A DNA stretch of 64,000 bases from Acidobacteriota bacterium (GTDB lineage: Bacteria > Acidobacteriota > Vicinamibacteria > Vicinamibacterales > CAVVIG01), in the NCBI GenBank assembly GCA_003222395.1, contig QHWB01000074.1:1-64000 (forward strand). Reading direction: 5' to 3'. This document shows, one piece after another, positions 1 to 64,000 of this stretch; position 1 is the stretch's first letter, and every line of letters starts with the position of its first letter. The notes under the pieces are model-generated. The model searched no databases and had not been told where the DNA came from. It worked only from the letters and a program-made list of their open reading frames with translations. A program made the translations under genes and the position numbers.

Positions 1-308
1 CGTCCCGAGTACAAACTCGAAGGCACGCCGCTCGCCATCCGAGGCACGCTGTACACGACGGCCGGCACGCGGCGATCGGTGATCGCGCTCGACGGGAAGA
101 CCGGCGAGTTGATGTGGACGCACAGTTATCGCGAAGGCAACCGCGCCGCGATCGCGCCGCGGCAGCTCAGAGCGGATCGCCGATGACCTACAAAGGTCCG
201 GACGGCCGCCAGTACATCGTCGTCGCCGTCAGCGGCGGCAACTACTCGGGCGAGTACATCTCGTTCGCGTTGCCGTCAACCGGCGATCGACCAACGGCGG
301 GAAAGTAA
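1..308 (+). pseudogene. PQQ-dependent dehydrogenase remnant with internal deletion and frame change
   Basis: Bases 1-183 read through the window edge as an N-proximal part of a quinoprotein (PQQ beta-propeller) dehydrogenase: TTAGTRRSVIALDGKTGEL, then a WTHSYREGN...APRQL stretch, which in this family is followed by several hundred more residues. Instead this frame ends at TGA 184-186. From about 165 another frame gives the family's C-terminus (SGSPMTYKGPDGRQYIVVAV, then SGGNYSGEYISFALP) ending at TAA 306-308. The N-proximal and C-terminal ends are therefore joined directly near 165-180 and most of the propeller is missing. Seen: both family segments and the frame change. Inferred: internal deletion, or misassembly between propeller blades. 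Not expected to make a working enzyme. Confidence 0.75.
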
Positions 309-384
309 CGCTCGGCTGAAAGCCTCGCTACATAAAGCCTTGCGCTACATATGCTCATGGTAGGGCGAGCCTTTCAGGCGAGCC
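309..384. repeat. Two copies of the GCGAGCCTTTCAGG palindromic repeat, opposite orientations
   Basis: Right after the remnant's stop codon lies an inverted copy (CGCTCGGCTGAAAGCCTCGC), and at 361-384 a forward copy built on GGCGAGCCTTTCAGGCGAGC. The same family recurs at 8960-9048, 27277-27338 and 28700-28745. From here to the next gene (about 220 bases) I see no supportable gene, only an unrecognised reading frame from 461. Confidence 0.7.
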
Positions 385-605
385 TGGATCCCGATCGCCT
401 CCCATTCGGTCCTGACCGGGTGGGAGGCTTTCCGACAATGAGAACTCACAATCGTTTACCGTGACGGGGTCTGGGCGCATCGATGTGGATCCGGCGCGCA
501 TCTACGGCATCATCGCGGGCATCGTGCCGAAGCAGCAGGAACTGAAGAAACCGGCAATGGTCGTTGATCGTTGGTCCGGACAGCCGTCAGAGAAGGAGGC
601 AGGCG

Positions 606-1043
606 ATGGCGACAACGGGAACCGTCTCGGTCGAAGATCAGCAGAGACTCATCATCGAGCAATTGGCCGCCTGGTCGGCTCATGACATCGATCGGCTGCT
701 GCGGCTGTTTGCTGCCGATTTCGTCTACGAAGATGTGACGATGGGAGCGGTGAACCGCACCACGGCGGAACTGCGCGCGTTCGGAGAAGGATTCCTGTCC
801 GGTTTTCCCGACGTGACCTTCGAAGTGCGATCCAGCTTCGCCAACGGCGCGAACGGCGGCGCCGAGTGGGTCATGCGAGGCACGCATGCGGGCGATCTGC
901 CGGGGATGCCAGCCACCGGCAAGCGCGTGGAGGTACGCGGCGCGTCTGTTTTTGAATTCGCCGGCGACAAGATTCGACGCGTCTCGGACTACTGGGATAT
1001 GGCGACGTTCCTCAAGCAGCTGGGCTTCATGCCGTCAGCGTGA
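606..1043 (+). CDS. SnoaL-like polyketide-cyclase-family protein
   Basis: A 145-residue one-domain protein of the SnoaL-like / NTF2-like fold. It opens with a helical EQLAAWSAHDIDRLLRLFA segment, followed by the alternating strands and helices typical of the fold (DFVYEDVT, FLSGFPDVTFEV, WVMRGTHAGDLPGMPATGK, ISVFEFAGDKI-like strand, DYWDMATFLKQLG). The GDLPGMPATGKxV and DYWD signatures are typical of the ester cyclase branch. The ATG at 606 is chosen because AGGAGG at 594-599 gives an excellent ribosome site; a start at 564 would lack one. It stands alone and ends against the convergent NHL gene. Substrate cannot be told from sequence; many relatives are uncharacterised. Confidence 0.85.
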   Translation: MATTGTVSVEDQQRLIIEQLAAWSAHDIDRLLRLFAADFVYEDVTMGAVNRTTAELRAFGEGFLSGFPDVTFEVRSSFANGANGGAEWVMRGTHAGDLPGMPATGKRVEVRGASVFEFAGDKIRRVSDYWDMATFLKQLGFMPSA

Positions 1044-1045
1044 CG

Positions 1046-2059
1046 TCAGCGAACGACCCGGATGCGATGCGCCTCGCTGTCCGACACGTACAACGTGCCG
1101 TTCGAGTAGAGCACGCCATGCGGGCGTGACAGGCGGCACGCGAGCGGATCGGATTCCGGACCGTCTCCGCGCTGGCCCGTGCCCAACACGGTCGTGATCG
1201 TTCCCGTCTTCAGATCGATGCGGCGGACGACATGATTCTCGGTATCGGCGGCGTAGAGGCTTCCGTCGCTCGCGTACGTCAGACCCTTCGGCCCTCCGAG
1301 CTTCGCGCGGACGGCCGGTCCGCCGTCGCCGCTGTAGCCCTGCTCGCCGGTGCCGGCGATGTGGTGCAGCGTCTTCGTCGCGCGATCGATTCGGTAGATC
1401 GCGTTGCCTTCGCGCAGCGCGAGAAACAGATCGCCGTTCGGCGCGAAGGCGATCGTCCGCGGTCCGTTGAGCGGCGTGCCGGCGAGCGGCGCGCCGTCCG
1501 GCGTCGGCTTCGCTTCGCCTGTTCCCGCATGGGTTGTGATCGTGCCGGTCTCCAGATCCAGCCGTCGAATGCGATGGTTGCCGATGTCGCAGATCAGCAG
1601 GCTGCCATCGCGATCGATCGCGACGCTGTGCGGCTGACGGAGTTGCGCCTTCGCGCCGGGACCGCCGTCGCCCGCGAAGCCGGCCACGCCTGTGCCGGCG
1701 ACCGTCGAAATGATGCCGCTCGCGTGGTCGATCTTGCGGATGACGTGATTGTCGCGCTCCGCGACGTAGATGTTGCCGGCCGGGTCGAACTGAATCTCGT
1801 GCGGCATGTTGAGCGCCGCGTCGACGGCCGGCCCGCCGTCGCCGCGATACCCGCGCTCGCCGCTGCCGGCGATCGTCGTCAGCTTCTTCGTCTTCAGGTC
1901 GAGGCGCCGGATCCGCTGGTTGTCGAGATCGCAGAAATACAGCGCGCCGTCGGGACCGATGGCCATGCCGTACGGGTTGTTGACCTGGAGATCCGAGTAC
2001 CCGCGCGTGCCGGTGCCGATGAGCGTCGAGACGAGCGCCGCCAGCAGGAAGCGGATCAT
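1046..2059 (-). CDS. Secreted NHL-repeat beta-propeller protein
   Basis: 337 residues with a short hydrophobic N-terminus (MIRFLLAALVSTLIGTG) that may act as an export signal. The rest is NHL-type propeller repeats with the recurring cores GYRGDGGPA, GFAGDGGPG and GYSGDGGPA (TIAGSGERG, TVAGTGVAG, HIAGTGEQG) alternating with NHVIRKID / NHRIRRLD / NHVVRRID. About six blades are visible. Its ATG overlaps the stop of the upstream PD40-amidohydrolase gene (ATGA), so the two are translationally coupled and probably act in the same secreted or periplasmic process. No catalytic residue is evident; a binding or scaffold role is inferred. Confidence 0.85.
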   Translation of the reverse strand: MIRFLLAALVSTLIGTGTRGYSDLQVNNPYGMAIGPDGALYFCDLDNQRIRRLDLKTKKLTTIAGSGERGYRGDGGPAVDAALNMPHEIQFDPAGNIYVAERDNHVIRKIDHASGIISTVAGTGVAGFAGDGGPGAKAQLRQPHSVAIDRDGSLLICDIGNHRIRRLDLETGTITTHAGTGEAKPTPDGAPLAGTPLNGPRTIAFAPNGDLFLALREGNAIYRIDRATKTLHHIAGTGEQGYSGDGGPAVRAKLGGPKGLTYASDGSLYAADTENHVVRRIDLKTGTITTVLGTGQRGDGPESDPLACRLSRPHGVLYSNGTLYVSDSEAHRIRVVR

Positions 2060-5000
2060 CGCGCCTGGCTGCTCGTCGTCTTCGCCGCGGCGGTGCCGCG
2101 CAGAAGCTGGTCGAGCTCGTACACGCGCCCGTTCACGATCACCCGCTTCACCTTGTGCAGGTTCGCGACGTCAGCCAGCGGATCGCCGTCGATCATGATG
2201 AGGTCCGCGAGCTTGCCGGCCTCGATCGTGCCCGCGTCGAGATTCAGCGCCTTCGCCGGATTCACCGTCGCTGCCTTGAGCGCGTCGTAGGTCGACATTC
2301 CCGCCATCCCGTACGACATCAGCTCGCCGTGGAGGTTGATCGCGTTCGGGGTATCGGTGCCGGCAACGATGAGGGCGCCGGCGCGCATCGCGTCGAGAAC
2401 CATCTTGCCGCTGCCGGCGGTCGGATCGACCTGAGCGGCGAATGCGTTCACCTGTCGCGAGGCGAGCTGCTCCTGAATCCACTGCGGATACAGCTTGAAG
2501 CGTGGATCGTTCAGCAGCTCCGGCTCGCGCTCGAGGAGGCGGCGTGTGCCAGCCGGTGAGATCATCGGACAGAAAGTGCGGCCGCTCTTCCCGAACAGTT
2601 GAATGACGTCTTCGTACGACCGCTGCAGCGTCGCGATCTTCGGCGAGTAACCGCGGCGGCTGGTCGCGCCTGTGTGCTCCGTATTGTCGACGCCGACGAA
2701 CGCCGCCGGATAGATCTCGTGCGTCGCGACCGGGATGCCGATGCTGTGGGCGAACTCGGTCATCCGCTTCTGCTGCAGATCGGGCAGGCGTACGTAGCTC
2801 TTGAGGAGGTCGTACTGCAGCGCTTTCGCGCGCTGGAGCTCCATCTCCAGCTGACCGACAGTCGACACCGCGATGCCCATCTTGTAGTACACGCGTCCCC
2901 ACTCCGTGAGATAACCAGTGCCGTAGACGCGCGGCCCCGGCCGGACGCCCGCTTCGCCCGCCTCGCGATCCTCGACGTACTCGTACGGAGTGTTGCCCGG
3001 GCTGCGCACCGTCGTGATGCCGAACGCGAGCCAGGCGCGACCCTGCGATTCGCCGTAGTCCTTCTGCAGATGCGAGTGGAACTCGACGAGCCCCGGCATC
3101 ACCGACAGAGTCGACGCATCGATCACCTGGCCGCCGGCGTGATTCGCGTCCGCATGCGGAACGACCGAGGCGATCTTGTTTCCTTCGATCGTGATGTCGA
3201 CGTTCGTCCGAACCTCGGCGCTTTTCATGTCGACGAGCCGGCCCGCATGAACGACAACATGGGTCGCCGGAACATCCGGCGTGTACTTCAAATCGAGCGG
3301 CACCGTGCGCGTTTCGCCCGACTCGATGTCGATGATCCGCAGCTTGTCGAGCGATTGATACAGGATGTGTCGCGAATCGCCCGCCCAGCTCGGCGCGTGC
3401 GCGCTCTCGCTCGTGATGTGGCGCGGCGGACCGAGCGGCTCGCCCGACACGGCGACCGGCCAGACGGCGAGAACGCCTTCGTAGATTGCCGCCATCTTCG
3501 TCCCGTCCGGCGACCACACCGGTCCGCACCCTCCGCGCGAGTCGATCGAGAGTGTTGGGATCGGGGCGTACCACTTGTCCTGCGACCCGGGCGGCGCGGG
3601 CCTTTCAGGCCCGCGATCGGCGTCGGCCCCGCGATCGCGCCCCTCAAAGGGCCGCGCCACATCTAAGAGCCGCGCTACGTCGATGGTCAACACCTGATTC
3701 GTGCCTTCGCGGAATCTCCGCGTGAACGGTGCCACTTCGGCGAGCGCGATCCGCTTTCCGTCGGGCGACCACGTCGGTGTGCCCGGCTGCGCGAGCGTGT
3801 CGTGCACCTTCGTCACAGCGCCGCTCGCGACATCGAGCACCGACATGTTCGCGACGCGCCACATGCCGTTCACGTCGAAGAACGCGATGCGCTTCCCGTC
3901 GGGCGACCACGTGGCCCCCTGCGGCTGCGTGGTCAGATGCGTCACCTGTCGGCTCCGCCCCGTTTTCATGTCGCGGATCCAGAGCTGCAGATGCTCGCTC
4001 TCCTTGTCGGACGAATAGACCAGCTGCGATCCGTCGGGCGACCACGCGGGATCGGTGTCCAGCGCCGCGTCCTTCGTGACGTCGACGGGCTTGCCGCCGA
4101 CCGGCATCACGTAGATGTCGCCGACAGCGGCAAAGGCGATCTGTCTGCCGTCGGGCGAGATCACCGGCCGCACGATGCCGAGCGCCGGCTTCGGAGTTGT
4201 CGAGGTGAAGTCGCGCTTCCTGCGGACGTACGTTCCCGCCACGCGCGTCACCTGCATCGTCGCCGAGAACTCGATCGTCTGCGCGGCGCCGCCGCCGATC
4301 GAACGCTTGCGAATCTTGCCGTCGGAGACGTAGTAGAACTCGCTGGCTGACGACCCGGGAATGAATGACGGCCTGAACGCAAAGGCGTTCTCGGCGCCGG
4401 TCAGCGGATTGCCATCGACTTCGAGCCGGCTCTCGCGCGGCAGCGCGGCGTTGTACACGATCTGGCCGGCGGGACCCCACGACGGCGAATCGACACGACC
4501 TCGCGACGTCGAAACTTTCCGCTCCGCACCGGTCGCGACGTTCACCGCCCACACCGACGCGCCGTCCTCGCGGGTCGACGCGAACGCGATCTCCTTGTCG
4601 TCCGGCGACCAGCTCGGCATGTAGTCGTCCGCCGGATTCTTCGTCAGCTGCCGCAGCTCACCGCTGCGGACGTCGAGGATCCAGATGTTGTAGTCGCTCC
4701 CCAGCGCGTCGCCGCGGTCCGACGAGAACGCGATCCGCGTCCCGTCGTGCGACCAGATCGGCTCGCGATCGTCGTACGGTCCCCACGTCAGCTTCCGCTG
4801 ATTCGACCCGTCCGGCGCCACGGACCAGATGTCGTATCCGCCGTCTCGATACGCAAAGAACGTGATCGTTCTGCCGTCGGGCGACCACGTCGGCTGCCGC
4901 GCGTCGTTGAAGAGGTCTGTGATCCGCTTCGCTGCGCCGCCACTCGACGGCAGCGTCCAGATGCTTCCCTGCATGTCGATGGCGAGCATCCGGCCGTCAG

Positions 5001-5127
5001 GCGAGACGGCGACCGACATCGAGGTTCCTTCATGCACCGTCACGTCGATGAACGGAGAAGAGGCCGGCGCGGCGCCGAGCGCAGCCACCAGAGCGAGACT
5101 CGCAGCGAGAACGACCGCCCGCGACAT
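2056..5127 (-). CDS. PD40 beta-propeller / amidohydrolase fusion, exported
   Basis: 1023 residues. Signal peptide MSRAVVLAASLALVAALGAA, then a TolB/PD40-type propeller with many blades of the form (I/S)PDGRxIAF and WSPDGxxI (residues about 30-620), then a metal-dependent amidohydrolase domain (about 625-1005): VMPGLVEFHSHLQKDYGESQ carries the HxH metal pair, VATHEIYP a further His, VAGTDTPNAINLHGEL the metal Asp region, and a C-terminal ADLIMIDGDPL strand. A start with GGAGGATCC upstream fits. An in-frame palindromic element adds ARPFEGRDRG...PERPAP at about residues 488-511, in a linker between blades. An ATTCTATA box (TATAGAAT on this strand) at 5145-5152 could be the -10. Coupled to the NHL gene downstream. 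Function inferred: imidazolonepropionase/dipeptidase-like hydrolase of unknown substrate. Confidence 0.9.
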   Translation of the reverse strand: MSRAVVLAASLALVAALGAAPASSPFIDVTVHEGTSMSVAVSPDGRMLAIDMQGSIWTLPSSGGAAKRITDLFNDARQPTWSPDGRTITFFAYRDGGYDIWSVAPDGSNQRKLTWGPYDDREPIWSHDGTRIAFSSDRGDALGSDYNIWILDVRSGELRQLTKNPADDYMPSWSPDDKEIAFASTREDGASVWAVNVATGAERKVSTSRGRVDSPSWGPAGQIVYNAALPRESRLEVDGNPLTGAENAFAFRPSFIPGSSASEFYYVSDGKIRKRSIGGGAAQTIEFSATMQVTRVAGTYVRRKRDFTSTTPKPALGIVRPVISPDGRQIAFAAVGDIYVMPVGGKPVDVTKDAALDTDPAWSPDGSQLVYSSDKESEHLQLWIRDMKTGRSRQVTHLTTQPQGATWSPDGKRIAFFDVNGMWRVANMSVLDVASGAVTKVHDTLAQPGTPTWSPDGKRIALAEVAPFTRRFREGTNQVLTIDVARLLDVARPFEGRDRGADADRGPERPAPPGSQDKWYAPIPTLSIDSRGGCGPVWSPDGTKMAAIYEGVLAVWPVAVSGEPLGPPRHITSESAHAPSWAGDSRHILYQSLDKLRIIDIESGETRTVPLDLKYTPDVPATHVVVHAGRLVDMKSAEVRTNVDITIEGNKIASVVPHADANHAGGQVIDASTLSVMPGLVEFHSHLQKDYGESQGRAWLAFGITTVRSPGNTPYEYVEDREAGEAGVRPGPRVYGTGYLTEWGRVYYKMGIAVSTVGQLEMELQRAKALQYDLLKSYVRLPDLQQKRMTEFAHSIGIPVATHEIYPAAFVGVDNTEHTGATSRRGYSPKIATLQRSYEDVIQLFGKSGRTFCPMISPAGTRRLLEREPELLNDPRFKLYPQWIQEQLASRQVNAFAAQVDPTAGSGKMVLDAMRAGALIVAGTDTPNAINLHGELMSYGMAGMSTYDALKAATVNPAKALNLDAGTIEAGKLADLIMIDGDPLADVANLHKVKRVIVNGRVYELDQLLRGTAAAKTTSSQAR
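3594..3664 (-). repeat. Protein-coding palindromic element, copy 1 (inside the PD40-amidohydrolase)
   Basis: On the coding strand the element runs GTGGCGCGGCCCTTTGAGGG, CGCGATCGCGG, an extra GCCGACGCCGATCGCGG, then GCCTGAAAGGCCCGCGCC. It is composed of two hairpins, GCGGGCC/GGCCCGC and GCGCGGCCC/GGG(G)CGCGC, around CGATCG. It is a multiple-of-three insertion that keeps the frame and encodes ARPFEGRDRG-ADADRG-PERPAP. Copy 2 in the helicase gene lacks the internal 18-base repeat but uses the same frame. Confidence 0.85.
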
Positions 5128-5220
5128 AGGATCCTCCGGTCGGCATTCTATACCGCCGATTTCAGAAGGGCTGATTGTAGGAGGTTCGCTTCAGCGCCGT
5201 GATCAGGCTGCTGACGTCGA

Positions 5221-5262
5221 GGTCAGAGGCCGGCATCACGCCAACCTCTGACCCCGACCTCT
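5221..5262. repeat. GGTCAGAGG inverted repeat between convergently spaced genes
   Basis: GGTCAGAGG (5221-5229) and CCTCTGACC (5245-5253) form a 9-bp stem with a 15-base loop, followed by another partial copy (CGACCTCTGACT). It lies just past the stop of the leftward receptor gene, so it could help end its transcript, but there is no T-tract, and the repeated GTCAGAGGT words look like an interspersed repeat. Confidence 0.5.
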
Positions 5263-5264
5263 GA

Positions 5265-8200
5265 CTAGAACCCGATTCGAAACGCGAACTGCGCTTGCCG
5301 CGGGACGTACGCGTTGCCGGTGTTCTGCTGCGGCTGGCCGAACACCGCGGTCGTCGCCGCGGCTGTCGCGCTGAGCGACGTGTTGTAGCTGCCGTAGTTA
5401 TGGTGGTTGAAGAGATTGTAGACCTCGCCGATGAGCGAGATCTTCGTGCTGCCGACGATCTTGAAGTCCTTCGTCAGCCGCAGATCCACTTTGTGCAGCG
5501 GCAGCCCTTCGAGCGCGTTGCGCGGGATCACGGTGCCCGACGCAATCGTGGCCGGACCGTTGAAGCGCGACGCGATGTCGATGACGTCGCCATTGGCGAG
5601 CGTCGCCGTGGCGGGGATGGTAATCGTATTGGTCGCCGATCCATTCGCGGCGAGGTTCAGGCGGTTCGTTCCCGGTTTTCCGTACACCGCGGCGGCGATG
5701 CTCGCGGCGAACCGATTGCCGGATCCGTAGAAGTACGACACGCTCGCCGACACGCCGAACGGCAGCCGATAGAGCGTCCACAACCGCGCCGTATTCCGCT
5801 GGAAGTCGGTGGACGTCGCGTATTCGCCGTCGAGGTAGTCGAACTGGTTGTTCTGGCCCGGCGCCGTGTACCCGATGTTGCCGTCGTCGCGCATCGAGAA
5901 CATCAGCGCGTAGGTGACCCCCGCCTGGAAGTTGTTCTTGAACCGGCGATTCAGCGCCATCGACAACAGCGTCTGATCGCGGTGGCCCGTGCTGACGAAG
6001 TACGCGATCTGCGTGTACGCCGGGTTCGGACGATTCGGCACGCCGTTCACCGCGGCGGGATTGACGTTGTAGCCGGTCGCCGGGTTGAAAAAGAGGTTTG
6101 GATCGATCGTGCGAGTGTCGTGGTACTCGTTGAAATGCGTCAGGTCGGCTTCGAAGCCGGTCACCTGATTGAGCTGCTTCTGAAATCCGATGCTGCTCTG
6201 CCACGTGTACGGATTCCGATAGTCGGGGCTGATGATCCGCGGCGACTGCGGCGGCGCCACCGACTTCGCCTGATCGAACGTCGTCACGCCGCAGGATGGA
6301 TTGGTGATGAAGAGCGAGCCGTCGGCGCAGCGGCCGCTCGCCGGCGGCAGGAACGCCGCGGTGACCATCTGACTGTAGATCTGCGGGCTGAACGTCATGT
6401 TCGACACCGGCGTCGTGAAGTACAGACCGCTGCCGCCGCGGATCACCAGGTCGTTCTGCCCTCCCACGTTGTAGGTGAAGCCGGCGCGCGGCGCGACGTT
6501 CCGGTTGTCGCGAATGCCGTCCTTGTAGCCGAAATCGCTCCCGGTCATGCCGGGGTTGCTCGCGGCCGCGACGGCCGCATTGTTGTTGATGAGGATCGTG
6601 TTCGTGACGACGTCGGGTGGCGACGCGACGCCCCAGTCGTCGTCCCAACGTAAGCCGTAGTTGATCGTCAGCTGATTGTTCACGCGCCAGTTGTCGCCGA
6701 GCCAGATCGCCCACGTCGGCCGCGGGATGTTGATGCCCCAGCTGCCGGGATGGAAATTCTGATCGAATTCGCGGACCGTCGAGCTCGGAATGGCCGCGAT
6801 GTTCCACGCCGCGGTGTTGTCCCACGCGCTCGCCGGGAAAATCGCATTGAGGCTGGCTGGATTCGAGTTGAAGATCATCCGGCCGACCTGCTGGATGTAC
6901 CACGTCCCCGTGTTCTTCACGTAGATGACCTCGCCGCCGATTTTCAAGTCGTGGCTCGTGCGATGCCAGTGCAGGTCGTAGCGCGACTCGAAGTTGTTCT
7001 GGTAGAAAAGCTGCGGGTAGTTGTACGGCTTGCCGACAGTGAGGCCGACGAAATCGTACTCGACCGTGCCCTGACCCGGCTCGGGGTTGTTGGTCCACGC
7101 AAAGTTGTTGTAGCCCGCGCGGACTTCCTGCACCTTGTCGTCGCTGACCACCTTGTTCCAGATGCCGACGATGTTGGTCGCGTTCTTCGTCTGCACCGAC
7201 GCGTTGGAGGGATGCCCGCCGGCCCCGAGCACGAACGGGTTGTCCCAATCCCATCGCGATCCGCGGAACGTCAGCCGGTCCTTCGCCGATAGCTGACTGT
7301 CGACGCGCGCCAGCAGGCTCTTCTGGTTGTTCTTGTACGGAATCTCGAACGTCTGACCGGCGAGAATCGACGGCGAGGTGACGAGCGTCCCCGGCTCGCG
7401 CTCGTACTCGTACGACGCGAAGAAATGCAGCTTGTCCTTCACGATCGGTCCGCCGAGCGATCCGCCGATCTGCTGATTCTGGTACGGCAGCACTTTGTTC
7501 GCGACCGGGTCCGGAGCGTTCCATTTGTCGTCGCGGAAGAATCCGTAGAAGCTGCCCGCGGGTTTGTTCGTCCCCGAGCGCGAGATCGCCTGCACCTCGA
7601 TGCCGGTCGAGCGCCCCTGCGTGATGTCGAACATGTTCGTCACGATCTGGAATTCCGCGATCGATTCGCGGCTGAACTTCGGCTGCCCGAAGCCGGAGCC
7701 GGCAACCTTCTGGGTAATCTGCTGTCCGTCGAGATTCAGCTGGAAGTCATCGTCGCGGCTCACACCGGGCGTATTGGTCACGTCGTTCGCCGTGATGCCC
7801 TTCACGAGCTTCGACAACTCCATCCAGTTGCGGCCCTGCAGCGGCAGCTCCTCCATCTGACGCCGGTCGACGTTTCCGCTGACCTGCGACGATGCAGTGT
7901 CGACGAGCGGCGATTCGCCGGCGACGGTCACCGTTTCGTTGACCTGCGCAAGCTTCAACGTGAAGGGGATCGTCGCGTGCTGACCGACGAGGAGCTCGAC
8001 GCGCTCCAGTACCACCGTCGAAAAGCCCGTCAGCTCCGCTTGAATGCGGTACGTGCCTGGCGGCACGGTAGGCAGACGATATTCGCCTTTCTCCGTCGTG
8101 ACCGCGCTGAATTGCTGGCCGGTCGAAATTTCAGAGGCAGTCACGGTGGCGCCCGGCAGGACCGCCCTGGTCTCATCGGCGACCGTACCGATGATCGATG

Positions 8201-8276
8201 CTTCCTGAGCGAAAAGCGACGACGAACCGGTGAGGACGATCCAGACGGCCAGGAGCAGAGCCCGGTGTGGTCGCAC
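5265..8276 (-). CDS. Oar-like TonB-dependent outer-membrane receptor
   Basis: 1003 residues from the GTG start. Signal peptide MRPHRALLLAVW...SSLFAQ, then a carboxypeptidase-regulatory-like Ig fold (about 25-110: IIGTVADETRAVLPGATVTA, GEYRLPTVPPGTYRIQAEL), a plug-like segment (VNETVTVAGESPLVDT, QMEELPLQGRNWMELSKLV) and a long C-terminal beta-barrel ending in aromatic-rich QAQFAFRIGF. The start is set by AAGGAGGG ending 5 bases before the GTG; an upstream ATG at 8330 has no such site. The barrel-plus-CarboxypepD_reg plan is characteristic of the large receptor families of Acidobacteriota, thought to import oligomers. Ligand unknown. Its neighbour, the exported amidohydrolase, may process what it imports (inference). 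Confidence 0.92.
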   Translation of the reverse strand: MRPHRALLLAVWIVLTGSSSLFAQEASIIGTVADETRAVLPGATVTASEISTGQQFSAVTTEKGEYRLPTVPPGTYRIQAELTGFSTVVLERVELLVGQHATIPFTLKLAQVNETVTVAGESPLVDTASSQVSGNVDRRQMEELPLQGRNWMELSKLVKGITANDVTNTPGVSRDDDFQLNLDGQQITQKVAGSGFGQPKFSRESIAEFQIVTNMFDITQGRSTGIEVQAISRSGTNKPAGSFYGFFRDDKWNAPDPVANKVLPYQNQQIGGSLGGPIVKDKLHFFASYEYEREPGTLVTSPSILAGQTFEIPYKNNQKSLLARVDSQLSAKDRLTFRGSRWDWDNPFVLGAGGHPSNASVQTKNATNIVGIWNKVVSDDKVQEVRAGYNNFAWTNNPEPGQGTVEYDFVGLTVGKPYNYPQLFYQNNFESRYDLHWHRTSHDLKIGGEVIYVKNTGTWYIQQVGRMIFNSNPASLNAIFPASAWDNTAAWNIAAIPSSTVREFDQNFHPGSWGINIPRPTWAIWLGDNWRVNNQLTINYGLRWDDDWGVASPPDVVTNTILINNNAAVAAASNPGMTGSDFGYKDGIRDNRNVAPRAGFTYNVGGQNDLVIRGGSGLYFTTPVSNMTFSPQIYSQMVTAAFLPPASGRCADGSLFITNPSCGVTTFDQAKSVAPPQSPRIISPDYRNPYTWQSSIGFQKQLNQVTGFEADLTHFNEYHDTRTIDPNLFFNPATGYNVNPAAVNGVPNRPNPAYTQIAYFVSTGHRDQTLLSMALNRRFKNNFQAGVTYALMFSMRDDGNIGYTAPGQNNQFDYLDGEYATSTDFQRNTARLWTLYRLPFGVSASVSYFYGSGNRFAASIAAAVYGKPGTNRLNLAANGSATNTITIPATATLANGDVIDIASRFNGPATIASGTVIPRNALEGLPLHKVDLRLTKDFKIVGSTKISLIGEVYNLFNHHNYGSYNTSLSATAAATTAVFGQPQQNTGNAYVPRQAQFAFRIGF

Positions 8277-8580
8277 AATGCCCTCCTTGCGTGTATGTGA
8301 AGCAGACGATAGGCGAGACCCCAGGGGCAATCAAGCGACAAAACGGTCCGCGGAAGGCAGACGGCCGCGGACTACGGACAGTTGGATTCAAAACTGGTTG
8401 CTGGTTGCTGGTCTGGCGGCTGCTCGATGGTCGAAGGTGGTTGCTGGAGGCTTGCCCGCTTACTCGGGCTCCGGAACGAGCTCACCAGCGCCCGGTTTCC
8501 AGCGTCCAGCCTCCATCGGGCCAGTGACCAGCAGCTGCATCCTGCGCCCAGCATCCAGCAACCGCAAAGATCAGTAGCCG
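8277..8580. other. Non-coding spacer with short direct and inverted repeats
   Basis: No gene seen between the divergent receptor and PadR genes. It holds an 8-bp inverted repeat GTCCGCGG (8346-8353) / CCGCGGAC (8365-8372), a CTGGTTG tandem (8394-8407), and GGTTGCTGG at 8396-8404 mirrored by CCAGCAACC near 8555-8563. Promoters for both divergent genes must lie here but no clear -35/-10 pair stands out. Confidence 0.5.
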
Positions 8581-8611
8581 TTCTACCCCCGCTGAAGGTA
8601 GAATGCCTACC
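8581..8611 (+). promoter_or_regulatory. Likely PadR operator (overlapping inverted repeats at the padR start)
   Basis: Two nested inverted repeats share one arm: TTCTACC (8581-8587) with GGTAGAA (8597-8603), spacer 9; and GGTAG (8597-8601) with CTACC (8607-8611), spacer 5. They lie directly on the start region of the PadR gene, a typical place for an autorepressor. Binding is inferred. Confidence 0.55.
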
Positions 8612-8962
8612 ATGAATCGCGATCGCACGGAGCTGCTGCAGGGGACGCTCGACATGCTGATCCTGCGGACGCTCCTCCTCGGAGCGGCGCACGGCCACGA
8701 GATCGCCAGACACATTCAGCGCACCACCGACGACGTGCTGAAGCCCGAACACGGATCGCTCTATCCGGCGTTGCATCGGCTCGAACGCAAAGGGCTCGTC
8801 GTGTCGAAGTGGGACGCGCACCGCGAGCACAACCGCGAGTGCAAGTACTACCGTCTGACGCCGGCCGGGCGTAAGCAGCTGACCGCCTCGCAATCGAAAT
8901 GGAAACGGCTGCAGGAAGCCATCGCGCGCGTGATGAGCGCCGCAGCCAGAGCCGACGTCTAG
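8603..8962 (+). CDS. PadR-family transcriptional regulator
   Basis: 119 residues. The PadR winged-helix domain fills most of the chain: LLQGTLDMLILRTLLLG, HGHEIARHIQRTT, then the family signature HGSLYPALHRLERKGLV and a wing with KYYRLTPAGRKQL. The C-terminal helix is short, as in the small PadR subfamily. Starts at 8603 or 8612 are both possible; both lie within the palindromes. The downstream ADOP permease is the usual partner of this regulator type in Acidobacteriota, so it probably controls that gene and itself. Its TAG stop codon is the first three bases of a palindromic repeat. Confidence 0.92.
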   Translation: MPTMNRDRTELLQGTLDMLILRTLLLGAAHGHEIARHIQRTTDDVLKPEHGSLYPALHRLERKGLVVSKWDAHREHNRECKYYRLTPAGRKQLTASQSKWKRLQEAIARVMSAAARADV

Positions 8963-9048
8963 CGCGAGCCTTTCAGCCGTGCGTCCGCGTAGCGCGAGGC
9001 GTTCAGCCGAGCGTTGATGGGAGCGCAAGGCTTTCGCCGAGCGGGAGC
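8960..9048 (+). repeat. Three tandem degenerate copies of the GCGAGCCTTTCAGCCGAGCG repeat
   Basis: Units start at TAGCGCGAGCCTTTCAGCCG, TAGCGCGAGGCGTTCAGCCG and GAGCGCAAGGCTTTCGCCGA. They fill the whole space between the PadR and ADOP genes. The first unit supplies the stop codon of the PadR gene. Belongs to the same family as the repeats at 309-384, 27277-27338 and 28700-28745. Confidence 0.75.
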
Positions 9049-9052
9049 AAAC

Positions 9053-11659
9053 ATGAGCAACGACGATCTCGATCGTGAACTGCGCGCGCATCTCGAGTTC
9101 GAAGCCGAAGAGCAGCGCGAACGCGGGCTCAGCCCCGAGGACGCGGCGTTCGCCGCGCGGCGCGCCCTCGGCAACCGGACGCGGGTCACCGAAGACGTCC
9201 GCGCCCTGTCGCCCTGGGCCACGGTCGACGATTTCGCGCAGGATCTTCGCTACGGCGGCCGGATGCTGCGCAAGCATCCGGGCTTCGCGGTCATAGCCGC
9301 CCTCACGCTCGCGCTCGGCGTCGGCGCCACCACCGCGATCTTCTCGATCGTCGACGCGGTGCTCCTGCGCCCGCTGCCGTACGCCGACGTCGATCGGCTC
9401 GCGATGGTGTGGGAGAACGTCAACCTCCCGGCTTACAAGAACGCCCGGAACACGCCGTCACCCGGCAACTTCCGCGACTGGCGCGACCGCAACTCGACGT
9501 TCGTCGATCTCGCCGCGATTCGCGGCGGCAACTGGAGTCTCACCGGACACGGCGAGCCGATTCGCGTCGAAGGCGAGAACGTCTCCGCGTCGCTGTTCCG
9601 ACTCCTGCAGGTCGAGCCGCTCCTCGGGCGAGTGTTCATCACCGACGAAGAGCGTGCGGGCGGCGGGCACGTCGTGCTGCTCGGCCACGCGCTCTGGACC
9701 GATCGGTTTGCGTCCAATCCCGCCATCGTCGGACAGACGATTCATCTCAACGACGAGCCGTACACCGTCGTCGGCGTCCTCCCGCGCGGATTTCATTTCC
9801 CGGACCCGACCGATCAGGTCTATCTGCCGCTCGGGCTGACGCCGCAGCAGCTCGCGAATCACGGCAGCCATTTCCTGCGCGTCCTCGGACGGCTGAAGCC
9901 CGGCGTCACGCTCGCGCAGGCACAGGGCGATCTCGACGCCGTCGCGCGCCAGCTCACAAAAGAGCTTCCGCAGTCGAACACCGGCGTCGGCGTCACGATC
10001 GTCGGGCTTCCGGAACAGGTGGTCGGCGACGTGCGCGTGCCGCTGCTGATCATGCTCGGCGTCGTCGCGTTCCTGCTGTTGATGGTGTGCGCGAACATCG
10101 GCAACCTGCTGCTGGCGCGCGCGTCGGCGCGCGAGCGCGAATTCGCCGTCCGCGCCGCGCTCGGCGCGAGCCGCGTGCGGCTGCTGCGCCAGATGCTGGC
10201 AGAAAGCGTGCTGCTCTCCGCGATCAGCGGCGTCGCCGGTCTCGCGCTCGCCTACCTCGGCGTCGAAGCGCTGCGCGCGCTCGCCCCCTCGACGCTCCCG
10301 CGGATCGACGACATCAAGGTGAACGGCGTCGTCGCTGCGTTCGACGTCGCCATCGCGCTCGCCGCGGGCATTCTGTGCGGCCTCGTGCCGGCGATGCAGG
10401 CACGGCGCTCCGACTTCCGCGATGCGCTGAAAGACGACGCGCGCGCGTCGAGCGCCGGCGGCCGCATGCGCGCACGGAACGTCCTGATCGTCGCCGAAAC
10501 CGCGCTCGGAGTCGTCGTGCTCGTCGGCGCCGGTCTGCTGCTGCGCACCTTCGTTCACCTCACGCAGCTGCCGGTCGGGTTCCAGTCGGATCGCCTGCTG
10601 ACGTTCAGGGTCGCATTGCCGCCGGGGCGCTACGCGACCGAGCCGCAGCGCACGGCCTTCTACGCGGCGCTTTCGGAGCGGCTGCAGGCGACGGCCGGCG
10701 TCACGTCGGCGTCGGCCATCAGCTTCCTTCCGCTGTCGCTGCGCGGCCGCACGACTGCCGTGTCGGCCGAAGGGGACGCCCCCGCGGAGCTGCCGGGTCA
10801 GGCGCGGTTCGTCGATTTCCGATCGGTCGCGCCCGGCTATTTCCGCACGATGTCGATTCCGATCCGCGCGGGGCGCGACGTCGCGTGGAGCGACACGCCC
10901 GCGTCGCGGCCGGCCATCGTCGTCAGCGAGACGCTCGCGAGGACGTTCTGGCCGAATCAGGATCCGCTCGGCAAATGGATCAAGCTCGGACGGCCGCAGG
11001 ACAAGGTGCCGATGCTGACTGTCGTCGGCGTGGTCGGCGACGTACGCCAGCTCGATCTCGTCCGCACGCCGCGGCCGGCCGTCTATTTCCCCGCCGCGCA
11101 GGATCACGGCACCGGCGACACGCTGGCGGACTGGGTCGTGCGGACGTTGGACGAACCGATGTCGCTCGCCGCGCAGGCGCGCGCCGCGGTGTGGGCGATC
11201 GACGCGACGTTGCCCATCACGCGCATGCAAACGATGGAGCGCCTGCGGTCGGCCATCACCGCGACGCAGCAGTTCAATCTGCTGCTCGTCGGCATCTTTG
11301 CGGTGCTCGCTCTCGTGCTCGCGGCGATCGGTCTCTACGGCGTCACTTCGTACAGCGTCGACCAGCGGACGCGCGAGCTCGGCATCCGCGTGGCGCTCGG
11401 GGCGCAGCGCCGGGAAGTGCTGCGGCTCGTGCTTTCACAGGGCGCGCGGCTCGCTGTCGCGGGCCTCGCGGGCGGCACGGTCGCCGCGCTCGCGCTGACG
11501 CGCTTCATGGCGACGCTGCTCTTCGGAGTCGGCGCGCGCGATCCGCTGACGTTCGCCGCCGTCGGCCTCCTGCTGCTCGTCGTGTCGCTCGTGGCGTCGT
11601 TCATCCCGGCGCATCGCGCGACCCGCGTCGACCCGGTGATCGCTCTACGCAGCACCTAG
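9053..11659 (+). CDS. ADOP-type permease (duplicated FtsX/MacB-like domains)
   Basis: 868 residues from MSNDDLDRELRAHLEFEAEE. The first 60 residues are the permease-prefix domain (DRELRAHLEFEAEEQRERGL, AFAARRALGN). A first transmembrane helix (FAVIAALTLALGVGATTAIF) opens MacB-type periplasmic domain 1 (VDAVLLRPLPYADVDRL...), then a three-helix FtsX module (about 345-470), a linker, a second helix (VLIVAETALGVVVLVGAGLLLR), a second periplasmic domain and a final FtsX module (LLLVGIFAVLALVLAAIGLYG to VSLVASFIPAHRATRVDP). This duplicated layout without a dedicated ATPase defines the acidobacterial ADOP family. Substrate unknown; ATPase partner not nearby. Follows PadR, likely in the same transcript. 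Confidence 0.93.
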   Translation: MSNDDLDRELRAHLEFEAEEQRERGLSPEDAAFAARRALGNRTRVTEDVRALSPWATVDDFAQDLRYGGRMLRKHPGFAVIAALTLALGVGATTAIFSIVDAVLLRPLPYADVDRLAMVWENVNLPAYKNARNTPSPGNFRDWRDRNSTFVDLAAIRGGNWSLTGHGEPIRVEGENVSASLFRLLQVEPLLGRVFITDEERAGGGHVVLLGHALWTDRFASNPAIVGQTIHLNDEPYTVVGVLPRGFHFPDPTDQVYLPLGLTPQQLANHGSHFLRVLGRLKPGVTLAQAQGDLDAVARQLTKELPQSNTGVGVTIVGLPEQVVGDVRVPLLIMLGVVAFLLLMVCANIGNLLLARASAREREFAVRAALGASRVRLLRQMLAESVLLSAISGVAGLALAYLGVEALRALAPSTLPRIDDIKVNGVVAAFDVAIALAAGILCGLVPAMQARRSDFRDALKDDARASSAGGRMRARNVLIVAETALGVVVLVGAGLLLRTFVHLTQLPVGFQSDRLLTFRVALPPGRYATEPQRTAFYAALSERLQATAGVTSASAISFLPLSLRGRTTAVSAEGDAPAELPGQARFVDFRSVAPGYFRTMSIPIRAGRDVAWSDTPASRPAIVVSETLARTFWPNQDPLGKWIKLGRPQDKVPMLTVVGVVGDVRQLDLVRTPRPAVYFPAAQDHGTGDTLADWVVRTLDEPMSLAAQARAAVWAIDATLPITRMQTMERLRSAITATQQFNLLLVGIFAVLALVLAAIGLYGVTSYSVDQRTRELGIRVALGAQRREVLRLVLSQGARLAVAGLAGGTVAALALTRFMATLLFGVGARDPLTFAAVGLLLLVVSLVASFIPAHRATRVDPVIALRST

Positions 11660-11701
11660 AGAATCGCTTTGCGATATGCTGAGGACTCCCCGGGATCCCG
11701 C

Positions 11702-16129
<4,428 letters not shown>

Positions 16130-16159
16130 ATCGCAGCGTGCGAGAGTAAAATCGGAAGC

Positions 16160-16597
16160 ATGCGGCTTCAGTACGTCGTCGCGATTATCGCTCTCTTGGC
16201 CACACCGATCCTCGCGGCGCAGAAGACAAGCGACAAGAAGGCGCCGCCACCGCCGAACCCGATCTCCATAAGCGGCTGCGTCGCGCGCAGCGGCGCGGCG
16301 GACAATCAGTTCACGCTGTCGGACAACAAGGATGGATCGACGTACCGCCTCACCGGCACCGACGTGCACGACTTCGTCGGCCAGCGCGTACAGATCGCCG
16401 GCCGCGTTGTCGGCTCAAAGAAGGTTCAAGTGGAGTTTGGATTGAAGCCGTCGCCGAATGTCGCGGCTCAGGCCGGCGCGATCGATCCGAGTCAGGCGGC
16501 GACCGCAACCGCAGGAGGTCTGGCGCCGACCGGAAACGTCCAGCTCCCCGAGTTCAGGGTGAGGACCGTTCGTCCGCTCGGCGCCGTGTGTCCCTAG
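16160..16597 (+). CDS. Small exported protein of unknown function
   Basis: 145 residues with a signal peptide (MRLQYVVAIIALLATPILAA, cleaved after AA). The mature part has a basic Pro-rich spacer (KKAPPPPNP) and then one small beta domain: ISISGCVARSG, NQFTLSDNKDGSTYRLTG, VHDFVGQRVQIAGRVV, suggestive of an OB-like barrel as in other acidobacterial proteins of this kind. The C-terminus is Ala/Thr-rich and ends RPLGAVCP, with a second Cys that could pair with the one in SGCVA. I do not recognise a named family. Convergent with the zinc-ribbon gene, with no space between the two. Confidence 0.75.
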   Translation: MRLQYVVAIIALLATPILAAQKTSDKKAPPPPNPISISGCVARSGAADNQFTLSDNKDGSTYRLTGTDVHDFVGQRVQIAGRVVGSKKVQVEFGLKPSPNVAAQAGAIDPSQAATATAGGLAPTGNVQLPEFRVRTVRPLGAVCP

Positions 16598-16735
16598 TTA
16601 TTCGGGTGAGACCGAAGCCCGCCCGCAATCGTCGCAGCGAAGGTAGACAACGGGAAGTGCCTCTGACCGGCCGATGATTTTGGCTGCCGGCGCGCCGCAG
16701 CGCGGACACACGAGACCCGTAGAGCGTTTGGCCAT
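16598..16735 (-). CDS. 45-residue zinc-ribbon protein
   Basis: Reading leftward from ATG (complement of 16733-16735): MAKRSTGLVCPRCGAPAAKI, then IGRSEALPVVYLRCDDCGRA, then SVSPE and stop TAA. Two knuckles, CPRC and CDDC, spaced by 22 residues form a classic rubredoxin-type zinc ribbon that makes up the whole protein. TAAGGAGAAATATCC places an AAGGAG ribosome site 9-10 bases before the ATG. It lies 23 bases after the TonB-like gene on the same strand, so may be the last gene of that operon. Role unknown; ribbons this small often bind nucleic acid or a partner protein. Confidence 0.8.
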   Translation of the reverse strand: MAKRSTGLVCPRCGAPAAKIIGRSEALPVVYLRCDDCGRASVSPE

Positions 16736-16758
16736 CGGATATTTCTCCTTACAGTCGG

Positions 16759-17793
16759 TTAGACGCCCGACATTCCACGGAAGTTACGCGGAATCTCCAT
16801 CCTACACGGGCGGCAGTCGGATTTCGACCTCAGCTGTAAGACCGCGAGGTGAGCCGTTTGGTCTGTGACGTTTCGTGACGAAGACCGACCCTGGGGCCGG
16901 ACGGTTACCTGAACAGCTTTCCTGTACTTCACTGGGATCCCGTTGAGCACCGCCGGCCGATACCGCCACGCCTTCGCTGTCGCCAACGCGAGCGCATCGT
17001 ACGTGGGGCTCACCGATTTGCGCATCATCGCGGTCTCGACCTGGCCGTTCTCGTCGATGATGATCTCGATCATCCCGACTTTGCCGACGACGACCTGACC
17101 TGGATACGCCGGCAGTTCCTGCACGATCACGACCGGCGGCAGCACGTTCGGATCGGCGGCGCTGTAGATATTCGGAATCGCGGGCGGCGGAAGCGGCACG
17201 GCCGCCGGAGCAGGCGGCGGCGCATCGGCCTTGAAGCGCTCGGCCGGCAGCGGCGGCGGCTCGGCTGCATTCACAGCAAGATCGCGGAACCCGATCGCGA
17301 GCGTTTTGAGATCCGAGAGCGGCGGCTGATTGGCGGCGGCCACGGCGTCCGGATCGTTCATCATGTCGAGCACCTGTCTGAAGGCCTGCGACGCCGCCAT
17401 GAAATTTTTCCGATCGTAGGTCGCTTTTGCTTCCGTGTATTTCTGCTGAATGATGCCGGGCAGCATGCGGCGTCGAACGTCGGCAAATGCGGCGCGCACG
17501 CGCGGCGACACGTCGCTGTCGGCGGGATGGAAGTTCGGCTCGCCGGCGATGACCGCTTCGATGGCGCGATCGGCTTCAGCGGTGCGCCCCAGCGCCAGCA
17601 GGCAGAACGCGCGGTACTGCTCGATGGCGCGCACGTCGTCCTGCGATCGGTTCGTTTCCGGCAGCCGGTTCAGGACGGCAAGCGCATCTTCGTACGCCGC
17701 CGACGCGTAGAGATCGCGGGCGGAGCTCAGCGAGTCCTGCGCCGCGGCGAACGCGGGAACCAGGATGAGGAGCCCGACGACCAGAAATCTCAT
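16759..17793 (-). CDS. Exported protein with TPR-like N-domain and TonB C-terminal domain
   Basis: 344 residues from MRFLVVGLLILVPAFAAAQ (signal peptide). Residues about 20-175 are helical, TPR-like (SSARDLYASAAYEDALAVLN, YRAFCLLALGRTAEADRAIE). A Pro-rich link (ADAPPPAPAAVPLPPPAIPN) leads to a TonB C-terminal domain (PAYPGQVVVGKVGMIEIIID, VETAMMRKSVSPTYDALALA, WRYRPAVLNGIPVKYRKAVQ), followed by about 40 Arg/Ser-rich residues not usual for the domain, possibly read-through of a lost stop. GGAAGAAGC precedes the ATG. The ATG overlaps the stop of the pseudokinase gene (ATGA), so both form one unit. Confidence 0.85.
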   Translation of the reverse strand: MRFLVVGLLILVPAFAAAQDSLSSARDLYASAAYEDALAVLNRLPETNRSQDDVRAIEQYRAFCLLALGRTAEADRAIEAVIAGEPNFHPADSDVSPRVRAAFADVRRRMLPGIIQQKYTEAKATYDRKNFMAASQAFRQVLDMMNDPDAVAAANQPPLSDLKTLAIGFRDLAVNAAEPPPLPAERFKADAPPPAPAAVPLPPPAIPNIYSAADPNVLPPVVIVQELPAYPGQVVVGKVGMIEIIIDENGQVETAMMRKSVSPTYDALALATAKAWRYRPAVLNGIPVKYRKAVQVTVRPQGRSSSRNVTDQTAHLAVLQLRSKSDCRPCRMEIPRNFRGMSGV

Positions 17794-20036
17794 TGCTTCT
17801 TCCTTAGATCGACGCTCACGCGCGCCGGCGCCTTCAGCGTCACAGTCACGGCTTGCCGTTGTTCGCCGAGCTCGGGATTGCGGAAGACGATCTCGTGCGG
17901 GCCAATCGGCAGCGTCAGGTTGCCGATCGGCGTCTCGCCCATGCGCTGACCTTCGACCCAGACCTCGGCCCACGGCATCGCGTTGACCGCGATCGATCCG
18001 GTCGGCCAGTTCATGGTGATCGGCGCGATCTTTCCGGGCGGCACCTGCACGGTGCGGACGACGCGGTAGCCGAGCGTCTCGTTGACGATCTCGATCTCGT
18101 GGCGGCCGGCCGAAACCATGATGCGGTCGCTCAGCGTCGTGCCGAGCATCTTCTTGTTCTCGAACAGCTGCAGCTCCACCGGCGCCTGAACGCTCACCCA
18201 GCCGGAAATCGGCGCGCCCTCGGCCGGCGCGATCGGCACGACGAGCGATGCGGTCTGGCCCGCCTCGATGGTCACCGTCTGCTTGACGGTAGCGATGTCG
18301 CTTTCGAGCACGATCGCGTGCTCGCCCGGCGTGAGCGCATCGATGAGCAGCGGCGCCTTCCCTTTCACGGCGCCGTCGATCGTCACCTGCGCGCCTGCGG
18401 GTTCGGTCCGAATCTGCAGCTGGCCGAACGCGGCAACGCTTCTCGGCAGCTCGACGTACTGCGAAATCTGCTGTCCCGCCGCGATGGTGATCGGCATCGT
18501 TCGCGGCTCGCCGCTGTCGGTGCGGAGCTCCACGCTGTGCGGACCGGGATTGAGCGCGAGCGTCAACGGCGTCACGCCGCGCGACTGACCGTCCACGAAC
18601 AGCTGCGCGCCGACCGGGTTCGTCGACACGCTGAACGTGCCGGTCGCGGAGACGGTCGCTGGCGCGAAGAGGAACTTTCGGGCGGCGAATCCGCCGAGCG
18701 CGAGCACGACGATGGCGGCCGCCGCGATTGCCGCCATCGGCAGCGAGCGGCGAGGCGCTTCGATCTCGAGTTCGAGCTCGTCGATGACCGGCGGCTCGTG
18801 AGCGCCAAACCGGAATTCGTGCCGCGGCTCCGGCTTCGGCTCCAGCCTCGGCTCGGGCCTCGACTCGTGTTTCGGGTCGTGCTTCAGGTCGTGTTTCGGT
18901 TCGTGTTTCAGTTCGAGCTTCGGCTCGTGCTTCGGATCCGGTCTGAGCTCGACCTTCGGCTCCGGCCTGACGTGCTGCGCCGGTTCGAACTTGTCATCCG
19001 TCTTTGGTTCCTGTCTGGGCTGCGGCCTGGGTTCAATTCTCGCTTCGAGCCTCGGTTCCGGCCTTGGTTCGAGCTTCGGCGCGGCCACGAACGGCGCCGG
19101 CATCGGCGGCGGCGCGGCATGTGGCTGCACCGACGCGATCGGTTCGTCCTCGGTCGTCTGGATTTCAGACGTGTCGATTTCCGCGACTTCCTCTTCGTCG
19201 CCCGACAACACTTTTTCGAGGTCGTTGCGCGCCTCGAGCGCAGACGCGAAGCTGTTGCGCGGATCGAGCTGCAGCGCGCGTGCGATCCAGGCGCGGAGGC
19301 CCGGCGGCATCGGCTCGAGCTCGCCCGTCGACGAGTTCGCCCACGCGGACGACAGCACGTCGGCAATCTGCGTCGGATACTCTTCATCGGTCAGCAGCCG
19401 TCCGAGGATCAGCGACAGCGACACGATGCCGACCTGCGTCACGTCGGTCCGCTGATCGAAGCGCGGCATCGATCCCGTCGGCGACGGCGGCATCGCGATG
19501 CGCAGCTCGCTCCAGTACCGATCGCGCGAGTAGTGCAGCTGCTCGATCGCGGCGCCGAGCACGTGCTCGACGATGATGACGCGCGCGTTGGGCGTGATGA
19601 CGATCCGCTCGGCGCCGATCGCGCCGTGCGCGATGTCGCGCGCCGTCTCGTGCAGTACGGAAACTGCGGAGACCAGCTGGCGAATCAGGTGGACTGCCGC
19701 GTTGATGTCGATCGTCGGCCGATCCGCCTTCGCGAGCAGCGTCGACAGCCGCACGCCGCGGATGGACTCGGAGACGACGGCAAGCGTCGACGCGGCATCG
19801 TTCAGCCGATCGACGCTGCGCACGCGCGCGTAGTAGGTGTGGCGGAATCCGGCGAGACGGCTCGCGCGCTCGCGCAGCGCGAACTCGAACGACGGAATCG
19901 CGGTCAGCTCGGCTCGCAGGCACAGGCGTTCGAGCGTTTCGGTTCCCGTCGCATCGGTGACGCGGCGCCGCTCGCCGAGACCGTCCTGGAAGACGACCGA
20001 CGCCGTAGACGTACCTGTCGCGAGCGCAGGATCCAT
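17790..20036 (-). CDS. Pseudokinase-PEGA transmembrane protein
   Basis: 748 residues. Residues 1-285 resemble a Ser/Thr kinase fold (SVLHETARDIAHGAIGAERI, then GIVSLSLILGRLLTDEEYPT), but the HRD catalytic loop reads AHGAIGAE and no DFG is seen, so it is probably inactive. Then comes a charged spacer of repeated EP(K/R)xE(P/L) units (about 320-420), a transmembrane helix (LPMAAIAAAAIVVLALGGFA), and three to four PEGA domains outside (STNPVGAQLFVDGQSRGVTP; TEPAGAQVTIDGAVKGKAPL; VNAMPWAEVWVEGQRMGETP). GAGG lies 7 bases before the ATG. Cytoplasmic sensing coupled to wall- or surface-binding PEGA domains is inferred. Coupled by ATGA to the TonB-like gene. Confidence 0.85.
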   Translation of the reverse strand: MDPALATGTSTASVVFQDGLGERRRVTDATGTETLERLCLRAELTAIPSFEFALRERASRLAGFRHTYYARVRSVDRLNDAASTLAVVSESIRGVRLSTLLAKADRPTIDINAAVHLIRQLVSAVSVLHETARDIAHGAIGAERIVITPNARVIIVEHVLGAAIEQLHYSRDRYWSELRIAMPPSPTGSMPRFDQRTDVTQVGIVSLSLILGRLLTDEEYPTQIADVLSSAWANSSTGELEPMPPGLRAWIARALQLDPRNSFASALEARNDLEKVLSGDEEEVAEIDTSEIQTTEDEPIASVQPHAAPPPMPAPFVAAPKLEPRPEPRLEARIEPRPQPRQEPKTDDKFEPAQHVRPEPKVELRPDPKHEPKLELKHEPKHDLKHDPKHESRPEPRLEPKPEPRHEFRFGAHEPPVIDELELEIEAPRRSLPMAAIAAAAIVVLALGGFAARKFLFAPATVSATGTFSVSTNPVGAQLFVDGQSRGVTPLTLALNPGPHSVELRTDSGEPRTMPITIAAGQQISQYVELPRSVAAFGQLQIRTEPAGAQVTIDGAVKGKAPLLIDALTPGEHAIVLESDIATVKQTVTIEAGQTASLVVPIAPAEGAPISGWVSVQAPVELQLFENKKMLGTTLSDRIMVSAGRHEIEIVNETLGYRVVRTVQVPPGKIAPITMNWPTGSIAVNAMPWAEVWVEGQRMGETPIGNLTLPIGPHEIVFRNPELGEQRQAVTVTLKAPARVSVDLRKKQ

Positions 20037-20160
20037 GGGATGCCTCGCCCGGGCAAAAGGCGAGAACCGTGCCGTCGGTGCCGGAGTTGTGATCTGGCCG
20101 GAAGTCGTTGAGGGATCGCGCTTTTCGCAGCGAATGCAATCGTGTGCGCCCTATGCGCGA

Positions 20161-20480
20161 TTACAGAGCGGACCCTCGCACGGCGATTTCCGTCAGCGCA
20201 TGGCCCCAACGCCGGCGAGTTCGGCCGGTCTGAGCCACGTGGTATGAATGTGGCTCGTCCGCGCGCCGGAACAGCAGCGTCGATGGTCCGTAGGTATCGG
20301 TCTCCTCGCCGCTGCGCGTTTCGGTCACCGATCCCCGGAGCACGAGCACGAAGCGTGCGGATGGACGTGACGGTGAATCCGCCGCCCTGCCTCGTATTCG
20401 ACCTCCGCAAGCAGCAGTCCGCCGACCCTGCGCCAGCGCAGAATCTCGCCGTGCGTGAAGTTCTTCAGCGGACCCAACAT
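20161..20480 (-). pseudogene. Cupin / AraC-type N-domain, frameshifted remnant
   Basis: From ATG (complement of 20478-20480) the frame gives MLGPLKNFTHGEILRWRRVG, GLLLAEVEYEAGRRIHRHVH, PHA, then drifts into SCSCSGDR-stop. A one-base shift near 20353 restores FVLVLRGSVTETRSGEETDT and YGPSTLLFRRADEPHSYHVA to about 20220, ending at TAA 20161. The joined sequence is a cupin sensing domain with the HxHxH start typical of acidobacterial AraC-family regulators; the DNA-binding part is absent. Interpreted as a decayed gene or an unpolished indel. Confidence 0.7.
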
Positions 20481-20503
20481 TCCGGCCGCAATATTATCGT
20501 GAG

Positions 20504-20785
20504 ATGGCGCCCCTCTGCTCGTTCTGCGGCAACCGGAGGCTCGATCAGTTGATCAGAGCCGGCGCGCGCGACTACTGGATCTGCTGGCGCTGCGTCGCGC
20601 GGCCGGTCGCAGAAGACGTGGTACAGGCGGGCATGCCATGCACCTTCTGCGAACACCCGATCGACGGCGACTCTCGCTCTATCGTCATCGCGCGCCGTGG
20701 CGCTGTTCTCTGCAACGAATGCCTGCGCGTTTGCTTTCAGATCATCAAGGAGGAACGCGCACGCCGTGGCAAGTCGCCGGCCTGA
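20504..20785 (+). CDS. Protein with two ClpX-type C4 zinc fingers
   Basis: 93 residues. Finger 1: CSFCGNRRLDQLIRAG...YWICWRCV. Finger 2: CTFCEHPIDGD...AVLCNECLRVCFQII. Both match the CxxC-x(about 20-25)-CxxC layout of the zinc-binding domain at the N-terminus of ClpX (which reads CSFCGK...YICDECV), but no ATPase follows. In ClpX this domain dimerises and binds substrates or adaptors; a free tandem version could act as an adaptor or dimerisation module (inference). Diverges from the cupin remnant with only 23 bases between starts. Confidence 0.75.
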   Translation: MAPLCSFCGNRRLDQLIRAGARDYWICWRCVARPVAEDVVQAGMPCTFCEHPIDGDSRSIVIARRGAVLCNECLRVCFQIIKEERARRGKSPA

Positions 20786-20792
20786 AGCCCGC

Positions 20793-20820
20793 AATCCCGA
20801 ATCCCAAATCCCGAATCCCG
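20793..20820 (+). repeat. 7-bp tandem repeat AATCCCG x4
   Basis: Units AATCCCG, AATCCCA, AATCCCG, AATCCCG followed by AATCAC, in the short gap between the zinc-finger gene and the convergent peptidase gene. Confidence 0.7.
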
Positions 20821-20822
20821 AA

Positions 20823-23027
20823 TCACTGCGGCGTCGCAGCCCGCTCCGCCGGCGCGTGCATCTCGTACTCCTTCGGCGGCTCCGCGCCGAGAAGGTGCCG
20901 AACGAAATAATCCCACCGGCGGCGGACCATGTACGGCTCGTTGCCGAAGCCGTGGCCGCGATTGGGCAGCATCAGCAGATCGAAGTCCTTGTTCGCCTTG
21001 ATCAGCTCGTTCACGACGAGCAGCGTGTTGTCGGGCGGAACGTTGTTGTCCGTCGTCCCGTGCGCGAGCAGCAGCTTGCCTTTCAGATTCTTCGCAACGA
21101 GCTGATTCGCCTGATTGTCGTAATTGGTCGTCCCGTCAGCGTGCGTCCTCAACAGTCCCTGCCACTTCTCCGCCCAATCGTCCTCGTAGTTCCGGTTGTC
21201 GTGGTTGCCCGCTTCCGAGATGCCGACCTTGAAGAAATCCGGATAGCGGAACATCGCGTCCGCCGTCGCGTAGCCGCCGCCTGAATGGCCGTAGATGCCG
21301 GCGCGATCGATGTCGATCCACGGATAGCGGCGCGCGAGCTCCTTCATCGCCGCGACCTGATCGGGCAGCGTGTTGTCGCCCATGTTGGCGTAGTACGCGT
21401 CGTGAAATTTCTTGGAGCGCCATGGCGTTCCCATCCCGTCGATCTCGACGACGACGAATCCGAGCTCGGCGAGCGCCTGCGCGTCGCCGCGCGCCGGCGA
21501 AAACGAACGGCCGCCGACGCTGCCGGTCTGCGGACCCGGATAGATATGGTTGACGATTGGATACTTCCGTCCGGGATCGAGATCGTGCGGCGTGTACAGC
21601 AGGCCGTACAGATCGGTCGCGCCGTCGCGCGCCTTGACGGTGATCGGCTGCGGCGGGCGCCAGCCCGTGACGGTCAGACGCGAGATGTCCGCCTTTTCGA
21701 TCGAGGCGATATCTCTGCCGTCTGCGTCGCGAAGCACCGCGACCGGCGGAACGTCCGGCTTCGAATACACGTCGACGAAGTACTTTCCCGACGGCGCGGG
21801 CGACACCTCGTGATCGGCGTCCTCCGGCGTGAGGAGCTTGAGATTCCTGCCGTCCATCCCGATCCGATAGAAATGCCGGAAGTACGGATCGCGGCCGCTC
21901 TCTCTGCCGACGCCGACGAAGTACAGTGTGCGGTTCGCCTCGTCTACGTGAAGCAGCTGCGTCACGTTGCCTTCTCCGGTCGTGATCTGGCGCTTCTCGC
22001 GTCCGGTTTGCAGATCGTGCAGATAGAGATGGCCCCAGTTGTCGCGCTCGGAGAACCAGATCACTTCGTTCGATCGCGGCAGGTACCGCCAGTTGATCCG
22101 GCCGTTGCCCGATTCGTAAAACGTCTCGGCTTTTTCCTCCATCACCTCGCGGACGAGTCCCGTCGCCGTATCGGCCACGCGCAGCTGCTCGCGCTTGTGG
22201 TCCCGCGCCGTCGACACGAACGCCACCGTCGAACCGTCCGGACTCCACTGCACGTCGCCCCAGACCTCGTCGCACGCGATGTCGTCGCACAGCGACGATC
22301 GATGCTGATCGGACGGCATCTGCAGGCGCGTCACCTTGCGCGTCTCTACGTCGATGACGACCCGCTGAATCATCGTGATCGTCGAATCGCCGGGCAGCGG
22401 GTACTTCCACGCCTGCAGCACCGGATGCCCGACCTTCGTCTCGATCAGGTACATCTCGCCGACGCCGCGCTGATCCTGCTGATACGTGGCGATCTTCTTC
22501 GAGTCGGGCGACCACGACACGATTGGGCGATCGCTGTGCGTCCATCCCGCGTTGTCGGTCGCGTAGCCGAAGTCTTTCACGCCGTCGAACGTCAGCTGCG
22601 TTTCCTTGTCGGTCGCCACGTCGCGAATCCACAGATTCCAGTCACGGATGAAGACCGTTTGCTTCCCGTCCGGTGACGGCACGTCGCGCCGTGGAGCACG
22701 GCCGCGGCGCCTGGCTGCCTCGGCGTTGCGCTCGGTGCATTCGGCGAGCTCGCATGTCGATCGCGCGCCGGTCGCGGGATCGACGACGAAGAAGGCCGTG
22801 CCGTTTTCCGTCGTCGTCCGGTACCAGAAGCGGTCGTCGGGCAGCCATGTCGGCCGCACGCCACTGTGCAGGACGAGCGGCGTGACGTTGTAATTCATGA
22901 ACCGTTCGGCGCGCGCGTAATCGGCGGTGGTCAGCGCGCGCGGCGGCTCGGGGCGTTGCGCCGCGACAACCACAGTCGTGACGATCAGCAGCGGACTGCC
23001 GAGCGCGAGTCGACCCGTAAAAGTCAT
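20823..23027 (-). CDS. Exported S9 family (DPP-IV-like) prolyl peptidase
   Basis: 734 residues from MTFTGRLALGSPLLIVTTVV (signal peptide to VAAQ). A DPPIV_N-type eight-blade propeller (about 60-470; ATDNAGWTHSDRPIVSWSPD, WFSERDNWGHLYLHDLQTGR) precedes the alpha/beta-hydrolase domain. The catalytic Ser is in GIYGHSGGGYATADAMFRYP, the Asp in HGTTDNNVPPDNT and the His in PNRGHGFGNEPY. The Ser context GHSGGG (not GWSYGG as in DPP-IV) is typical of a bacterial subgroup. Removes N-terminal dipeptides in known relatives; here a periplasmic peptide-degrading role is inferred. Confidence 0.92.
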   Translation of the reverse strand: MTFTGRLALGSPLLIVTTVVVAAQRPEPPRALTTADYARAERFMNYNVTPLVLHSGVRPTWLPDDRFWYRTTTENGTAFFVVDPATGARSTCELAECTERNAEAARRRGRAPRRDVPSPDGKQTVFIRDWNLWIRDVATDKETQLTFDGVKDFGYATDNAGWTHSDRPIVSWSPDSKKIATYQQDQRGVGEMYLIETKVGHPVLQAWKYPLPGDSTITMIQRVVIDVETRKVTRLQMPSDQHRSSLCDDIACDEVWGDVQWSPDGSTVAFVSTARDHKREQLRVADTATGLVREVMEEKAETFYESGNGRINWRYLPRSNEVIWFSERDNWGHLYLHDLQTGREKRQITTGEGNVTQLLHVDEANRTLYFVGVGRESGRDPYFRHFYRIGMDGRNLKLLTPEDADHEVSPAPSGKYFVDVYSKPDVPPVAVLRDADGRDIASIEKADISRLTVTGWRPPQPITVKARDGATDLYGLLYTPHDLDPGRKYPIVNHIYPGPQTGSVGGRSFSPARGDAQALAELGFVVVEIDGMGTPWRSKKFHDAYYANMGDNTLPDQVAAMKELARRYPWIDIDRAGIYGHSGGGYATADAMFRYPDFFKVGISEAGNHDNRNYEDDWAEKWQGLLRTHADGTTNYDNQANQLVAKNLKGKLLLAHGTTDNNVPPDNTLLVVNELIKANKDFDLLMLPNRGHGFGNEPYMVRRRWDYFVRHLLGAEPPKEYEMHAPAERAATPQ

Positions 23028-23077
23028 GTCAGGATGATACACGCACTCGTGGCACTCGCATTGCTTCGTCGCACTCG

Positions 23078-23749
23078 ATGCCTCGCATACTCGTCGCAGT
23101 CTGTCTCGTGACGGGGACAGCCTTCCCCTCGTTCGCGCAGACGACGTCGGCATAGAACGACGGTAACAACCGAATCTTCGGAGTCCTCCCGAACTACACG
23201 ACAGTGGAGAAAGAGGACGAAGCGCCGCGAGTCACGACGAAGCAGACGTTTCGGATGGCCGCGCTCGGCTCGTTCGATCCGTTCGTGTATCCGTTCGTCG
23301 CGCTCACGACCGAAGCGGCGCAGCTCGAACATCAGGAGGCTTCGTGGGGCGGCGGGCCGAAGGCGTACGCCAAGAGGTATGCAACGGCGTTCGGCGACAA
23401 CGCGATCGGAAATTTCATGACGACGGCCATCGTGCCGGCGCTCTTCAAACAGGACCCGCGCTATTTCGAGCTCGGCGAGGGAAGCGTCGCACGGCGGCTC
23501 GCGTACGCCGCAAGTCGCGCGGCCGTCACGCGCGCGCGCGACGGCCGACGCGAGTTCAACATCTCGGAAATCGGAGGCAACGCCGTCGGCGCCGGCGTGT
23601 CGAACCTGTATCACCCCGTCGACGATCGGACCCTGGCCGGCACGCTCGAACGGTGGGGCTCGCAGGTGTTGTGGGACACGGTGTCGAACGAGCTGAAGGA
23701 GTTCTGGCCCGACATCCGGCATCGCCTGCATCACGGGCACGACAGTTAG
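23078..23749 (+). pseudogene. Exported protein interrupted by an amber codon after its signal peptide
   Basis: ATG 23078 gives MPRILVAVCLVTGTAFPSFA-QTTSA, a good signal peptide with an AxA-like cleavage site, then TAG at 23153-23155, then the same frame continues NDGNNRIFGVLPNYTTVEKE and 190 further residues (FRMAALGSFDPFVYPFVALT, YATAFGDNAIGNFMTTAIVP) to 23749. The mature part looks like a membrane-associated protein family of unknown function that begins NRIFGVLPNYTTV. If translation starts anew at the GTG at 23204, an unexported 181-residue form would result. Most simply a nonsense mutation or a base error. Confidence 0.7.
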
Positions 23750-23855
23750 GCGTCCCCTTCCGACGACAGCGTGAGGGCACCGTCCGCGTCGTGATGCTGA
23801 TTTCCTTAGAAAAACGGCCCAGGCGCTTGGCAGCAACCTTGCCGTATCGCTGGGT

Positions 23856-24758
23856 ATGACTCGCACATCCTTGATAACTGTTCCGCTCGCCCTCGTCGGG
23901 GCACTGACGATCGGTTCGCCTTTCGCATCGGCCGATCAGGAGCGCCAGCACCGCCGCGGCGAAGCGTTGCCGCGCGCCGAGGCGCAGCCGCAGGGCGACT
24001 CGCAGTCGCGCGGCGATGCGCAGCGGCGCACTGAATCGCAGCCGCGACGCGAGATCCAGCCGCAACGCGAGACCCAATCGCAACGCGAGACCCGGCCGCA
24101 ACGCGAGGCCCGGCCGCAAGGCGAGGCCCGGCCGCGCGCCGAAGCGGCGCCGGCACCCGCGCCGCGCGTCGACAACAACGTCCAGCGTCGCGAGGCGCCG
24201 CGCGCCGAAACCTTCGCGCCACGCGCCGTGCCGCGGATCGAGCCTCGCCGCATCGAGCCGCGCGACGACAACCGATACCGCTACGACGGCCGATACCGCG
24301 ACACGAATCGATATCGCTATGATGGCCGGTCGTACGTGTACACGCGTCCGCGCTACTTCGGCTACAACATCTACCGGCCGTACGTGTTCCGTCCGCAGTA
24401 TCGACTCGGCCTCGGCGTGTTCATCGGCTATCCGGTTCCGTACTCGTACTCCTACGCGTACCCGGTCCCGGTGTATGGCTACCGCGCGCCGGTCGCGCCG
24501 GTGTTCATCGGACCCGGATCGACCGCGTATGGCGGCATCGCGCTGGACATCTGGCCTGACGACGCGGCGGTCTACGTCGATGGCGCCTACGCGGGAATCG
24601 TTCGCGACTTCGACGGCACAAGGCAGCCGCTGACGCTCGTCGCCGGCACGCACCAACTCGAGATCACAGGGCCGGCAGGCTACGCGCCGCTCGTCTTCGA
24701 CGTCACGGTGCAGCCCGGACAGGTGATTCCGTATCAGGGGGATCTGCAGCCGTACTGA
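23856..24758 (+). CDS. Exported PEGA protein with Gln/Arg/Glu repeat region
   Basis: 300 residues. Signal peptide MTRTSLITVPLALVGALTIG...FASA, then an 80-residue low-complexity region of repeated (Q/R)PQ(R/G)E(T/A) units, a Tyr/Arg-rich region (RYRYDGRYRDTNRYRYDGRS; PRYFGYNIYRPYVFRPQYRL) and a C-terminal PEGA domain (GIALDIWPDDAAVYVDGAYA; GTHQLEITGPAGYAPLVFDV). PEGA domains are thought to hold proteins at the cell surface. The repeats are also visible as a 15-18-base DNA period (CAACGCGAGACC-type words), so copy number could vary. No operon partner. Confidence 0.8.
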   Translation: MTRTSLITVPLALVGALTIGSPFASADQERQHRRGEALPRAEAQPQGDSQSRGDAQRRTESQPRREIQPQRETQSQRETRPQREARPQGEARPRAEAAPAPAPRVDNNVQRREAPRAETFAPRAVPRIEPRRIEPRDDNRYRYDGRYRDTNRYRYDGRSYVYTRPRYFGYNIYRPYVFRPQYRLGLGVFIGYPVPYSYSYAYPVPVYGYRAPVAPVFIGPGSTAYGGIALDIWPDDAAVYVDGAYAGIVRDFDGTRQPLTLVAGTHQLEITGPAGYAPLVFDVTVQPGQVIPYQGDLQPY

Positions 24759-24877
24759 AATCCAATGAAGCAATCAGGCAATCCAATGAAGCAATCAGGC
24801 AATCCAATGAAGCAATCAGCAATCCAATGAAGCAATCAGCAATCCAATGAAGCAATCAGCAATCTGCAATCAGCAAT
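24759..24877 (+). repeat. 20/21-bp tandem repeat, five copies plus a fragment
   Basis: Unit AATCCAATGAAGCAATCAGC (first two units carry an extra G). Starts at 24759, 24780, 24801, 24821 and 24841, then a partial unit to 24877. It begins one base after the stop codon of the PEGA gene. AT-rich and nearly identical between copies, so recent. Confidence 0.9.
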
Positions 24878-24886
24878 GAAGAAGAA

Positions 24887-24917
24887 GCCGGCCGCGCGGG
24901 GATGAGACGCGGCCGGC
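24887..24917 (-). terminator. Likely intrinsic terminator of the CHRD gene
   Basis: GCCGGCCGCG (24887-24896) and CGCGGCCGGC (24908-24917) form a perfect 10-bp stem with an 11-base loop. On the minus strand the stem is followed by TTCTTCTTC. It lies 29 bases past the CHRD stop codon. Confidence 0.65.
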
Positions 24918-24945
24918 TGCGCGGCGTAACGCGAGAGGAACGCGT

Positions 24946-25449
24946 TTACTGCACGCGCGAGAGTTGCCCGCGGGCGAATCCGCCGGGGTTCAAAGTCGAG
25001 TGCAGGTTGAAGTAGTACTGGCTCGGGTTGTTCAGGATGTCCTGAACGACCGCGACGTCGGGCGACGCGTTGCTCAGCGTCAGCGTGCCCGTTCCGGTCG
25101 CCAGCGGCGTTGCCGTGACGTTCGCGCTGATCACGACGCCGCCCGCCACGCCCGCCGGCGCCTTGTGAATGTGGCCCAGCGTCACCGTGGTGCCGGCCGG
25201 AAATCCCGTCAGGTTCGCGACGAAGGTGACGGTCGCAGCGGTAACGTTGCCGCCGCTCGTCGTCGTGTCGAAGGTAATGGTCGCGGTGCCGGTACCAGAC
25301 GACTCCGCATTGGTGATCGGCGGCACCTCGTTCGACGGCAGCAGGGTCGCAGTAAACGTCGGCTTCGTGGGCGTAGATGGCGATGTCGAGCTGCCGCAGC
25401 CCGCAGCGATGAACGCGAGCGCGATAAGTGCCGTAGCCAGTCGTTTCAT
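24946..25449 (-). CDS. CHRD-domain lipoprotein
   Basis: 167 residues. MKRLATALIALAFIAAGCGS has a lipobox (IAAGC), so an anchored lipoprotein. A Ser/Thr/Pro spacer leads to a CHRD domain (FTATLLPSNEVPPITNAESS, TATITFDTTTSGGNVTAATV, GTTVTLGHIHKAPAGVAGGV, YYFNLHSTLNPGGFARGQLS). CHRD domains occur in chordin and in many bacterial secreted proteins; biochemical role unknown. GGAGGAGGC sits 8 bases before the ATG. Alone in its transcript, ended by the hairpin just downstream. Confidence 0.9.
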   Translation of the reverse strand: MKRLATALIALAFIAAGCGSSTSPSTPTKPTFTATLLPSNEVPPITNAESSGTGTATITFDTTTSGGNVTAATVTFVANLTGFPAGTTVTLGHIHKAPAGVAGGVVISANVTATPLATGTGTLTLSNASPDVAVVQDILNNPSQYYFNLHSTLNPGGFARGQLSRVQ

Positions 25450-25638
25450 GGTCAGCTGCCTCCTCCTACGACCTCAGATCGATGGAACCTGCGCGTATTA
25501 TTTTGGAATTCGATGAGGACAGATCGATTGCCCCGTCGAGTCACGGTGCCCTGCACTTCAGCAAGGTCGGGACCAGTCGCTAACTTGTTGAAACGATTAC
25601 GTGAAGCCGCGTGGATGCGTTACTCGGAACGTAAGCCT
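25450..25638. other. Intergenic region, no gene seen
   Basis: Between the CHRD gene start and the end of the amidohydrolase gene. It must carry the CHRD promoter (an AT-rich stretch with TAATAC on the minus strand near 25495-25502 is a weak -10 candidate). Confidence 0.35.
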
Positions 25639-27342
25639 TTACGAAGCCCGTCGAGAGACCACCTTACCGCCGACCATCGTCAGAGACGGGCGCATCCGCT
25701 CGACGTCCTTGTCCGGCACGGTCAGGATGTCTTCCGGCACAACGACGAGGTCGGCCAGCTTGCCCGGCTCGATCGATCCCTTGAGCGTTTCCTCGAACGT
25801 CAAGTACGCGTTGTTGATCGTTTCGACCTGCAGCGCCGCCTTCCTGCTGATCTTCTGATCGGCCCCCATCACGCCGCCGCTGATCGTGCCGCGCGACACG
25901 AAATGGTAGACGACCCAAAAAGGCGGATACGGCACGACTGGTGAATCGGTGCCGCCGGCGACGACAAATCCACGATCGATGTAGTCGCGCATCGGCGTCA
26001 CGCGGTGGGCGCGCGGCGCGCCCCAGTACTTCACGAGGCTCGGGCCCGCGAGATACAGGTGATTCTGAGCGGAAATGACGAGATCCAACGCTTTCATGCG
26101 CGGGAACTGATCGGGCTCGACGATGAACCCGTGCTCGATGGTCCAGCGTTTGCCGCGGATCGATTGCTCGGCGCTGGCCGATTCGTATGCGGCGAGCACT
26201 TCGTCGATTGCCGCGTCGCCGACCGCGTGCGTGGCAACGCGCCATCCTTCGCGATTCAGCTCCTTGACGACGTCGGTGAACGGCGCCTGCTTCATCGTGT
26301 TCACGCCACGGAACGTGCCGCCCTCACCCCACGGCTCCGCGTAGGGTTCGCGCATCCACCCGCCCTCGAACCCGCCGTCGACGCCGAGCTTCATGCCGCC
26401 GACGCGGAGCCACTCATCGCCTTCGTCGGGCTTCACGCCCGATGCGGCGATCGCCCGGCGCATCGACGCGGCGCTGTCGGCGTTGAAGCGCATCAGCTGA
26501 TTGACGCGGATGGTGAGGACGCCGCGGCGCGCCATCTCCTGCAGCAACCGGTACTGCTCGACCGACGCGCCGGGATACCGGATGCTGGTCAGTCCCGCCT
26601 CGTTCAACTTGCGGTGCTGCGCCTGCAGCGCCTCGATGGTCAGCTTCGGCGCCGCCGGCAAGGTGACGAGCGCCTTCGCGCGATCGATCAGCTCACCGTT
26701 CAGTTCACCGTGCTCGTCGCGCGTGATGCGTCCGCCGGCCGGCTGCGGCGTATCCTTTTTTATATTCCACTTCGCCAGCGCCGCCGAATTGAGAACGTAC
26801 TCATGTCCGCCGCGGACGACCACGACCGGATTGTTCGGCGAGACGCTGTCCAGATCGTGGCGATACGGCAGTCGCTGTTCCTCGAGCTGCGCTTCGTGCC
26901 AGTCGCTGTTCGTCACGATGACCTCGCCCGCAGCGCTCTGCTGCACGCGAGCTTTGATCGCCGTGAGCACATCAGGGATCGATCGCGCGCGCGACAGATC
27001 GACGCCCGGTCCGCCGCCGGCGTCGTGCAGGTGACCGTCTGCCAGCCCCGGAATCACCGTCTGGCCGTGCAGATCGATCGTCGTCGTGTTCGGCCCCGCG
27101 AGCGTCCTGATGTCGGCGTCCGTGCCGACGGCGGTGAAGCGGCCATCCTTGATCGCGATCGCCTGCGCGATCGAAAAGCGCGCGTCGACCGTAATCACGT
27201 GGCCATTGACGAGAATCGTGTCGGGCGGCGCCGCCTGCGCGTGCAACAAGCTGGCGGCGACAAAGAACAACAGGTAGCGCGAGGCTTTTAGCCGAGCGTT
27301 CGGCTCGCCTGAAACGCTCGCCCTATCGGTGGTTCCAATCAT
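25639..27342 (-). CDS. YtcJ-like amidohydrolase (amidohydrolase 3 family)
   Basis: 567 residues. The hydrophobic stretch YLLFFVAASLLHAQ is an export signal, but 22 residues precede it (MIGTTDRASVSGEPNARLKA), which are encoded by a palindromic repeat; a TTG start just before LFFVAAS may be the original start. The mature chain begins PPDTILVNGHVITVD and has the metal motif TVIPGLADGHLHD, a GGHEYVLNSAAL substrate-site segment, THAVGDAAIDEVL, IEHGF and GGTDSPVVPYPP with the metal Asp, ending ADLVVVPEDIL. This family (YtcJ/LAF3-like) cleaves amides of unknown nature. Divergent from the HtrA-like gene. Confidence 0.88.
   Translation of the reverse strand: MIGTTDRASVSGEPNARLKASRYLLFFVAASLLHAQAAPPDTILVNGHVITVDARFSIAQAIAIKDGRFTAVGTDADIRTLAGPNTTTIDLHGQTVIPGLADGHLHDAGGGPGVDLSRARSIPDVLTAIKARVQQSAAGEVIVTNSDWHEAQLEEQRLPYRHDLDSVSPNNPVVVVRGGHEYVLNSAALAKWNIKKDTPQPAGGRITRDEHGELNGELIDRAKALVTLPAAPKLTIEALQAQHRKLNEAGLTSIRYPGASVEQYRLLQEMARRGVLTIRVNQLMRFNADSAASMRRAIAASGVKPDEGDEWLRVGGMKLGVDGGFEGGWMREPYAEPWGEGGTFRGVNTMKQAPFTDVVKELNREGWRVATHAVGDAAIDEVLAAYESASAEQSIRGKRWTIEHGFIVEPDQFPRMKALDLVISAQNHLYLAGPSLVKYWGAPRAHRVTPMRDYIDRGFVVAGGTDSPVVPYPPFWVVYHFVSRGTISGGVMGADQKISRKAALQVETINNAYLTFEETLKGSIEPGKLADLVVVPEDILTVPDKDVERMRPSLTMVGGKVVSRRAS
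27277..27338. repeat. GCGAGGCTTTTAGCCGAGCG / GGCTCGCCTGAAACGCTCGC palindromic repeat pair
   Basis: Two copies of the GCGAGCCTTTCAGG family face each other (TAGCGCGAGGCTTTTAGCCG then GAGCGTTCGGCTCGCC and TGAAACGCTCGCCCTA). They overlap the beginning of the leftward amidohydrolase reading frame and supply its first residues. Confidence 0.75.
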
Positions 27343-27415
27343 CGCGCGTCCGTATCATACCCGTGCCGCCCGTTCGGGTGATCCAACGCCGCTGTCGTTC
27401 TGTCACCATCGCGTC

Positions 27416-28312
27416 ATGACATCCGATCTCCTTACCTCATTCTCGAACGCGCTCGCCGACGCCGTCGCCGCCGCTGCGCCGTCGGTCGTTCAGGTGCAGG
27501 GCCGTCGCCGTCCGGCCAGCGGACTCGTGTACGCTGACGATGTGGTGCTGACGATGGTCCGCTCGCTCGGCCGTGAAGACGGGTTGCGCGTGCGGCGCGA
27601 CGACGGTCAGGCGCTCGACGCCGAGCTCGCCGGCTGGGATCCGACCACCAGCCTCGCGGTGCTGCGCGTCGCCGGCCTCGGCGTCAAACCGATCGCGACC
27701 GCGCCTTCGTCGGCCCGCGTCGGGCACGTCGCGCTCGCCGTCGCCCGCTCGTGGAGCAACGTCGTCACCGCCAGCGCCGGAATCGTGTCGGTCATCGGCG
27801 GACCGCTGCCGACGGGCCGCCGCCGCGCGATCGATCAGGTGATTCGCACCACGGCACCGATGCACGACGGCTTTGCCGGCGGCGCGTTCGTCGATACGTC
27901 AGGCGCGCTGCTCGGCGTCGCCACCGCGGCCGCAATCCGCGGACTGGCCGTCGTCATCCCGGCGCCCATCGCGTGGAAAACGGCGGCGACGGTGCTCGAG
28001 CACGGTCAGTTGAAGCGCGGCTATCTCGGCGTGGCGGGACAGCCGGTGCGGCTGCCGGACAACCAGCTCGCTGACGGCCGGGAGGAAGCGCTGCTCGTCG
28101 TCGGCGTAACGAGCGGAAGCCCGGCAGCGGCGGCTGGCGTACTGGTCGGCGACGTGATCGTGGCGCTCGACGGACAGGCGGTCCAATCGCCTGAAGATTT
28201 GCTCGATCTGCTGCTTGGAGACCGCGTCGGCCGTCAGGTGACGCTGCGCGTACTGCGCGCCGGCAAGGCAACCGAGTTACGCGTGACCGTCGGCGAGCGT
28301 CCAACCAACTGA
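27416..28312 (+). CDS. HtrA-like pseudoprotease with PDZ domain
   Basis: 298 residues. The trypsin-fold order of HtrA is clear, yet each catalytic residue is replaced: the His strand reads YADDVVLTMVRSL (usual LTNxHVV), the Asp site reads DPTTSLAVLRV (usual TDLAVLKV), and the Ser site reads DGFAGGAFVDTSGALLGV (usual GNSGGPL). A PDZ domain (RGYLGVAGQPVRLP; VVGVTSGSPAAAAGVLVGDV) follows. No signal peptide is evident. The start MTSDLLTSFSNALADAV parallels the beginning of the intact HtrA at 28740-29687. It abuts the LuxR gene (TGA then ATG), so they are co-expressed. A regulatory or binding role is inferred. Confidence 0.88.
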   Translation: MTSDLLTSFSNALADAVAAAAPSVVQVQGRRRPASGLVYADDVVLTMVRSLGREDGLRVRRDDGQALDAELAGWDPTTSLAVLRVAGLGVKPIATAPSSARVGHVALAVARSWSNVVTASAGIVSVIGGPLPTGRRRAIDQVIRTTAPMHDGFAGGAFVDTSGALLGVATAAAIRGLAVVIPAPIAWKTAATVLEHGQLKRGYLGVAGQPVRLPDNQLADGREEALLVVGVTSGSPAAAAGVLVGDVIVALDGQAVQSPEDLLDLLLGDRVGRQVTLRVLRAGKATELRVTVGERPTN

Positions 28313-28702
28313 ATGCGTGTGATTCTCGTCGGAGGGCCCGCGGATCGCGATCGGCTGCGCGCGCAGATGAACGGCTCGATGACCGTCGTCGCAGAGTTTC
28401 CGACCATCGCGGCGGCCCGACGATCCGACCTCGACGTCGACGCGATGCTGATCGCAGCGGACACCGTCCACGCCGAGGCTCTCGACGACGACGATTCGCT
28501 CGACGAGCCGTTGACGCCGCGCGAGATTCAGGTGCTGGAGCTGCTCGCGGAGGGATTGCCGAACAAGACCATCGCCGCGCGGCTCGGCATCAGCGACCAG
28601 ACGGTGAAGTTCCACGTCGCGTCGATCTCCGGCAAGCTCGGCGCAGCCAACCGCACGGACGCCGTCCGCCGCGCGGTCAGACGCGGGCTCATCTCGCTGT
28701 AG
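28313..28702 (+). CDS. LuxR-type regulator with truncated receiver-like N-domain
   Basis: 129 residues. The C-terminal half is a LuxR/NarL HTH (LTPREIQVLELLAEGLPNKT, IAARLGISDQTVKFHVASIS, KLGAANRTDAVRRAVRRGLI). The first 60 residues resemble the beginning of a receiver (MRVILVGGPADRDRLRAQM... MLIAADTV), but are too short for a full one and lack the phospho-Asp strand. Its ATG directly follows the stop of the HtrA-like pseudoprotease gene. May therefore be controlled by a protein partner rather than by phosphorylation (inference). Its TAG stop is the start of a palindromic repeat. Confidence 0.88.
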   Translation: MRVILVGGPADRDRLRAQMNGSMTVVAEFPTIAAARRSDLDVDAMLIAADTVHAEALDDDDSLDEPLTPREIQVLELLAEGLPNKTIAARLGISDQTVKFHVASISGKLGAANRTDAVRRAVRRGLISL

Positions 28703-28745
28703 CGCGAGCCTTTCAGGCGAGCGCCGAGCCGCGGTGCGTTCAGGG
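28700..28745 (+). repeat. TAGCGCGAGCCTTTCAGG repeat at the end of the LuxR gene
   Basis: TAGCGCGAGCCTTTCAGGCG followed by AGCGCCGAGC and GCGGTGCGTTCAGGG. The first three bases are the LuxR stop codon, and the far end reaches the stop of the convergent HtrA gene. Confidence 0.75.
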
Positions 28746-29687
28746 CTGCGTTTCGACGGGCACCACGGTCAACTGCCGCCGCTGACCCTTTCGCAGCACC
28801 GTGAAGGTCGTCGGTGCGCCGATGCGATCTTCCGTGAGATGACGGTGGAGATCGTCCACGGCAGCCACCACTTCGTCGGCGCACGCCAGAATCACGTCGC
28901 CGTCCCGCAGCCCGGCTGTCGCGGCCGGGCTTTCCTTTTCCACGGACACCACGAGCACGCCCGACGAAACGGCGAGCTGATGCGCGCGCGCGAGCGCGCG
29001 CGGGATCGGCACGTTCTGTCCGGCGATGCCGACGTAGCTGCGGCGGATGCGGCCGTCGCGAATGAGGCGCGATGCGACGAAGCGCGCCGTGTTGCTCGCA
29101 ATCGCGAAGCACAGTCCCTGCGCCGGAAGGATGGTCGCCGTGTTGATGCCGATCACCTCGCCGCGCGTCGTCACGAGCGGTCCGCCCGAGTTGCCCGGAT
29201 TCAGCGCGGCGTCGGTCTGGATGATGTCGTCCATCAGGCGTCCCGACTGCGCGCGCAGCGATCGGCCGAGCGCGCTGACCACGCCGGCGGTCACTGAATG
29301 GTGGAAGCCGTACGGGTTGCCGATCGCGATCGCGACCTGGCCGACGCGGACGGCGCGCGAATCGGCGAGCGTCGCGAACGGAAATGGCGCGCGATCGGCG
29401 CCGACGCGGATGACCGCCAGATCGGTGTGCGCGTCGCGACCGACCAGGTCGGCCTGCATCGATCGGCCGTCCGGAAACATGACGTCGAGCCGGCCGCCGC
29501 GCGCGACGACGTGGCTGTTCGTCAGGATGAAGCCGTCGGGCGTGAAGATGACGCCCGATCCGCCTCCGCGCTCGACGTCCACTTTGACGACCGCCCGGCC
29601 GACGACGTCGACGGCGTGCGTCACCGCCCGCGAGTAGGCGTCGAGCAGCTCTTCATCATTTGTCTGATCGTTCGGTTGAGGGATCAC
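28740..29687 (-). CDS. HtrA/DegP-like serine protease with PDZ domain
   Basis: 315 residues from a GTG start (VIPQPNDQTNDEELLDAYSR). Full catalytic triad: His in FILTNSHVVARGG, Asp in GRDAHTDLAVIRV, Ser in DAALNPGNSGGPLVTTRGEV. One PDZ domain (SYVGIAGQNVPIPRALARAH; GVLVVSVEKESPAATAGLRD). No signal peptide is evident, so probably a cytoplasmic or atypically exported form. The longer upstream frame is rejected because it is Arg-rich and antisense to the propeller gene. Convergent with, and clearly paralogous to, the inactive copy at 27416-28312; the pair may arise from duplication. Confidence 0.9.
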   Translation of the reverse strand: MIPQPNDQTNDEELLDAYSRAVTHAVDVVGRAVVKVDVERGGGSGVIFTPDGFILTNSHVVARGGRLDVMFPDGRSMQADLVGRDAHTDLAVIRVGADRAPFPFATLADSRAVRVGQVAIAIGNPYGFHHSVTAGVVSALGRSLRAQSGRLMDDIIQTDAALNPGNSGGPLVTTRGEVIGINTATILPAQGLCFAIASNTARFVASRLIRDGRIRRSYVGIAGQNVPIPRALARAHQLAVSSGVLVVSVEKESPAATAGLRDGDVILACADEVVAAVDDLHRHLTEDRIGAPTTFTVLRKGQRRQLTVVPVETQP

Positions 29688-29740
29688 AGATCGATCGTAA
29701 GCAGTTGCATACGGGCCGGAGATCACCCAAACGGGTGATC

Positions 29741-30730
29741 TCACCTCACCCACGCCAACCCGTCGGGGCCGGCGCCGGCTGAAATCCGCTTCGTCACCTG
29801 CCACGTCTTCAGATCGATCATCGCCACGTTGTCGTCGCCGTTGACGGCGACGAAGGCGTGAGCGCCGGGCGGCGGGATGAGAATGCCTTCGGGCTGTCTG
29901 CCTAGCGGCATCCGTCTGATCTCTTTGCGCGCCGACGCGTCGACGACGACGAGATCGCCGGCCTCCAGATCGGAGATGAGCGCGAACTTGCCGTCGGGCG
30001 TCAGCTTGATCCGATTGGAGCGCTTCGTGCCGACGTTGATCGTCTGCGTCACCTTCCCGCTGGCCACGTCGATGATCGAGACGCCGCCGTCCTGCGAATG
30101 CGCGCTCCACACTTCCCTGCCGTTCGGCGAGAGCTCGATGCCCTCAGGCCCCTTGCCGACCGCAATCGGTGTCTGCGTCCACTTGCCGTCGGCCCCCTGC
30201 TGAATTTTCGAGACGCTGTCCGATCCGATGTTCGACGTGAAGATCGTCTTGAGATCCTTCGTCACCAGCACCATATGCGTCGTCGACTGACCGGTTTCGA
30301 ACTGCCAGTCGATCCTGTCAGCCGCCGGATCGTAGCGCGCGATCGATTTGCTCCCTTCAGCGGTGAAGTACAGCTTGCCGCCGGCGAAATCGAGCCCGTG
30401 CGGGCGGCTGAGCGGCGCGATGTCGACTCGCCGCAGCTCTTTCTGCGCGGCGACGTCGACCATCGAAATCGTGTGGCCCGGCGCCGGGCCGGTGCCGTAG
30501 TTGCTGGCGAACGCGTACTTGCCGTCGGAAGAGGTCACGAGCTCGTGTGGTCCTTGTCCCACCGGCACGCGGCCGAGGATCGTTCCGGATTCAGGATCGA
30601 CGATCGCAAGCGTCCCCTCCTCTTTGTTCAGGACGAGAAGCTTCGGAGACGATTGCTGCGCGGACGCGAGCGCGGCGGCCATGAATATGGCGACGAGGCC
30701 GGAGACACATGATGTTTTCATGATGTTCAC
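29741..30730 (-). CDS. Exported YVTN-type beta-propeller protein
   Basis: 329 residues. Signal peptide MNIMKTSCVSGLVAIFMAAA-LASAQ. Seven short blades of the YVTN type (KLLVLNKEEGTLAIVDPESG, GRVPVGQGPHELVTSSDGKY, ISMVDVAAQKELRRVDIAPL, GRQPEGILIPPPGAHAFVAV, MIDLKTWQVTKRISAGAGPD). A GTG at 30730 and an ATG at 30721 are both usable starts; the latter gives MKTSCVSG, a more usual signal peptide. A scaffold or quinoprotein-like fold without cofactor site is inferred. Its start lies 3 bases from the stop of the TPP-enzyme fragment. Confidence 0.88.
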   Translation of the reverse strand: MNIMKTSCVSGLVAIFMAAALASAQQSSPKLLVLNKEEGTLAIVDPESGTILGRVPVGQGPHELVTSSDGKYAFASNYGTGPAPGHTISMVDVAAQKELRRVDIAPLSRPHGLDFAGGKLYFTAEGSKSIARYDPAADRIDWQFETGQSTTHMVLVTKDLKTIFTSNIGSDSVSKIQQGADGKWTQTPIAVGKGPEGIELSPNGREVWSAHSQDGGVSIIDVASGKVTQTINVGTKRSNRIKLTPDGKFALISDLEAGDLVVVDASARKEIRRMPLGRQPEGILIPPPGAHAFVAVNGDDNVAMIDLKTWQVTKRISAGAGPDGLAWVR

Positions 30731-30733
30731 ACC

Positions 30734-30934
30734 CTACGCGATTTCGACGGAAGATGCGCGCCGTGCCCTCACGCAAGAATCGGCCGTTTCGGTCGCCGTC
30801 AACACGAACGGCAACCCGGCGTGAGCGGCCGCTTCGATTAAGTCGAGATTGCTCCCGCCGCCGGGCACGCCGAACAGCGTGGCGACACCCGCGTCGTGCA
30901 ATGAGCGAATGATCGCATCAGCAACCGAGGGCAT
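30734..30934 (-). pseudogene. N-terminal fragment of a TPP-dependent enzyme
   Basis: 66 residues. The first 50 (MPSVADAIIRSLHDAGVATL, FGVPGGGSNLDLIEAAAHAG, LPFVLTATETA) are the start of the pyrimidine-binding domain of acetolactate-synthase-like TPP enzymes, including the GxPGG turn and the catalytic Glu strand (TxTE). Real enzymes run to over 500 residues; here the sequence changes after TETA to an unrelated tail (DSCVRARRASSVEIA) and stops. A truncated remnant, probably not functional. Confidence 0.7.
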
Positions 30935-30971
30935 GAACGCGGAGACCGCCGATCATAGAAACAGACAGTAG

Positions 30972-30991
30972 CGTCCGGCTTCAGCCGGACG
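30972..30991. repeat. 20-bp perfect palindrome CGTCCGGCTTCAGCCGGACG
   Basis: Preceded by GTAG. It sits between the TPP fragment and the acyl-CoA dehydrogenase gene, divergent starts on both sides. Resembles the loops of the other palindromes (CTTCAG core), so is likely a member of an interspersed set; a regulatory role is possible but unsupported. Confidence 0.5.
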
Positions 30992-31019
30992 AGACAGAGC
31001 TGCGAGTATCATCATCCGC

Positions 31020-32177
31020 GTGGCGACCGCCGATCTCCATCGCGATCTGCGCAGCGCCGTACGCGATCTGTGCAAAGCCTTTCCCGACAGCTACTGGCGC
31101 GACCTCGACCGCGTGCGGGCGTATCCCGACGCCTTCGTCGGCGCGCTCACCGAGGGCGGCTACCTCGCCGCGCTGATCCCGGAGGAGTACGGCGGACACG
31201 GCCTCGGCATCGCCGAAGCGTCGGTCATTCTCGAAGAGATCAATCGCAGCGGCGGCAACGCCGGCGCGTGCCACGCGCAGATGTACACGATGGGGACGCT
31301 GCTGCGCCATGGATCTGAGGCGCAGAAGCGCGCGTTCCTGCCGAAGATTGCGAGCGGCGAGCTGCGGCTGCAGGCGTTTGGCGTCACAGAGCCGACGACG
31401 GGCTCCGATACGACGCAGCTGAAGACGACGGCGACGCGCAAGGACGGCGTCTACATCGTCCGCGGACAGAAGGTGTGGATCTCCCGGGCCGAACACTCCG
31501 ATCTGCTGCTGCTCGTCGCGAGAACAACGCCGGTGGACGACGTCAAGAAGCGCACCGACGGCTTGTCGATCCTGCTCATCGATCTGCGCAGTGCGGTCGG
31601 CCGCGGCCTGACGATCCGTCCGATTAGAACGATGATGAATCACGCGACGACCGAGTTGTTCTTCGACGACCTCGAGGTGCCGACCGATGCGCTGGTCGGC
31701 GAGGAGGGACAAGGATTCCGATACCTGCTCGACGGCCTCAACGCCGAGCGGATCCTGATCGCCGCCGAGTGCGTCGGCGACGGACGTTGGTTCGTCGACC
31801 GGGCGACGAAGTACGCGAAGGAGCGCGTCGTGTTCAATCGGCCGATCGGACAGAACCAGGGCGTGCAGTTTCCGATCGCGCGGGCGCACGTGAACGTCGA
31901 GGCGGCGGACCTGATGCGCGTTCGGGCGGCGGAGCTGTTCGATCGCGGCGAGCCGTGCGGCGCCGAAGCCAACATGGCGAAGCTGCTGGCGGCCGACGCG
32001 TCGTGGGAAGCCGCCAACGTCGCCGTCCAGACGCACGGCGGCTTTGGGTTCGCGGAGGACTACGACATCGAGCGCAAATTCCGCGAGACGCGCCTGTATC
32101 AGGTCGCGCCGATTTCGACGAACCTGATCCTCGCCTACATCGCTGAACACGTACTCGCGTTGCCCAGATCGTATTAG
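31020..32177 (+). CDS. Acyl-CoA dehydrogenase
   Basis: 385 residues, full length for the family, from a GTG start. N-terminal helical domain (FVGALTEGGYLAALIPEEYG), the middle beta domain with QAFGVTEPTTGSDTTQLKTT, VRGQKVWISRAEHSDLLLLV, and the C-terminal helical domain with ATKYAKERVVFNRPIGQNQG and a HGGFGFAEDYDIERKFRETR segment. The usual catalytic Glu position near the YxxxR stretch holds VQTHGGFGFAEDYDIER; assignment of the base needs a structure. An FAD enzyme forming a double bond in an acyl-CoA. Followed by CoA-transferase and MaoC genes; the three form a catabolic group. Confidence 0.93.
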   Translation: MATADLHRDLRSAVRDLCKAFPDSYWRDLDRVRAYPDAFVGALTEGGYLAALIPEEYGGHGLGIAEASVILEEINRSGGNAGACHAQMYTMGTLLRHGSEAQKRAFLPKIASGELRLQAFGVTEPTTGSDTTQLKTTATRKDGVYIVRGQKVWISRAEHSDLLLLVARTTPVDDVKKRTDGLSILLIDLRSAVGRGLTIRPIRTMMNHATTELFFDDLEVPTDALVGEEGQGFRYLLDGLNAERILIAAECVGDGRWFVDRATKYAKERVVFNRPIGQNQGVQFPIARAHVNVEAADLMRVRAAELFDRGEPCGAEANMAKLLAADASWEAANVAVQTHGGFGFAEDYDIERKFRETRLYQVAPISTNLILAYIAEHVLALPRSY

Positions 32178-32221
32178 AGAAAAAAATTGTCGGTGTGGAA
32201 TGTAAGCCTGCGACGTTCGGT

Positions 32222-32366
32222 TCTAGATACACGCGAGGGCTACGGCCCGAGCGTGTCAGCGCGTGACAGCCTTGAGCCGTTGCGAGGCGCGAACGCGCCG
32301 AGCAACCGCGCCGGGGGTGGGGCCCCGGCGCGAGTGGAAGATGGTGGGGCCCCACGCGAATAAGAA
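32222..32366 (+). repeat. Leader-associated repeat, copy A (upstream of the CoA-transferase gene)
   Basis: Starts TCTAGATACACGCGAG..., contains GAGCGTGTCAGCGCGT, and ends with GGTGGGGCCCCACGCG then AATAAGAA (32343-32366). The last 24 bases are identical to copy B at 56924-56947. Copy A has an extra block with a partial second GGGGTGGGGCCCC unit (near 32312-32326). It fills the non-coding gap between the acyl-CoA dehydrogenase and CoA-transferase genes. Confidence 0.8.
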
Positions 32367-32396
32367 GACGTTGGCTGCCCACCAACACAGCCAATA

Positions 32397-33575
32397 ATGC
32401 TTCCTCTTGAACACATCACCGTCGTCGCCGTTGAGCAGGCGGTCGCGGCGCCGTTCGCCACGCGCCATCTCGCCGACCTCGGGGCGCGCGTCATCAAGAT
32501 CGAGCGGCCCGACGGCGGCGACTTCGCACGCGGCTACGATGCAGCGGTCAACGGCCTGTCGTCGCATTTCGTCTGGCTGAATCGCACGAAGGAATCGCTG
32601 ACGCTCGATCTCAAACGGCCCGAAGCGTCAACGGTCATGTCGCGGCTGCTGGATCGCGCGGACGTGTTCGTCCAGAACCTCGCGCCCGGTGCGGCGTCGC
32701 GGCTCGGCATGGCCGCCGCCGATCTGCACGCGCGATATCCTCGACTGATCGTCTGCGACATCTCCGGATACGGATCGTCGGGTCCGTACGCCAACGAGAA
32801 GGCGTACGACCTGCTCGTCCAGAGCGAAGTCGGGCTGGTGTCGATCACCGGCAGCGAAGCGGAGCCGGCGAAAGCGGGCGTCTCGGTCGCCGATATCGCG
32901 GCGGGAATGTACACGTACTCCGGCATCCTCGCCGCGCTCGTCGCGCGCGCGCGGAGCGGACGGGGCACGATCGTCGAAGTTTCGCTGTTCGACGCGCTGT
33001 CGGAGTGGATGGGATTCGCCGCGTACTACACCGCCTACAGCGGATCGCCGCCGCCGCGGACCGGCGCCCATCACGCCTCGATCGCGCCATACGGGCCATT
33101 TCGCACACGTGACGGCGACACCGTCGTCCTCGCCGTGCAGAACGCGCGCGAGTGGATGCGATTCTGCGCGGAGGTGCTCGGACGGTCCGAGCTGGCCGGC
33201 GATGACCGGTTCCGCACGAACCCGCTGCGCGTCGCCAATCGCAGCGCGCTGCACCTCGCTATCGAGTCGGCGCTCGGATCGCTCCCCACGTCCGACGTCG
33301 TCGCCCGGCTGAAGGCGGCGCGCATCGCCCACGCGCGCGTGAACTCGGTGGCACAGTATCTCGACCATCCGCAGCTCGGCGAACGCGACGTGTGGCGAGA
33401 GATCGCTTCGCCGGCGGGCGTTCTGCGCGCGATGATTCCGCCGGTCCGCATGGCCGGCGTCGCGCCGGCGGTCGGGCCGGTGCCGGCGCTCGGCCAGCAC
33501 ACCGACGCGATCCTCCGCGAGCTCGGCGTGAACGGCGACACGATTGCCCGCTGGCGGCGGGAGGGAGTCATCTGA
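32397..33575 (+). CDS. Family III CoA-transferase (CaiB/BaiF)
   Basis: 392 residues, full length. N-terminal MLPLEHITVVAVEQAVAAPF, ARVIKIERPDGGDFARGYDA, and LNRTKESLTLDLKRPEAS are family hallmarks, as is GYGSSGPYANEKAYDLLVQS containing the catalytic Asp (YDLLVQ, equivalent to the Asp that forms the acyl-anhydride). C-terminal part carries WMRFCAEVLGRSELAGDDRF and VPALGQHTDAILRELG. Transfers CoA between organic acids by a ping-pong or ternary mechanism. It is followed without gap by the MaoC gene (TGA then ATG), so transfer and hydration probably act on the same acyl-CoA. Substrate not known. Confidence 0.93.
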   Translation: MLPLEHITVVAVEQAVAAPFATRHLADLGARVIKIERPDGGDFARGYDAAVNGLSSHFVWLNRTKESLTLDLKRPEASTVMSRLLDRADVFVQNLAPGAASRLGMAAADLHARYPRLIVCDISGYGSSGPYANEKAYDLLVQSEVGLVSITGSEAEPAKAGVSVADIAAGMYTYSGILAALVARARSGRGTIVEVSLFDALSEWMGFAAYYTAYSGSPPPRTGAHHASIAPYGPFRTRDGDTVVLAVQNAREWMRFCAEVLGRSELAGDDRFRTNPLRVANRSALHLAIESALGSLPTSDVVARLKAARIAHARVNSVAQYLDHPQLGERDVWREIASPAGVLRAMIPPVRMAGVAPAVGPVPALGQHTDAILRELGVNGDTIARWRREGVI

Positions 33576-34061
33576 ATGGCGAGCAAACAGGGATGGACGG
33601 GCCGCGTGTTCGAGGATTTTCATGTCGGCGACGTCTACGAGCATCCGCTGGGCCGCACGCTGCTCGCCGCTGACAACGTGTGGTTCACCTGCCTGACGCT
33701 GAACACGAATCCGATCCACCTGGATGCCGTCTATGCGGCCGAGACCGAATTCAAGCGGCCGCTCATGAACTCGTGCTTCACGCTCGCGCTCGTCACCGGT
33801 CAGTCGGTGATCGATCTCACGCAGAACGCCGTCGCGAACCTTGGATGGGACGAAGTGCGGCTGCCGCATCCCGTGTTCGAGGGCGACACGATTTATTCGC
33901 GGAGTGAGGTGCTCGACACGCGCGAGTCGAAGTCGCGGCCGAAGGCGGGCATCGTTCGGGTGAAGACGACCGGCGTGAACCAGAACGGCACGCCGGTCAT
34001 CGAGTTCAAGCGGACGTTCATGGTCTGGAAGAAGGGGCATGTTCCGGCGCGGCGCACGTGA
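33576..34061 (+). CDS. MaoC-like enoyl-CoA hydratase (mesaconyl-CoA hydratase-like)
   Basis: 161 residues, one hot-dog domain. RVFEDFHVGDVYEHPLGRTL, LLAADNVWFTCLTLNTNPIH, the (S/T)LALVTGQSV segment and AVANLGWDEVRLPHPVFEGD are the MaoC pattern, with the Asp/His pair replaced by N-x-NPIHLD, as in the mesaconyl-CoA / 2-methylfumaryl-CoA hydratase branch. Together with the CaiB gene it resembles the mct/mch pair that handles mesaconyl-CoA in other bacteria; the exact substrate is inferred. Its last 44 bases overlap the convergent esterase gene. Confidence 0.87.
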   Translation: MASKQGWTGRVFEDFHVGDVYEHPLGRTLLAADNVWFTCLTLNTNPIHLDAVYAAETEFKRPLMNSCFTLALVTGQSVIDLTQNAVANLGWDEVRLPHPVFEGDTIYSRSEVLDTRESKSRPKAGIVRVKTTGVNQNGTPVIEFKRTFMVWKKGHVPARRT

Positions 34062-35607
34062 AGCTCGCCGCCTCGTCGATGCTTCCCGCTTCCTTGTACT
34101 TCGCGACCTGCGGATACGGACAGAGCGGCCGCGTTCGTACCACTTTCCCGTCGACGATGCGCGACGCGATGATGGTCGAGGGCGCAGTGCCTTTTTCGAC
34201 CCACTCGACGAGCGGCGTGAACGCGTCGAACGTGCTCGGTCCGACGCCGCCGCCGCAGTGGAACATGCCGGGCACCATGAAGAGCCGGTAGAAGTCGGCT
34301 GTGGGCGCCCCCACCCGCTGCATCACGCTCTCGTAATAGCGAATGCCCATGAGCGGGTTCAGCGCAGGATCGGCCCAGCCGTAGTAGCTGACGATCTTGC
34401 CGCCGCGCGCCTTGAACCGCGACAGATCGGGATCGGTCGCGTCGAGCGCGCTTCGCGCCGATTGCACCTTGTCCAGATCGGCGTTGACGTCGAACGTCTT
34501 CCAGTCGTAGCTCGCGTTCGGGCGGCCGAACGCCATGTTCCTGAAGAACGTCTCGCCGAACGCCACTTGAATCGGCTGCGGCGCCTGGCTCGACACGAAC
34601 CACGGCGTCCAGCCGGCTTCAGCACCGACTGGCCATCCCGGAAAGAACGTCTCGCCGTTGCGCGTGACGCCGCGATAGATCGCGGCGAGAGCATCCAGCT
34701 GGCCGGCTGTGAAACAGCTCTCGCCGTCCGCCTCGGCGGCGCAGCGCGGCAGGTCGGCCGCCGGATCGAAATGGCATCGACGCGGATCGTCGATGAGGCC
34801 GTCCTTCAATCCATCAGCGGCGTCGCATTTCGCATAGACCGCCTCGGACAGCGTCTTCAGCTTGGACGCGGGAATCGGCGACGCGGCGAGCGCGCGTTGT
34901 CCGGCCGCGTAGCTGATCATCGTTCCAGAGAAATCGAGGACCGGCGCGCCGACGACGATGCCGTCGAAATCGTCGGGAAACCGCTGCGCAGAGATCAATC
35001 CTTGCCGCCCGCCGGTCGAGCAGCCGTCGAAATACGAATGCCGCGGCGCGACGTCGTAGTACGACTGAAGAATCCGTCTGGCCGTCAGCGCGGTGACGTG
35101 CACCGCGCGAAACGCGTAGTCGACGAACTTCTGCGGATCGGCAGCAAAGGTTCCAAGAGGTTCGCGCGCGCCGTCGTGACCGGTGTTGGTCTGGGCCGTC
35201 GCGAAGCCGCGCGACAGCGCGCGCTTCATCGTCGTCACGCGCGCGGGCGCGTCGAGCGCCTCGCCCGCATAGCCGCCGTTGCCGAACATGTAGAGCCGGC
35301 CGTTCCACGCCGACGGCAGCGCCACTTCGAACCGGATCTCCGGAGCGATCAGGCCGGCCACGCGGCAGTGGACCGGCGCATCGCCGCTCGCCGGAACAGC
35401 CGTGGCCGACACGATCGAAAACTCGTAGCCGGTGAGCGCGATCAACGCGGCGCACCCGGTTCGCGGAGCAATGGGCGCCGCGTCGCCAAGGACGGAGCTC
35501 TTCCAGTCCCTGAACTGCGACCCGTTCTGCGCGCTCGCCGGTGCGATCAGCAGCGCGATGACGGCTCCGACGTATGTCAGTCGTGCGCGCAGTCTCGTCG
35601 GCGACAT
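34018..35607 (-). CDS. Tannase / feruloyl-esterase-family exported esterase
   Basis: 529 residues from MSPTRLRARLTYVGAVIALL (signal peptide to APASA). The tannase fold is shown by MFGNGGYAGEALDAPARVTT, the nucleophile motif FDGCSTGGRQGLISAQRFPD, FVDYAFRAVHVTALTARRIL, ISYYGWADPALNPLMGIRYY (catalytic Asp) and PGMFHCGGGVGPSTFDAFTP (catalytic His, next to a conserved Cys that can disulfide-link to CSTGG). GAGAGGTG lies 6 bases before the start. Cleaves ester bonds of gallate, ferulate or related phenolic esters. It is the last gene of a leftward set with PrpD, TPP enzyme and SDR genes, suggesting feeding of plant-derived acids (inference). Overlaps the MaoC gene tail-to-tail. Confidence 0.9.
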   Translation of the reverse strand: MSPTRLRARLTYVGAVIALLIAPASAQNGSQFRDWKSSVLGDAAPIAPRTGCAALIALTGYEFSIVSATAVPASGDAPVHCRVAGLIAPEIRFEVALPSAWNGRLYMFGNGGYAGEALDAPARVTTMKRALSRGFATAQTNTGHDGAREPLGTFAADPQKFVDYAFRAVHVTALTARRILQSYYDVAPRHSYFDGCSTGGRQGLISAQRFPDDFDGIVVGAPVLDFSGTMISYAAGQRALAASPIPASKLKTLSEAVYAKCDAADGLKDGLIDDPRRCHFDPAADLPRCAAEADGESCFTAGQLDALAAIYRGVTRNGETFFPGWPVGAEAGWTPWFVSSQAPQPIQVAFGETFFRNMAFGRPNASYDWKTFDVNADLDKVQSARSALDATDPDLSRFKARGGKIVSYYGWADPALNPLMGIRYYESVMQRVGAPTADFYRLFMVPGMFHCGGGVGPSTFDAFTPLVEWVEKGTAPSTIIASRIVDGKVVRTRPLCPYPQVAKYKEAGSIDEAASFTCAAPEHAPSSRP

Positions 35608-35618
35608 ACACACCTCTC

Positions 35619-36995
35619 TCAGATCTTCTGGACGGGCAGCGCCTGCAGCGAATCGATCAGCGATCGGACGCGCTGAGCATGGTCGATCGCGCGGAGCGCC
35701 GCAAGCCCTTCGCGCGCGCGCGCTTCGGGAAGCGCCCGAAGCGCGCACGCGGTGAATTTCTCCGCCAGCTCGTCGTCGTGCGCCGGACGGTCGGGGTAGC
35801 CGCGCGCGCCGTTGGCCGACGCCGTCAGGACGCGGCCGTCAGCCAGTCGGACCGTGACGCGCGCCTGCGTGAGCGGCGCCGCCGAACGGTCGAGCGTCGC
35901 GTCGAGGTGCATCCGAACGCGCGGCATCAGCCGAACGATGCGGTCGTCTCGCAGTCGATCGTCGTCGAAGGAGTCGAGGCCGACGCGCCCGTCGACGATG
36001 GCCGCGGCCGCGCAGAACGGCATGCTGAACTTCCCTTCGAGCGCCGTTGAAGGGCGATCGTGCACGAGGACCGTCGGCGTGATCGCGTCGACGCCGATCT
36101 CGATCGTCTCGACGTCGCCGGCGGTGAACCGGTGGCGCCGCTGCAAATCGAGCAGCGTGTCGAGCGCGGGATGCGTCGCCGCACACGACGGGTACAGCTT
36201 CACGGTGATGCCGGTGTCGAGAATTTCCCACCGCGATCCGAGATCGGACTGGGCGTCGAGCGAGGGCGACGCGCTGTCCATCGCGGCCAGAAATCCCTGC
36301 GGCCCGTCGAGCGCAGACGCGCTCGCCGTCATGCCGCTTGCGGCGAGCCGCGCCGCGACGACGCCGTTGCGAGCGGCGAGCCCTGCGTGCAGCGGCTTCA
36401 CCATCGAGCCGAAGTTCTCCTTCAGTCCCGAGGCCTCGGACGCGGCAATCGCGAGCGCGTGTCCTGTCTGCACGATCTGAAGGCCCAGGAGACGCGACGC
36501 CGCGCCAGCCGCGCCGAGCGTTCCGAGCGTCGAGGTGCAGTGCCATCCGCGCTGATAGTGCCGCGGGTTCATCGCGCGCCCCAAGCGCGCCTCGACTTCG
36601 AATCCGACAATGTAGGCCTCGAGCAGCGCGCGGCCCGATGCGTCGACGAGCTCGGCCGCCGCGAGGCCGGCGGAGACGAGCGGCGCGCTCGGGTGCGCGA
36701 GCGAGACGAAGCACATGTCGTCGAAGTCGTGCGCGTGCGCCGCGGTGCCATTCGCCAGCGCCGCCGCCGAGGCGCTCGCGCAGAGGTCCGTGCCGAGAAT
36801 CCGGCACCGGCGGCCGCTTGCCTTTGCGACGGCGGCGCCCTCTTCGGCGGCGACGACCTGCTGGACGATCCGCGCGGCCGGTTCGGATGCGCCGGCGAGC
36901 ATCACGCCGATCGTGTCGAGGACGGCGCTCGCCGCGACGGCGCGCGCCGCCTGCGGCGGCATCGCGTCGATGACGAAGCGTGCAAGGCTCAGCAT
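35619..36995 (-). CDS. MmgE/PrpD family protein
   Basis: 458 residues from MLSLARFVIDAMPPQAARAV. Typical of the family: DTIGVMLAGASEPAARIV, ANGTAAHAHDFDDMCFVSLA, AHPSAPLVSAGLAAAEL, GFEVEARLGRAMNPRHYQRG, WHCTSTLGTLGAAGAASRLL and KLYPSCAATHPALDTLLD. The family includes 2-methylcitrate dehydratase, cis-aconitate decarboxylase and iminodisuccinate epimerase, so the reaction here is not fixed. Its ATG lies inside the end of the upstream TPP-enzyme frame (overlap ATGCTGA), a sign of coupling. Distances and coupling indicate one transcript with the SDR and esterase genes. Confidence 0.92.
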   Translation of the reverse strand: MLSLARFVIDAMPPQAARAVAASAVLDTIGVMLAGASEPAARIVQQVVAAEEGAAVAKASGRRCRILGTDLCASASAAALANGTAAHAHDFDDMCFVSLAHPSAPLVSAGLAAAELVDASGRALLEAYIVGFEVEARLGRAMNPRHYQRGWHCTSTLGTLGAAGAASRLLGLQIVQTGHALAIAASEASGLKENFGSMVKPLHAGLAARNGVVAARLAASGMTASASALDGPQGFLAAMDSASPSLDAQSDLGSRWEILDTGITVKLYPSCAATHPALDTLLDLQRRHRFTAGDVETIEIGVDAITPTVLVHDRPSTALEGKFSMPFCAAAAIVDGRVGLDSFDDDRLRDDRIVRLMPRVRMHLDATLDRSAAPLTQARVTVRLADGRVLTASANGARGYPDRPAHDDELAEKFTACALRALPEARAREGLAALRAIDHAQRVRSLIDSLQALPVQKI

Positions 36996-37564
36996 CCGGC
37001 GTTCCCGATCGCCGCCATGAAGCGCTGCTTGATTGCGATGTAATCGAGCGGCGGCTTCGCCGTCGGCGCCGATTCGGCGACCTTTACCACGATCATCAGC
37101 GGACTTCGTGCCGTTCGAAGGCCTTCGCGCCGGCCGTCTGGATGACGCCGGCAACCGCATCGGCGGATTCGACGGTCACGTGCGGAACGGCAATCGCGTC
37201 GAAGATCGATCGGACCGCGTCCCATCGGCTCCTGCGCCCGATTCCATTCGCCTTCATCTCCCCGCATGCTGACGACGATCAGCACCGGAATCCGGTACGG
37301 CAGGAGCAGCGACGTGATCGCGTTCAGCGAGTTGCCGAGGCCGCTCGACTGCAGCATGACGGTCGGCTTCCGGCCGCCGAGATAGAGTCCCGCGGCGATG
37401 CCGAAGGCCTCCTCCTCGCGCATCGCCAGGATCAGCCGCACGTCGCGAAATCGAGCTTCGAAGTCGCGCAGCACGTGCGACAGAGGATTATCCGGCACGT
37501 AGACGACGTCACGGCTTCCCGCCGCGTGGACGCCGCTGCACACGCCTTCTGCCCACGCATGCAT
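36989..37564 (-). pseudogene. Sulfopyruvate/phosphonopyruvate-decarboxylase-like TPP protein with a scrambled central segment
   Basis: The reading frame is open for 191 residues. Residues 1-115 match the alpha (PYR) part of sulfopyruvate decarboxylase-type enzymes: VVYVPDNPLSHVLRDFEARF, LAMREEEAFGIAAGLYLGGR, MLQSSGLGNSLNAITSLLLP, WNRAQEPMGR. From about 37216 to 37102 the sensible sequence is in another frame (VRSIFDAIAVPHVTVESADA, VAGVIQTAGAKAFERHEV), and then the first frame resumes with PLMIVVKVAESAPTAKPPLD, which resembles the end of a beta (PP) part. The TPP-pyrophosphate motif GDGS is absent. So either two compensating indels, or remnants of alpha and beta genes joined. Coupled to SDR (TGA-ATG) and PrpD genes. 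Confidence 0.65.
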
Positions 37565-38344
37565 TCAGTCGCCGAGGATCCGCGCCGATCGCAGCCACAG
37601 CCCGCCATCGACGACGAGCGTGACACCATTAATAAAGGATGCGGCGTCGGAGCACAGGAACAGCGTCGCGTTGGACACATCGTCGATCGTGCCGAGCCGG
37701 CCGAGCGGACACTGTCGCACGGCGCCCTCGCGCGACGCATCGTCAACCAGACGGCGAACGCCTTCAGTCCCTTCGATTGGTCCCGGAGCGATGCCGTTCA
37801 CGCGGATCCCATGCGGGCCCCACTCGCACGCCAGGACCCGCGTCAACGAGTCGATGCCCGCCTTCGCCGCGGCGGCGTGCGACTGCCCCATCGTGCCGAG
37901 GTACGGAAGCGTCGCGCTGATGTTGATCACGCTGCCGCCCCGCGCCTTCAGATGCGGCAGCGCAGCGCGCGAGACGTTGAACGTGCCCTTCAAATCGATG
38001 TCGACGACGGTGCCGAATCCGTTCGGCGAGAGGTTTTCCGCGAGGCAGATGAAATTGCCGGCGGCGCCGTTGACCAGGATGTCGAGGCGTCCGAGCTCGC
38101 CTACCACTGCTGCGATCGCGTCGTCGACCGCGACCGGATCGCGGACGTCGGCCGCCTTCGCGACCGCGCGTGCGCCGCACGCGCGGATCTCGTCGGCCGT
38201 CGGCTCGAGATGCTCGATCTTCCGGCTCGTGATGGCGACGTCGCACCCGTGCCGCGCGAAGGCGAGCGCGATGCCGCGGCAGATGCCGGTGCCGCCGCCC
38301 GTGACGAGCGCGGCGCGTCCCTTGAGGAGATCCGTCGTGAACAC
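37565..38344 (-). CDS. SDR oxidoreductase, 2,4-dienoyl-CoA-reductase-like
   Basis: 259 residues. Rossmann start LVTGGGTGICRGIALAFARH, NGAAG strand (LVNGAAGNFICLAENLSPNG), and a C-terminal GRLGTIDDVSNATLFLCSDA. The usual YxxxK is replaced by HAAAAKAGIDSLTRVLACEW: the Lys stays but the Tyr position is Ala, as in peroxisomal and bacterial 2,4-dienoyl-CoA reductases (DECR2-like), where the chemistry differs from classical SDRs. First gene of a leftward operon (SDR, TPP protein, PrpD, esterase). Confidence 0.9.
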   Translation of the reverse strand: MFTTDLLKGRAALVTGGGTGICRGIALAFARHGCDVAITSRKIEHLEPTADEIRACGARAVAKAADVRDPVAVDDAIAAVVGELGRLDILVNGAAGNFICLAENLSPNGFGTVVDIDLKGTFNVSRAALPHLKARGGSVINISATLPYLGTMGQSHAAAAKAGIDSLTRVLACEWGPHGIRVNGIAPGPIEGTEGVRRLVDDASREGAVRQCPLGRLGTIDDVSNATLFLCSDAASFINGVTLVVDGGLWLRSARILGD

Positions 38345-38363
38345 GGGGACATCATATGTGCGG

Positions 38364-38405
38364 CTATCAGCTTTCAGCTATCAGCTTTCAGCTATCAGCT
38401 TTCAG
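38364..38405 (+). repeat. 14-bp tandem repeat, three perfect copies
   Basis: CTATCAGCTTTCAG at 38364-38377, 38378-38391 and 38392-38405. Placed between the divergent SDR and GntR genes, upstream of the GntR promoter. Confidence 0.9.
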
Positions 38406-38432
38406 CCCGCTATCGGTGCTCTCGCCCCACGC

Positions 38433-38461
38433 TTGACCGCCACGTGCACTATCAGTATTAG
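38433..38461 (+). promoter_or_regulatory. Promoter of the GntR-ABC operon
   Basis: TTGACC (38433-38438), 17-base spacer, TATTAG (38456-38461). The -10 is part of AGTATTAGTACACC, similar to half-sites of YtrA-type GntR repressors, suggesting that the product represses its own operon. The start codon lies about 40 bases on. Confidence 0.55.
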
Positions 38462-38503
38462 TACACCAGTCCGTTCAGCGTCACATGGCGGCCTGGACGG
38501 CCA

Positions 38504-38833
38504 ATGCACGACGAGGTCGTCTTCGCCGTCACGAAAGCGGTGGTGACGCGTCAACTGAAGCCGGGCGATCGCTTCCCGTCGATTCGGACGCTCAGCCAGG
38601 AGCTGAAGATCAATCCGAACACGGCGCAGAGGATCGTGAGCACGCTCGTCGAGCGCGGGATCCTCGAGGTCCAGCCAGGAATCGGCACAATCGTCGGCAC
38701 CTTGCGTCCGGCGCCTGCGCCCGTGCGCCGCGCTGCGCTCCACGACGACATCGAGCGCGTGGTCGTCGAGGCCAGGCGGGTCGGACTCGATGTGGACGAT
38801 CTCGTCGAGCTGATTCGACGCGAATGGAAATGA
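38504..38833 (+). CDS. GntR-family regulator, YtrA type
   Basis: 109 residues: a GntR winged helix (LKPGDRFPSIRTLSQELKIN, PNTAQRIVSTLVERGILEVQ, PGIGTIV) and only a short C-terminal helix (DDIERVVVEARRVGLDVDDL), the small effector domain of the YtrA subfamily, which control ABC transporter genes adjacent to them. The N-terminus is a little shorter than usual (MHDEVVFAVTKAVVTRQ). An ABC ATPase and its permease follow directly, so this is a classic GntR-ABC unit. Confidence 0.9.
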   Translation: MHDEVVFAVTKAVVTRQLKPGDRFPSIRTLSQELKINPNTAQRIVSTLVERGILEVQPGIGTIVGTLRPAPAPVRRAALHDDIERVVVEARRVGLDVDDLVELIRREWK

Positions 38834-38842
38834 CCGACTCCC

Positions 38843-39748
38843 ATGGCTGACGCTGTTCACGCGTCCCATCTTACGTGCCGCTTCGGGCGAACCAACGCCG
38901 TCTCGGACCTGTCGTTCAGCATCCCCGAGGGCAGCCTGTTTGCGCTGCTCGGCCCGAATGGCGCCGGCAAGACGACCACGATTCGGATGTTGATGAACAT
39001 CATCCGTCCCACGCACGGCGAAGCGACCGTGCTCGGCGTCGATACGCGGCGGCTCGGCGTATCGGAATTTCGATCCATCGGCCACGTGTCGGAGAACCAG
39101 AGCCTGCCGGCATGGATGACCGTCGCGCAGCTGCTCGCCTTCTGCCGGCCGCTGTATCCGACCTGGGACGAGCCGTTGTGCCGAAAGCTCGTCGATGAAT
39201 TCGATCTGGCGATGGACACGAAGATCTCGCGCTTATCGCGCGGCATGCGCGTGAAAGCGGCGCTCGTCTCGTCGCTCGCCTATCGGCCGCGTCTCCTCGT
39301 TCTCGACGAGCCCTTCAGCGGACTCGATCCCGTCGTGCGCGACGATCTCGTGCGCGGCGTGCTCGAGCTCGCGGGCGAGGAGCGGTGGAGTGTCCTGATC
39401 TCTTCACACGACCTCGACGAAGTCGAGCGACTCGTCGATGCCGTCGGATTCATCGACGCGGGACGGCTCGTGCTGATGGAACCACTGGCGGATCTTCACG
39501 CGCGGTTTCGACGCATCGAGGTGACGATGAGCGATCCGGCGCGTGAGCCCTCGACGGCGCCGCCACACTGGACGGGACTGCAGACGTCAGGACGACTGGT
39601 GCGGTTCGTGGACACGCGCTACGCCGCGACACAGTCGCAACGACAGATCGCGTCGCTGTTTCCCGGCGCCTCGGTCGAGGCGCATCCCATGACGCTGCGG
39701 GAAATATTCGTTGCGGTTGCGCGCGCGAACCGCGAGGCGCGGCGATGA
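38843..39748 (+). CDS. ABC transporter ATP-binding protein
   Basis: 301 residues. Walker A LLGPNGAGKTTTIRML, Q-loop VSENQSLP, signature LSRGMRVKAALVSSLAYRPR, Walker B LLVLDEPFSGLDP, and H-loop SSHDLDE. The signature LSRG deviates from LSGG, as common in YtrB-like ATPases. C-terminal domain (RRIEVTMSDPAREP...) is short. Stop overlaps the permease start (ATGA), so one transporter. Efflux of a peptide or antibiotic is the common role of YtrA-controlled systems; substrate unknown. Confidence 0.93.
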   Translation: MADAVHASHLTCRFGRTNAVSDLSFSIPEGSLFALLGPNGAGKTTTIRMLMNIIRPTHGEATVLGVDTRRLGVSEFRSIGHVSENQSLPAWMTVAQLLAFCRPLYPTWDEPLCRKLVDEFDLAMDTKISRLSRGMRVKAALVSSLAYRPRLLVLDEPFSGLDPVVRDDLVRGVLELAGEERWSVLISSHDLDEVERLVDAVGFIDAGRLVLMEPLADLHARFRRIEVTMSDPAREPSTAPPHWTGLQTSGRLVRFVDTRYAATQSQRQIASLFPGASVEAHPMTLREIFVAVARANREARR

Positions 39749-41433
39749 CCGGAGTGGGTCACATCGCGGCAAAAGATCTCCGGCGGCTTCGATGGGTCAT
39801 CGTCGGATGGCTGGCGATCCTCGCCGCCCGGACGCTGATTGCCACGGCCGGAGCCGACGTCGCGCTCGCGGGTTTCGGCCCGCAGGTCGGAATCAACGAG
39901 GTGTCGCAGTTGATTTCGATTGTCGATGTCGTCCTCCTGGCGCTGTTGATCTCGAGCCTCGTTCACGACGACCCGCTCGTCGGACGCGAGGCGTTCTGGA
40001 TCACGCGTCCGATCGCGCCGGGCAGCCTGATGACCGCGAAGCTTGCCTTCGCGGCGATCTTCTTTCTCGTCGTCCCGTTGACAGGCAGCGTGATCGTTGC
40101 CGCGTCATTCGGTATGCGAGCCGGGGAGATCGTGAAGACCATCCCCGTGTTCGTGCTCAAGCAACTCATCCTCGTCACACTGCTGATGGCACTTGCGGTC
40201 ATCACACCGTCGCTGGCGCGCTACGTGCTCGCGATTGCCGGCGCCATCTCGGCGCTCGTGATCTTCACGGCGTCCGCGGTGCTCGTCGCGCTGCTCTGGA
40301 CGACGGACATCGCCGAGAACGGCGAGGGTCCGCTCCCCGATCCGACGCCCGGCGTCGTCGCCGGTACGCTGATGGTGGTCGTCGCCGTCGCGGTGATCGT
40401 GTATCAGTATCGACGGCGGCGTGTGGGACGCGCGCTGGCGGTCGCTGGAATGGGCGCAATCGTCGTGTTCGTGGTTCCCGACCTCTGGACGTGGTCGCTC
40501 GTCAACGCACCAACGCCGGAAATGGCCGCGGCTCCGCCGGACACGCCAGACCTCAGCGTGTCGCTGGACGGCGCGAATCCTCGCGTGACCGACGGATTTG
40601 CGCTGCGCCGCCGGATGCCGGCGCGAAAATACATCGCCGCACACGCGATCGTTGCGGGCGTCCCTTCCGAGTTCATCGTTCGGACGGTCGTTCCACGATC
40701 GCGACTGGAGCTGCCCGGCGGCGCCGTCGTGCAGACCACCAGCCGCTCGAGCGCGACGCTGTCCATGAACATGGGTGGATCGACGACCGGACGGATCGCG
40801 AGCGTTGAAGCCGCGCTCGGAGGCGTTCGGCTGCTCCCTCGGAACGACGCCGCCGAAGCCGCATCGTCGCAGCAATGGCCGACCGTGCTCAAAGTGGATG
40901 AGGGCGATTTCGCGCGCTATCGCCGCGATGCGGGCCGGCTCACCGCAGATGTCGATCTCCTGTTCGAGCGCGCGACCGTGCGTGGCACGCTGCCGATCGC
41001 CGATCACGCGACGCTGGAGATCGGCACTATGCACGTGAGCGTCGTTCGTGTCATCCGCCGCCCGACGGGATGCATGGTGCTGCTCCGACGGTCGTACGTC
41101 GAATCGCTGTTCACGCCGCGGCGGTACCGCGACATCATCTATGTCCTGCGCAACACGTCGCGAGCGGAAGCCGTGAGCGGCGACGCGGTGCCGCTGTTCG
41201 AGGAAGGGTTCAGTACGGGCGGATGGGTCCTGACGTCACCGCACGTGGGCGGACGCGGGTTCGTGCTCGAACAGTACGAGCTTCAGTTTCCTTCGCACCG
41301 TCTACCGGACGCGCCGCCGGTCGATCTCGACCAGTCGTGGCTCGCCGGCGCCGAGCTCGTGATACTCGAAACAATTCCCGCCGGACGCATCAGCCGCACC
41401 GTAAGACTCGATGGATTTCGAATGGCCCGCTGA
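39745..41433 (+). CDS. Membrane permease partner of the ABC ATPase
   Basis: 562 residues. About six transmembrane helices in the first 260 residues (RWVIVGWLAILAARTLIATA; LISIVDVVLLALLISSLVHD; LTAKLAFAAIFFLVVPLTGS-like; QLILVTLLMALAVITPSLAR; LAIAGAISALVIFTASAVLV; GTLMVVVAVAVIVYQYRRRR) with an AFWITRPIAPGSLMTAK segment usual in ABC-2-type permeases, then a 300-residue non-membrane C-terminal region of beta character (PDLSVSLDGANPRVTDGFAL; ATLEIGTMHVSVVRVIRRPT). The large extracytoplasmic domain is not recognised. Coupled to the ATPase gene. Confidence 0.85.
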   Translation: MTGVGHIAAKDLRRLRWVIVGWLAILAARTLIATAGADVALAGFGPQVGINEVSQLISIVDVVLLALLISSLVHDDPLVGREAFWITRPIAPGSLMTAKLAFAAIFFLVVPLTGSVIVAASFGMRAGEIVKTIPVFVLKQLILVTLLMALAVITPSLARYVLAIAGAISALVIFTASAVLVALLWTTDIAENGEGPLPDPTPGVVAGTLMVVVAVAVIVYQYRRRRVGRALAVAGMGAIVVFVVPDLWTWSLVNAPTPEMAAAPPDTPDLSVSLDGANPRVTDGFALRRRMPARKYIAAHAIVAGVPSEFIVRTVVPRSRLELPGGAVVQTTSRSSATLSMNMGGSTTGRIASVEAALGGVRLLPRNDAAEAASSQQWPTVLKVDEGDFARYRRDAGRLTADVDLLFERATVRGTLPIADHATLEIGTMHVSVVRVIRRPTGCMVLLRRSYVESLFTPRRYRDIIYVLRNTSRAEAVSGDAVPLFEEGFSTGGWVLTSPHVGGRGFVLEQYELQFPSHRLPDAPPVDLDQSWLAGAELVILETIPAGRISRTVRLDGFRMAR

Positions 41434-41524
41434 TACCGAGCGGACTGCTGCTCCGTGAAGTCGACGTCGCGGGCTCAGCGATCCAACCGGACGGACGACG
41501 GGCTCTAGTAGTAGACTCGCGCCG

Positions 41525-42592
41525 ATGAGGTCATCGAGGCGATTCATGCCGCGTCGTCTTTTCACCGCCGCCGTGCTTGCGAGCGCCGTCGCCGTCGTCG
41601 CGGCGCAGCAGCCGCTCGATCCGCAGACGCTCGGACCGAAGCTCGGCGAGCGGCTCGTCGACTTCAGCCTGCCCGATCAACAAGGCGTCACGAGATCGCT
41701 CAGGTCGCTCGTCGGACCCAAGGGCGTGGTGCTCGTGTTCTTCCGCTCGGCCGACTGGTGACCGTACTGCAAGACGCAGCTCGTCGAGCTGCAGGGACGA
41801 TTGCCCCAGTTGCGCCGCGAAGGTCTCGGCCTCGTCGCAGTCAGCTACGATCCGGTCGCGGTGCTGGCCGATTTCTCGGCGCGGCGCGGCATCACGTTCC
41901 CGCTCCTGTCGGACCAGGGCTCGGTCGTCATCAGGCAGTACGGACTCCTCAACACGACCGTGGCTGAGAGCAGCGCGACGTACGGAATTCCCTATCCAGG
42001 CACGTTCATCGCCGACGCGAACGCCGTCGTCACATCGCGGTTCTTCGAAGCGGCGTACCAGGAACGGAACACGATGACGAGCGTGCTCGTGAAACGCGGG
42101 GCGAAGGTCGACGTCGCGGGCACGAAAATCAACGCGCCTCATCTGACGCTGACGACGTACCTCACCGACGGCGTCGCCGCCCCGGGCACGCATTTCTCGG
42201 CGGTCATCGACGCCGCGCCGGCGTCGCGCGTGCACGTGTATGCGCCAGGCGTCGCCGGCTACAAGCCGATCGCGATCACCGTGCAGCCGCAGGCCGGGCT
42301 GGTGGTTCGCGGCTCGCAGTTTCCGAGGGCGGGCGACTACTTCTTCAAACCACTGAACGAACACGTTCCCGTGTACCAGAAACCGTTCCGGATCGTGCAG
42401 GATCTGGAGATCGACCCGTCGCAGGAGGCCGCCGCCGCATTGACGGGGCGGAGCGAGATGACGATTTCGGCGACGCTCGACTATCAGGCGTGCGACGACA
42501 ACGTGTGCTTCACGCCGCAGTCAGTGCCGCTCACCTGGACGATCGGCCTGCGCGCGCTCGACCGCGAACGTGTTCGCGGGCAACGGCCTTGA
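41525..42592 (+). CDS. Probable selenoprotein: redoxin with a UGA at a CPYC-type active site
   Basis: The frame from ATG 41525 reads a signal peptide (MPRRLFTAAVLASAVAVVAA), LGERLVDFSLPDQQGVTRSL, GPKGVVLVFFRSADW, then TGA at 41759-41761, then PYCKTQLVELQGRLPQLRRE and 260 more residues in the same frame to 42592. In AhpC/TSA redoxins this site reads SADWCPYC, so the TGA replaces the reactive Cys: SADW-U-PYC. A 7-bp hairpin with GTC loop lies 14 bases after the TGA. The C-terminal 150 residues resemble a DsbD-alpha-like domain (FTLTTYLTDGVAAPGTHF-type; CDDNVCFTPQSVPLTWTIG). 355 residues with Sec at 79. Likely periplasmic thiol/disulfide or peroxide chemistry. No sel genes in the window. Its tail overlaps the TetR gene. 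Confidence 0.75.
41776..41792 (+). promoter_or_regulatory. Candidate bacterial SECIS hairpin
   Basis: GCAGCTC - GTC - GAGCTGC: 7-bp perfect stem. The loop starts with GU in RNA, as bacterial SECIS loops do, and begins 21 bases after the UGA, within the usual range. The same bases encode QLVELQ, which Cys homologues also may have, so the fold could be incidental. Confidence 0.5.
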
Positions 42593-43184
42593 TGCCGGCG
42601 ATCGAGAAGTCGGCGACGTGCTGCGCGATGTCGTCGATCTGGCCGGGCGTCAGCGTGGCCGGCATGCCGAGCCGCTGCGCGATCGGATTCGGCAGGTACG
42701 CAATCGACTGCGTCTGAATGCTCCCCACGCAGCGCAGCACGCGTGGATCCCCCGAATCGCAGCCGATCAGGTCGGCGACCAATCCCGACAGGTAATCGAT
42801 CCGCGGCCGGACGCCCTGCTCGATCAACGCGTCGAGCGCGGGCGTCGGATCGTTCAGCTCACGCGTGATCAGGCGGTGGACGGTGTCGCTGCCGTTCGAC
42901 AGCAGCCGGTGGATGAAGATCGAGATGGAGCGCCGCAGCTGTTCTTCGGCCCGGTGACCGGCGCCCGTCTGCGTCGCGGCTTCGTTCGTCGCGCGCACGC
43001 GATCGATGGCCGACTGAAGCACCTGGCGGTACAGCCCGAGCTTGTCCCCGAAGTGGTAGTTCACTGCCGCCACGTTCGCGCGCGCCGCGCGGCAGATCTC
43101 GCGCACCGTGACCTCCTTGAAGCCGCGATCGGCGAACAGCCGTTCGGCCGCTTTCAGCAGCCGCGCGCGCGAGGAATCGTTCAT
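42531..43184 (-). CDS. TetR-family regulator, CecR-like
   Basis: 217 residues. HTH: RARLLKAAERLFADRGFKEV, TVREICRAARANVAAVNYHF, GDKLGLYRQVL. The VNYHFGDKxxLY form and C-terminal SIFIHRLLSNGSDTVHRLIT / RELNDPTPALD pattern point to the CecR (DUF1956) branch, which in E. coli controls the ybh efflux operon (membrane-fusion protein, ATPase, permeases). Here the same gene types lie upstream in one leftward operon, so autorepression at the operator at 46233-46261 is likely. Start overlaps the permease stop (ATGA). Confidence 0.9.
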   Translation of the reverse strand: MNDSSRARLLKAAERLFADRGFKEVTVREICRAARANVAAVNYHFGDKLGLYRQVLQSAIDRVRATNEAATQTGAGHRAEEQLRRSISIFIHRLLSNGSDTVHRLITRELNDPTPALDALIEQGVRPRIDYLSGLVADLIGCDSGDPRVLRCVGSIQTQSIAYLPNPIAQRLGMPATLTPGQIDDIAQHVADFSIAGIKAVAREHVRGRARAGRSSR

Positions 43185-44171
43185 AGCGTGCGTTTGAAGA
43201 GCATCGTCGCCAGCGTCATCGCGACGAATGAGAACACGAGCAGGAATCCCAAATCGTAGGTAATCGCCTCGAAACCGGTATTCTTGAGCAGCAGGTTCTT
43301 GAACGCGTGGACGGCGTACGTGAACGGATCGATGACGGCGATCACCTGCATCCATCCGGGAAACCCCTGCTGGGGATAGACAGCGCCGCTCGGAAAGTAC
43401 AGCAGCGTGTTGAGGACGCCGAACGTCGCGCGCGGCGTCAGCGGATCGCTGACGCGCACCATCATCAGGAACATCAGGCTGATGAGCGCGAACGCCGTCA
43501 CGACGATGACGACGAAGAGGCGCAGCAGCCGCAGCGGATCGAACGGGTTCGGGATGCCGGCGATGACCGAGCCGATGATCGTCAGGAACGTGCCGGCCAG
43601 CACCGCCTTGATCGTGCCCGACACGTTGAATCCCGCGATCAGCTCGAATTTCGAGATCGGCGTCACCAGATAGCCTTCGTGGAGCCCGCGCGCCTTGTCG
43701 TCGATGAAGATGATGCCGCCGCCGATCATCACCATCATGAAGATCGACATCACGACCGATCGTCGCGGCGAGCGAGGCCGAGACGAAGTTGTCGGTGTTG
43801 TCCTCGATCAGCGCGACGCGGGGCTCGTTCTTCGCGAGGACACGGCGCGAGAACTCCGGCGGAATCGTCAGCACGCCGTTCACGCGGCCGTTTCTCAAAT
43901 CGGCAAGCGCCTGGCCCTGATCGCCGTAGTCGAAGACGTCGACCGTTCGCGCGCCGGACGCGACGGCCGACACGAGCTCGCGCACCTTCACCGCCGGCAC
44001 GCCGCGGTCCTGATCGACGATCGCCAGCTTCAGGTGCTTGACGTTGCCGCCGAACGCGTAGCCGAGCACCACGAGCTGCACGATCGGAAAGACCATCGAG
44101 ACGATGATCAGCACCGGACTGCGCCGGAAGCGCCGCAGCTCGCGCTCGATGATGGCCCACATGCGTCCCAT
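43181..44171 (-). pseudogene. ABC-2 permease gene, disrupted by a frame change and probable deletion
   Basis: From ATG (44171) the frame gives MGRMWAIIERELRRFRRSPV, VLIIVSMVFPIVQLVVLGYA and the large extracytoplasmic loop up to NFVSASLAATIGR (140 residues), then loses sense. The sequence continues in another frame from MSIFMMVMIGGGIIFIDDKA, RGLHEGYLVTPISKFELIAG to TLATMLFKRTL and stop. The two parts meet near 43752, where homologues of about 370 residues have some 40-50 more. So a deletion of about 130 bases not divisible by three, or assembly error. Its loss would leave the ATPase and fusion protein without a channel. Confidence 0.75.
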
Positions 44172-45163
44172 TACTGCCTCCGCACCATGAAGCCCTGCGA
44201 TTCCTTCGGACTGACTTCCTGCAGCGCGTCGCGCAGGCCGCGCCCCGTGTAGTGGACGAACACGTCGTCGAGCGTCGTGCTCTGGACCGACAGCGATTGA
44301 ACCGTCACGGTCTTCCGCGCGGCCATGTCCATGAGCGCCAGCATCGTCGCCGGCCCGTTCTGCGACGAAATCCGGAATACGTGATCCTCGGCCGTCACGC
44401 TCTCCGCGTCCGGCAGCGCCTGGAGCTGCTGCATCCAGCCGGCCGGCGTGTCGCCGAAGCTCACCTCGATGACGTTCTTGCCCGGAATCGACGTCTTCAG
44501 CTTCATCGGCGAGTCGAGCGCCTTCAGCTCGCCGTGATCGACGATGGCGATGCGATCGCAGAGCTTGTCGGCTTCGTCCATGTAATGCGTCGTGATGAGG
44601 ATCGTCAGGTCGCGCCGCGACTTGATCTTCTGGAGCATCTCCCAGACGGCGACGCGCGACACCGGATCGAGCCCGGTCGTCGGCTCGTCGAGGAAAAAGA
44701 TGCGCGGCTCGTGCACCAGCCCGCGCGCGATCTCGACGCGCCGGCGCATGCCGCCCGACAGGTTCTTGACCGGCGCTTCGCGCCACTTCGTCAGCTCGAC
44801 CGCGTCGAGCAGCTCCGCCATCAGTTGCTCGCGCTTCTGCCGCGGCACGCCGTACAGCTTGGCGAAGATGATCAGGTTCTCTTCGACGCTCAGCTCGAGA
44901 TCGGTCGTCATCGCCTGCGGGATGACGCCGATCGACCGCCGCACGCCGTTCGCCTGCTTCACGATGTCGTAGCCGTTGACGATGGCCGAACCGGACGTCG
45001 GCGGCAGCAGCGTGACGAGCATGCGAATGAGCGTCGACTTCCCCGCGCCGTTCGGGCCGAGCAGACCGAAGATTTCGCCGTCCTCCACGGCGAAGCTGAT
45101 GCCGTTGACGGCGGTGAAGTCGCCGAACTTCTTGACGAGGCTGTCGACTTCGATCGAGTTCAC
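44171..45163 (-). CDS. ABC transporter ATP-binding protein (YbhF/DrrA-like)
   Basis: 330 residues from GTG. Walker A LLGPNGAGKSTLIRML, Q-loop IPQAMTTDLEL, signature NLSGGMRRRVEIARGLVHEP, Walker B IFFLDEPTTGLDPVSRVAVW, H-loop TTHYMDEADKLCDRIAIVDH. The C-terminal 90 residues (VIEVSFGDTPAGWMQQLQAL; VQSLSVQSTTLDDVFVHYTG) are the regulatory extension of DrrA-type drug-export ATPases. Its stop overlaps the permease start. Lies 23 bases after the membrane-fusion protein gene. Confidence 0.94.
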   Translation of the reverse strand: MNSIEVDSLVKKFGDFTAVNGISFAVEDGEIFGLLGPNGAGKSTLIRMLVTLLPPTSGSAIVNGYDIVKQANGVRRSIGVIPQAMTTDLELSVEENLIIFAKLYGVPRQKREQLMAELLDAVELTKWREAPVKNLSGGMRRRVEIARGLVHEPRIFFLDEPTTGLDPVSRVAVWEMLQKIKSRRDLTILITTHYMDEADKLCDRIAIVDHGELKALDSPMKLKTSIPGKNVIEVSFGDTPAGWMQQLQALPDAESVTAEDHVFRISSQNGPATMLALMDMAARKTVTVQSLSVQSTTLDDVFVHYTGRGLRDALQEVSPKESQGFMVRRQ

Positions 45164-45186
45164 TTATTCGTTGCCCTTTTCCGTTT

Positions 45187-46224
45187 TCAGAGCGGCAACA
45201 ACACATACGCAGTCATTCCAACGGCGAGGCGGCGATCGCGGTTGTCGACGCGAAGGCGGACCTCGAACGTCTTGATGTCGCGCTTGGTGCGGCTCACGTC
45301 GCGCTGCGTCGCGAACGACGCGTCGACGCCGCGATAGAACACCGTCCCGTCGCGCTCTTCGCCCGACGGCAGACGCACGCGCATCTTGTCGCCGACGCGC
45401 ACGCGATCGACGTACGTTTCCTCCACGTCGGCCCGCACCCAGAGATCGTCAGGGTTGATCAGCGTCACAACGGGTTGCCCCGGCGTCACGATCTCGCCGG
45501 GACGAACGGCGCGCACGTCGACGATGCCGTCGATCGGCGCGTGAATCTCGGTGTAGCGCAGGCGCACGTCGGCCTTCGTCTTCTGTGCGGCGGCGGCCGC
45601 CTCCATGTGCTCGCTCGCCTGCAGCTGACTGCGACGCATCGCGATCTGTTCGGCGTTCGACCGCGCGAGCGCGACGGTCGCGCGCTGCGCGTCAACCTGT
45701 TTCAAGAGCGAATCGACCTTCGCCTGCGCCGTCGTGAACGCGGTCCTCGCCTGATCGAGCTCCTGCGCCGAAGCGACGTGCTGCTGCGCGAGATCCTGCG
45801 TGCGCGTGAACGTGAGGCGGGCGGCCTCGAAGTCCGACGAGGCGGCCTTGACCTGCGCCTCGAGCGACTGCAGCGCCGACTCCGCCTGGCGGATCTGATC
45901 CGTGGTCTGGCGCTCCTGGAACCGCAGCGCCGCTTCCGATTCGCGGACTTGCGACGCGAGCCCGGCGGCATTGGATCGGTAGTACGCCGTGTCGGCCTGC
46001 AGCTCGTCGGGACGGATGACGGCGACCAGCTGGTCCTTCGTCACGGCATCCCCTTCCTTCACGAGCAGCTCGCCGATCTGGCCGGCGATCTGCGGGCTGA
46101 CGATGACGTCGTTGGTCGTGACGATGCCGGTGAGCATCAGCGAGGTCGGACGCGAGCGGGCGTAGGCGTACCAGCCGGCGCCGGCGGCGAGGAGGAGCAC
46201 CAGCGGCAGAGCGAGTTTCTTCAT
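45187..46224 (-). CDS. HlyD-family membrane-fusion protein
   Basis: 345 residues from MKKLALPLVLLLAAGAGWYA (membrane anchor). Biotinyl-lipoyl half IVSPQIAGQIGELLVKEGDA, a long alpha hairpin (about 90-210, coiled-coil: ASQVRESEAALRFQERQTTD ... AKVDSLLKQVDAQRATVALA), then the second lipoyl half YTEIHAPIDGIVDVRAVRPG and the beta-barrel (LWVRADVEETYVDRVRVGDK). Acts as periplasmic adaptor linking the ABC transporter to an outer-membrane channel, as in YbhG. First gene of the TetR-controlled operon, directly after its promoter. Confidence 0.94.
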   Translation of the reverse strand: MKKLALPLVLLLAAGAGWYAYARSRPTSLMLTGIVTTNDVIVSPQIAGQIGELLVKEGDAVTKDQLVAVIRPDELQADTAYYRSNAAGLASQVRESEAALRFQERQTTDQIRQAESALQSLEAQVKAASSDFEAARLTFTRTQDLAQQHVASAQELDQARTAFTTAQAKVDSLLKQVDAQRATVALARSNAEQIAMRRSQLQASEHMEAAAAAQKTKADVRLRYTEIHAPIDGIVDVRAVRPGEIVTPGQPVVTLINPDDLWVRADVEETYVDRVRVGDKMRVRLPSGEERDGTVFYRGVDASFATQRDVSRTKRDIKTFEVRLRVDNRDRRLAVGMTAYVLLPL

Positions 46225-46232
46225 CGACGATC

Positions 46233-46271
46233 TCAAACACGTGTGTAAAACACGCGTTTGACCAATGTCAA
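46233..46271 (-). promoter_or_regulatory. TetR-type operator within the promoter of the efflux operon
   Basis: On the minus strand: -35 TTGACA (46271-46266), 16-base spacer, -10 TTTACA (46249-46244). Overlapping it is an inverted repeat with arms TCAAACGCGTGT and ACACGTGTTTGA (46261-46233), one mismatch in 12. A repressor sitting there would block polymerase. Confidence 0.7.
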
Positions 46272-46303
46272 TCGAAAGGTCGACACCTTTCACGGAAACG
46301 ACG

Positions 46304-46340
46304 GACGATCGCGGGGATCTTGCCGACCCTCGCGATCGTC
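46304..46340. terminator. Strong GC hairpin between the outer-membrane gene and the efflux promoter
   Basis: GACGATCGCGGGG (46304-46316) pairs with CCC-T-CGCGATCGTC (46327-46340). It lies 27 bases past the stop of the leftward outer-membrane gene. No T-tract, so termination would be by RNA structure or Rho (inference). Confidence 0.45.
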
Positions 46341-46366
46341 GCGGCCGTCGTCTCGGAGATGTGTCG

Positions 46367-47035
46367 CTAGAAGCGCACGCCGACGCCGGCGCCGGCGCGA
46401 CTCGTATTGATCGCGGTGTCGTCGAAGATGCGCCCGTAACGGTACTGGAAGTCGACGATCAGTTTCTGCCAGACGGACCACACTGCGCCGGCGCCCACCG
46501 ACAGCATCGGCTTCGTCGCGGTTCCCGAGAGATCCGATCCGAGCGTCACGTATTGCGACAGGGTGCCCGTGGCATCCGCGCCGCCCAGTTGAAACGTGAC
46601 GTCCTTCTTGACGCGCGCGACCCCGCCGCCGGCAAGCACGTACGGTTGGACGCGCGCGGATCCGGAGAAGAGGTAGCGCAGGCCGGCGACGCCGAACGAT
46701 ACCGGCTCCTTGACGGCGTACGAGACGGCCGCCGGCTGCAGCGCGCCAAGCGCGAGCGCGATCTCGGTCGCGCCGGCGCTGATGTCGCTCGTCGCGGCGT
46801 CGCGGATCATGCCGCCCTCGACGAACAGCTGCAGGCCGTCGGCGAGCGTGGCGCCCAGCTCGGCGCCAAACGACTGGCTGGTGACGTTGCCGAACGCCGA
46901 CTGCGCGACCGCTTCCACGTAGCCCTTGCTCGACGTGTTCGCCGTCGACGCCGGCAGCTGCGCGTCGGCGGCGCCTGCGAGCGCCATCCACGCAACGATC
47001 AACGCGACTGCAGTCTTCAGCTTCCCGAACGTCAT
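46367..47035 (-). CDS. Outer-membrane beta-barrel protein (OmpW/OmpA-type)
   Basis: 222 residues. Signal peptide MTFGKLKTAVALIVAWMALA-GAADAQ. Amphipathic strands throughout (YVEAVAQSAFGNVTSQSFGA; GLQLFVEGGMIRDAATSDIS; VQPYVLAGGGVARVKKDVTF; PMLSVGAGAVWSVWQKLIVD; FQYRYGRIFDDTAI) and a terminal aromatic (GAGVGVRF) as expected for a barrel that inserts by the Bam machinery. No charged pore motif that names a substrate. ATGA overlap with the lipoprotein gene shows co-translation. Confidence 0.85.
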   Translation of the reverse strand: MTFGKLKTAVALIVAWMALAGAADAQLPASTANTSSKGYVEAVAQSAFGNVTSQSFGAELGATLADGLQLFVEGGMIRDAATSDISAGATEIALALGALQPAAVSYAVKEPVSFGVAGLRYLFSGSARVQPYVLAGGGVARVKKDVTFQLGGADATGTLSQYVTLGSDLSGTATKPMLSVGAGAVWSVWQKLIVDFQYRYGRIFDDTAINTSRAGAGVGVRF

Positions 47036-48198
47036 TCAACCCTCAGCACGACGTCCCAGATCGCGTTGGTGACGATCTTGTCGCGCGCGGCGATGTACAC
47101 GTACTTCAAGCCGAGCACCGCCTTCTCCGGCGGCGGATACCACTGCGCTGCGGTCGGATAGCCATTCGAGTTCATCCAGGCGATCGCGCTGTCGGGATCG
47201 AAACCGCGGTCGAACAAATCGAAGAACCGCAGCATTTCGATATCCGGACTCTGGAAGAACACGTTGGTCGGGAGGTAGTGCAGCGTCTGGATCTGCCAGC
47301 CGACGCCCCGCGTGGGATCGTTGCCCATCGTGGCGTGTCCGGTGTTGCCGGGCGGCTGCGTGCCTGGCCACAGCTCGATGCCGAGCTGCGAGGCGATCTG
47401 ACTCGCCGCCGACGGCTGAATCGTCGTGAAGCTCTGCGCGGCGCTCGGCGCGCTCGTCACGCCGTTCGACGCGTCGATCGCGAACGCGCGCCAGAAAAAC
47501 GTCGCGCCGATCGCGAGGTTGCTCGCGGGCGTGAAGCCGGTCTCGTTCACGCCTTCGACGTTGGTCCCGGTGGCGACGATCGTCGTGAAGGCGCTCGTCG
47601 TCGCAATTTCGAAGCGGTACGTGATCGCACCCGCCGGCCCCTGTCTCACCGCGTTCCTCACCCGCAGCACCGGACGCGGAGGCGTCTGCGCGCCGGTCAA
47701 CGGACCGATCGGCACCGGCGCCTGCACGATGACCTCGGGTCCGATCGTCAGCCGCCGCGCTGCGCTGAACGGACCCACCGTGCCGCCGCCCTCCGCGCGC
47801 GCGTGCCAGAAGTAATCGGCCCCGGCGCCAATCCGATCGATCGCCAAGCTCGTCTGTCCATTGGATCCCTGCGGCACGCCACTCTTGGTAAAGGCCTTGT
47901 TCGCGAACGCCGCATCGGTTGCAACCTCGAAGGTATAGGTCGCGGTGGCGTTCTGGGTGACGACCGCGTTGCGCACGACGAGCGTCAGCGGTTGATCCGC
48001 ATTGCGGACGACCGCGCCGGCCGCCGGCGTCAGCATCTGCGGGGCGGTCACCGACGCGGTGGCGTCGCTCTGGCTCGTGGAACCGCCGGATGACGGCTGT
48101 ACCGGATTGTTGCTGGTCGAGCAGGCAACGACGCAGGACAGGACCGCGGCACAACCGATGGGTCCGAGTCTTCCAATCATGAGCGTCCGAGTCTTCAT
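47032..48198 (-). CDS. Surface lipoprotein with Fn3-like domains
   Basis: 388 residues. Lipobox LSCVVAC in the signal peptide (MIGRLGPIGCAAVLSCVVAC). Two Fn3-like repeats (LTLVVRNAVVTQNATATYTF... ADYFWHARAEGGGTVGPFSA; LRVRNAVRQGPAGAITYRFE... GATFFWRAFAIDASNGVTSA) precede a helical C-terminal domain (LGIELWPGTQPPGNTGHATM; MLRFFDLFDRGFDPDSAIAW). Likely an outer-membrane-anchored protein that binds an extracellular polymer; family role unknown. The usual start lies base-to-base against the divergent glycosyltransferase ATG, so the ATG at 48180 may be used instead. Confidence 0.8.
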   Translation of the reverse strand: MKTRTLMIGRLGPIGCAAVLSCVVACSTSNNPVQPSSGGSTSQSDATASVTAPQMLTPAAGAVVRNADQPLTLVVRNAVVTQNATATYTFEVATDAAFANKAFTKSGVPQGSNGQTSLAIDRIGAGADYFWHARAEGGGTVGPFSAARRLTIGPEVIVQAPVPIGPLTGAQTPPRPVLRVRNAVRQGPAGAITYRFEIATTSAFTTIVATGTNVEGVNETGFTPASNLAIGATFFWRAFAIDASNGVTSAPSAAQSFTTIQPSAASQIASQLGIELWPGTQPPGNTGHATMGNDPTRGVGWQIQTLHYLPTNVFFQSPDIEMLRFFDLFDRGFDPDSAIAWMNSNGYPTAAQWYPPPEKAVLGLKYVYIAARDKIVTNAIWDVVLRVE

Positions 48199-50419
48199 AT
48201 GGCTTCTTTAGGTTTCTTCAAAAGATAATCGGGTCGTTTCCAGCGTAGCCCTCACGGCCCTCTGTCTCGCGAATCTTCTTATCGGCTGGTATCTGGGATA
48301 TCGGTCAATCGAATCGTACCTTGTCTTCTGGCTGCTCGCCGCTCTGGCCGGAGCGGCCGCGTGGAACCTGACCGTCCGCCTCTTTGCGCCGACCGATCCG
48401 GCGGAGGCCGGCAGTCGGGCCGGCGTCATCTCCTTCGCGATCGTCGCCGGTTGCGGTCTCGTGCTTGGTGCCGCAGGACGGCTGACGGCGCTCTGGTACG
48501 TCGTCGCGGAGACCGGCCTGTATTGCGTGTCGCTCCTGTTGCCCCGACCGCGCACGCCGTTGGCGCCCGAGCGCGCGCCGGTCTGGCCTGTTGTGGCTGT
48601 TGGGATTGGCGGAGCGCTGCTGGCGTTTGCCGTCGGCTTCGCGGCGACGCATTCGCCGCTCACATTGTACGACAGCATCAGCTATCACTTGTTCTTTTCG
48701 GCGCGCTGGGTGCAGGATCGCGCTCTCTCGATCATCCCCACACCATTCAGCGATGAGGCTCAGGCGTATGCCCCCGCCAACGGCGAGATCGCGTTCGCGT
48801 GGCTCATGCTGCCGTTCCATGGCGATTTGATCGCGCGCATGGGTCAGTTTCCGTTCGGGCTGCTGGCGGCGCTGGCGCTGTACGCCCTCGCGCGCCGGCT
48901 TGGCGCCGCGCCGTCTCACGCCGTCTACCCGCCGGTGTTCTTCCTGCTCTCACGGCCGGTCCTGGAGCAGATTGTCGGCGCGAACGTCGACCTCATCTGC
49001 GCGGCGATGTTCCTGACGTCGCTGTACCTCGGCATGATTGCGGTCGACCGGAACGATCGCCGCGAGTGGGTACTCTGGGGCGTCAGCCTGGGACTCTACT
49101 GGGGCAGCAAGTACGTCGCGCTCGTCTACACGCCGGTGTTTCTCCTGCTCGCCGTCGCACGCGGATTCCGGCGCCGGACCGTGTGGGCGCTGCCGGGCAT
49201 CGCCGCATTTGCGCTGCCCTGGTATCTGCGAAACTGGACGGTTGCCGGCAGTCCGATTTATCCGGCAAGCGTCGCGGTCGGCGGCATCACGCTCGCGCGC
49301 GGCGCGTTCGGCCGCGGCGCGATGCTCAATACGGTCTTTCACACGACCGACATCGGTCTTTTTCCCGCAATGGCCGCGCACGCATTCGGGCCGGCGCTGT
49401 TACTGTTCTGGCTGCCGCTCGCGGTCGTGGGTTGGATCGCGATGGCGCGGCGCGGCTGGTGGCCCCACGGATTTTTCGTCGCGACTCCTCTTCTGATGGT
49501 CCCGCTGTACTGGTTTGGATTCCCGGTGAACATCGATTCGCGTTTTCTGATGCCGGCAATCGCGCCGGCGCTGCTGCCGCTCGCGTTCACGTTTCGCAAT
49601 CGCCCGGCGTGGGACCGGTGCATTCATGCGCTCTATGCCGCCGGCATGCTGTGGACGATCGTCGGCGTCCAGAAGGAGTTGCCTGCCACGCTTCCGTGGT
49701 TCATGGGCGGATGGCTGTCACTCAGCGGCCTCATCGAGCGCCCGTTCCTGCTCTGGTTCTTCGCCCTGGCCATTCTGCTGGCTGCCACATGGTGGTTCGC
49801 GCGTGGTTCGCGTCGGGGGATCGGCGGAGTCGCCGTCGTCACCGCGGCTGCGGCGACGCTCCTCGCAATCGTCGGCGGTCCGTACCTGAACACGACGCCC
49901 ACGTACATCCGCGGCACGTTCGCCGAGGGGTGGAAGTGGATCGATGCGCACGTGGCGCGGTCGACCATCGCGTATACCGGCAACAATCTTCCCTATCCGC
50001 TCGTCGGCGGCCGTCTGACCAACCGCGTCGTGTATGTGAACATCGACGGACGTCCGCGCTGGCGCTTTCACGACTACGACCGCGCCTACCGCTCGGGGCG
50101 ATTCAATCCCACGCCGCCGCTGCTCGCGACGGCCTCCGGCGAGCTGATGCCGATCGCCGGGCATGACGCGCTGCGCCCGCGCTACGAACGGATGCAGGGC
50201 ATTCGCGAGGCGTGGATCTTCAATCTGGAGGCGCTCGGCGTACGGTACGTGTTCATCTCCGCGCTGTCGGCCTACGAGATCGACTACGTCTGGCACGACG
50301 AACGCGGCTTCCCGATCGAGGAATCGTGGGCGAGCTCCGATCCGCGGTTTCAGGTCGTGTACGAAAACCCTCAAGTGCGCATCTATGCGATCGCCGTCGC
50401 GGAAAAGGCGCGCGCGTGA
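48199..50419 (+). CDS. Multi-pass membrane glycosyltransferase (PMT/ArnT-like), frame broken near its start
   Basis: The good frame runs from 48212 to 50419 with over ten transmembrane helices (ALTALCLANLLIGWYLGYRS; YLVFWLLAALAGAAAWNLTV; VVAVGIGGALLAFAVGFAAT ... LIERPFLLWFFALAILLAAT) and a large C-terminal loop. The DSISYHLFFSARW segment and Asp-rich first loop fit the GT-C fold. In this frame no ATG, GTG or TTG occurs before GTG 48461, though hydrophobic sequence continues upstream. ATG 48199 reads MASLGFFK and then stops, and one A fewer in the AAAA run at 48219-48222 would join it to the good frame. So a frameshift or error at that run is likely. Overlaps the next gene (GTGA). Likely transfers a sugar from a lipid carrier. 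Confidence 0.75.
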
Positions 50420-51129
50420 CCAACGCTCATTCTCTTTCCGTCATCGTGCCGGCGTACAACGAGGCGGACAACATCCTCGGCACGCTCGAGAGCGTCACGA
50501 CCGCGCTCGCGCCGCTGCCGATCGATTACGAGATTCTCGTGGTCGACGACGGAAGCTCGGACGGGACCGGCGACGTCGTTCGCGCGAACGTCGACCGGTT
50601 CCCGCGCGTCACGCTGCTCGTCAACCCTCGCAACCTGGGATTCGGATCGACGTACCGGCGCGGAGTGGATGCGGCCACGCGCGAGCATCTCGTCATGGTG
50701 CACGGCGACAACGCATGGAGCGCCGACACGCTGCGCGCGCTGTTCACGCGCGTCGGCGACGCGGACATCATCATCGGGTTCACGCGGAACATGTGGCGCT
50801 CGCGTCCGCTCGGGCGCACCGTGATCTCCAAAGCCTTCACGCTGCTCGTCAACATCATCACCGGCCGCCGCCTGAAGTACTACAATGGCCTGCAGCTCCA
50901 TCGCGCCGACGTCCTGAAAGGGCTGGCGATTCAGTCGAGCGGATACGGGTTTCAAGCCGAGGTCCTCGTCAAAGCGCTGCGCCGGACGCGGACGTTCGTC
51001 GAGGTGCCGATGGACCTCACCGAGCGCGCGCGCGGCGAGAGCAAGGCGTTTCGAGTGAAGAACGCCGTCGACGTGCTCCGGACGATCGGCCTGCTGTGCG
51101 ACATCGAATGGGGACTCGCGAAGGAATGA
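50416..51129 (+). CDS. GT2 glycosyltransferase (dolichol-phosphate-mannose-synthase-like)
   Basis: 237 residues from the GTG overlapping the previous stop. SVIVPAYNEADNILGTLESV, the DDGSSDGTGDVVRA donor site, NLGFGSTYRRGVDAATREHL and the DxD-like MVHGDNAWSADTLRAL are GT2 marks; no long C-terminal membrane domain, so a soluble DPM1-type enzyme. Such enzymes charge a polyprenyl phosphate with a hexose, the usual donor for GT-C membrane glycosyltransferases such as the preceding gene. Coupled (ATGA) to the next gene. Confidence 0.92.
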   Translation: MTNAHSLSVIVPAYNEADNILGTLESVTTALAPLPIDYEILVVDDGSSDGTGDVVRANVDRFPRVTLLVNPRNLGFGSTYRRGVDAATREHLVMVHGDNAWSADTLRALFTRVGDADIIIGFTRNMWRSRPLGRTVISKAFTLLVNIITGRRLKYYNGLQLHRADVLKGLAIQSSGYGFQAEVLVKALRRTRTFVEVPMDLTERARGESKAFRVKNAVDVLRTIGLLCDIEWGLAKE

Positions 51130-52373
51130 CGACTTTTTCGCGCCGCTATCTCGACGACACCGCCCGGATCGCCGCCGCGCTCGACGCGGACGCCATCGAG
51201 CGCCTCGCCGCGGCGCTGGCGCTCGTCCGGTCGCGCGGCGGCCGGTTGTTCCTGCTCGGCGTCGGCGGCGGCGCCGCGCACGCGTCGCACGCCGTCAACG
51301 ATTTTCGTAAGCTCGCGGGGTTCGAAGCCTACGCGCCGACCGACAACGTGTCGGAGGTGACGGCGCGCACGAACGACGAAGGCTGGGACACGGTGTTCGC
51401 CGCGTGGCTGCTCGAAAGCCGTCTGCGCCGCGAGGACGCCGTGTTCGTGTTCTCGGTCGGCGGCGGCAGCGCCGAGCGCCACATCAGCGAGAATCTGGTG
51501 AAGGCGCTCGAGCTCGCACGAAGCGTCGGCTGCTCGATCCTCGGGATCGTCGGCCGCGACGGCGGGTACGCCGCGCGGGTCGCCGACGCGTGCGTCATCG
51601 TACCGACGGTGAATGCCGCAGCGGTCACGCCGCACACCGAGGAGTTTCAGGCCGTCATCTGGCACCTGCTGGTCTCTCATCCGGCGCTGCAAACGGCGCC
51701 CGCCAAGTGGGAGTCGATGACGCCGTGGCCGGCCGGAGAGAAGCCCGGAGAAGCCGGGCCGCCGGCAATCTTTCTCGATCGCGACGGCGTCCTGAACGCG
51801 GCTGTTGTCCGCAACCGCAAACCGTTTCCGCCCTCGACTGTCGACGAGCTCCGCGTGCTGCCCGACGTCAAGGACGCGCTCGCGCGCCTGAAAGCGGCCG
51901 GTTATCGCCTCGTCGTCGTGACCAATCAACCCGACGTCGCGCGCGGCGCGCAGACGCGCGACGGAGTGGAGGCGATCAATTCCGCTCTGGGCGCGCAGCT
52001 GCCGATCGACGAGTTCCGCGTGTGTTATCACGACGACCGAGACGGGTGTACGTGCAGGAAGCCGAAGCCGGGTCTGCTGCTGCGCGAGCCGCGTCACGAC
52101 CTTGCCAGAAGCGCGATCGTCGGCGACCGCGGGAAGGACGTCGAGGCGGGCGTGCAGGCCGGCGTCGGTGCGACGGTGTTCATCGATCGCGGATACGGTG
52201 AACCGCTTCACACGAAACCGGATGCCGCGGTGCATTCGCTCAGCGAGGCAGTGGATTGGATTCTGTCCGGACGCCGTCAAGGACGTGCCGATCGGCGCGA
52301 GGGCAGCGCGCGCGGCTCGAGCGAGCGCGAAGGCGCGAGCGAGGCGAGCGGGGGTGGGATCCCGCGCAAGTAG
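51126..52373 (+). CDS. SIS-HAD fusion: GmhA-like isomerase plus GmhB-like phosphatase
   Basis: 415 residues. Residues 1-200: SIS domain (FLLGVGGGAAHASHAVNDFR, VFVFSVGGGSAERHISENLV, AVTPHTEEFQAVIWHLL), like sedoheptulose-7-phosphate isomerase GmhA. Residues 215-380: HAD-IIIA phosphatase with IFLDRDGVLNAAVV (nucleophile DxD), VTNQPDVARG, and CYHDDRDGCTCRKPKPGLLL, the Cys/His zinc loop of GmhB, then VGDRGKDVEAGVQAG. GmhA and GmhB are normally separate genes acting in turn with HldE. The last 33 residues (GRADRREGSARGSSEREGAS...) are Arg/Ser/Gly-rich and come from a repeat element that runs into the stop codon. Coupled to the GT2 gene (ATGA). Confidence 0.9.
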   Translation: MTTFSRRYLDDTARIAAALDADAIERLAAALALVRSRGGRLFLLGVGGGAAHASHAVNDFRKLAGFEAYAPTDNVSEVTARTNDEGWDTVFAAWLLESRLRREDAVFVFSVGGGSAERHISENLVKALELARSVGCSILGIVGRDGGYAARVADACVIVPTVNAAAVTPHTEEFQAVIWHLLVSHPALQTAPAKWESMTPWPAGEKPGEAGPPAIFLDRDGVLNAAVVRNRKPFPPSTVDELRVLPDVKDALARLKAAGYRLVVVTNQPDVARGAQTRDGVEAINSALGAQLPIDEFRVCYHDDRDGCTCRKPKPGLLLREPRHDLARSAIVGDRGKDVEAGVQAGVGATVFIDRGYGEPLHTKPDAAVHSLSEAVDWILSGRRQGRADRREGSARGSSEREGASEASGGGIPRK

Positions 52374-52380
52374 AACAAAA
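52287..52380 (+). repeat. Leader-associated repeat, diverged copy C (upstream of the transaldolase gene)
   Basis: GCGCGAGGGCAGCGCGCGCG, CGAGCGAGCGCGAAGGCGCG, then GGGGGTGGGATCCCGCGC and AAGTAGAACAAAAAG. The end matches the GGTGGGGCCCCACGCG-AATAAGAA end of copies A and B with changes, and also lies directly before a start codon, 5 bases away. It codes the tail of the SIS-HAD protein. Confidence 0.55.
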
Positions 52381-52385
52381 AGAAA

Positions 52386-53117
52386 ATGACTTTAAATCTC
52401 CGCGTGCAGCTGTTCGCCGACGGCGCCAGCCTCGACGACATGATTGCGATGTCCCGCCGGCCGTACATTCGCGGGTTCACCACGAACCCGACGCTCATGC
52501 GCCAGGCGGGCGTGCGCGACTACGCGACCTTCGCGCGCGACGCGCTCGCGGCCATTCCCGATCGGCCGATCTCGTTCGAAGTGCTTTCCGACGCCTTCGG
52601 GGAGATGGAATCCCAGGCTCGCGAAATCGCGTCCTGGGGCGCGAGCGTGTTCGTGAAGGTTCCGATCACCAATACGCTGGCGCAGCCGTCGTACGGCCTG
52701 ATCCACCGGCTGTCGCACAGCGGTGTGCGCGTCAACGTCACGGCGGTCATGACGCTCGACCAGGTCGCGCGTGCCGTCGACGCGCTCGCCGGCGGCGCGC
52801 CGTCGAACATCTCCGTCTTCGCGGGTCGCATCGCCGATACGGGGCGCGATCCGGTGCCGGTGATGGCGGAGGCGGTCGACATCGCGGCGGCCCAGCCGCA
52901 GGTGAAACTGATCTGGGCGAGCCCGCGCGAGCTGCTGAACATCTTCCAGGCGGATCAGATCGGCTGTCCCATCATCACGGTGACCACCGGCATCCTGAAC
53001 AAGCTCGACTGCGTCGGAAAGGACCTCGACGCGTTCTCGCTCGAGACGGTCAAGATGTTCCACGGCGATGCGATGAAGGCGGGATTCACGTTGAAGCGCC
53101 AGGCGCAATTGACATGA
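52386..53117 (+). CDS. Transaldolase / fructose-6-phosphate-aldolase-like protein
   Basis: 243 residues. LRVQLFADGASLDDMIAMSR, PYIRGFTTNPTLMRQAGVRD, then VFVKVPITNT with the Schiff-base Lys (FVKVPIT), VNVTAVMTLDQVARAVDA, ISVFAGRIADTGRDPVP and VKLIWASPRELLNIFQADQI. Small single-barrel transaldolase type (about 220-240 residues). It can make sedoheptulose-7-phosphate, the substrate of GmhA, so fits the fused heptose enzymes on both sides. Coupled (ATGA) to the next gene. Confidence 0.9.
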   Translation: MTLNLRVQLFADGASLDDMIAMSRRPYIRGFTTNPTLMRQAGVRDYATFARDALAAIPDRPISFEVLSDAFGEMESQAREIASWGASVFVKVPITNTLAQPSYGLIHRLSHSGVRVNVTAVMTLDQVARAVDALAGGAPSNISVFAGRIADTGRDPVPVMAEAVDIAAAQPQVKLIWASPRELLNIFQADQIGCPIITVTTGILNKLDCVGKDLDAFSLETVKMFHGDAMKAGFTLKRQAQLT

Positions 53118-54619
53118 TTGGGACCGTCGACCGCGTCTCGCCGCGCGACAAGATCGTGACCATCGACGACCTGCCCCGCATCCGCGAGCGGCTGCGCGGC
53201 AAGCACATCGTCCACTGTCACGGCGCCTTCGATCTCGTGCACATCGGGCACCTTACGCATTTCGAGGAAGCACGATCGCTCGGCGATCTGCTCGTGGTCA
53301 CGATCACCGCCGATCGCCACATCACGAAGAAGCGTTCGATCACGTTCTCCGAGGACGACCGCGCGCGTCAGGTCGCGGCGCTCGAGCTCGTCGACTACGT
53401 CGCGATCGTCCACGAGCCGACGGCGCTGTCGGCGATCGAGGCGCTGCAGCCGGATGTCTACGTGAAGGGTCCCGAGTACGCCGATCTGACGCTCGACAGA
53501 AGCCGCAGCATCTACCACGAGATGCGCGCGCTCGAACGCTATGGCGGACGGATGCACTTCACGTCCGGCGAGACGTTCTCGTCGACCAAGCTCTCGCACT
53601 TCCTGCTCGCGGCGCCCGAGGCGGCGCAGCGCAATCCGCTGCTGCAGAACGATCGGGTGCTGTTCAAGGACGTGTCGTCGCTCGGTTTCAGGCTCGAAGA
53701 GCTGAAGCTGTTCCTCGCCAAAGCCGCGCCGCTGCGCGTCTGCGTCGTCGGCGAAAGCATCGTCGACCAGTGGGTCGACGTGGCGCTGACCAATCTCTCG
53801 ACGCAGTCGCGATGCGTCGCGGGCGCCGAGGTGGATCGCGTCGAGCAGGTCGGCGGCGTCGGCATCATCGCCCAGCATCTGGCCGGATTCGTCCGCGAGG
53901 TGCACTGCGTCACGAACGGCCTGAGCGCGAAGCTGCCGTCGAACGTGCACGTGACCAACCTCACGGCCGGAACGGTGGTGGAGACGCGCTTCGTCGATCG
54001 AGAAACCGGACGGCCGGTATTCAAGACGAAGCGCCGCACGCTCCCGGACGCGAGTCACGACGTGGCCGCGTCGTTCGACGATTACGACGTCGTGCTGATC
54101 GCCGACTTCGGGCACGGATTGCTCGACGCGACGGCGGTGAACCGGCGCATCGCCGAGCGGAATCGCGCGTATGTCGGCGCGATGGCGCAGGTCAACTCGA
54201 GCAACTACGGCTACAACCTGCCGCTGAAATACGTCGGGGCCGACTACTACAGTCTGAACCGCACGGAAGCCGAATTGTGCCTGCACGAGCGCGGTTTGTC
54301 CCTTCCCGAGCTGATGGCGCGGGCGGCGCGTCTGCTCGAATGCGGCGCCGTCTCGGTCACCGACGGCGGTCATGGCGCGATGGTCACCGTGAACGGCGAC
54401 CGGTTCGAGATGCCTTCTCTCAGCGTCAGCGTCGTCGACAGCATCGGCTGCGGCGACGCCTACTTCGCGCTGAGTACCCTGGCGGCGTCGGTCGGCCTGC
54501 CCGCGAGGCTCGTGGCGCTCACCGGCAGCATCGGCGCCGCCGCGATGACCCAGCGGCGCTGCAACGAGACCGCGATCACCGAACAGGAATTCCTGACCAT
54601 CGGGAAGATCGTCATCTGA
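53114..54619 (+). CDS. Adenylyl/cytidylyltransferase-PfkB kinase fusion, HldE domains in reverse order
   Basis: 501 residues. N-terminal nucleotidyltransferase (about 15-150) with HGAFDLVHIGHLTHFEEARS (HxGH), TADRHITK and FSEDDRARQVAALELVDYVA. C-terminal PfkB/ribokinase kinase (about 210-500): GGVGIIAQHLAGFVREVHCV, VLIADFGHGLLDATAVNRRI, LNRTEAELCL, and a DSIGCGDAYFALSTLAASVG motif (usual DTxGAGD; catalytic Asp kept, Ala to Cys). HldE has kinase first, transferase second, so the order is inverted. Expected role: kinase step to a sugar bisphosphate, then activation as nucleotide-sugar after the HAD phosphatase. Overlaps both neighbours. Confidence 0.9.
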   Translation: MIGTVDRVSPRDKIVTIDDLPRIRERLRGKHIVHCHGAFDLVHIGHLTHFEEARSLGDLLVVTITADRHITKKRSITFSEDDRARQVAALELVDYVAIVHEPTALSAIEALQPDVYVKGPEYADLTLDRSRSIYHEMRALERYGGRMHFTSGETFSSTKLSHFLLAAPEAAQRNPLLQNDRVLFKDVSSLGFRLEELKLFLAKAAPLRVCVVGESIVDQWVDVALTNLSTQSRCVAGAEVDRVEQVGGVGIIAQHLAGFVREVHCVTNGLSAKLPSNVHVTNLTAGTVVETRFVDRETGRPVFKTKRRTLPDASHDVAASFDDYDVVLIADFGHGLLDATAVNRRIAERNRAYVGAMAQVNSSNYGYNLPLKYVGADYYSLNRTEAELCLHERGLSLPELMARAARLLECGAVSVTDGGHGAMVTVNGDRFEMPSLSVSVVDSIGCGDAYFALSTLAASVGLPARLVALTGSIGAAAMTQRRCNETAITEQEFLTIGKIVI

Positions 54620-55560
54620 TGCCGATTCTCGTCACGGGCGGTTGCGGCTACGTCGGCACGCACCTCACCCAAGCGCTGCTCGCGCGCACGGATCACGCCG
54701 TCACCGTCGTCGATACGACATGGTTCGGCAATTACCTCCAGCCGCATCCGCGGCTCACCGTTTGCGTGGGAGATATCCGCGCGATGGACGGCTTCGACCT
54801 GTCGCGCTACGACACGATCTTTCACCTCGCAGGCATCGCCAACGATCCATCGGCCGAGCTCAATCCCCGCGCATCGTGGGAGGTCAACGTGCTGGCGACG
54901 ATGCGGCTCGCCGATCGCGCCGCGCGCCAGGGCGTCCGCCAATTCGTGTTTCCGTCCTCCGGCGCCGTGTACGGCGTTCGATCGGAGCCGCGCATCACCG
55001 AGGACCTCGATCCGATGCCGATCTCCGATTACAACAAGACGAAAATGGTCGCCGAGCGGGTGATTCTGAGCTACAGCGACGCGATGACGACCACGATCTT
55101 CAGGCCCGCGACCGTGTGCGGATACTCGCGCCGCATGCGTCTCGATCTCGCCGTCAACGGCCTGACGATGCAGGCGCTGACCAGAAAGCGGATCACCGTG
55201 TTCGGCGGGAGCCAGGTGCGGCCGAACATTCACATCGACGACCTCGTGGATTTGTATCTCTTCGCGCTCGAACGCCGGCTGGCTGGTGTCTACAACGCCG
55301 CCTTCGAGAACCTCACGGTACTGGAAATCGCGAAGCTCGTCGCGACACATATCGACGCCGGCATCGACGTGCAGGCGTCGACGTCCGACCCGCGGTCGTA
55401 CCGGCTGTGTTCCGATCGCCTGCGCGCGACCGGCTTCAGGCCCGCGAAGAACGTATCGATCGCGATCGGCGAGCTGGCCGCGGCGTACCGCGATGGACGT
55501 CTGACCGACGAACCGAACTGGCACACGGTGAGCTGGATGAAGGCGCGTAACCTTGGGTGA
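54619..55560 (+). CDS. NAD-dependent sugar-nucleotide epimerase/dehydratase
   Basis: 313 residues, extended SDR. TGGCGYVGTHLTQALLA NAD-binding start, FHLAGIANDPSAELNPR, the SSGAVYG and DYNKTKM segments giving Ser-Tyr-Lys catalysis, and RPATVCGYSRRMRLDLAVNG followed by HIDDLVDLYLFALE. Typical for UDP- or ADP-sugar epimerases, so the likely last activation step in this operon (HldD analogue is possible but not shown). One-base overlap with the preceding stop (TGATG). Confidence 0.92.
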   Translation: MPILVTGGCGYVGTHLTQALLARTDHAVTVVDTTWFGNYLQPHPRLTVCVGDIRAMDGFDLSRYDTIFHLAGIANDPSAELNPRASWEVNVLATMRLADRAARQGVRQFVFPSSGAVYGVRSEPRITEDLDPMPISDYNKTKMVAERVILSYSDAMTTTIFRPATVCGYSRRMRLDLAVNGLTMQALTRKRITVFGGSQVRPNIHIDDLVDLYLFALERRLAGVYNAAFENLTVLEIAKLVATHIDAGIDVQASTSDPRSYRLCSDRLRATGFRPAKNVSIAIGELAAAYRDGRLTDEPNWHTVSWMKARNLG

Positions 55561-56850
55561 TTGGGTGTGAACAATCGGAACGTGCTGATCCTTGGCGGCG
55601 GCGTGGCCGGATCGTCGATGGCGTACTACCTGACGGAGAAGGGCTACGACGTCACGATCCTCGAGAAGAACAGCAAGGTCGGCGGCCTCGCGCGAACGTG
55701 CTTCTACGGCGGCCATCCGTACGAGTTCGGACCGCACATCTGGTTCTGGCCCGGCGGCAAAGAGGCGCCCATCAACGACACGGTCGTTCGCCTGACGAAC
55801 GACGAGCTCTATTACATCGAGCGGCGTCTCTTCACGTACGTCGAGCCCGACAACCGGAAGTACCGGTATCCAGTGCACTACCGCGACGTCGCGCTGATGC
55901 CCGAGCGCGAGCAGATCGAGCGCGAGCTGCGTGAGAACCGCGACCAGCAGTTGAAATTGATCGAGTCGCAGCTGCCCGAGATCGGGAACTGCAAGTTCGC
56001 CGAGTACTTCACCGCCGCCATCGGCCCGACGCTCTACAACAAGTTCATGGCGAACTACACGTGGAAGATGTGGAACATCCCGGGCGACGAGCTCGAGACC
56101 TCGATGGTGTGGGCCGACCGGTTCCAGAGCGAGAAGGCGGCGCCGACGACGCAGAAGGTCACCGGCTACGATCCGCTGAAGTTCGACGATCACACGCTCG
56201 GCAAGGGGATCCGGTTTCAGGTCTACCCGAAGCACGGATGGAACGCGGTCTGGGATGCGATGGTGACGCGGTCGACGGTCGTGCGCGACAGCGTCGTCGG
56301 CATCGAGGACGAATACCGGAAGCCGTACGTGCTGACCGGCAGCGGCGAAAAATATTTCTTCGCCGACTATCACACGGTGTTCTGCTCGATCGATATCGAC
56401 CGGCTGTGGGGCGAAGATGCCCTCCCCTACACCGGACGAATGATGATTCCGCTGCTGATTCCCGGTCTCGCGCATGCGTTCCCCGAAGGCGCGGAATCGC
56501 TCCACTACTCGTCGTGCGAGTTCCAGACGCGCGTCACCGAGATGAAGGTGATCACGCGGCACGACAGCCCCGATACGCTGATCCTCATCGAAGTGCCCGT
56601 CCTGCCGGGCGCGGCGAAATGTTTTCCGTCCAACACGCTCGAGTACGCCCTCGAACACAACCTGTTCGCGGAAAAGGCGTATCCGCAGCAGTCGGCGCAG
56701 GCGTTCGACACCTACGAGGCCTACGTCGAACGCGGCAGGAAGATCCCGAACCTGCGGTACGTCGGCCGTCACGCGGAATTCAAGTATTGGGGGATGGCCG
56801 AAACGGTCAATTCAGCCTATGAAAAAAGCCTCGCGTTCCCACAGGTCTAA
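55561..56850 (+). CDS. UDP-galactopyranose-mutase-like FAD protein
   Basis: 429 residues from TTG 55561 (GTG 55567 also possible). FAD-binding start NVLILGGGVAGSSMAYYLTE, KVGGLARTCFYGGHPYEFGP, HIWFWPGGKEAPINDTVV, then FMANYTWKMWNIPGDELETS and a C-terminal AEFKYWGMAETVNSAYEK. The HIWF/ANYTWKMW pattern is that of the Glf/amine-oxidase-like family used on nucleotide sugars or lipid-linked intermediates. Ring contraction of the sugar made by this operon is a reasonable guess; there are also non-mutase members. Directly follows the epimerase stop. Confidence 0.85.
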   Translation: MGVNNRNVLILGGGVAGSSMAYYLTEKGYDVTILEKNSKVGGLARTCFYGGHPYEFGPHIWFWPGGKEAPINDTVVRLTNDELYYIERRLFTYVEPDNRKYRYPVHYRDVALMPEREQIERELRENRDQQLKLIESQLPEIGNCKFAEYFTAAIGPTLYNKFMANYTWKMWNIPGDELETSMVWADRFQSEKAAPTTQKVTGYDPLKFDDHTLGKGIRFQVYPKHGWNAVWDAMVTRSTVVRDSVVGIEDEYRKPYVLTGSGEKYFFADYHTVFCSIDIDRLWGEDALPYTGRMMIPLLIPGLAHAFPEGAESLHYSSCEFQTRVTEMKVITRHDSPDTLILIEVPVLPGAAKCFPSNTLEYALEHNLFAEKAYPQQSAQAFDTYEAYVERGRKIPNLRYVGRHAEFKYWGMAETVNSAYEKSLAFPQV

Positions 56851-56875
56851 TACAGGACCTGCTGTGACGTTCTGT

Positions 56876-56947
56876 TCTGAGTACGCGCGAGCGGTTTACG
56901 CCGCGAGCGCGTCAGCGCGTGGGGGTGGGGCCCCACGCGAATAAGAA
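56876..56947 (+). repeat. Leader-associated repeat, copy B (upstream of the sugar-isomerase-like gene)
   Basis: TCTGAGTACGCGCGAGCGG..., GAGCGCGTCAGCGCGT, then GGTGGGGCCCCACGCG-AATAAGAA (56924-56947). It runs to 2 bases before the GTG start of the next gene. The final 24 bases are identical to copy A. Confidence 0.85.
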
Positions 56948-56949
56948 TT

Positions 56950-57738
56950 GTGAAGCCGTACCAAATCCTCCCCTCGACAACGTCTCACAAGCACGAGCCG
57001 CTGGTCCCGACGCTCGAAGTCTTCTCCCGCCTCGGCCTGTGCGATCTCGACTTGAATCTCAATCATCTGATCGAACGCGGCGTCGAGGTCGAGGAGGTGC
57101 GGCGCGCGCTCGCGTCGAACGCCCAGCGAGTCTGGATCGTGTCCGGCGGCTGGTGCGATTTCTTCGATCCGCCGCCGAAGATCGACGAAACCTTCGGGTC
57201 CGTGGGCCGGCAGGTCGCGATGGCGCGCGCGTTCGGCGTCAGCGTCCTGCGCCTGTTCTTCGGCAGGCTGCCGCTTCACGAGTACTGCCGGGAAGCGCGC
57301 GAGACCATCGTCGCGAACATCCGCCGGCTGGCCGACCAGTACCCGCAGATCCAGTTCAACTTCGAGAATCACGGGGGCGCCTCGTCGCGCCCCGACGTAT
57401 GCCGCGACGTGCTCGAGCGCGTCGGTCGGGCCAACGCGCGGCTGACGTTCGACCCGATCAACTTCGAGCACGCGGGTGTCGGCTGCAGCGACGCGTTGCG
57501 CGAGGTCCAGGCGCTCGTCGCGCACGTCCATCTGAAAGGGTATCGGCAGGGAGGGTTCTGCGAGTTCGGCGAAGGCGACGTCGATCTGACGCCCGTCCTG
57601 CGCGCGCTCATCGCGGATGGCTACAAAGGCGCGTTTACCGTCGAATACGAAGGCGCATTCGATCGCACGTTACGGCTCTTTCAGGGCGTTCGCCGCGCCA
57701 AGGCGACGATCGACGAGCTGCTCGCCCCTCTGCGCTGA
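56950..57738 (+). CDS. Sugar-phosphate-isomerase-like TIM-barrel protein (xylose-isomerase-like)
   Basis: 262 residues from GTG. TIM-barrel strands LCDLDLNLNHLIE, RVWIVSGGWCDFFDPPPKID, VLRLFFGRLP, IQFNFENHGGASSRPDVCRD, RLTFDPINFEH (metal Asp region), VAHVHLKGYRQG and AFTVEYEGAFDRTLRLFQG. The Glu/Asp/His/Glu metal set of the AP-endonuclease-2 / xylose-isomerase-like superfamily is present (ENH, DPINFEH, HLKG, EYEG). Substrate unknown. Last gene of the sugar operon, separated from the previous gene by repeat copy B. Confidence 0.85.
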   Translation: MKPYQILPSTTSHKHEPLVPTLEVFSRLGLCDLDLNLNHLIERGVEVEEVRRALASNAQRVWIVSGGWCDFFDPPPKIDETFGSVGRQVAMARAFGVSVLRLFFGRLPLHEYCREARETIVANIRRLADQYPQIQFNFENHGGASSRPDVCRDVLERVGRANARLTFDPINFEHAGVGCSDALREVQALVAHVHLKGYRQGGFCEFGEGDVDLTPVLRALIADGYKGAFTVEYEGAFDRTLRLFQGVRRAKATIDELLAPLR

Positions 57739-57847
57739 CCACCGCATCCGGTCCAATCCGAGCCGAATGGTGCGACCGTTGACGCGCGCGGCAGGGCCCT
57801 GCACGCTCGGTCTCGTCCCCGTAGAGCAGATTTCATCCGGGCAAAAG

Positions 57848-57853
57848 TATACT
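57848..57853 (+). promoter_or_regulatory. Candidate -10 element of the histidine kinase gene
   Basis: TATACT lies 9 bases before the TTG start codon, with a stop codon in that frame just upstream at 57856. Transcription from it would begin about at the start codon, giving an almost leaderless mRNA. No good -35 is seen. Confidence 0.4.
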
Positions 57854-57862
57854 TGACACGTT

Positions 57863-59674
57863 TTGCTGCGGGACCTCCCCCCTCGCGGGCGCTGGTACAT
57901 CATCGCTGTCGTCGCGCTGGGTGCGCTCCTTTTCGTCACGCTCGTCCCCCGCGCGACGCTGACGCCCGTTCTGTCGTTCGCGTTTCTCGCGCTGCTCTCG
58001 GTTCTCACCGCCGCGTTCAAGGTGCAGTTCCCGATCACCGGCGGCTCGAACATGTCGGTGTCGTACGTGGTCGACATCGCGTCGATCCTCCTGTGGGGGC
58101 CGCACGCCGCGATGATCGTCGGCGCCGCGAGCGGCTGGAGCCAGTCGACGCTGAACGCGCGAAAGCGCAACCCGCCATTCCGGACGCTCTTCAACATGGC
58201 GATGCTCGTCATCACCGTCGAAGCGGCGGGCCAGGTCTTCCGGGCGCTCGGCGGCAGCGTCGACGCGCGGCTGGTGGCCATGGCCGTGCCGCTGATGGCG
58301 ATGGCCTTCTCGTATTTTCTCGTCAACACGATCCCGCTCGCGCTCGCGATCGCGCTCACGACGAACCAGAACGCGTGGCGGATCTGGAGAACGGATTTTC
58401 TGCCGAACGCGCCGAGCTATCTGGTCGGCGCCGCAACGGCGGCGATCGTGATCAAGGTCGCCGAGACCTCGGGCTACGCGCTGACGCTGCTATTGGCCCT
58501 GCCGGTCGCGCTTCTGGCGCTCAATCTGTATCGCGCGCGCGGCGAGATCGAAGCACGCCAGGGCGCGATTCTCGAGGCCGCGCAGGACGCCATCATCACG
58601 ATGGATCACCAGTTGAACATCCGCGAGTTCAATCCCGCCGCGGAGCAGCTGTTCGGGTACGCGCGGCTCGACATCCTCGGCCGGCACATCCAGATGCTGA
58701 TGCCGCAAGCGGACCGCGCGCAGTACCTGAACGCGCTGGGCGAGTACCTGACGAGCGGACGCGGACCGCTGGCGGGCCGTCAGCTCGAGATGCACGGATT
58801 GAAGGCGGACGGCAGCGAGTTCCCGATGGAGTTGACGGTCGCGCGTCTCGGCACCGATTCGCGCACGATACTCACGGCCTTCGCGCGCGACATCACCGAG
58901 CGCCGCGCTCTCGAGGAACAGCTGCGCCAGTCGCAGAAGCTCGAAGCGATCGGGCGGCTGGCCGGCGGCCTCGCGCACGACTTCAACAACATCCTCATGA
59001 GCATCATGGGCGCCGCCGACCTGCTGCTCTTGCAGCTCAAACGCGACGATCCGGCGTGCGACGAGGCGAACGAGATCAGACAATCGGTCGAGCGCGGCGC
59101 CGGCCTCACCCGCCAGCTGCTCGCCTTCGGCCGGCGTCAGGCGACGAGGCCGCGCCTGTTCGCGCTCGATGCGACCGTCGCCGGCATGGAGACGATGCTG
59201 CGCCGGCTGATCGGTCCTGAGATCGATTTTCGAATCGTCCGCCCGGCCGAGCCCGTCATGGTGTTCGCCGATTCGGGCCATATCGAGCAGGTGCTCCTGA
59301 ACCTCGTCGTGAACTCCCGAGACGCGATGCCGGAAGGGGGCCATCTCACGGTGACGGTCGACGAAGTCGAGATCGATCTGGCGGCGGCGCTCGCGTTCGC
59401 CGAGGGAAAGCCGGGACGGTACGCGCGACTGAGCGTCGCCGACACCGGATGCGGCATGGACGAGCACACGCGCGGGAAACTCTTCGAACCGTTCTTCACG
59501 ACGAAGGAACAGGGAAAAGGGACGGGGCTCGGACTGTCGATCGTGTACGGAATCGTGAAGCAGAGCGGCGGCTACATCACCGTCGCGAGCGAGCCTGACC
59601 GCGGCTCGACGTTCCTCATCTACCTGCCGGTTGCGCCGGTTCGCGTGCCGGCGCCCGCGACGGTGTGCCACTAA
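57863..59674 (+). CDS. Membrane-bound hybrid-free PAS histidine kinase
   Basis: 603 residues; TTG is the only usable start since a TGA precedes it. Six to seven transmembrane helices (about 10-215; LPPRGRWYIIAVVALGALLF; LSFAFLALLSVLTAAFKVQF; LLALPVALLALNLYR) form an uncharacterised sensor. Then a PAS domain (LEAAQDAIITMDHQLNIREF; ADGSEFPMELTVARLG), a HisKA H-box LEAIGRLAGGLAHDFNNILM with the phospho-His, and a HATPase (LNLVVNSRDAMPEGG, VADTGCGMDE, FEPFFTTKEQGKGTGLGLSI). The NtrB/HisKA DFNNIL type. No response regulator is nearby. Overlaps the convergent RHH gene by 4 bases. Confidence 0.93.
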   Translation: MLRDLPPRGRWYIIAVVALGALLFVTLVPRATLTPVLSFAFLALLSVLTAAFKVQFPITGGSNMSVSYVVDIASILLWGPHAAMIVGAASGWSQSTLNARKRNPPFRTLFNMAMLVITVEAAGQVFRALGGSVDARLVAMAVPLMAMAFSYFLVNTIPLALAIALTTNQNAWRIWRTDFLPNAPSYLVGAATAAIVIKVAETSGYALTLLLALPVALLALNLYRARGEIEARQGAILEAAQDAIITMDHQLNIREFNPAAEQLFGYARLDILGRHIQMLMPQADRAQYLNALGEYLTSGRGPLAGRQLEMHGLKADGSEFPMELTVARLGTDSRTILTAFARDITERRALEEQLRQSQKLEAIGRLAGGLAHDFNNILMSIMGAADLLLLQLKRDDPACDEANEIRQSVERGAGLTRQLLAFGRRQATRPRLFALDATVAGMETMLRRLIGPEIDFRIVRPAEPVMVFADSGHIEQVLLNLVVNSRDAMPEGGHLTVTVDEVEIDLAAALAFAEGKPGRYARLSVADTGCGMDEHTRGKLFEPFFTTKEQGKGTGLGLSIVYGIVKQSGGYITVASEPDRGSTFLIYLPVAPVRVPAPATVCH

Positions 59675-59958
59675 GTGCGATCGGTTCGGCTGCGCGCGCG
59701 TCGGCGCGATCGTCCGGCCAGATCGTCGACCATCCGGCGTTCGGCGTCCGGCCGTGCGCGCAGATAACAATCGAACGCGTCGGTGATGATCCGCCACTGC
59801 GGACGCGACGTGACGAGACTGAGCGCGTGAAGCTTGGCCTTGACCTCGCCCGGCAGGCGGATGCTCAACTGCGGATAATCTTTCACTCTCTCGCCCGCGC
59901 GTGCGCCCGCTGGCGGGCGGCCGATTCGTCGGCGTGACTTCACGAGTTTCGCAGCCAT
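59671..59958 (-). CDS. Small ribbon-helix-helix-type DNA-binding protein
   Basis: 95 residues from MAAKLVKSRRRIGRPPAGAR. A GRPP AT-hook-like motif is followed by YPQLSIRLPGEVKAKLHALS, LVTSRPQWRIITDAFDCYLR: a short strand (LSIRLP) and two helices, the RHH shape. The C-terminus is Arg-rich. Divergent from the RHH protein at 60032-60358 with a shared palindrome between them, so the two probably regulate one another or themselves. Confidence 0.65.
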   Translation of the reverse strand: MAAKLVKSRRRIGRPPAGARAGERVKDYPQLSIRLPGEVKAKLHALSLVTSRPQWRIITDAFDCYLRARPDAERRMVDDLAGRSRRRARSRTDRT

Positions 59959-59990
59959 GAAATGATCGAATTGCTGTGTTTGTGCTACCA

Positions 59991-60009
59991 ACAAACTAGT
60001 TTGTATAAT
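59991..60009 (+). promoter_or_regulatory. Palindromic operator and promoter of the rightward RHH gene
   Basis: ACAAACTAGTTTGT (59991-60004) is a perfect 14-base palindrome running into TATAAT (60004-60009), an ideal -10; TTGTGC (59980-59985), 18 bases upstream, is a weak -35. The operator fills the spacer, and lies 32 bases from the leftward start. Confidence 0.75.
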
Positions 60010-60031
60010 CCGCGCGGGCGGCTCGCCCCCG

Positions 60032-60358
60032 ATGGCTAAGAGAAAGGCCAAAGCGAAAAGAGTGCGCGCGACGACTGCTTCAAGACGCTCCCGGACGAAA
60101 CCCGGACCCGGCCGACCTCCCGTACACAACGAAACGTGGTCAAAAGTGTCGGTCGTGCTCTTCGATCGGCAGATTCATCATCTCGATCGTGTCGGCTCCG
60201 GCATCCGCAGCATGAGCGGAAAATCGCTGAACCGCGCCGAGATCATTCGCGCGTTGATCGACGGCCTCATCGACAGCGGGATGGACATCACGACGTCAGC
60301 AACGGAAGCCGACCTGCGCGCGCGCGTCGCGCGCCGCCTCGGCACGCCGTACCGCTGA
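60032..60358 (+). CDS. Small ribbon-helix-helix-type DNA-binding protein with basic N-tail
   Basis: 108 residues. Lys/Arg-rich start (MAKRKAKAKRVRATTASRRS) with a GPGRPP AT-hook-like motif, then WSKVSVVLFDRQIHHLDRVG, SMSGKSLNRAEIIRALIDGL: strand (VSVVLF) plus two helices of an RHH fold, as in antitoxins and CopG-like repressors. The preceding promoter has a perfect palindrome, so autoregulation is likely. No toxin gene is adjacent, so this need not be a toxin-antitoxin pair. Confidence 0.7.
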   Translation: MAKRKAKAKRVRATTASRRSRTKPGPGRPPVHNETWSKVSVVLFDRQIHHLDRVGSGIRSMSGKSLNRAEIIRALIDGLIDSGMDITTSATEADLRARVARRLGTPYR

Positions 60359-60666
60359 CCCGGCGGATTGTACCCGAACCTGCGAATTCGTTCCGCCCCT
60401 TTTTGCACACTACACAGGTTTTGTTGTGAGCGGCGGCAGCCGGCGATCATCCGTTTTCTGCCCGAACGCGAACGCCAGCTTCACCTGCTCGGCCGCCACG
60501 CGGGCCCGGCGCGGATCCGACGCGTCGGCGCCTCATCCCCTGCGACTCCGCTGCGCATGGCGGCATCCGCAGATATCGCGCGTCGCAGGTTGCTTCATCG
60601 CGCGCCAGTATACGGGGCTGCACGCGCGCGAGCGGCCGCGCCACGGCGGATGTTACACTCGAATAT
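60359..60666. other. Intergenic region, no supportable gene
   Basis: Between the RHH and CLC genes. Reading frames on either strand are Arg-rich and unlike proteins. A CCCCTTTTTGC run near 60396-60406 may mark the end of the RHH transcript. GTTACACTCGAATAT just before the ATG 60667 may be part of the CLC promoter. Confidence 0.4.
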
Positions 60667-62493
60667 ATGGGACGCCATGCAAGCCGTGAAAGCAACGCGA
60701 CGCTCGATCACCTCGGCGATTTCACGACGACGCGCCGCGTGCTGCCAATCTCGGGACTGGCCGCGGCCATCGGTGTCTTTGCCGCCCTGGTCGCCGCGGC
60801 GCTCCTCAAGCTGATCGGTCTCTTTACGAATCTTTTCTTTTTCCAGCGCGTCGACACCGCCCTCGTCTCGCCCGCCGGACATCATCTCGGAGTGTTCGTC
60901 GTCCTCGTCCCCGTCGCCGGCGCGCTCGTCATCGGCGTGATGGCGCGCTACGGATCCGAGCGCATCCGCGGCCACGGCATCCCCGAAGCGATCGAGGCGA
61001 TTCTCATCAACGGCAGCCGCGTCGAGCCGAAAGTGGCGCTGCTCAAGCCGCTCTCGTCCGCGATCTCGATCGGATCGGGCGGACCGTTCGGCGCCGAGGG
61101 GCCGATCATCATGACCGGCGGGGCCTTCGGGTCGCTCATCGCGCAGTTCTTTCACCTGACGAGCGCGGAGCGCAAGACGCTGCTCGTCGCGGGCGCCGCC
61201 GCCGGCATGTCGGCCACGTTCGCGGCGCCGGTCGCCTCGGTGATGCTCGCCGTCGAACTGCTGCTGTTCGAGTGGAAGCCGCGCAGCCTCATTCCAGTGG
61301 CGCTGGCCAGCGTCACCGCCGCGGCCGTGCGCCGCCACATCCTCGGCCTCGGACCGATCTTCCCCGTGCCGGTCCACCCGACGTTCATCGGCGCCGGCGG
61401 CCTCCTCGGCTGCGTCATCGTCGGCGCGCTCGCCGGCGCGCTGTCAGCGCTGCTGACCGGCGCTGTGTACGCGTCCGAAGACGCCTTCTCGCATCTGCCC
61501 ATTCACTGGATGTGGTGGCCGGCGATCGGCGGCCTGACGATCGGCATCGGCGGATTCTTTTTTCCGCAGGCGCTCGGCGTCGGCTACGACGTCATCGGCG
61601 GGTTGCTGCAGGGCGACATGCCGACGCGCATCATCGTCGGCGTCCTCGTGGTGAAGTCGGCAATCTGGGCCATCTCGCTTGGATCCGGTACATCAGGCGG
61701 CGTGCTCGCACCGCTGCTGATGATCGGCGGCGCGCTCGGCGGGCTCGAAGCGCGCCTGCTTCCGTGGGAAGGCGCCGGCTTCTGGCCGCTCGTCAGCATG
61801 GGCGCGATTCTGGGCGGCACGATGCGATCGCCGCTGACCGGCGTCGTCTTCGTTCTCGAATTGACGCACGACGTCAACGTCATGCTGCCGCTCCTGCTCG
61901 CCGTCACCATCGCGCACGGCTTTACCGTGCTCGCGCTGCGGCGATCGATTCTCACGGAGAAAGTGGCGCGGCGCGGATTTCATCTGAGCCGGGAGTACGC
62001 CATCGATCCGCTCGAAATCATCTTCGCGCGCGAGGTCGTGCGCACATCTTTCGTCGCCCTCGCCGCCGACGCCTCGTCCGATGTCGTCGCCGCCGCGCTC
62101 GGCGGCGGGAAGACCGAGCGGCAACGGCAGCGGCTGTTTCCCGTCGTCGACGCCGGCCGACGCCTGGTCGGCGTCGTCACGCGCAGCGGACTGCGCCAAT
62201 GGTTGAACGCGGCCGACGGGACGCCCCGGCACCTGCGCGACGTGATCGAACATCAACCGGTCGTCGCATACGAGGACGAGCCGCTGCGCGTCATCGTGTT
62301 TCGCATGGCGGAAACGGGTCTCACTCGGCTGCCGGTCATCGCGCGCCGCGACGGGACGCTGGTGGGCATGCTGGCGCTGACCGATCTGCTGATCGCGCGC
62401 GCGCGCATTCTCGAGGCCGAACAACGGCGCGAACGTGTGCTCGGCGGCCGGCTGCGACTGTTCGACATGTTCGGGCGCGGGCGCGCCGCCTGA
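60667..62493 (+). CDS. CLC-family chloride channel/antiporter with CBS pair
   Basis: 608 residues. CLC core: SAISIGSGGPFGAEGPIIMT (selectivity loop GSGxP and GxEGP; Gly in place of the usual Ile and Ala for Lys/Arg), ATFAAPVASVMLAVEL, SLGSGTSGGVLAPLLMIGGA (third loop, GxxAP instead of GxFxP), MGAILGGTMRSPLTGVVFVL (conserved LTGVVF). Residues about 470-590 are two CBS domains (LFPVVDAGRRLVGVVTRSGL; LPVIARRDGTLVGMLALTDL), usual in regulated CLCs. The external and internal gating Glu are not obvious, so channel versus antiporter is open. Monocistronic. Confidence 0.93.
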   Translation: MGRHASRESNATLDHLGDFTTTRRVLPISGLAAAIGVFAALVAAALLKLIGLFTNLFFFQRVDTALVSPAGHHLGVFVVLVPVAGALVIGVMARYGSERIRGHGIPEAIEAILINGSRVEPKVALLKPLSSAISIGSGGPFGAEGPIIMTGGAFGSLIAQFFHLTSAERKTLLVAGAAAGMSATFAAPVASVMLAVELLLFEWKPRSLIPVALASVTAAAVRRHILGLGPIFPVPVHPTFIGAGGLLGCVIVGALAGALSALLTGAVYASEDAFSHLPIHWMWWPAIGGLTIGIGGFFFPQALGVGYDVIGGLLQGDMPTRIIVGVLVVKSAIWAISLGSGTSGGVLAPLLMIGGALGGLEARLLPWEGAGFWPLVSMGAILGGTMRSPLTGVVFVLELTHDVNVMLPLLLAVTIAHGFTVLALRRSILTEKVARRGFHLSREYAIDPLEIIFAREVVRTSFVALAADASSDVVAAALGGGKTERQRQRLFPVVDAGRRLVGVVTRSGLRQWLNAADGTPRHLRDVIEHQPVVAYEDEPLRVIVFRMAETGLTRLPVIARRDGTLVGMLALTDLLIARARILEAEQRRERVLGGRLRLFDMFGRGRAA

Positions 62494-62581
62494 CGCGTCG
62501 GACATCCAGCGCACGCGCGTCCGCGGTTTGAGCTGAGGAGGCCCGCCCATGATTTGATATGGTTGTGGTCAGGAGGAACCC

Positions 62582-62746
62582 GTGACCGATCAGGAACGCC
62601 AGAAAGCAGAAGAATTGATCAGCCGCCTCGAACTGACGGTGGGTCAGATTTTTCCGCGCGACGCCGGCAACTCGTCGCTGATCGCGACGATGATTCAAGC
62701 CCTGAACGGCCTGCGCAGTCTCCTCGGCCTCGTGCGTCCCCATTAA
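62582..62746 (+). CDS. 54-residue conserved-looking protein of unknown function
   Basis: GTG start with AGGAGG 8 bases upstream. The product is MTDQERQKAEELISRLELTV, GQIFPRDAGNSSLIATMIQA, LNGLRSLLGLVRPH: two amphipathic helices and no Cys. Strong ribosome site and sensible composition support it as real; no family is recognised. Lies between the CLC gene and the convergent MFS gene. Confidence 0.65.
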   Translation: MTDQERQKAEELISRLELTVGQIFPRDAGNSSLIATMIQALNGLRSLLGLVRPH

Positions 62747-62768
62747 AGGAACTCGAGCATTCTCGACA

Positions 62769-63944
62769 TCATTGGGCCGTCGCAGTGGCCGCCGATTCGT
62801 GATCGGTGATGTGGAAACCAACGGTAAGCAGCAAGGTGAGCAGGAGGATCGCGGCCGCTGAGATGTAGGGAGTCGATTCACTGAATCGCTCGAGCGAGCT
62901 GTTCCCCCATATCGGACCGACGGTACGGCCAAGACTTTCCACTGCGCTCGCGGCGCCCTGCACGCGTCCCTGCTCGTCGCCGCGCGCCACGAGGCTGACG
63001 AGGCTCGACACCGTCGGGTGGCCGAAACCGATGCCGAAGGCGAGCGGCACGAGCGCGAGCGCGAAGGCCGCGACCGAATGCGCGAGCGTGGCCGACACGA
63101 GTCCGACGGCGCCGCAGACGAGGCCCAGGATGAAGGTCGGTTTGTCGCCGATCGCGCGCACGATCGGCCGGATGAAGCCGCCCTGGATGATCGCGCCGAG
63201 GATTCCGAAACCCGCGAAGAAGTAGCCGGTCCGCGAGACGTCGAAGCCGAACCGGCGGGCCGCGAACAGCGCGAAGGTGGTCTGAAAGACCGCGAACGCG
63301 AACCAGTACGTGAAATCGATCAGCAGCACCCGCCGCACAAGCGGCCGGTGCAGCAGCGCCGGCAGATACCGGAAGGGATTGCCCGTTCCGGCGTGTGCGC
63401 GGTGGACGGTCTCCGGCAGCCACGCCCAGGCCATGACCGTCGCGACGAGCGTGACGGCGGCGGCGGCCCAGATAGGCGCTGTGTAGCTGATCTTCGCCAG
63501 CACGCCGCTGAGCGCGGGCCCCAGGATGAAACCGAGGCCGAATGCCGCGCCGATCAGTCCGTACGCGCGCGCGCGATCCTTCGGCTCGGTCACGTCGGCC
63601 ACATACGCGCGCGCCGTCGAGATGTTGCCGCCCGACAGCCCGTCGACGATGCGCGCCGCGAACAGCATCGCCACGCTGTGCGCGACGGCGAGCATCACGA
63701 AGCTGATCACGGTGCCGAGGAGACTGAAGACGAGCACCGGCCGTCGTCCGTGGTGATCCGAGATATCGCCGAGCGCGGGCGCCGCCGCGAGCTGGCACAG
63801 GGAAAAGACGGCGAAGAGCAGACCGATGACGGTTGGTGAGGCGCCGAACGTCTCGGCGTAGAACGGCAGCAGCGGAATGATGATTCCGAAGCCGACGAGG
63901 TTCACGAAGATCGTAAGGAAGATGATGAGAAGCGGGCGCGTCAC
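62769..63944 (-). CDS. MFS transporter (TetA-like drug:H+ antiporter family)
   Basis: 391 residues, GTG start. Twelve transmembrane helices with motif A GDISDHHGRRPVL in loop 2-3, the GLSGGNISTARAYVADVTEP segment of the DHA1/TCR branch, LGFILGPALSGVLA, and a second-half GHPTVSSLVSLVARGDEQGR. Tetracycline-type antiporters show this pattern; whether it confers resistance is unknown. Leftward and alone; the rest of the window (63945-64000) shows no gene. Confidence 0.93.
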   Translation of the reverse strand: MTRPLLIIFLTIFVNLVGFGIIIPLLPFYAETFGASPTVIGLLFAVFSLCQLAAAPALGDISDHHGRRPVLVFSLLGTVISFVMLAVAHSVAMLFAARIVDGLSGGNISTARAYVADVTEPKDRARAYGLIGAAFGLGFILGPALSGVLAKISYTAPIWAAAAVTLVATVMAWAWLPETVHRAHAGTGNPFRYLPALLHRPLVRRVLLIDFTYWFAFAVFQTTFALFAARRFGFDVSRTGYFFAGFGILGAIIQGGFIRPIVRAIGDKPTFILGLVCGAVGLVSATLAHSVAAFALALVPLAFGIGFGHPTVSSLVSLVARGDEQGRVQGAASAVESLGRTVGPIWGNSSLERFSESTPYISAAAILLLTLLLTVGFHITDHESAATATAQ

Positions 63945-64000
63945 GAGGTGGGGAATATTGTAGCGAAATCCTTTTCTCTGCGAGCTCCGCGGTTGTTCGA

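Follow-up and report, generated by a model that had tools for sequence, protein, structure and literature searches.

The window, by which I mean the whole 64,000-nucleotide stretch of soil Acidobacteriota DNA analysed here, contains two unrelated genes that each carry a palindromic element read as part of the protein, together with repeats of a sister class:

2056..5127, minus strand: host gene 1, PD40 beta-propeller plus amidohydrolase; the insert is residues 490-512, in a low-confidence propeller loop
3591..3660, minus strand: head-to-head REP pair, class B, 70 nt (extra 18 nt), within the PD40-amidohydrolase gene; encodes VARPFEGRDRGADADRGPERPAP
11669..16129, plus strand: host gene 2, Lhr-type helicase; the insert is residues 960-976, between two winged-helix beta-hairpin strands
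14546..14597, plus strand: head-to-head REP pair, class B, canonical 52 nt, within the Lhr helicase gene; encodes VARPFQGRDRGPERPAPH
360..386, plus strand: class A REP (GTAG type), repeat-population context (repeat family D6)
8959..9015, plus strand: two class A REPs, mostly intergenic
27274..27298, plus strand: class A REP overlapping a minus-strand gene at its start
28699..28725, plus strand: class A REP between convergent genes

The first-pass annotation of this DNA had reported the same palindromic element in a PD40-amidohydrolase gene and an Lhr helicase gene. Both were found, with cores that match beyond chance: the window has 6 matches to the 20-mer GCGGGCCTTTCAGGCCCGCG with up to three mismatches, where chance predicts 0.01. 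Pfam agrees with the naming of both hosts, recognising PD40 repeats and an amidohydrolase domain in the first and DEAD, Helicase_C, WH_Lhr, DEAD_assoc, WH3_Lhr and WH4_Lhr in the second. The loci originally placed at 3594-3664 and 14548-14604 stand, with boundaries moved by a few bases to 3591-3660 and 14546-14597, and copy 1 does carry the 18 extra bases described earlier (70 versus 52 nt), which leave the frame intact. The elements had also been said to have lengths divisible by three and to share a frame; the in-frame reading holds, but the palindromes of 52 and 70 nt are themselves both 1 mod 3, so the full inserts must carry a few bases beyond the palindrome. Both lengths are spans of the palindrome rather than of the full insert, whose exact ends are readable only against a near-identical empty site.

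Each host protein was searched against 60 relatives. Orthologues of both hosts align on either side of the insert, the alignment breaks at the insert, and most orthologues have short loops there. Because they lack the two inserts, both peptides were acquired, and an ancestral origin is refuted. Where relatives of the Lhr gene are named, they are metagenome bins of Acidobacteria, mainly gp6 and gp7. AlphaFold2 places the Lhr insert between two antiparallel winged-helix strands (model residues 90-94 and 110-113), which puts it on the beta-hairpin tip of the winged helix. The amidohydrolase insert is modelled in a propeller loop of low confidence (model residues 252-274). The peptide common to these two unrelated proteins is very probably there because the same kind of mobile REP pair landed in frame in both genes.

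REP anatomy, copy number and the RAYT

Each window element consists of two facing 25-nt hairpins with a GTGG head, an 8-bp stem and a short loop; the 25-nt unit folds with a stem of at least 8 bp at -17.9 kcal/mol. A search of the genome (7.74 Mb in 118 contigs) recovered 334 class B units with up to three mismatches and 0 with the reversed-pattern control, which excludes a chance similarity of two genes. Nearly all listed class B units have the head GTGG or GTAG, the stems of these REPs are pure GC, and class B copies show compensating stem variants such as CGCGGGCC/GGCCCGCG, CGCGGCCC/GGGCCGCG and GGCGGCCC/GGGCCGCC. Head-to-head pairs, most frequently spanning 52 nt, occur inside and between genes, as well as single units and tandem arrays. 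The sister class A, GTAGCGCGAGCCTTTCAGGCGAGCG, has a GTAG head and a stem with a tandem G-A mismatch, and gives 148 matches in 1.66 Mb. Other genomes of the order contain few close matches to class B: no more than 14, versus 72 here at the same threshold. In two relatives (G017 and G024) several class B units are headed GTCG rather than GTGG or GTAG. The base directly before the GTAG/GTGG head is A in 1% of cases against a background of 17% (242 REP units, 1.66 Mb), possibly the mark of a target or junction rule, and a search for a simple target motif at the REP junctions gave nothing beyond this missing A.

Repeats of other kinds are also present. Five head-to-tail copies of an AT-richer unit of 20-21 nt, GCAATCCAATGAAGCAATCAG, occupy window positions 24757-24864, directly after the stop of ORF 23856-24758; 12-nt repeats at 18817-19083, within ORF 17790-20036, coincide with a low-complexity protein stretch; and the most frequent 18-mers include a heptamer array, (ATCAGCT)n (contigs C34, C118, C64, C1 and C25).

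The genome has one Y1_Tnp gene. It clears the NCBIfam cut-off for REP-associated tyrosine transposase (RAYT), contains the HUH (HLH) and Tyr motifs, and lies between class A REP arrays, one of 17 units upstream and an inverted one of 4 units downstream. I found no RAYT flanked by class B, the genome's single RAYT adjoining class A. The RAYTs of relatives are bordered on both sides by other GTAG/GTGG REPs: that of G026 is flanked by GTAGCGCGACCCTTTCAGGGTCGCG, a close variant of class B, and that of G014 by a REP family also present in its own Lhr gene. Because of the REP-pair anatomy, the 334 copies and the sister class A flanking the sole RAYT, this is a GTAG/GTGG REP-RAYT system. The mobility of class B is deduced from its copies and context, and this RAYT, or one since lost, presumably moved both classes. 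An enzyme whose gene adjoins class A may nevertheless not act on class B; GTGG instead of GTAG abolished or altered cutting in the enzymes studied (PMC8266576).

The elements resemble known GTAG REPs and REPINs (PMC3733652, PMC3116915, PMC8266576) in their hairpins of 20-40 nt, GTAG/GTGG head, high copy number and head-to-head pairs, in the REP-flanked RAYT gene in the genome, and in that some copies lie in frame inside genes; GTGG heads, for their part, dominate one REP family of O. terrae (PMC3733652). They differ in forming their own acidobacterial sequence family and in that class B itself does not flank a RAYT, while this analysis puts numbers on in-gene density and single-frame bias, and the same Lhr loops are struck by many families across phyla. 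Behaviour like that of Rickettsia palindromic elements had been suggested for them. The suggestion is borne out as far as the in-frame spread of a palindromic repeat inside genes is concerned, since RPE-1, RPE-4 and RPE-6 are likewise in-frame palindromic repeats in unrelated genes that give a similar peptide each (PMC3733652, PMC10969869), but kinship with the CGTC-tagged class is contradicted by the GTAG/GTGG head and the RAYT link. RPE-4 and RPE-6 end in CGTC, their 8-9 bp stems begin with AT pairs at the base, and they are not known to have a dedicated transposase, whereas here a GTGG/GTAG head, GC stems and a RAYT are found. Neither the CGTC (or TGTC/CCTC) end nor the AT pairs at the stem base by which that class is recognised (PMC3733652) occur here; presence in frame in functional genes is shared with it, but is not a family-defining sequence feature. 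Bacterial MITEs (e.g. ERIC) are also small, non-autonomous palindromic elements that are sometimes in frame in genes (PMC10969869), but they have insertion-sequence terminal inverted repeats and usually a target duplication, whereas the likely mobiliser here is an HUH enzyme.

Placement and reading frame inside genes

Placement was analysed in 1.664 Mb, 21% of the genome. Genes were predicted by a home-made finder, a three-periodic coding model trained on long frames of the same 1.664 Mb, and a copy was counted as interior when its REP cluster lay at least 90 nt inside a predicted gene. A longest-open-frame criterion was dropped, several frames being open in this GC-rich genome, and was replaced by the coding model and Pfam. 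Interior clusters number 34 of 111, whereas 75.6% of bases are interior; the other 77 are not. REPs are thus depleted within genes yet by no means missing from them. Twenty-one host genes have Pfam support: besides the two in the window they encode MutS, prolyl oligopeptidase, two spermidine-synthase-like proteins, galactokinase, an amino acid kinase, an aromatic amino acid lyase, a melibiase-like protein, DUF1223, an M20 peptidase, two MFS transporters, prephenate dehydrogenase, acetamidase/formamidase, alanine racemase, a desulfurase-FdhD fusion, an FtsX-type permease, a PurL-like (AIRS) protein and an Lhr paralogue. In several of them the insertion point separates two recognised domains (MutS I/II, alanine racemase N/C, galactokinase signature/GHMP domain). 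The genome's second Lhr-like protein (C64:77028-82010) has decayed REP copies near residue 1371 (RSAKSLALH, GRAFQARDA).

In 30 of 34 in-gene clusters the first base of the element is also the first base of a codon, against 17.5 +/- 2.8 expected if all stop-free frames were used equally. The favoured frame gives VARPFQGR... forward, ...PERPAP or ...PERLAL in reverse, and VARPFQGRD...GPERPAP from pairs. Counted per gene it is used throughout in 25 of 29, and the FtsX-type permease is the sole exception among the 21 Pfam-supported hosts. The remaining frames of GTAG-headed REPs are largely shut by TAG and TGA; GTGG-headed REPs have a second frame open, with the more hydrophobic peptide WRGPFRAAIAGLKGPRH (GRAVY -0.55 versus -1.48). 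Selection against the other peptides, together with stop codons, would account for the bias. Hydrophilicity was considered as its only cause; it fits class B pairs but fails for class A single units. Unit spacing modulo 3, compared between in-gene and intergenic copies, points in the same direction as the frame bias, a result partly built in, as one frame is closed by stop codons and the units of a tandem array are not independent of one another.

The best explanation, to which I assign a probability of about 0.85, is that these are RAYT-moved GTGG/GTAG REP pairs whose in-frame landings in surface loops were retained. The RAYT, an HUH tyrosine transposase, would most likely copy or move REP pairs in trans, cutting single-stranded DNA beside the hairpin. 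The majority of copies would be kept outside genes, and a minority would survive in genes, those that landed in a surface loop, free of stops in the frame used and with an overall insert length that is a multiple of three, since the protein tolerates a short flexible peptide in the loop. Their retention inside genes is probably near-neutral.

The most serious competitor, though an unlikely one, concerns the frame bias alone: the cut site of the transposase could favour one codon phase in a GC-rich genome, with no selection on the peptide. The scarcity of A before the REP head does indicate that some target or junction rule exists, but single units of both orientations lie mostly in the favoured frame, even though this puts their head boundaries in different codon phases. 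It is less probable still, and quite doubtful, that the REP peptides are adaptive, their gain being favoured in repair helicases or other enzymes through changed activity or partner binding. The hosts include DNA repair genes (MutS and two Lhr proteins), as in other species (PMC3733652), and Lhr sites are struck in several phyla, but the hosts are functionally mixed, the peptides at the same Lhr tip are unrelated in sequence, and copies are depleted in genes overall.

Removal or bypass of the inserts at the RNA or protein level, such that the peptide is absent from the proteins, could draw on the very stable fold of the 52-nt insert RNA (-46 kcal/mol). However, skipping would make the open frame and the consistent use of one frame unnecessary, and Rickettsia proteins with comparable inserts are reported to be expressed (cited in PMC3733652), so this account is very improbable. 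The likelihood that the two proteins have the peptide in common as an ancestral domain or by convergent chance similarity is close to nil: the element exists in hundreds of DNA-level copies, in both orientations, genic and intergenic, and the segment is absent from orthologues, whose empty sites refute it.

Recurrent insertion sites in Lhr and the amidohydrolase

The same loops are occupied by other repeats in relatives. At the Lhr wing tip, relative G009 has a class-A-like REP array and G014 has GTAGTGTCCGGC-type REPs, the family that flanks its own RAYT; the amidohydrolase loop of G024 holds a different GTAG-headed REP. A comparison of 80 further Lhr genes, with record titles from Acidobacteria, Gemmatimonadetes, Proteobacteria and others, revealed more palindromic inserts at the wing tip. 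Three, from other genera or phyla, are proven multicopy in their own genomes: a near-perfect palindrome of ~80 nt in a Rhodanobacter, whose unit GTAGGAGCGCACCCTGTGCGCGATG occurs 111 times; GTCATCCCGAGCGTAGCGAGGGACC in a gp7 Acidobacterium, with 59 matches; and CCCTCTCCCC-NNN-GGGGAGAGGG in Dyella and Rhodanobacter species, with 13 to 249 copies per genome. Pyrinomonadaceae have yet other strongly folding inserts there. Several sequence families at one Lhr tip cannot stem from a single event.

A scan of 81 Lhr proteins for insertions of at least 12 residues with a strong hairpin (z <= -3.5) found 25: 11 near residue 235, 6 near 974, 3 near 1068 and 5 elsewhere, so that the linker near residue 235 is struck more often than the wing tip. 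Because the scan tallies residues outside the shared core, these counts miss short inserts, including the window's own, and since some inserts are common to related species they represent fewer independent events. It is somewhat more probable than the opposite that a few loops, above all the Lhr wing tip (~residue 974) and linker (~235), serve across phyla as landing sites at which many unrelated palindromic repeats independently turned coding, and that in-gene REP insertion is a general, recurrent source of new loops with a preferred frame.

In-gene REP insertion is a kind of event already known: in-gene GTAG REPs, also in DNA repair genes, have been published (Di Nocera 2013, PMC3733652), and two Xanthomonas species have two different REPs at about the same recB site (PMC3733652). 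Three points look new, and a literature search found no prior report of them: a quantified single-frame bias, such a density of copies in an acidobacterial genome, and the recurrent occupation of the same Lhr loops by several families across phyla. Here, then, is a bacterium with mobile hairpins in dozens of ordinary enzymes, and the Lhr wing tip, the Lhr linker and the amidohydrolase propeller loop are identified as sites of independent uptake in different lineages. Whether such peptides are neutral passengers or raw material for proteins can be tested directly by setting empty versions of one loop against versions with different inserts.

Two further Lhr observations concern inserts of other form or position. 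In G010 and G017 (L037, L047) the wing tip carries an AT-rich direct-repeat insert, ATTCCAAATTCCAAATTCC, with the peptide FQIPNSKFQI, so tolerance there is not limited to palindromes. Lhr of G061 (L203) has a REP-like head-to-head palindrome, TTCCGCCTGAAGGCGGAAGCCACG..., upstream of the wing tip and in frame (FRLKAEAT...VASAFRRK).

Follow-up and report, generated by a model that had tools for sequence, protein, structure and literature searches.

The window, by which we mean the whole stretch of 64,000 nucleotides analysed here, contains three neighbouring genes, encoding a degenerate HtrA (pseudo-HtrA, PS), a LuxR/GerE regulator and an intact HtrA (P3), together with putative regulatory elements upstream of PS and of P3 (Table 1). 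PS exhibits the domain order of an HtrA, a trypsin-like domain (Trypsin_2, E 2.9e-13) followed by a PDZ domain (PDZ_2, E 6.3e-17). AlphaFold confidently predicts an HtrA fold for it (pLDDT 93.9, pTM 0.79), and the nearest structures found by Foldseek are DegS, MucD and DegQ, the best match being DegS 6ew9 (E 7.1e-24). When PS is aligned with P3, in which the catalytic His, Asp and Ser are all present, the three corresponding columns hold R, S and A, and PS is thus presumably devoid of catalytic activity. The initial annotation, according to which the whole triad is changed while the PDZ domain is retained, is borne out by these results.

Table 1. Coordinates of the genes and putative regulatory elements at the PS locus
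Feature	Position	Strand	Description	Evidence
Pseudo-HtrA (PS)	27416..28312	+	298 aa	ORF, Pfam, alignment to P3, AlphaFold
LuxR/GerE regulator	28313..28702	+	129 aa, half receiver, C-terminus GLISL	
Intact HtrA (P3)	28740..29687	-	315 aa, start codon GTG (29687), no apparent signal peptide	
Putative LuxR operator of the PS-LuxR operon	27369..27384	+	CCCGTTCGGGTGATCC, centre 42.5 bp before ATG	
-10-like hexamer of PS	27404..27409	+	CACCAT, 6 nt upstream of the ATG	
Putative LuxR operator of P3	29719..29742	-	perfect inverted repeat, 10-bp arms, 4-bp spacer, centre 43.5 bp before GTG	
-10-like hexamer of P3	29694..29699	-	TACGAT, 6 nt upstream of the GTG	

The stop codon of PS (TGA, 28310-28312) directly abuts the ATG of the LuxR gene, in frame, as had been noted initially, and this layout leads us to infer that the two genes are co-transcribed. 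A fusion of both proteins by stop-codon readthrough is not supported, since the in-frame abutment is found only at some loci and the offset is variable. P3 is convergent to the LuxR gene; the distance of 40 bases at which it had been placed holds when measured from LuxR, whose stop lies 37 bp from the stop end of P3, and not from the pseudoprotease. Further along, genes for an acyl-CoA dehydrogenase, a CoA-transferase III and a MaoC/mesaconyl-CoA hydratase stand in a row at 31020-34061 and probably constitute a small acyl-CoA pathway.

The export signal or membrane anchor of HtrA proteins was not found: none of the eight HtrA proteins checked (PS and P3) exhibits a strongly hydrophobic N-terminal segment, and the stop-bounded frames of PS in G092, G095 and G125 and of P3 in G113 leave no room for a signal. 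Both proteins are therefore probably cytoplasmic. Bacterial HtrAs are described in PMC4339722 as extracytoplasmic.

Conservation of the pair and loss of the catalytic triad

Among the 162 genomes of the order, a search with a profile built from 24 relatives retrieved a full-length PS in 41 and, in addition, two partial copies, and PS scores were separated by a gap from those of ordinary HtrAs (262 vs 183 bits). With the cut-off at E 1e-55, matches were obtained in 46 of the 193 genomes of the class and in 16 of the 396 genomes of a phylum sample, the two sets overlapping. The classes of G217 and G258 contain the PS type in one of five and one of 41 genomes, respectively, and their remaining matches score like ordinary HtrA. 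The closest relatives of PS are mostly labelled Acidobacteria, several of them 'gp6' and one Luteitalea. Two loci from assemblies titled 'Acidimicrobiia bacterium' and 'Bifidobacterium breve' (L055 and L056) carry a pair of the Acidobacteriota type with 62-68% identity, and the names of these metagenome-assembled genomes look wrong.

A LuxR gene adjoins PS on the same strand at 48 of the 51 loci examined, and in the exceptions (G009, G107, L060) the contig stops within PS or directly behind it. Three gene orders are observed: PS-LuxR with a convergent HtrA, PS-LuxR-HtrA on one strand, and LuxR-PS-HtrA. Between relatives, the dN/dS of PS ranges from 0.10 to 0.24 (Nei-Gojobori, 11 pairs, with synonymous differences of up to 0.60 and partly saturated). 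Together with the open frames, these values rule out a recent pseudogene. Beyond the three genes, the search for conserved neighbours returned recurrent ORFs that are mostly antisense shadows or lineage-specific. As both the pair and the dead triad are conserved and PS is under purifying selection, the arrangement is more than a chance one, and by these comparisons PS-LuxR is an old, selected module. No description of such a pair of HtrA pseudoprotease and LuxR protein was found in the open-access papers searched, among which most subscription journals are not represented.

P3 lies near the pair at 26 of 48 loci according to a hand-coded list, so that, as for MamO, a protein with a degenerate triad is found close to an active paralogue. 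Within the order, 23 of the 43 genomes carrying the pair contain, by bit score, an active HtrA of the P3 type, and a few others contain partial copies. On the tree, its linkage to the pair undergoes no fewer than 14 changes, and P3 is itself under purifying selection (dN/dS 0.10-0.21, Nei-Gojobori, four pairs). In G112 and G120 (L099 and L105), the active HtrA beside the pair appears to be in fragments, owing to a disruption of the gene or to an error in sequencing.

A tree was computed for 92 HtrA proteins (48 PS, 32 P3 and 12 other HtrAs), truncated copies being excluded. It separates all 48 PS from the rest by one split (100/100), and P3 joins the ordinary HtrAs, which rules out PS as a recent tandem duplicate of its neighbour. 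Within PS, 37 triad-less proteins form one clade (100/98), so a single loss of the triad suffices. Each of these 37 keeps at most one triad residue. The His column holds R in 28 and His in three; the Asp has been lost in all, with G or S in 34; and the Ser column holds A or T in 31, one of A, T, V and N in 33, and Ser in four. The check proposed with the initial annotation, whether relatives keep the dead triad and the LuxR neighbour, is thereby answered in the affirmative for the whole triad-less clade and for 48 of 51 loci. The invariant polar residues of the clade include R32, R111, W113, T133, R144, H150, T170 and R175, and in 24 f1-type members the stretch 141-160, which surrounds the dead site, ranks with the best-conserved parts. 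Outside the clade, 10 of the 11 complete PS hold all three triad residues; G190, which has lost the Asp and in which LuxR is cut by the contig end, was placed in neither the triad-intact nor the triad-less group. Even the triad-intact PS are devoid of the HtrA motif GNSGGP and mostly exhibit a GFSGG-type sequence, so the change of function may predate the loss of the triad; in three of them (L139, L141 and L142, from G163, G164 and G166), GFSGG(L) or GFSGS takes its place.

The LuxR protein has a GerE helix-turn-helix (HTH) domain (E 3.9e-22), as do NarL/FixJ regulators, and lacks their phosphorylatable receiver: the approximately 66 residues preceding the HTH gave no Pfam receiver match, in agreement with the half receiver initially annotated. 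This shortening coincides, in the sequences compared, with the loss of the PS triad. The stretch before the HTH comprises 126-156 aa in all ten triad-intact lineages and 54-93 aa in all 32 measurable triad-less members, four more being unmeasurable. For L055 and L109 (G003 and G078), the LuxR start seemingly lies in a different frame from the HTH, owing to a frameshift or an assembly error. The canonical receiver pattern comprises an acidic pair and a Lys, and by eye these residues are changed in the longer versions. Of seven full-length LuxR relatives, two gave Response_reg matches below the cut-off and five none. Judged by sequence, even the longer versions make poor receivers, and the mode of action of an ordinary phosphorylated response regulator is ruled out for the LuxR protein.

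A candidate operator upstream of PS and P3

The upstream sequences of close relatives could not be aligned except for one block, which corresponds to the palindrome CCC-N4-GGGTGAT. In 21 of 48 PS genes the start codon follows the centre of this palindrome at a distance of 41.5-44.5 bp; in G013, G004, G021 and G160 the distance is 54.5-58.5 bp and the start codon bears a GGAG-type sequence. The motif came from this alignment; counts of exact palindromes over the upstream regions gave no common word. An operator matrix was derived from 20 PS sites, with the 99th percentile of mononucleotide-shuffled upstream sequences as threshold; the upstream sequence of G146 was too short to be scored. Sites above threshold were obtained for 21 of the 28 PS promoters that had not contributed to the matrix (seven had none) and for 12 of the 17 P3 genes that stand outside the operon in genomes carrying PS or LuxR. 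The separate P3 promoters with no scoring site are those of G011, which has a recognisable variant, G106, G105, G068 and G069. None of the nine P3 genes that follow the pair in the same orientation has such a site, and of two P3 genes in pair-less genomes, one has a match at the wrong position (G037) and the other none.

Of 39 promoters, counting only those with the palindrome 40-45 bp from the start, 33 carry a -10-like hexamer with A at position 2 and T at position 6, separated from the start codon by 6 nt. The palindrome thus stands at a fixed spacing to the -10 hexamer, as is usual for LuxR-type activators. A TANNNT sequence about 12 bp before the start codon has been taken as a mark of leaderless genes (PMC3160421). 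A sigma-70 consensus scan found no promoter, and the PS and P3 promoters have no -35 consensus. Should transcription begin at the start codon itself, the palindrome would be located at -42.5, a position of class-II activators.

A strict version of the palindrome occurs at three sites in the 7.7-Mb genome of the window, against two for the reversed control, which rules out a general promoter element. In six other genomes, 29 sites were counted against 15 for the control. A start codon lies 42.5-43.5 bp downstream of seven of these 32 sites, and all seven belong to PS or P3. The strict pattern was derived from these same operator sites and misses the P3 site of the window; as variants escape it, further targets may exist. 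The presence of the palindrome at both PS and P3 suggests that the active HtrA belongs to the LuxR circuit. A divergent amidohydrolase gene (Amidohydro_3, 25639-27342) shares the gap 27343-27415 with the PS promoter, and the palindrome might affect this gene as well.

A possible LuxR-HtrA circuit and its alternatives

Based on these observations, we propose a three-gene cytoplasmic circuit in which LuxR activates both promoters and PS, as its dedicated partner, controls LuxR; the evidence for the circuit as a whole appears to us evenly balanced. Its parts differ in strength, and the sign of control, the binding and the signal are those that we infer. LuxR would bind the palindrome about 42.5 bp before the PS-LuxR operon and before the gene of the active HtrA, and its activation of both, to judge from the placement of the operators, is quite probable. 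A direct partnership between PS and LuxR is somewhat less assured, although still reasonably likely: having kept its fold and PDZ domain and presumably no longer cutting, PS most likely holds LuxR. The initial annotation had suggested a sensor or inhibitor of the regulator, and this has become more plausible, at the level of sequence, through the constant pairing, the coincident loss of triad and half receiver, the lack of an export signal, and LuxR C-termini resembling PDZ ligands.

HtrA PDZ domains bind hydrophobic C-termini. Of the 48 LuxR partners, 45 have L, I, V or F as their last residue, a count that is not independent, the 48 proteins being mutually related; over at least 16 changes on the tree this class was left once. 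The exceptions, G098 (A) and G095 and G099 (T), are three members of one genus, and their PDZ loop is unchanged. The carboxylate loop [YF]xG of the PDZ domain is kept in all 48 complete PS. Among other GerE proteins in an HMM listing of six genomes, 7 of 46 end in one of these residues (8 of 51 in the scripted count, before five low-scoring duplicate rows were removed by hand). A contact between the LuxR C-terminus and the PDZ domain of PS is nevertheless only a lead, because the hydrophobic residue might be kept for packing in the HTH. An AlphaFold model of a PS-LuxR fusion (pTM 0.54) was uninformative on the interface.

PS would probably grip LuxR by this hydrophobic C-terminus, next to the HTH, and competing hydrophobic protein ends or misfolded proteins, which are substrates of the active HtrA, would free LuxR, which would then switch on the live HtrA and more of the PS gauge. 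That PS is in this manner a titratable anti-activator bound to the LuxR C-terminus is a tentative proposal, and so, to the same degree, is the reading of the dead protease as a gauge of the substrates of the live one. If the latter is true, the locus would encode a one-component proteostasis circuit in place of a phosphorylation-type input. Several observations weigh against the proposed circuit: the C-terminus may merely pack in the HTH, with three of the 48 ending in T or A; a scoring operator is absent from 5 of the 17 separate P3 promoters and 7 of the 28 untrained PS promoters; P3 is missing from many pair-bearing genomes; and four triad-less members keep the Ser and three the His.

The frequent vicinity of an active HtrA (26 of 48 loci), the operator common to both genes and the alignment of PS and P3 across their N-terminal stretch would also be expected if PS served the active HtrA as a non-catalytic subunit or as its activator, with LuxR merely controlling the expression of both. 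MamO, likewise an HtrA pseudoprotease, activates MamE-dependent proteolysis (PMC4794232). However, an active HtrA was found in only 23 of 43 pair genomes and its linkage is repeatedly changed (at least 14 times), whereas LuxR is there wherever the contig allows, and we consider this explanation unlikely. As the carboxylate loop is kept in both HtrAs, the LuxR C-terminus could instead be a degron for the PDZ domain of the active enzyme, from which PS shields LuxR; the level of LuxR would then be controlled rather than its DNA binding, and its activation of P3 would close a negative feedback. The C-terminus is still hydrophobic where the active HtrA was not found (e.g. G026, G020, G019 and G021), which makes this less probable again.

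The residues conserved around the dead site could point to another role, in which the old active site has become a pocket for a small molecule or peptide, lined by invariant Arg and His residues, and PS is a ligand-dependent co-activator of LuxR. The invariance of R32, R111, W113, R144, H150, T170 and R175 in the 37 triad-less proteins and the strong conservation of residues 141-160 in the f1-type members fit such a pocket; on the other hand, no ligand is known, and we regard the proposal as decidedly improbable. Gene neighbours often have only expression in common, so PS and LuxR might share a promoter and never interact physically. This would leave the persistence of the pair over many families and in both gene orders, with coincident degeneration, unaccounted for, and it is the alternative to which we give the least credit.

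Comparison with known systems

Work on bacterial HtrAs has mostly concerned exported quality-control proteases. Here, two HtrA-type proteins with no export signals, one of them dead, appear to be wired to a transcription factor. Since the lineage retains both stages, a triad-intact PS with a full-length degenerate receiver and a triad-dead PS with a half receiver, the change from protease to regulator is directly testable.

The closest parallel in gene arrangement is MamO/MamE, in which a degenerate HtrA-type protein is likewise found beside an active relative (PMC4794232). MamO, however, acts in magnetite formation and metal binding, whereas the constant partner of PS is LuxR and no export signal is seen. 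The best fold match of PS, DegS of the DegS-RseA-sigmaE system, is also an HtrA with a single PDZ domain and a sensor reading C-terminal peptides. DegS is a membrane-anchored active protease that cuts an anti-sigma factor; PS, in contrast, exhibits neither anchor nor signal, its triad is dead, and its partner is a LuxR protein.

With regard to the regulator, the usual phosphorylation is as unlikely as in the atypical response regulators with an Asp-less or degenerate receiver described in PMC4395418. In contrast to these, the LuxR protein has in addition lost about half of its receiver, in parallel with the decay of its protease partner. The lux box is positioned about 42.5 bp from the transcription start, and the palindrome, known here from its sequence, lies at a similar distance from the presumed start. 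Unlike the LuxR activators acting at lux boxes, the regulator has no autoinducer domain, and its promoters are putatively leaderless. Pseudoproteases of the HtrA type, degenerate receivers and LuxR activators are thus individually known; a union of the three in one module with a common operator was encountered in none of the open-access papers searched.
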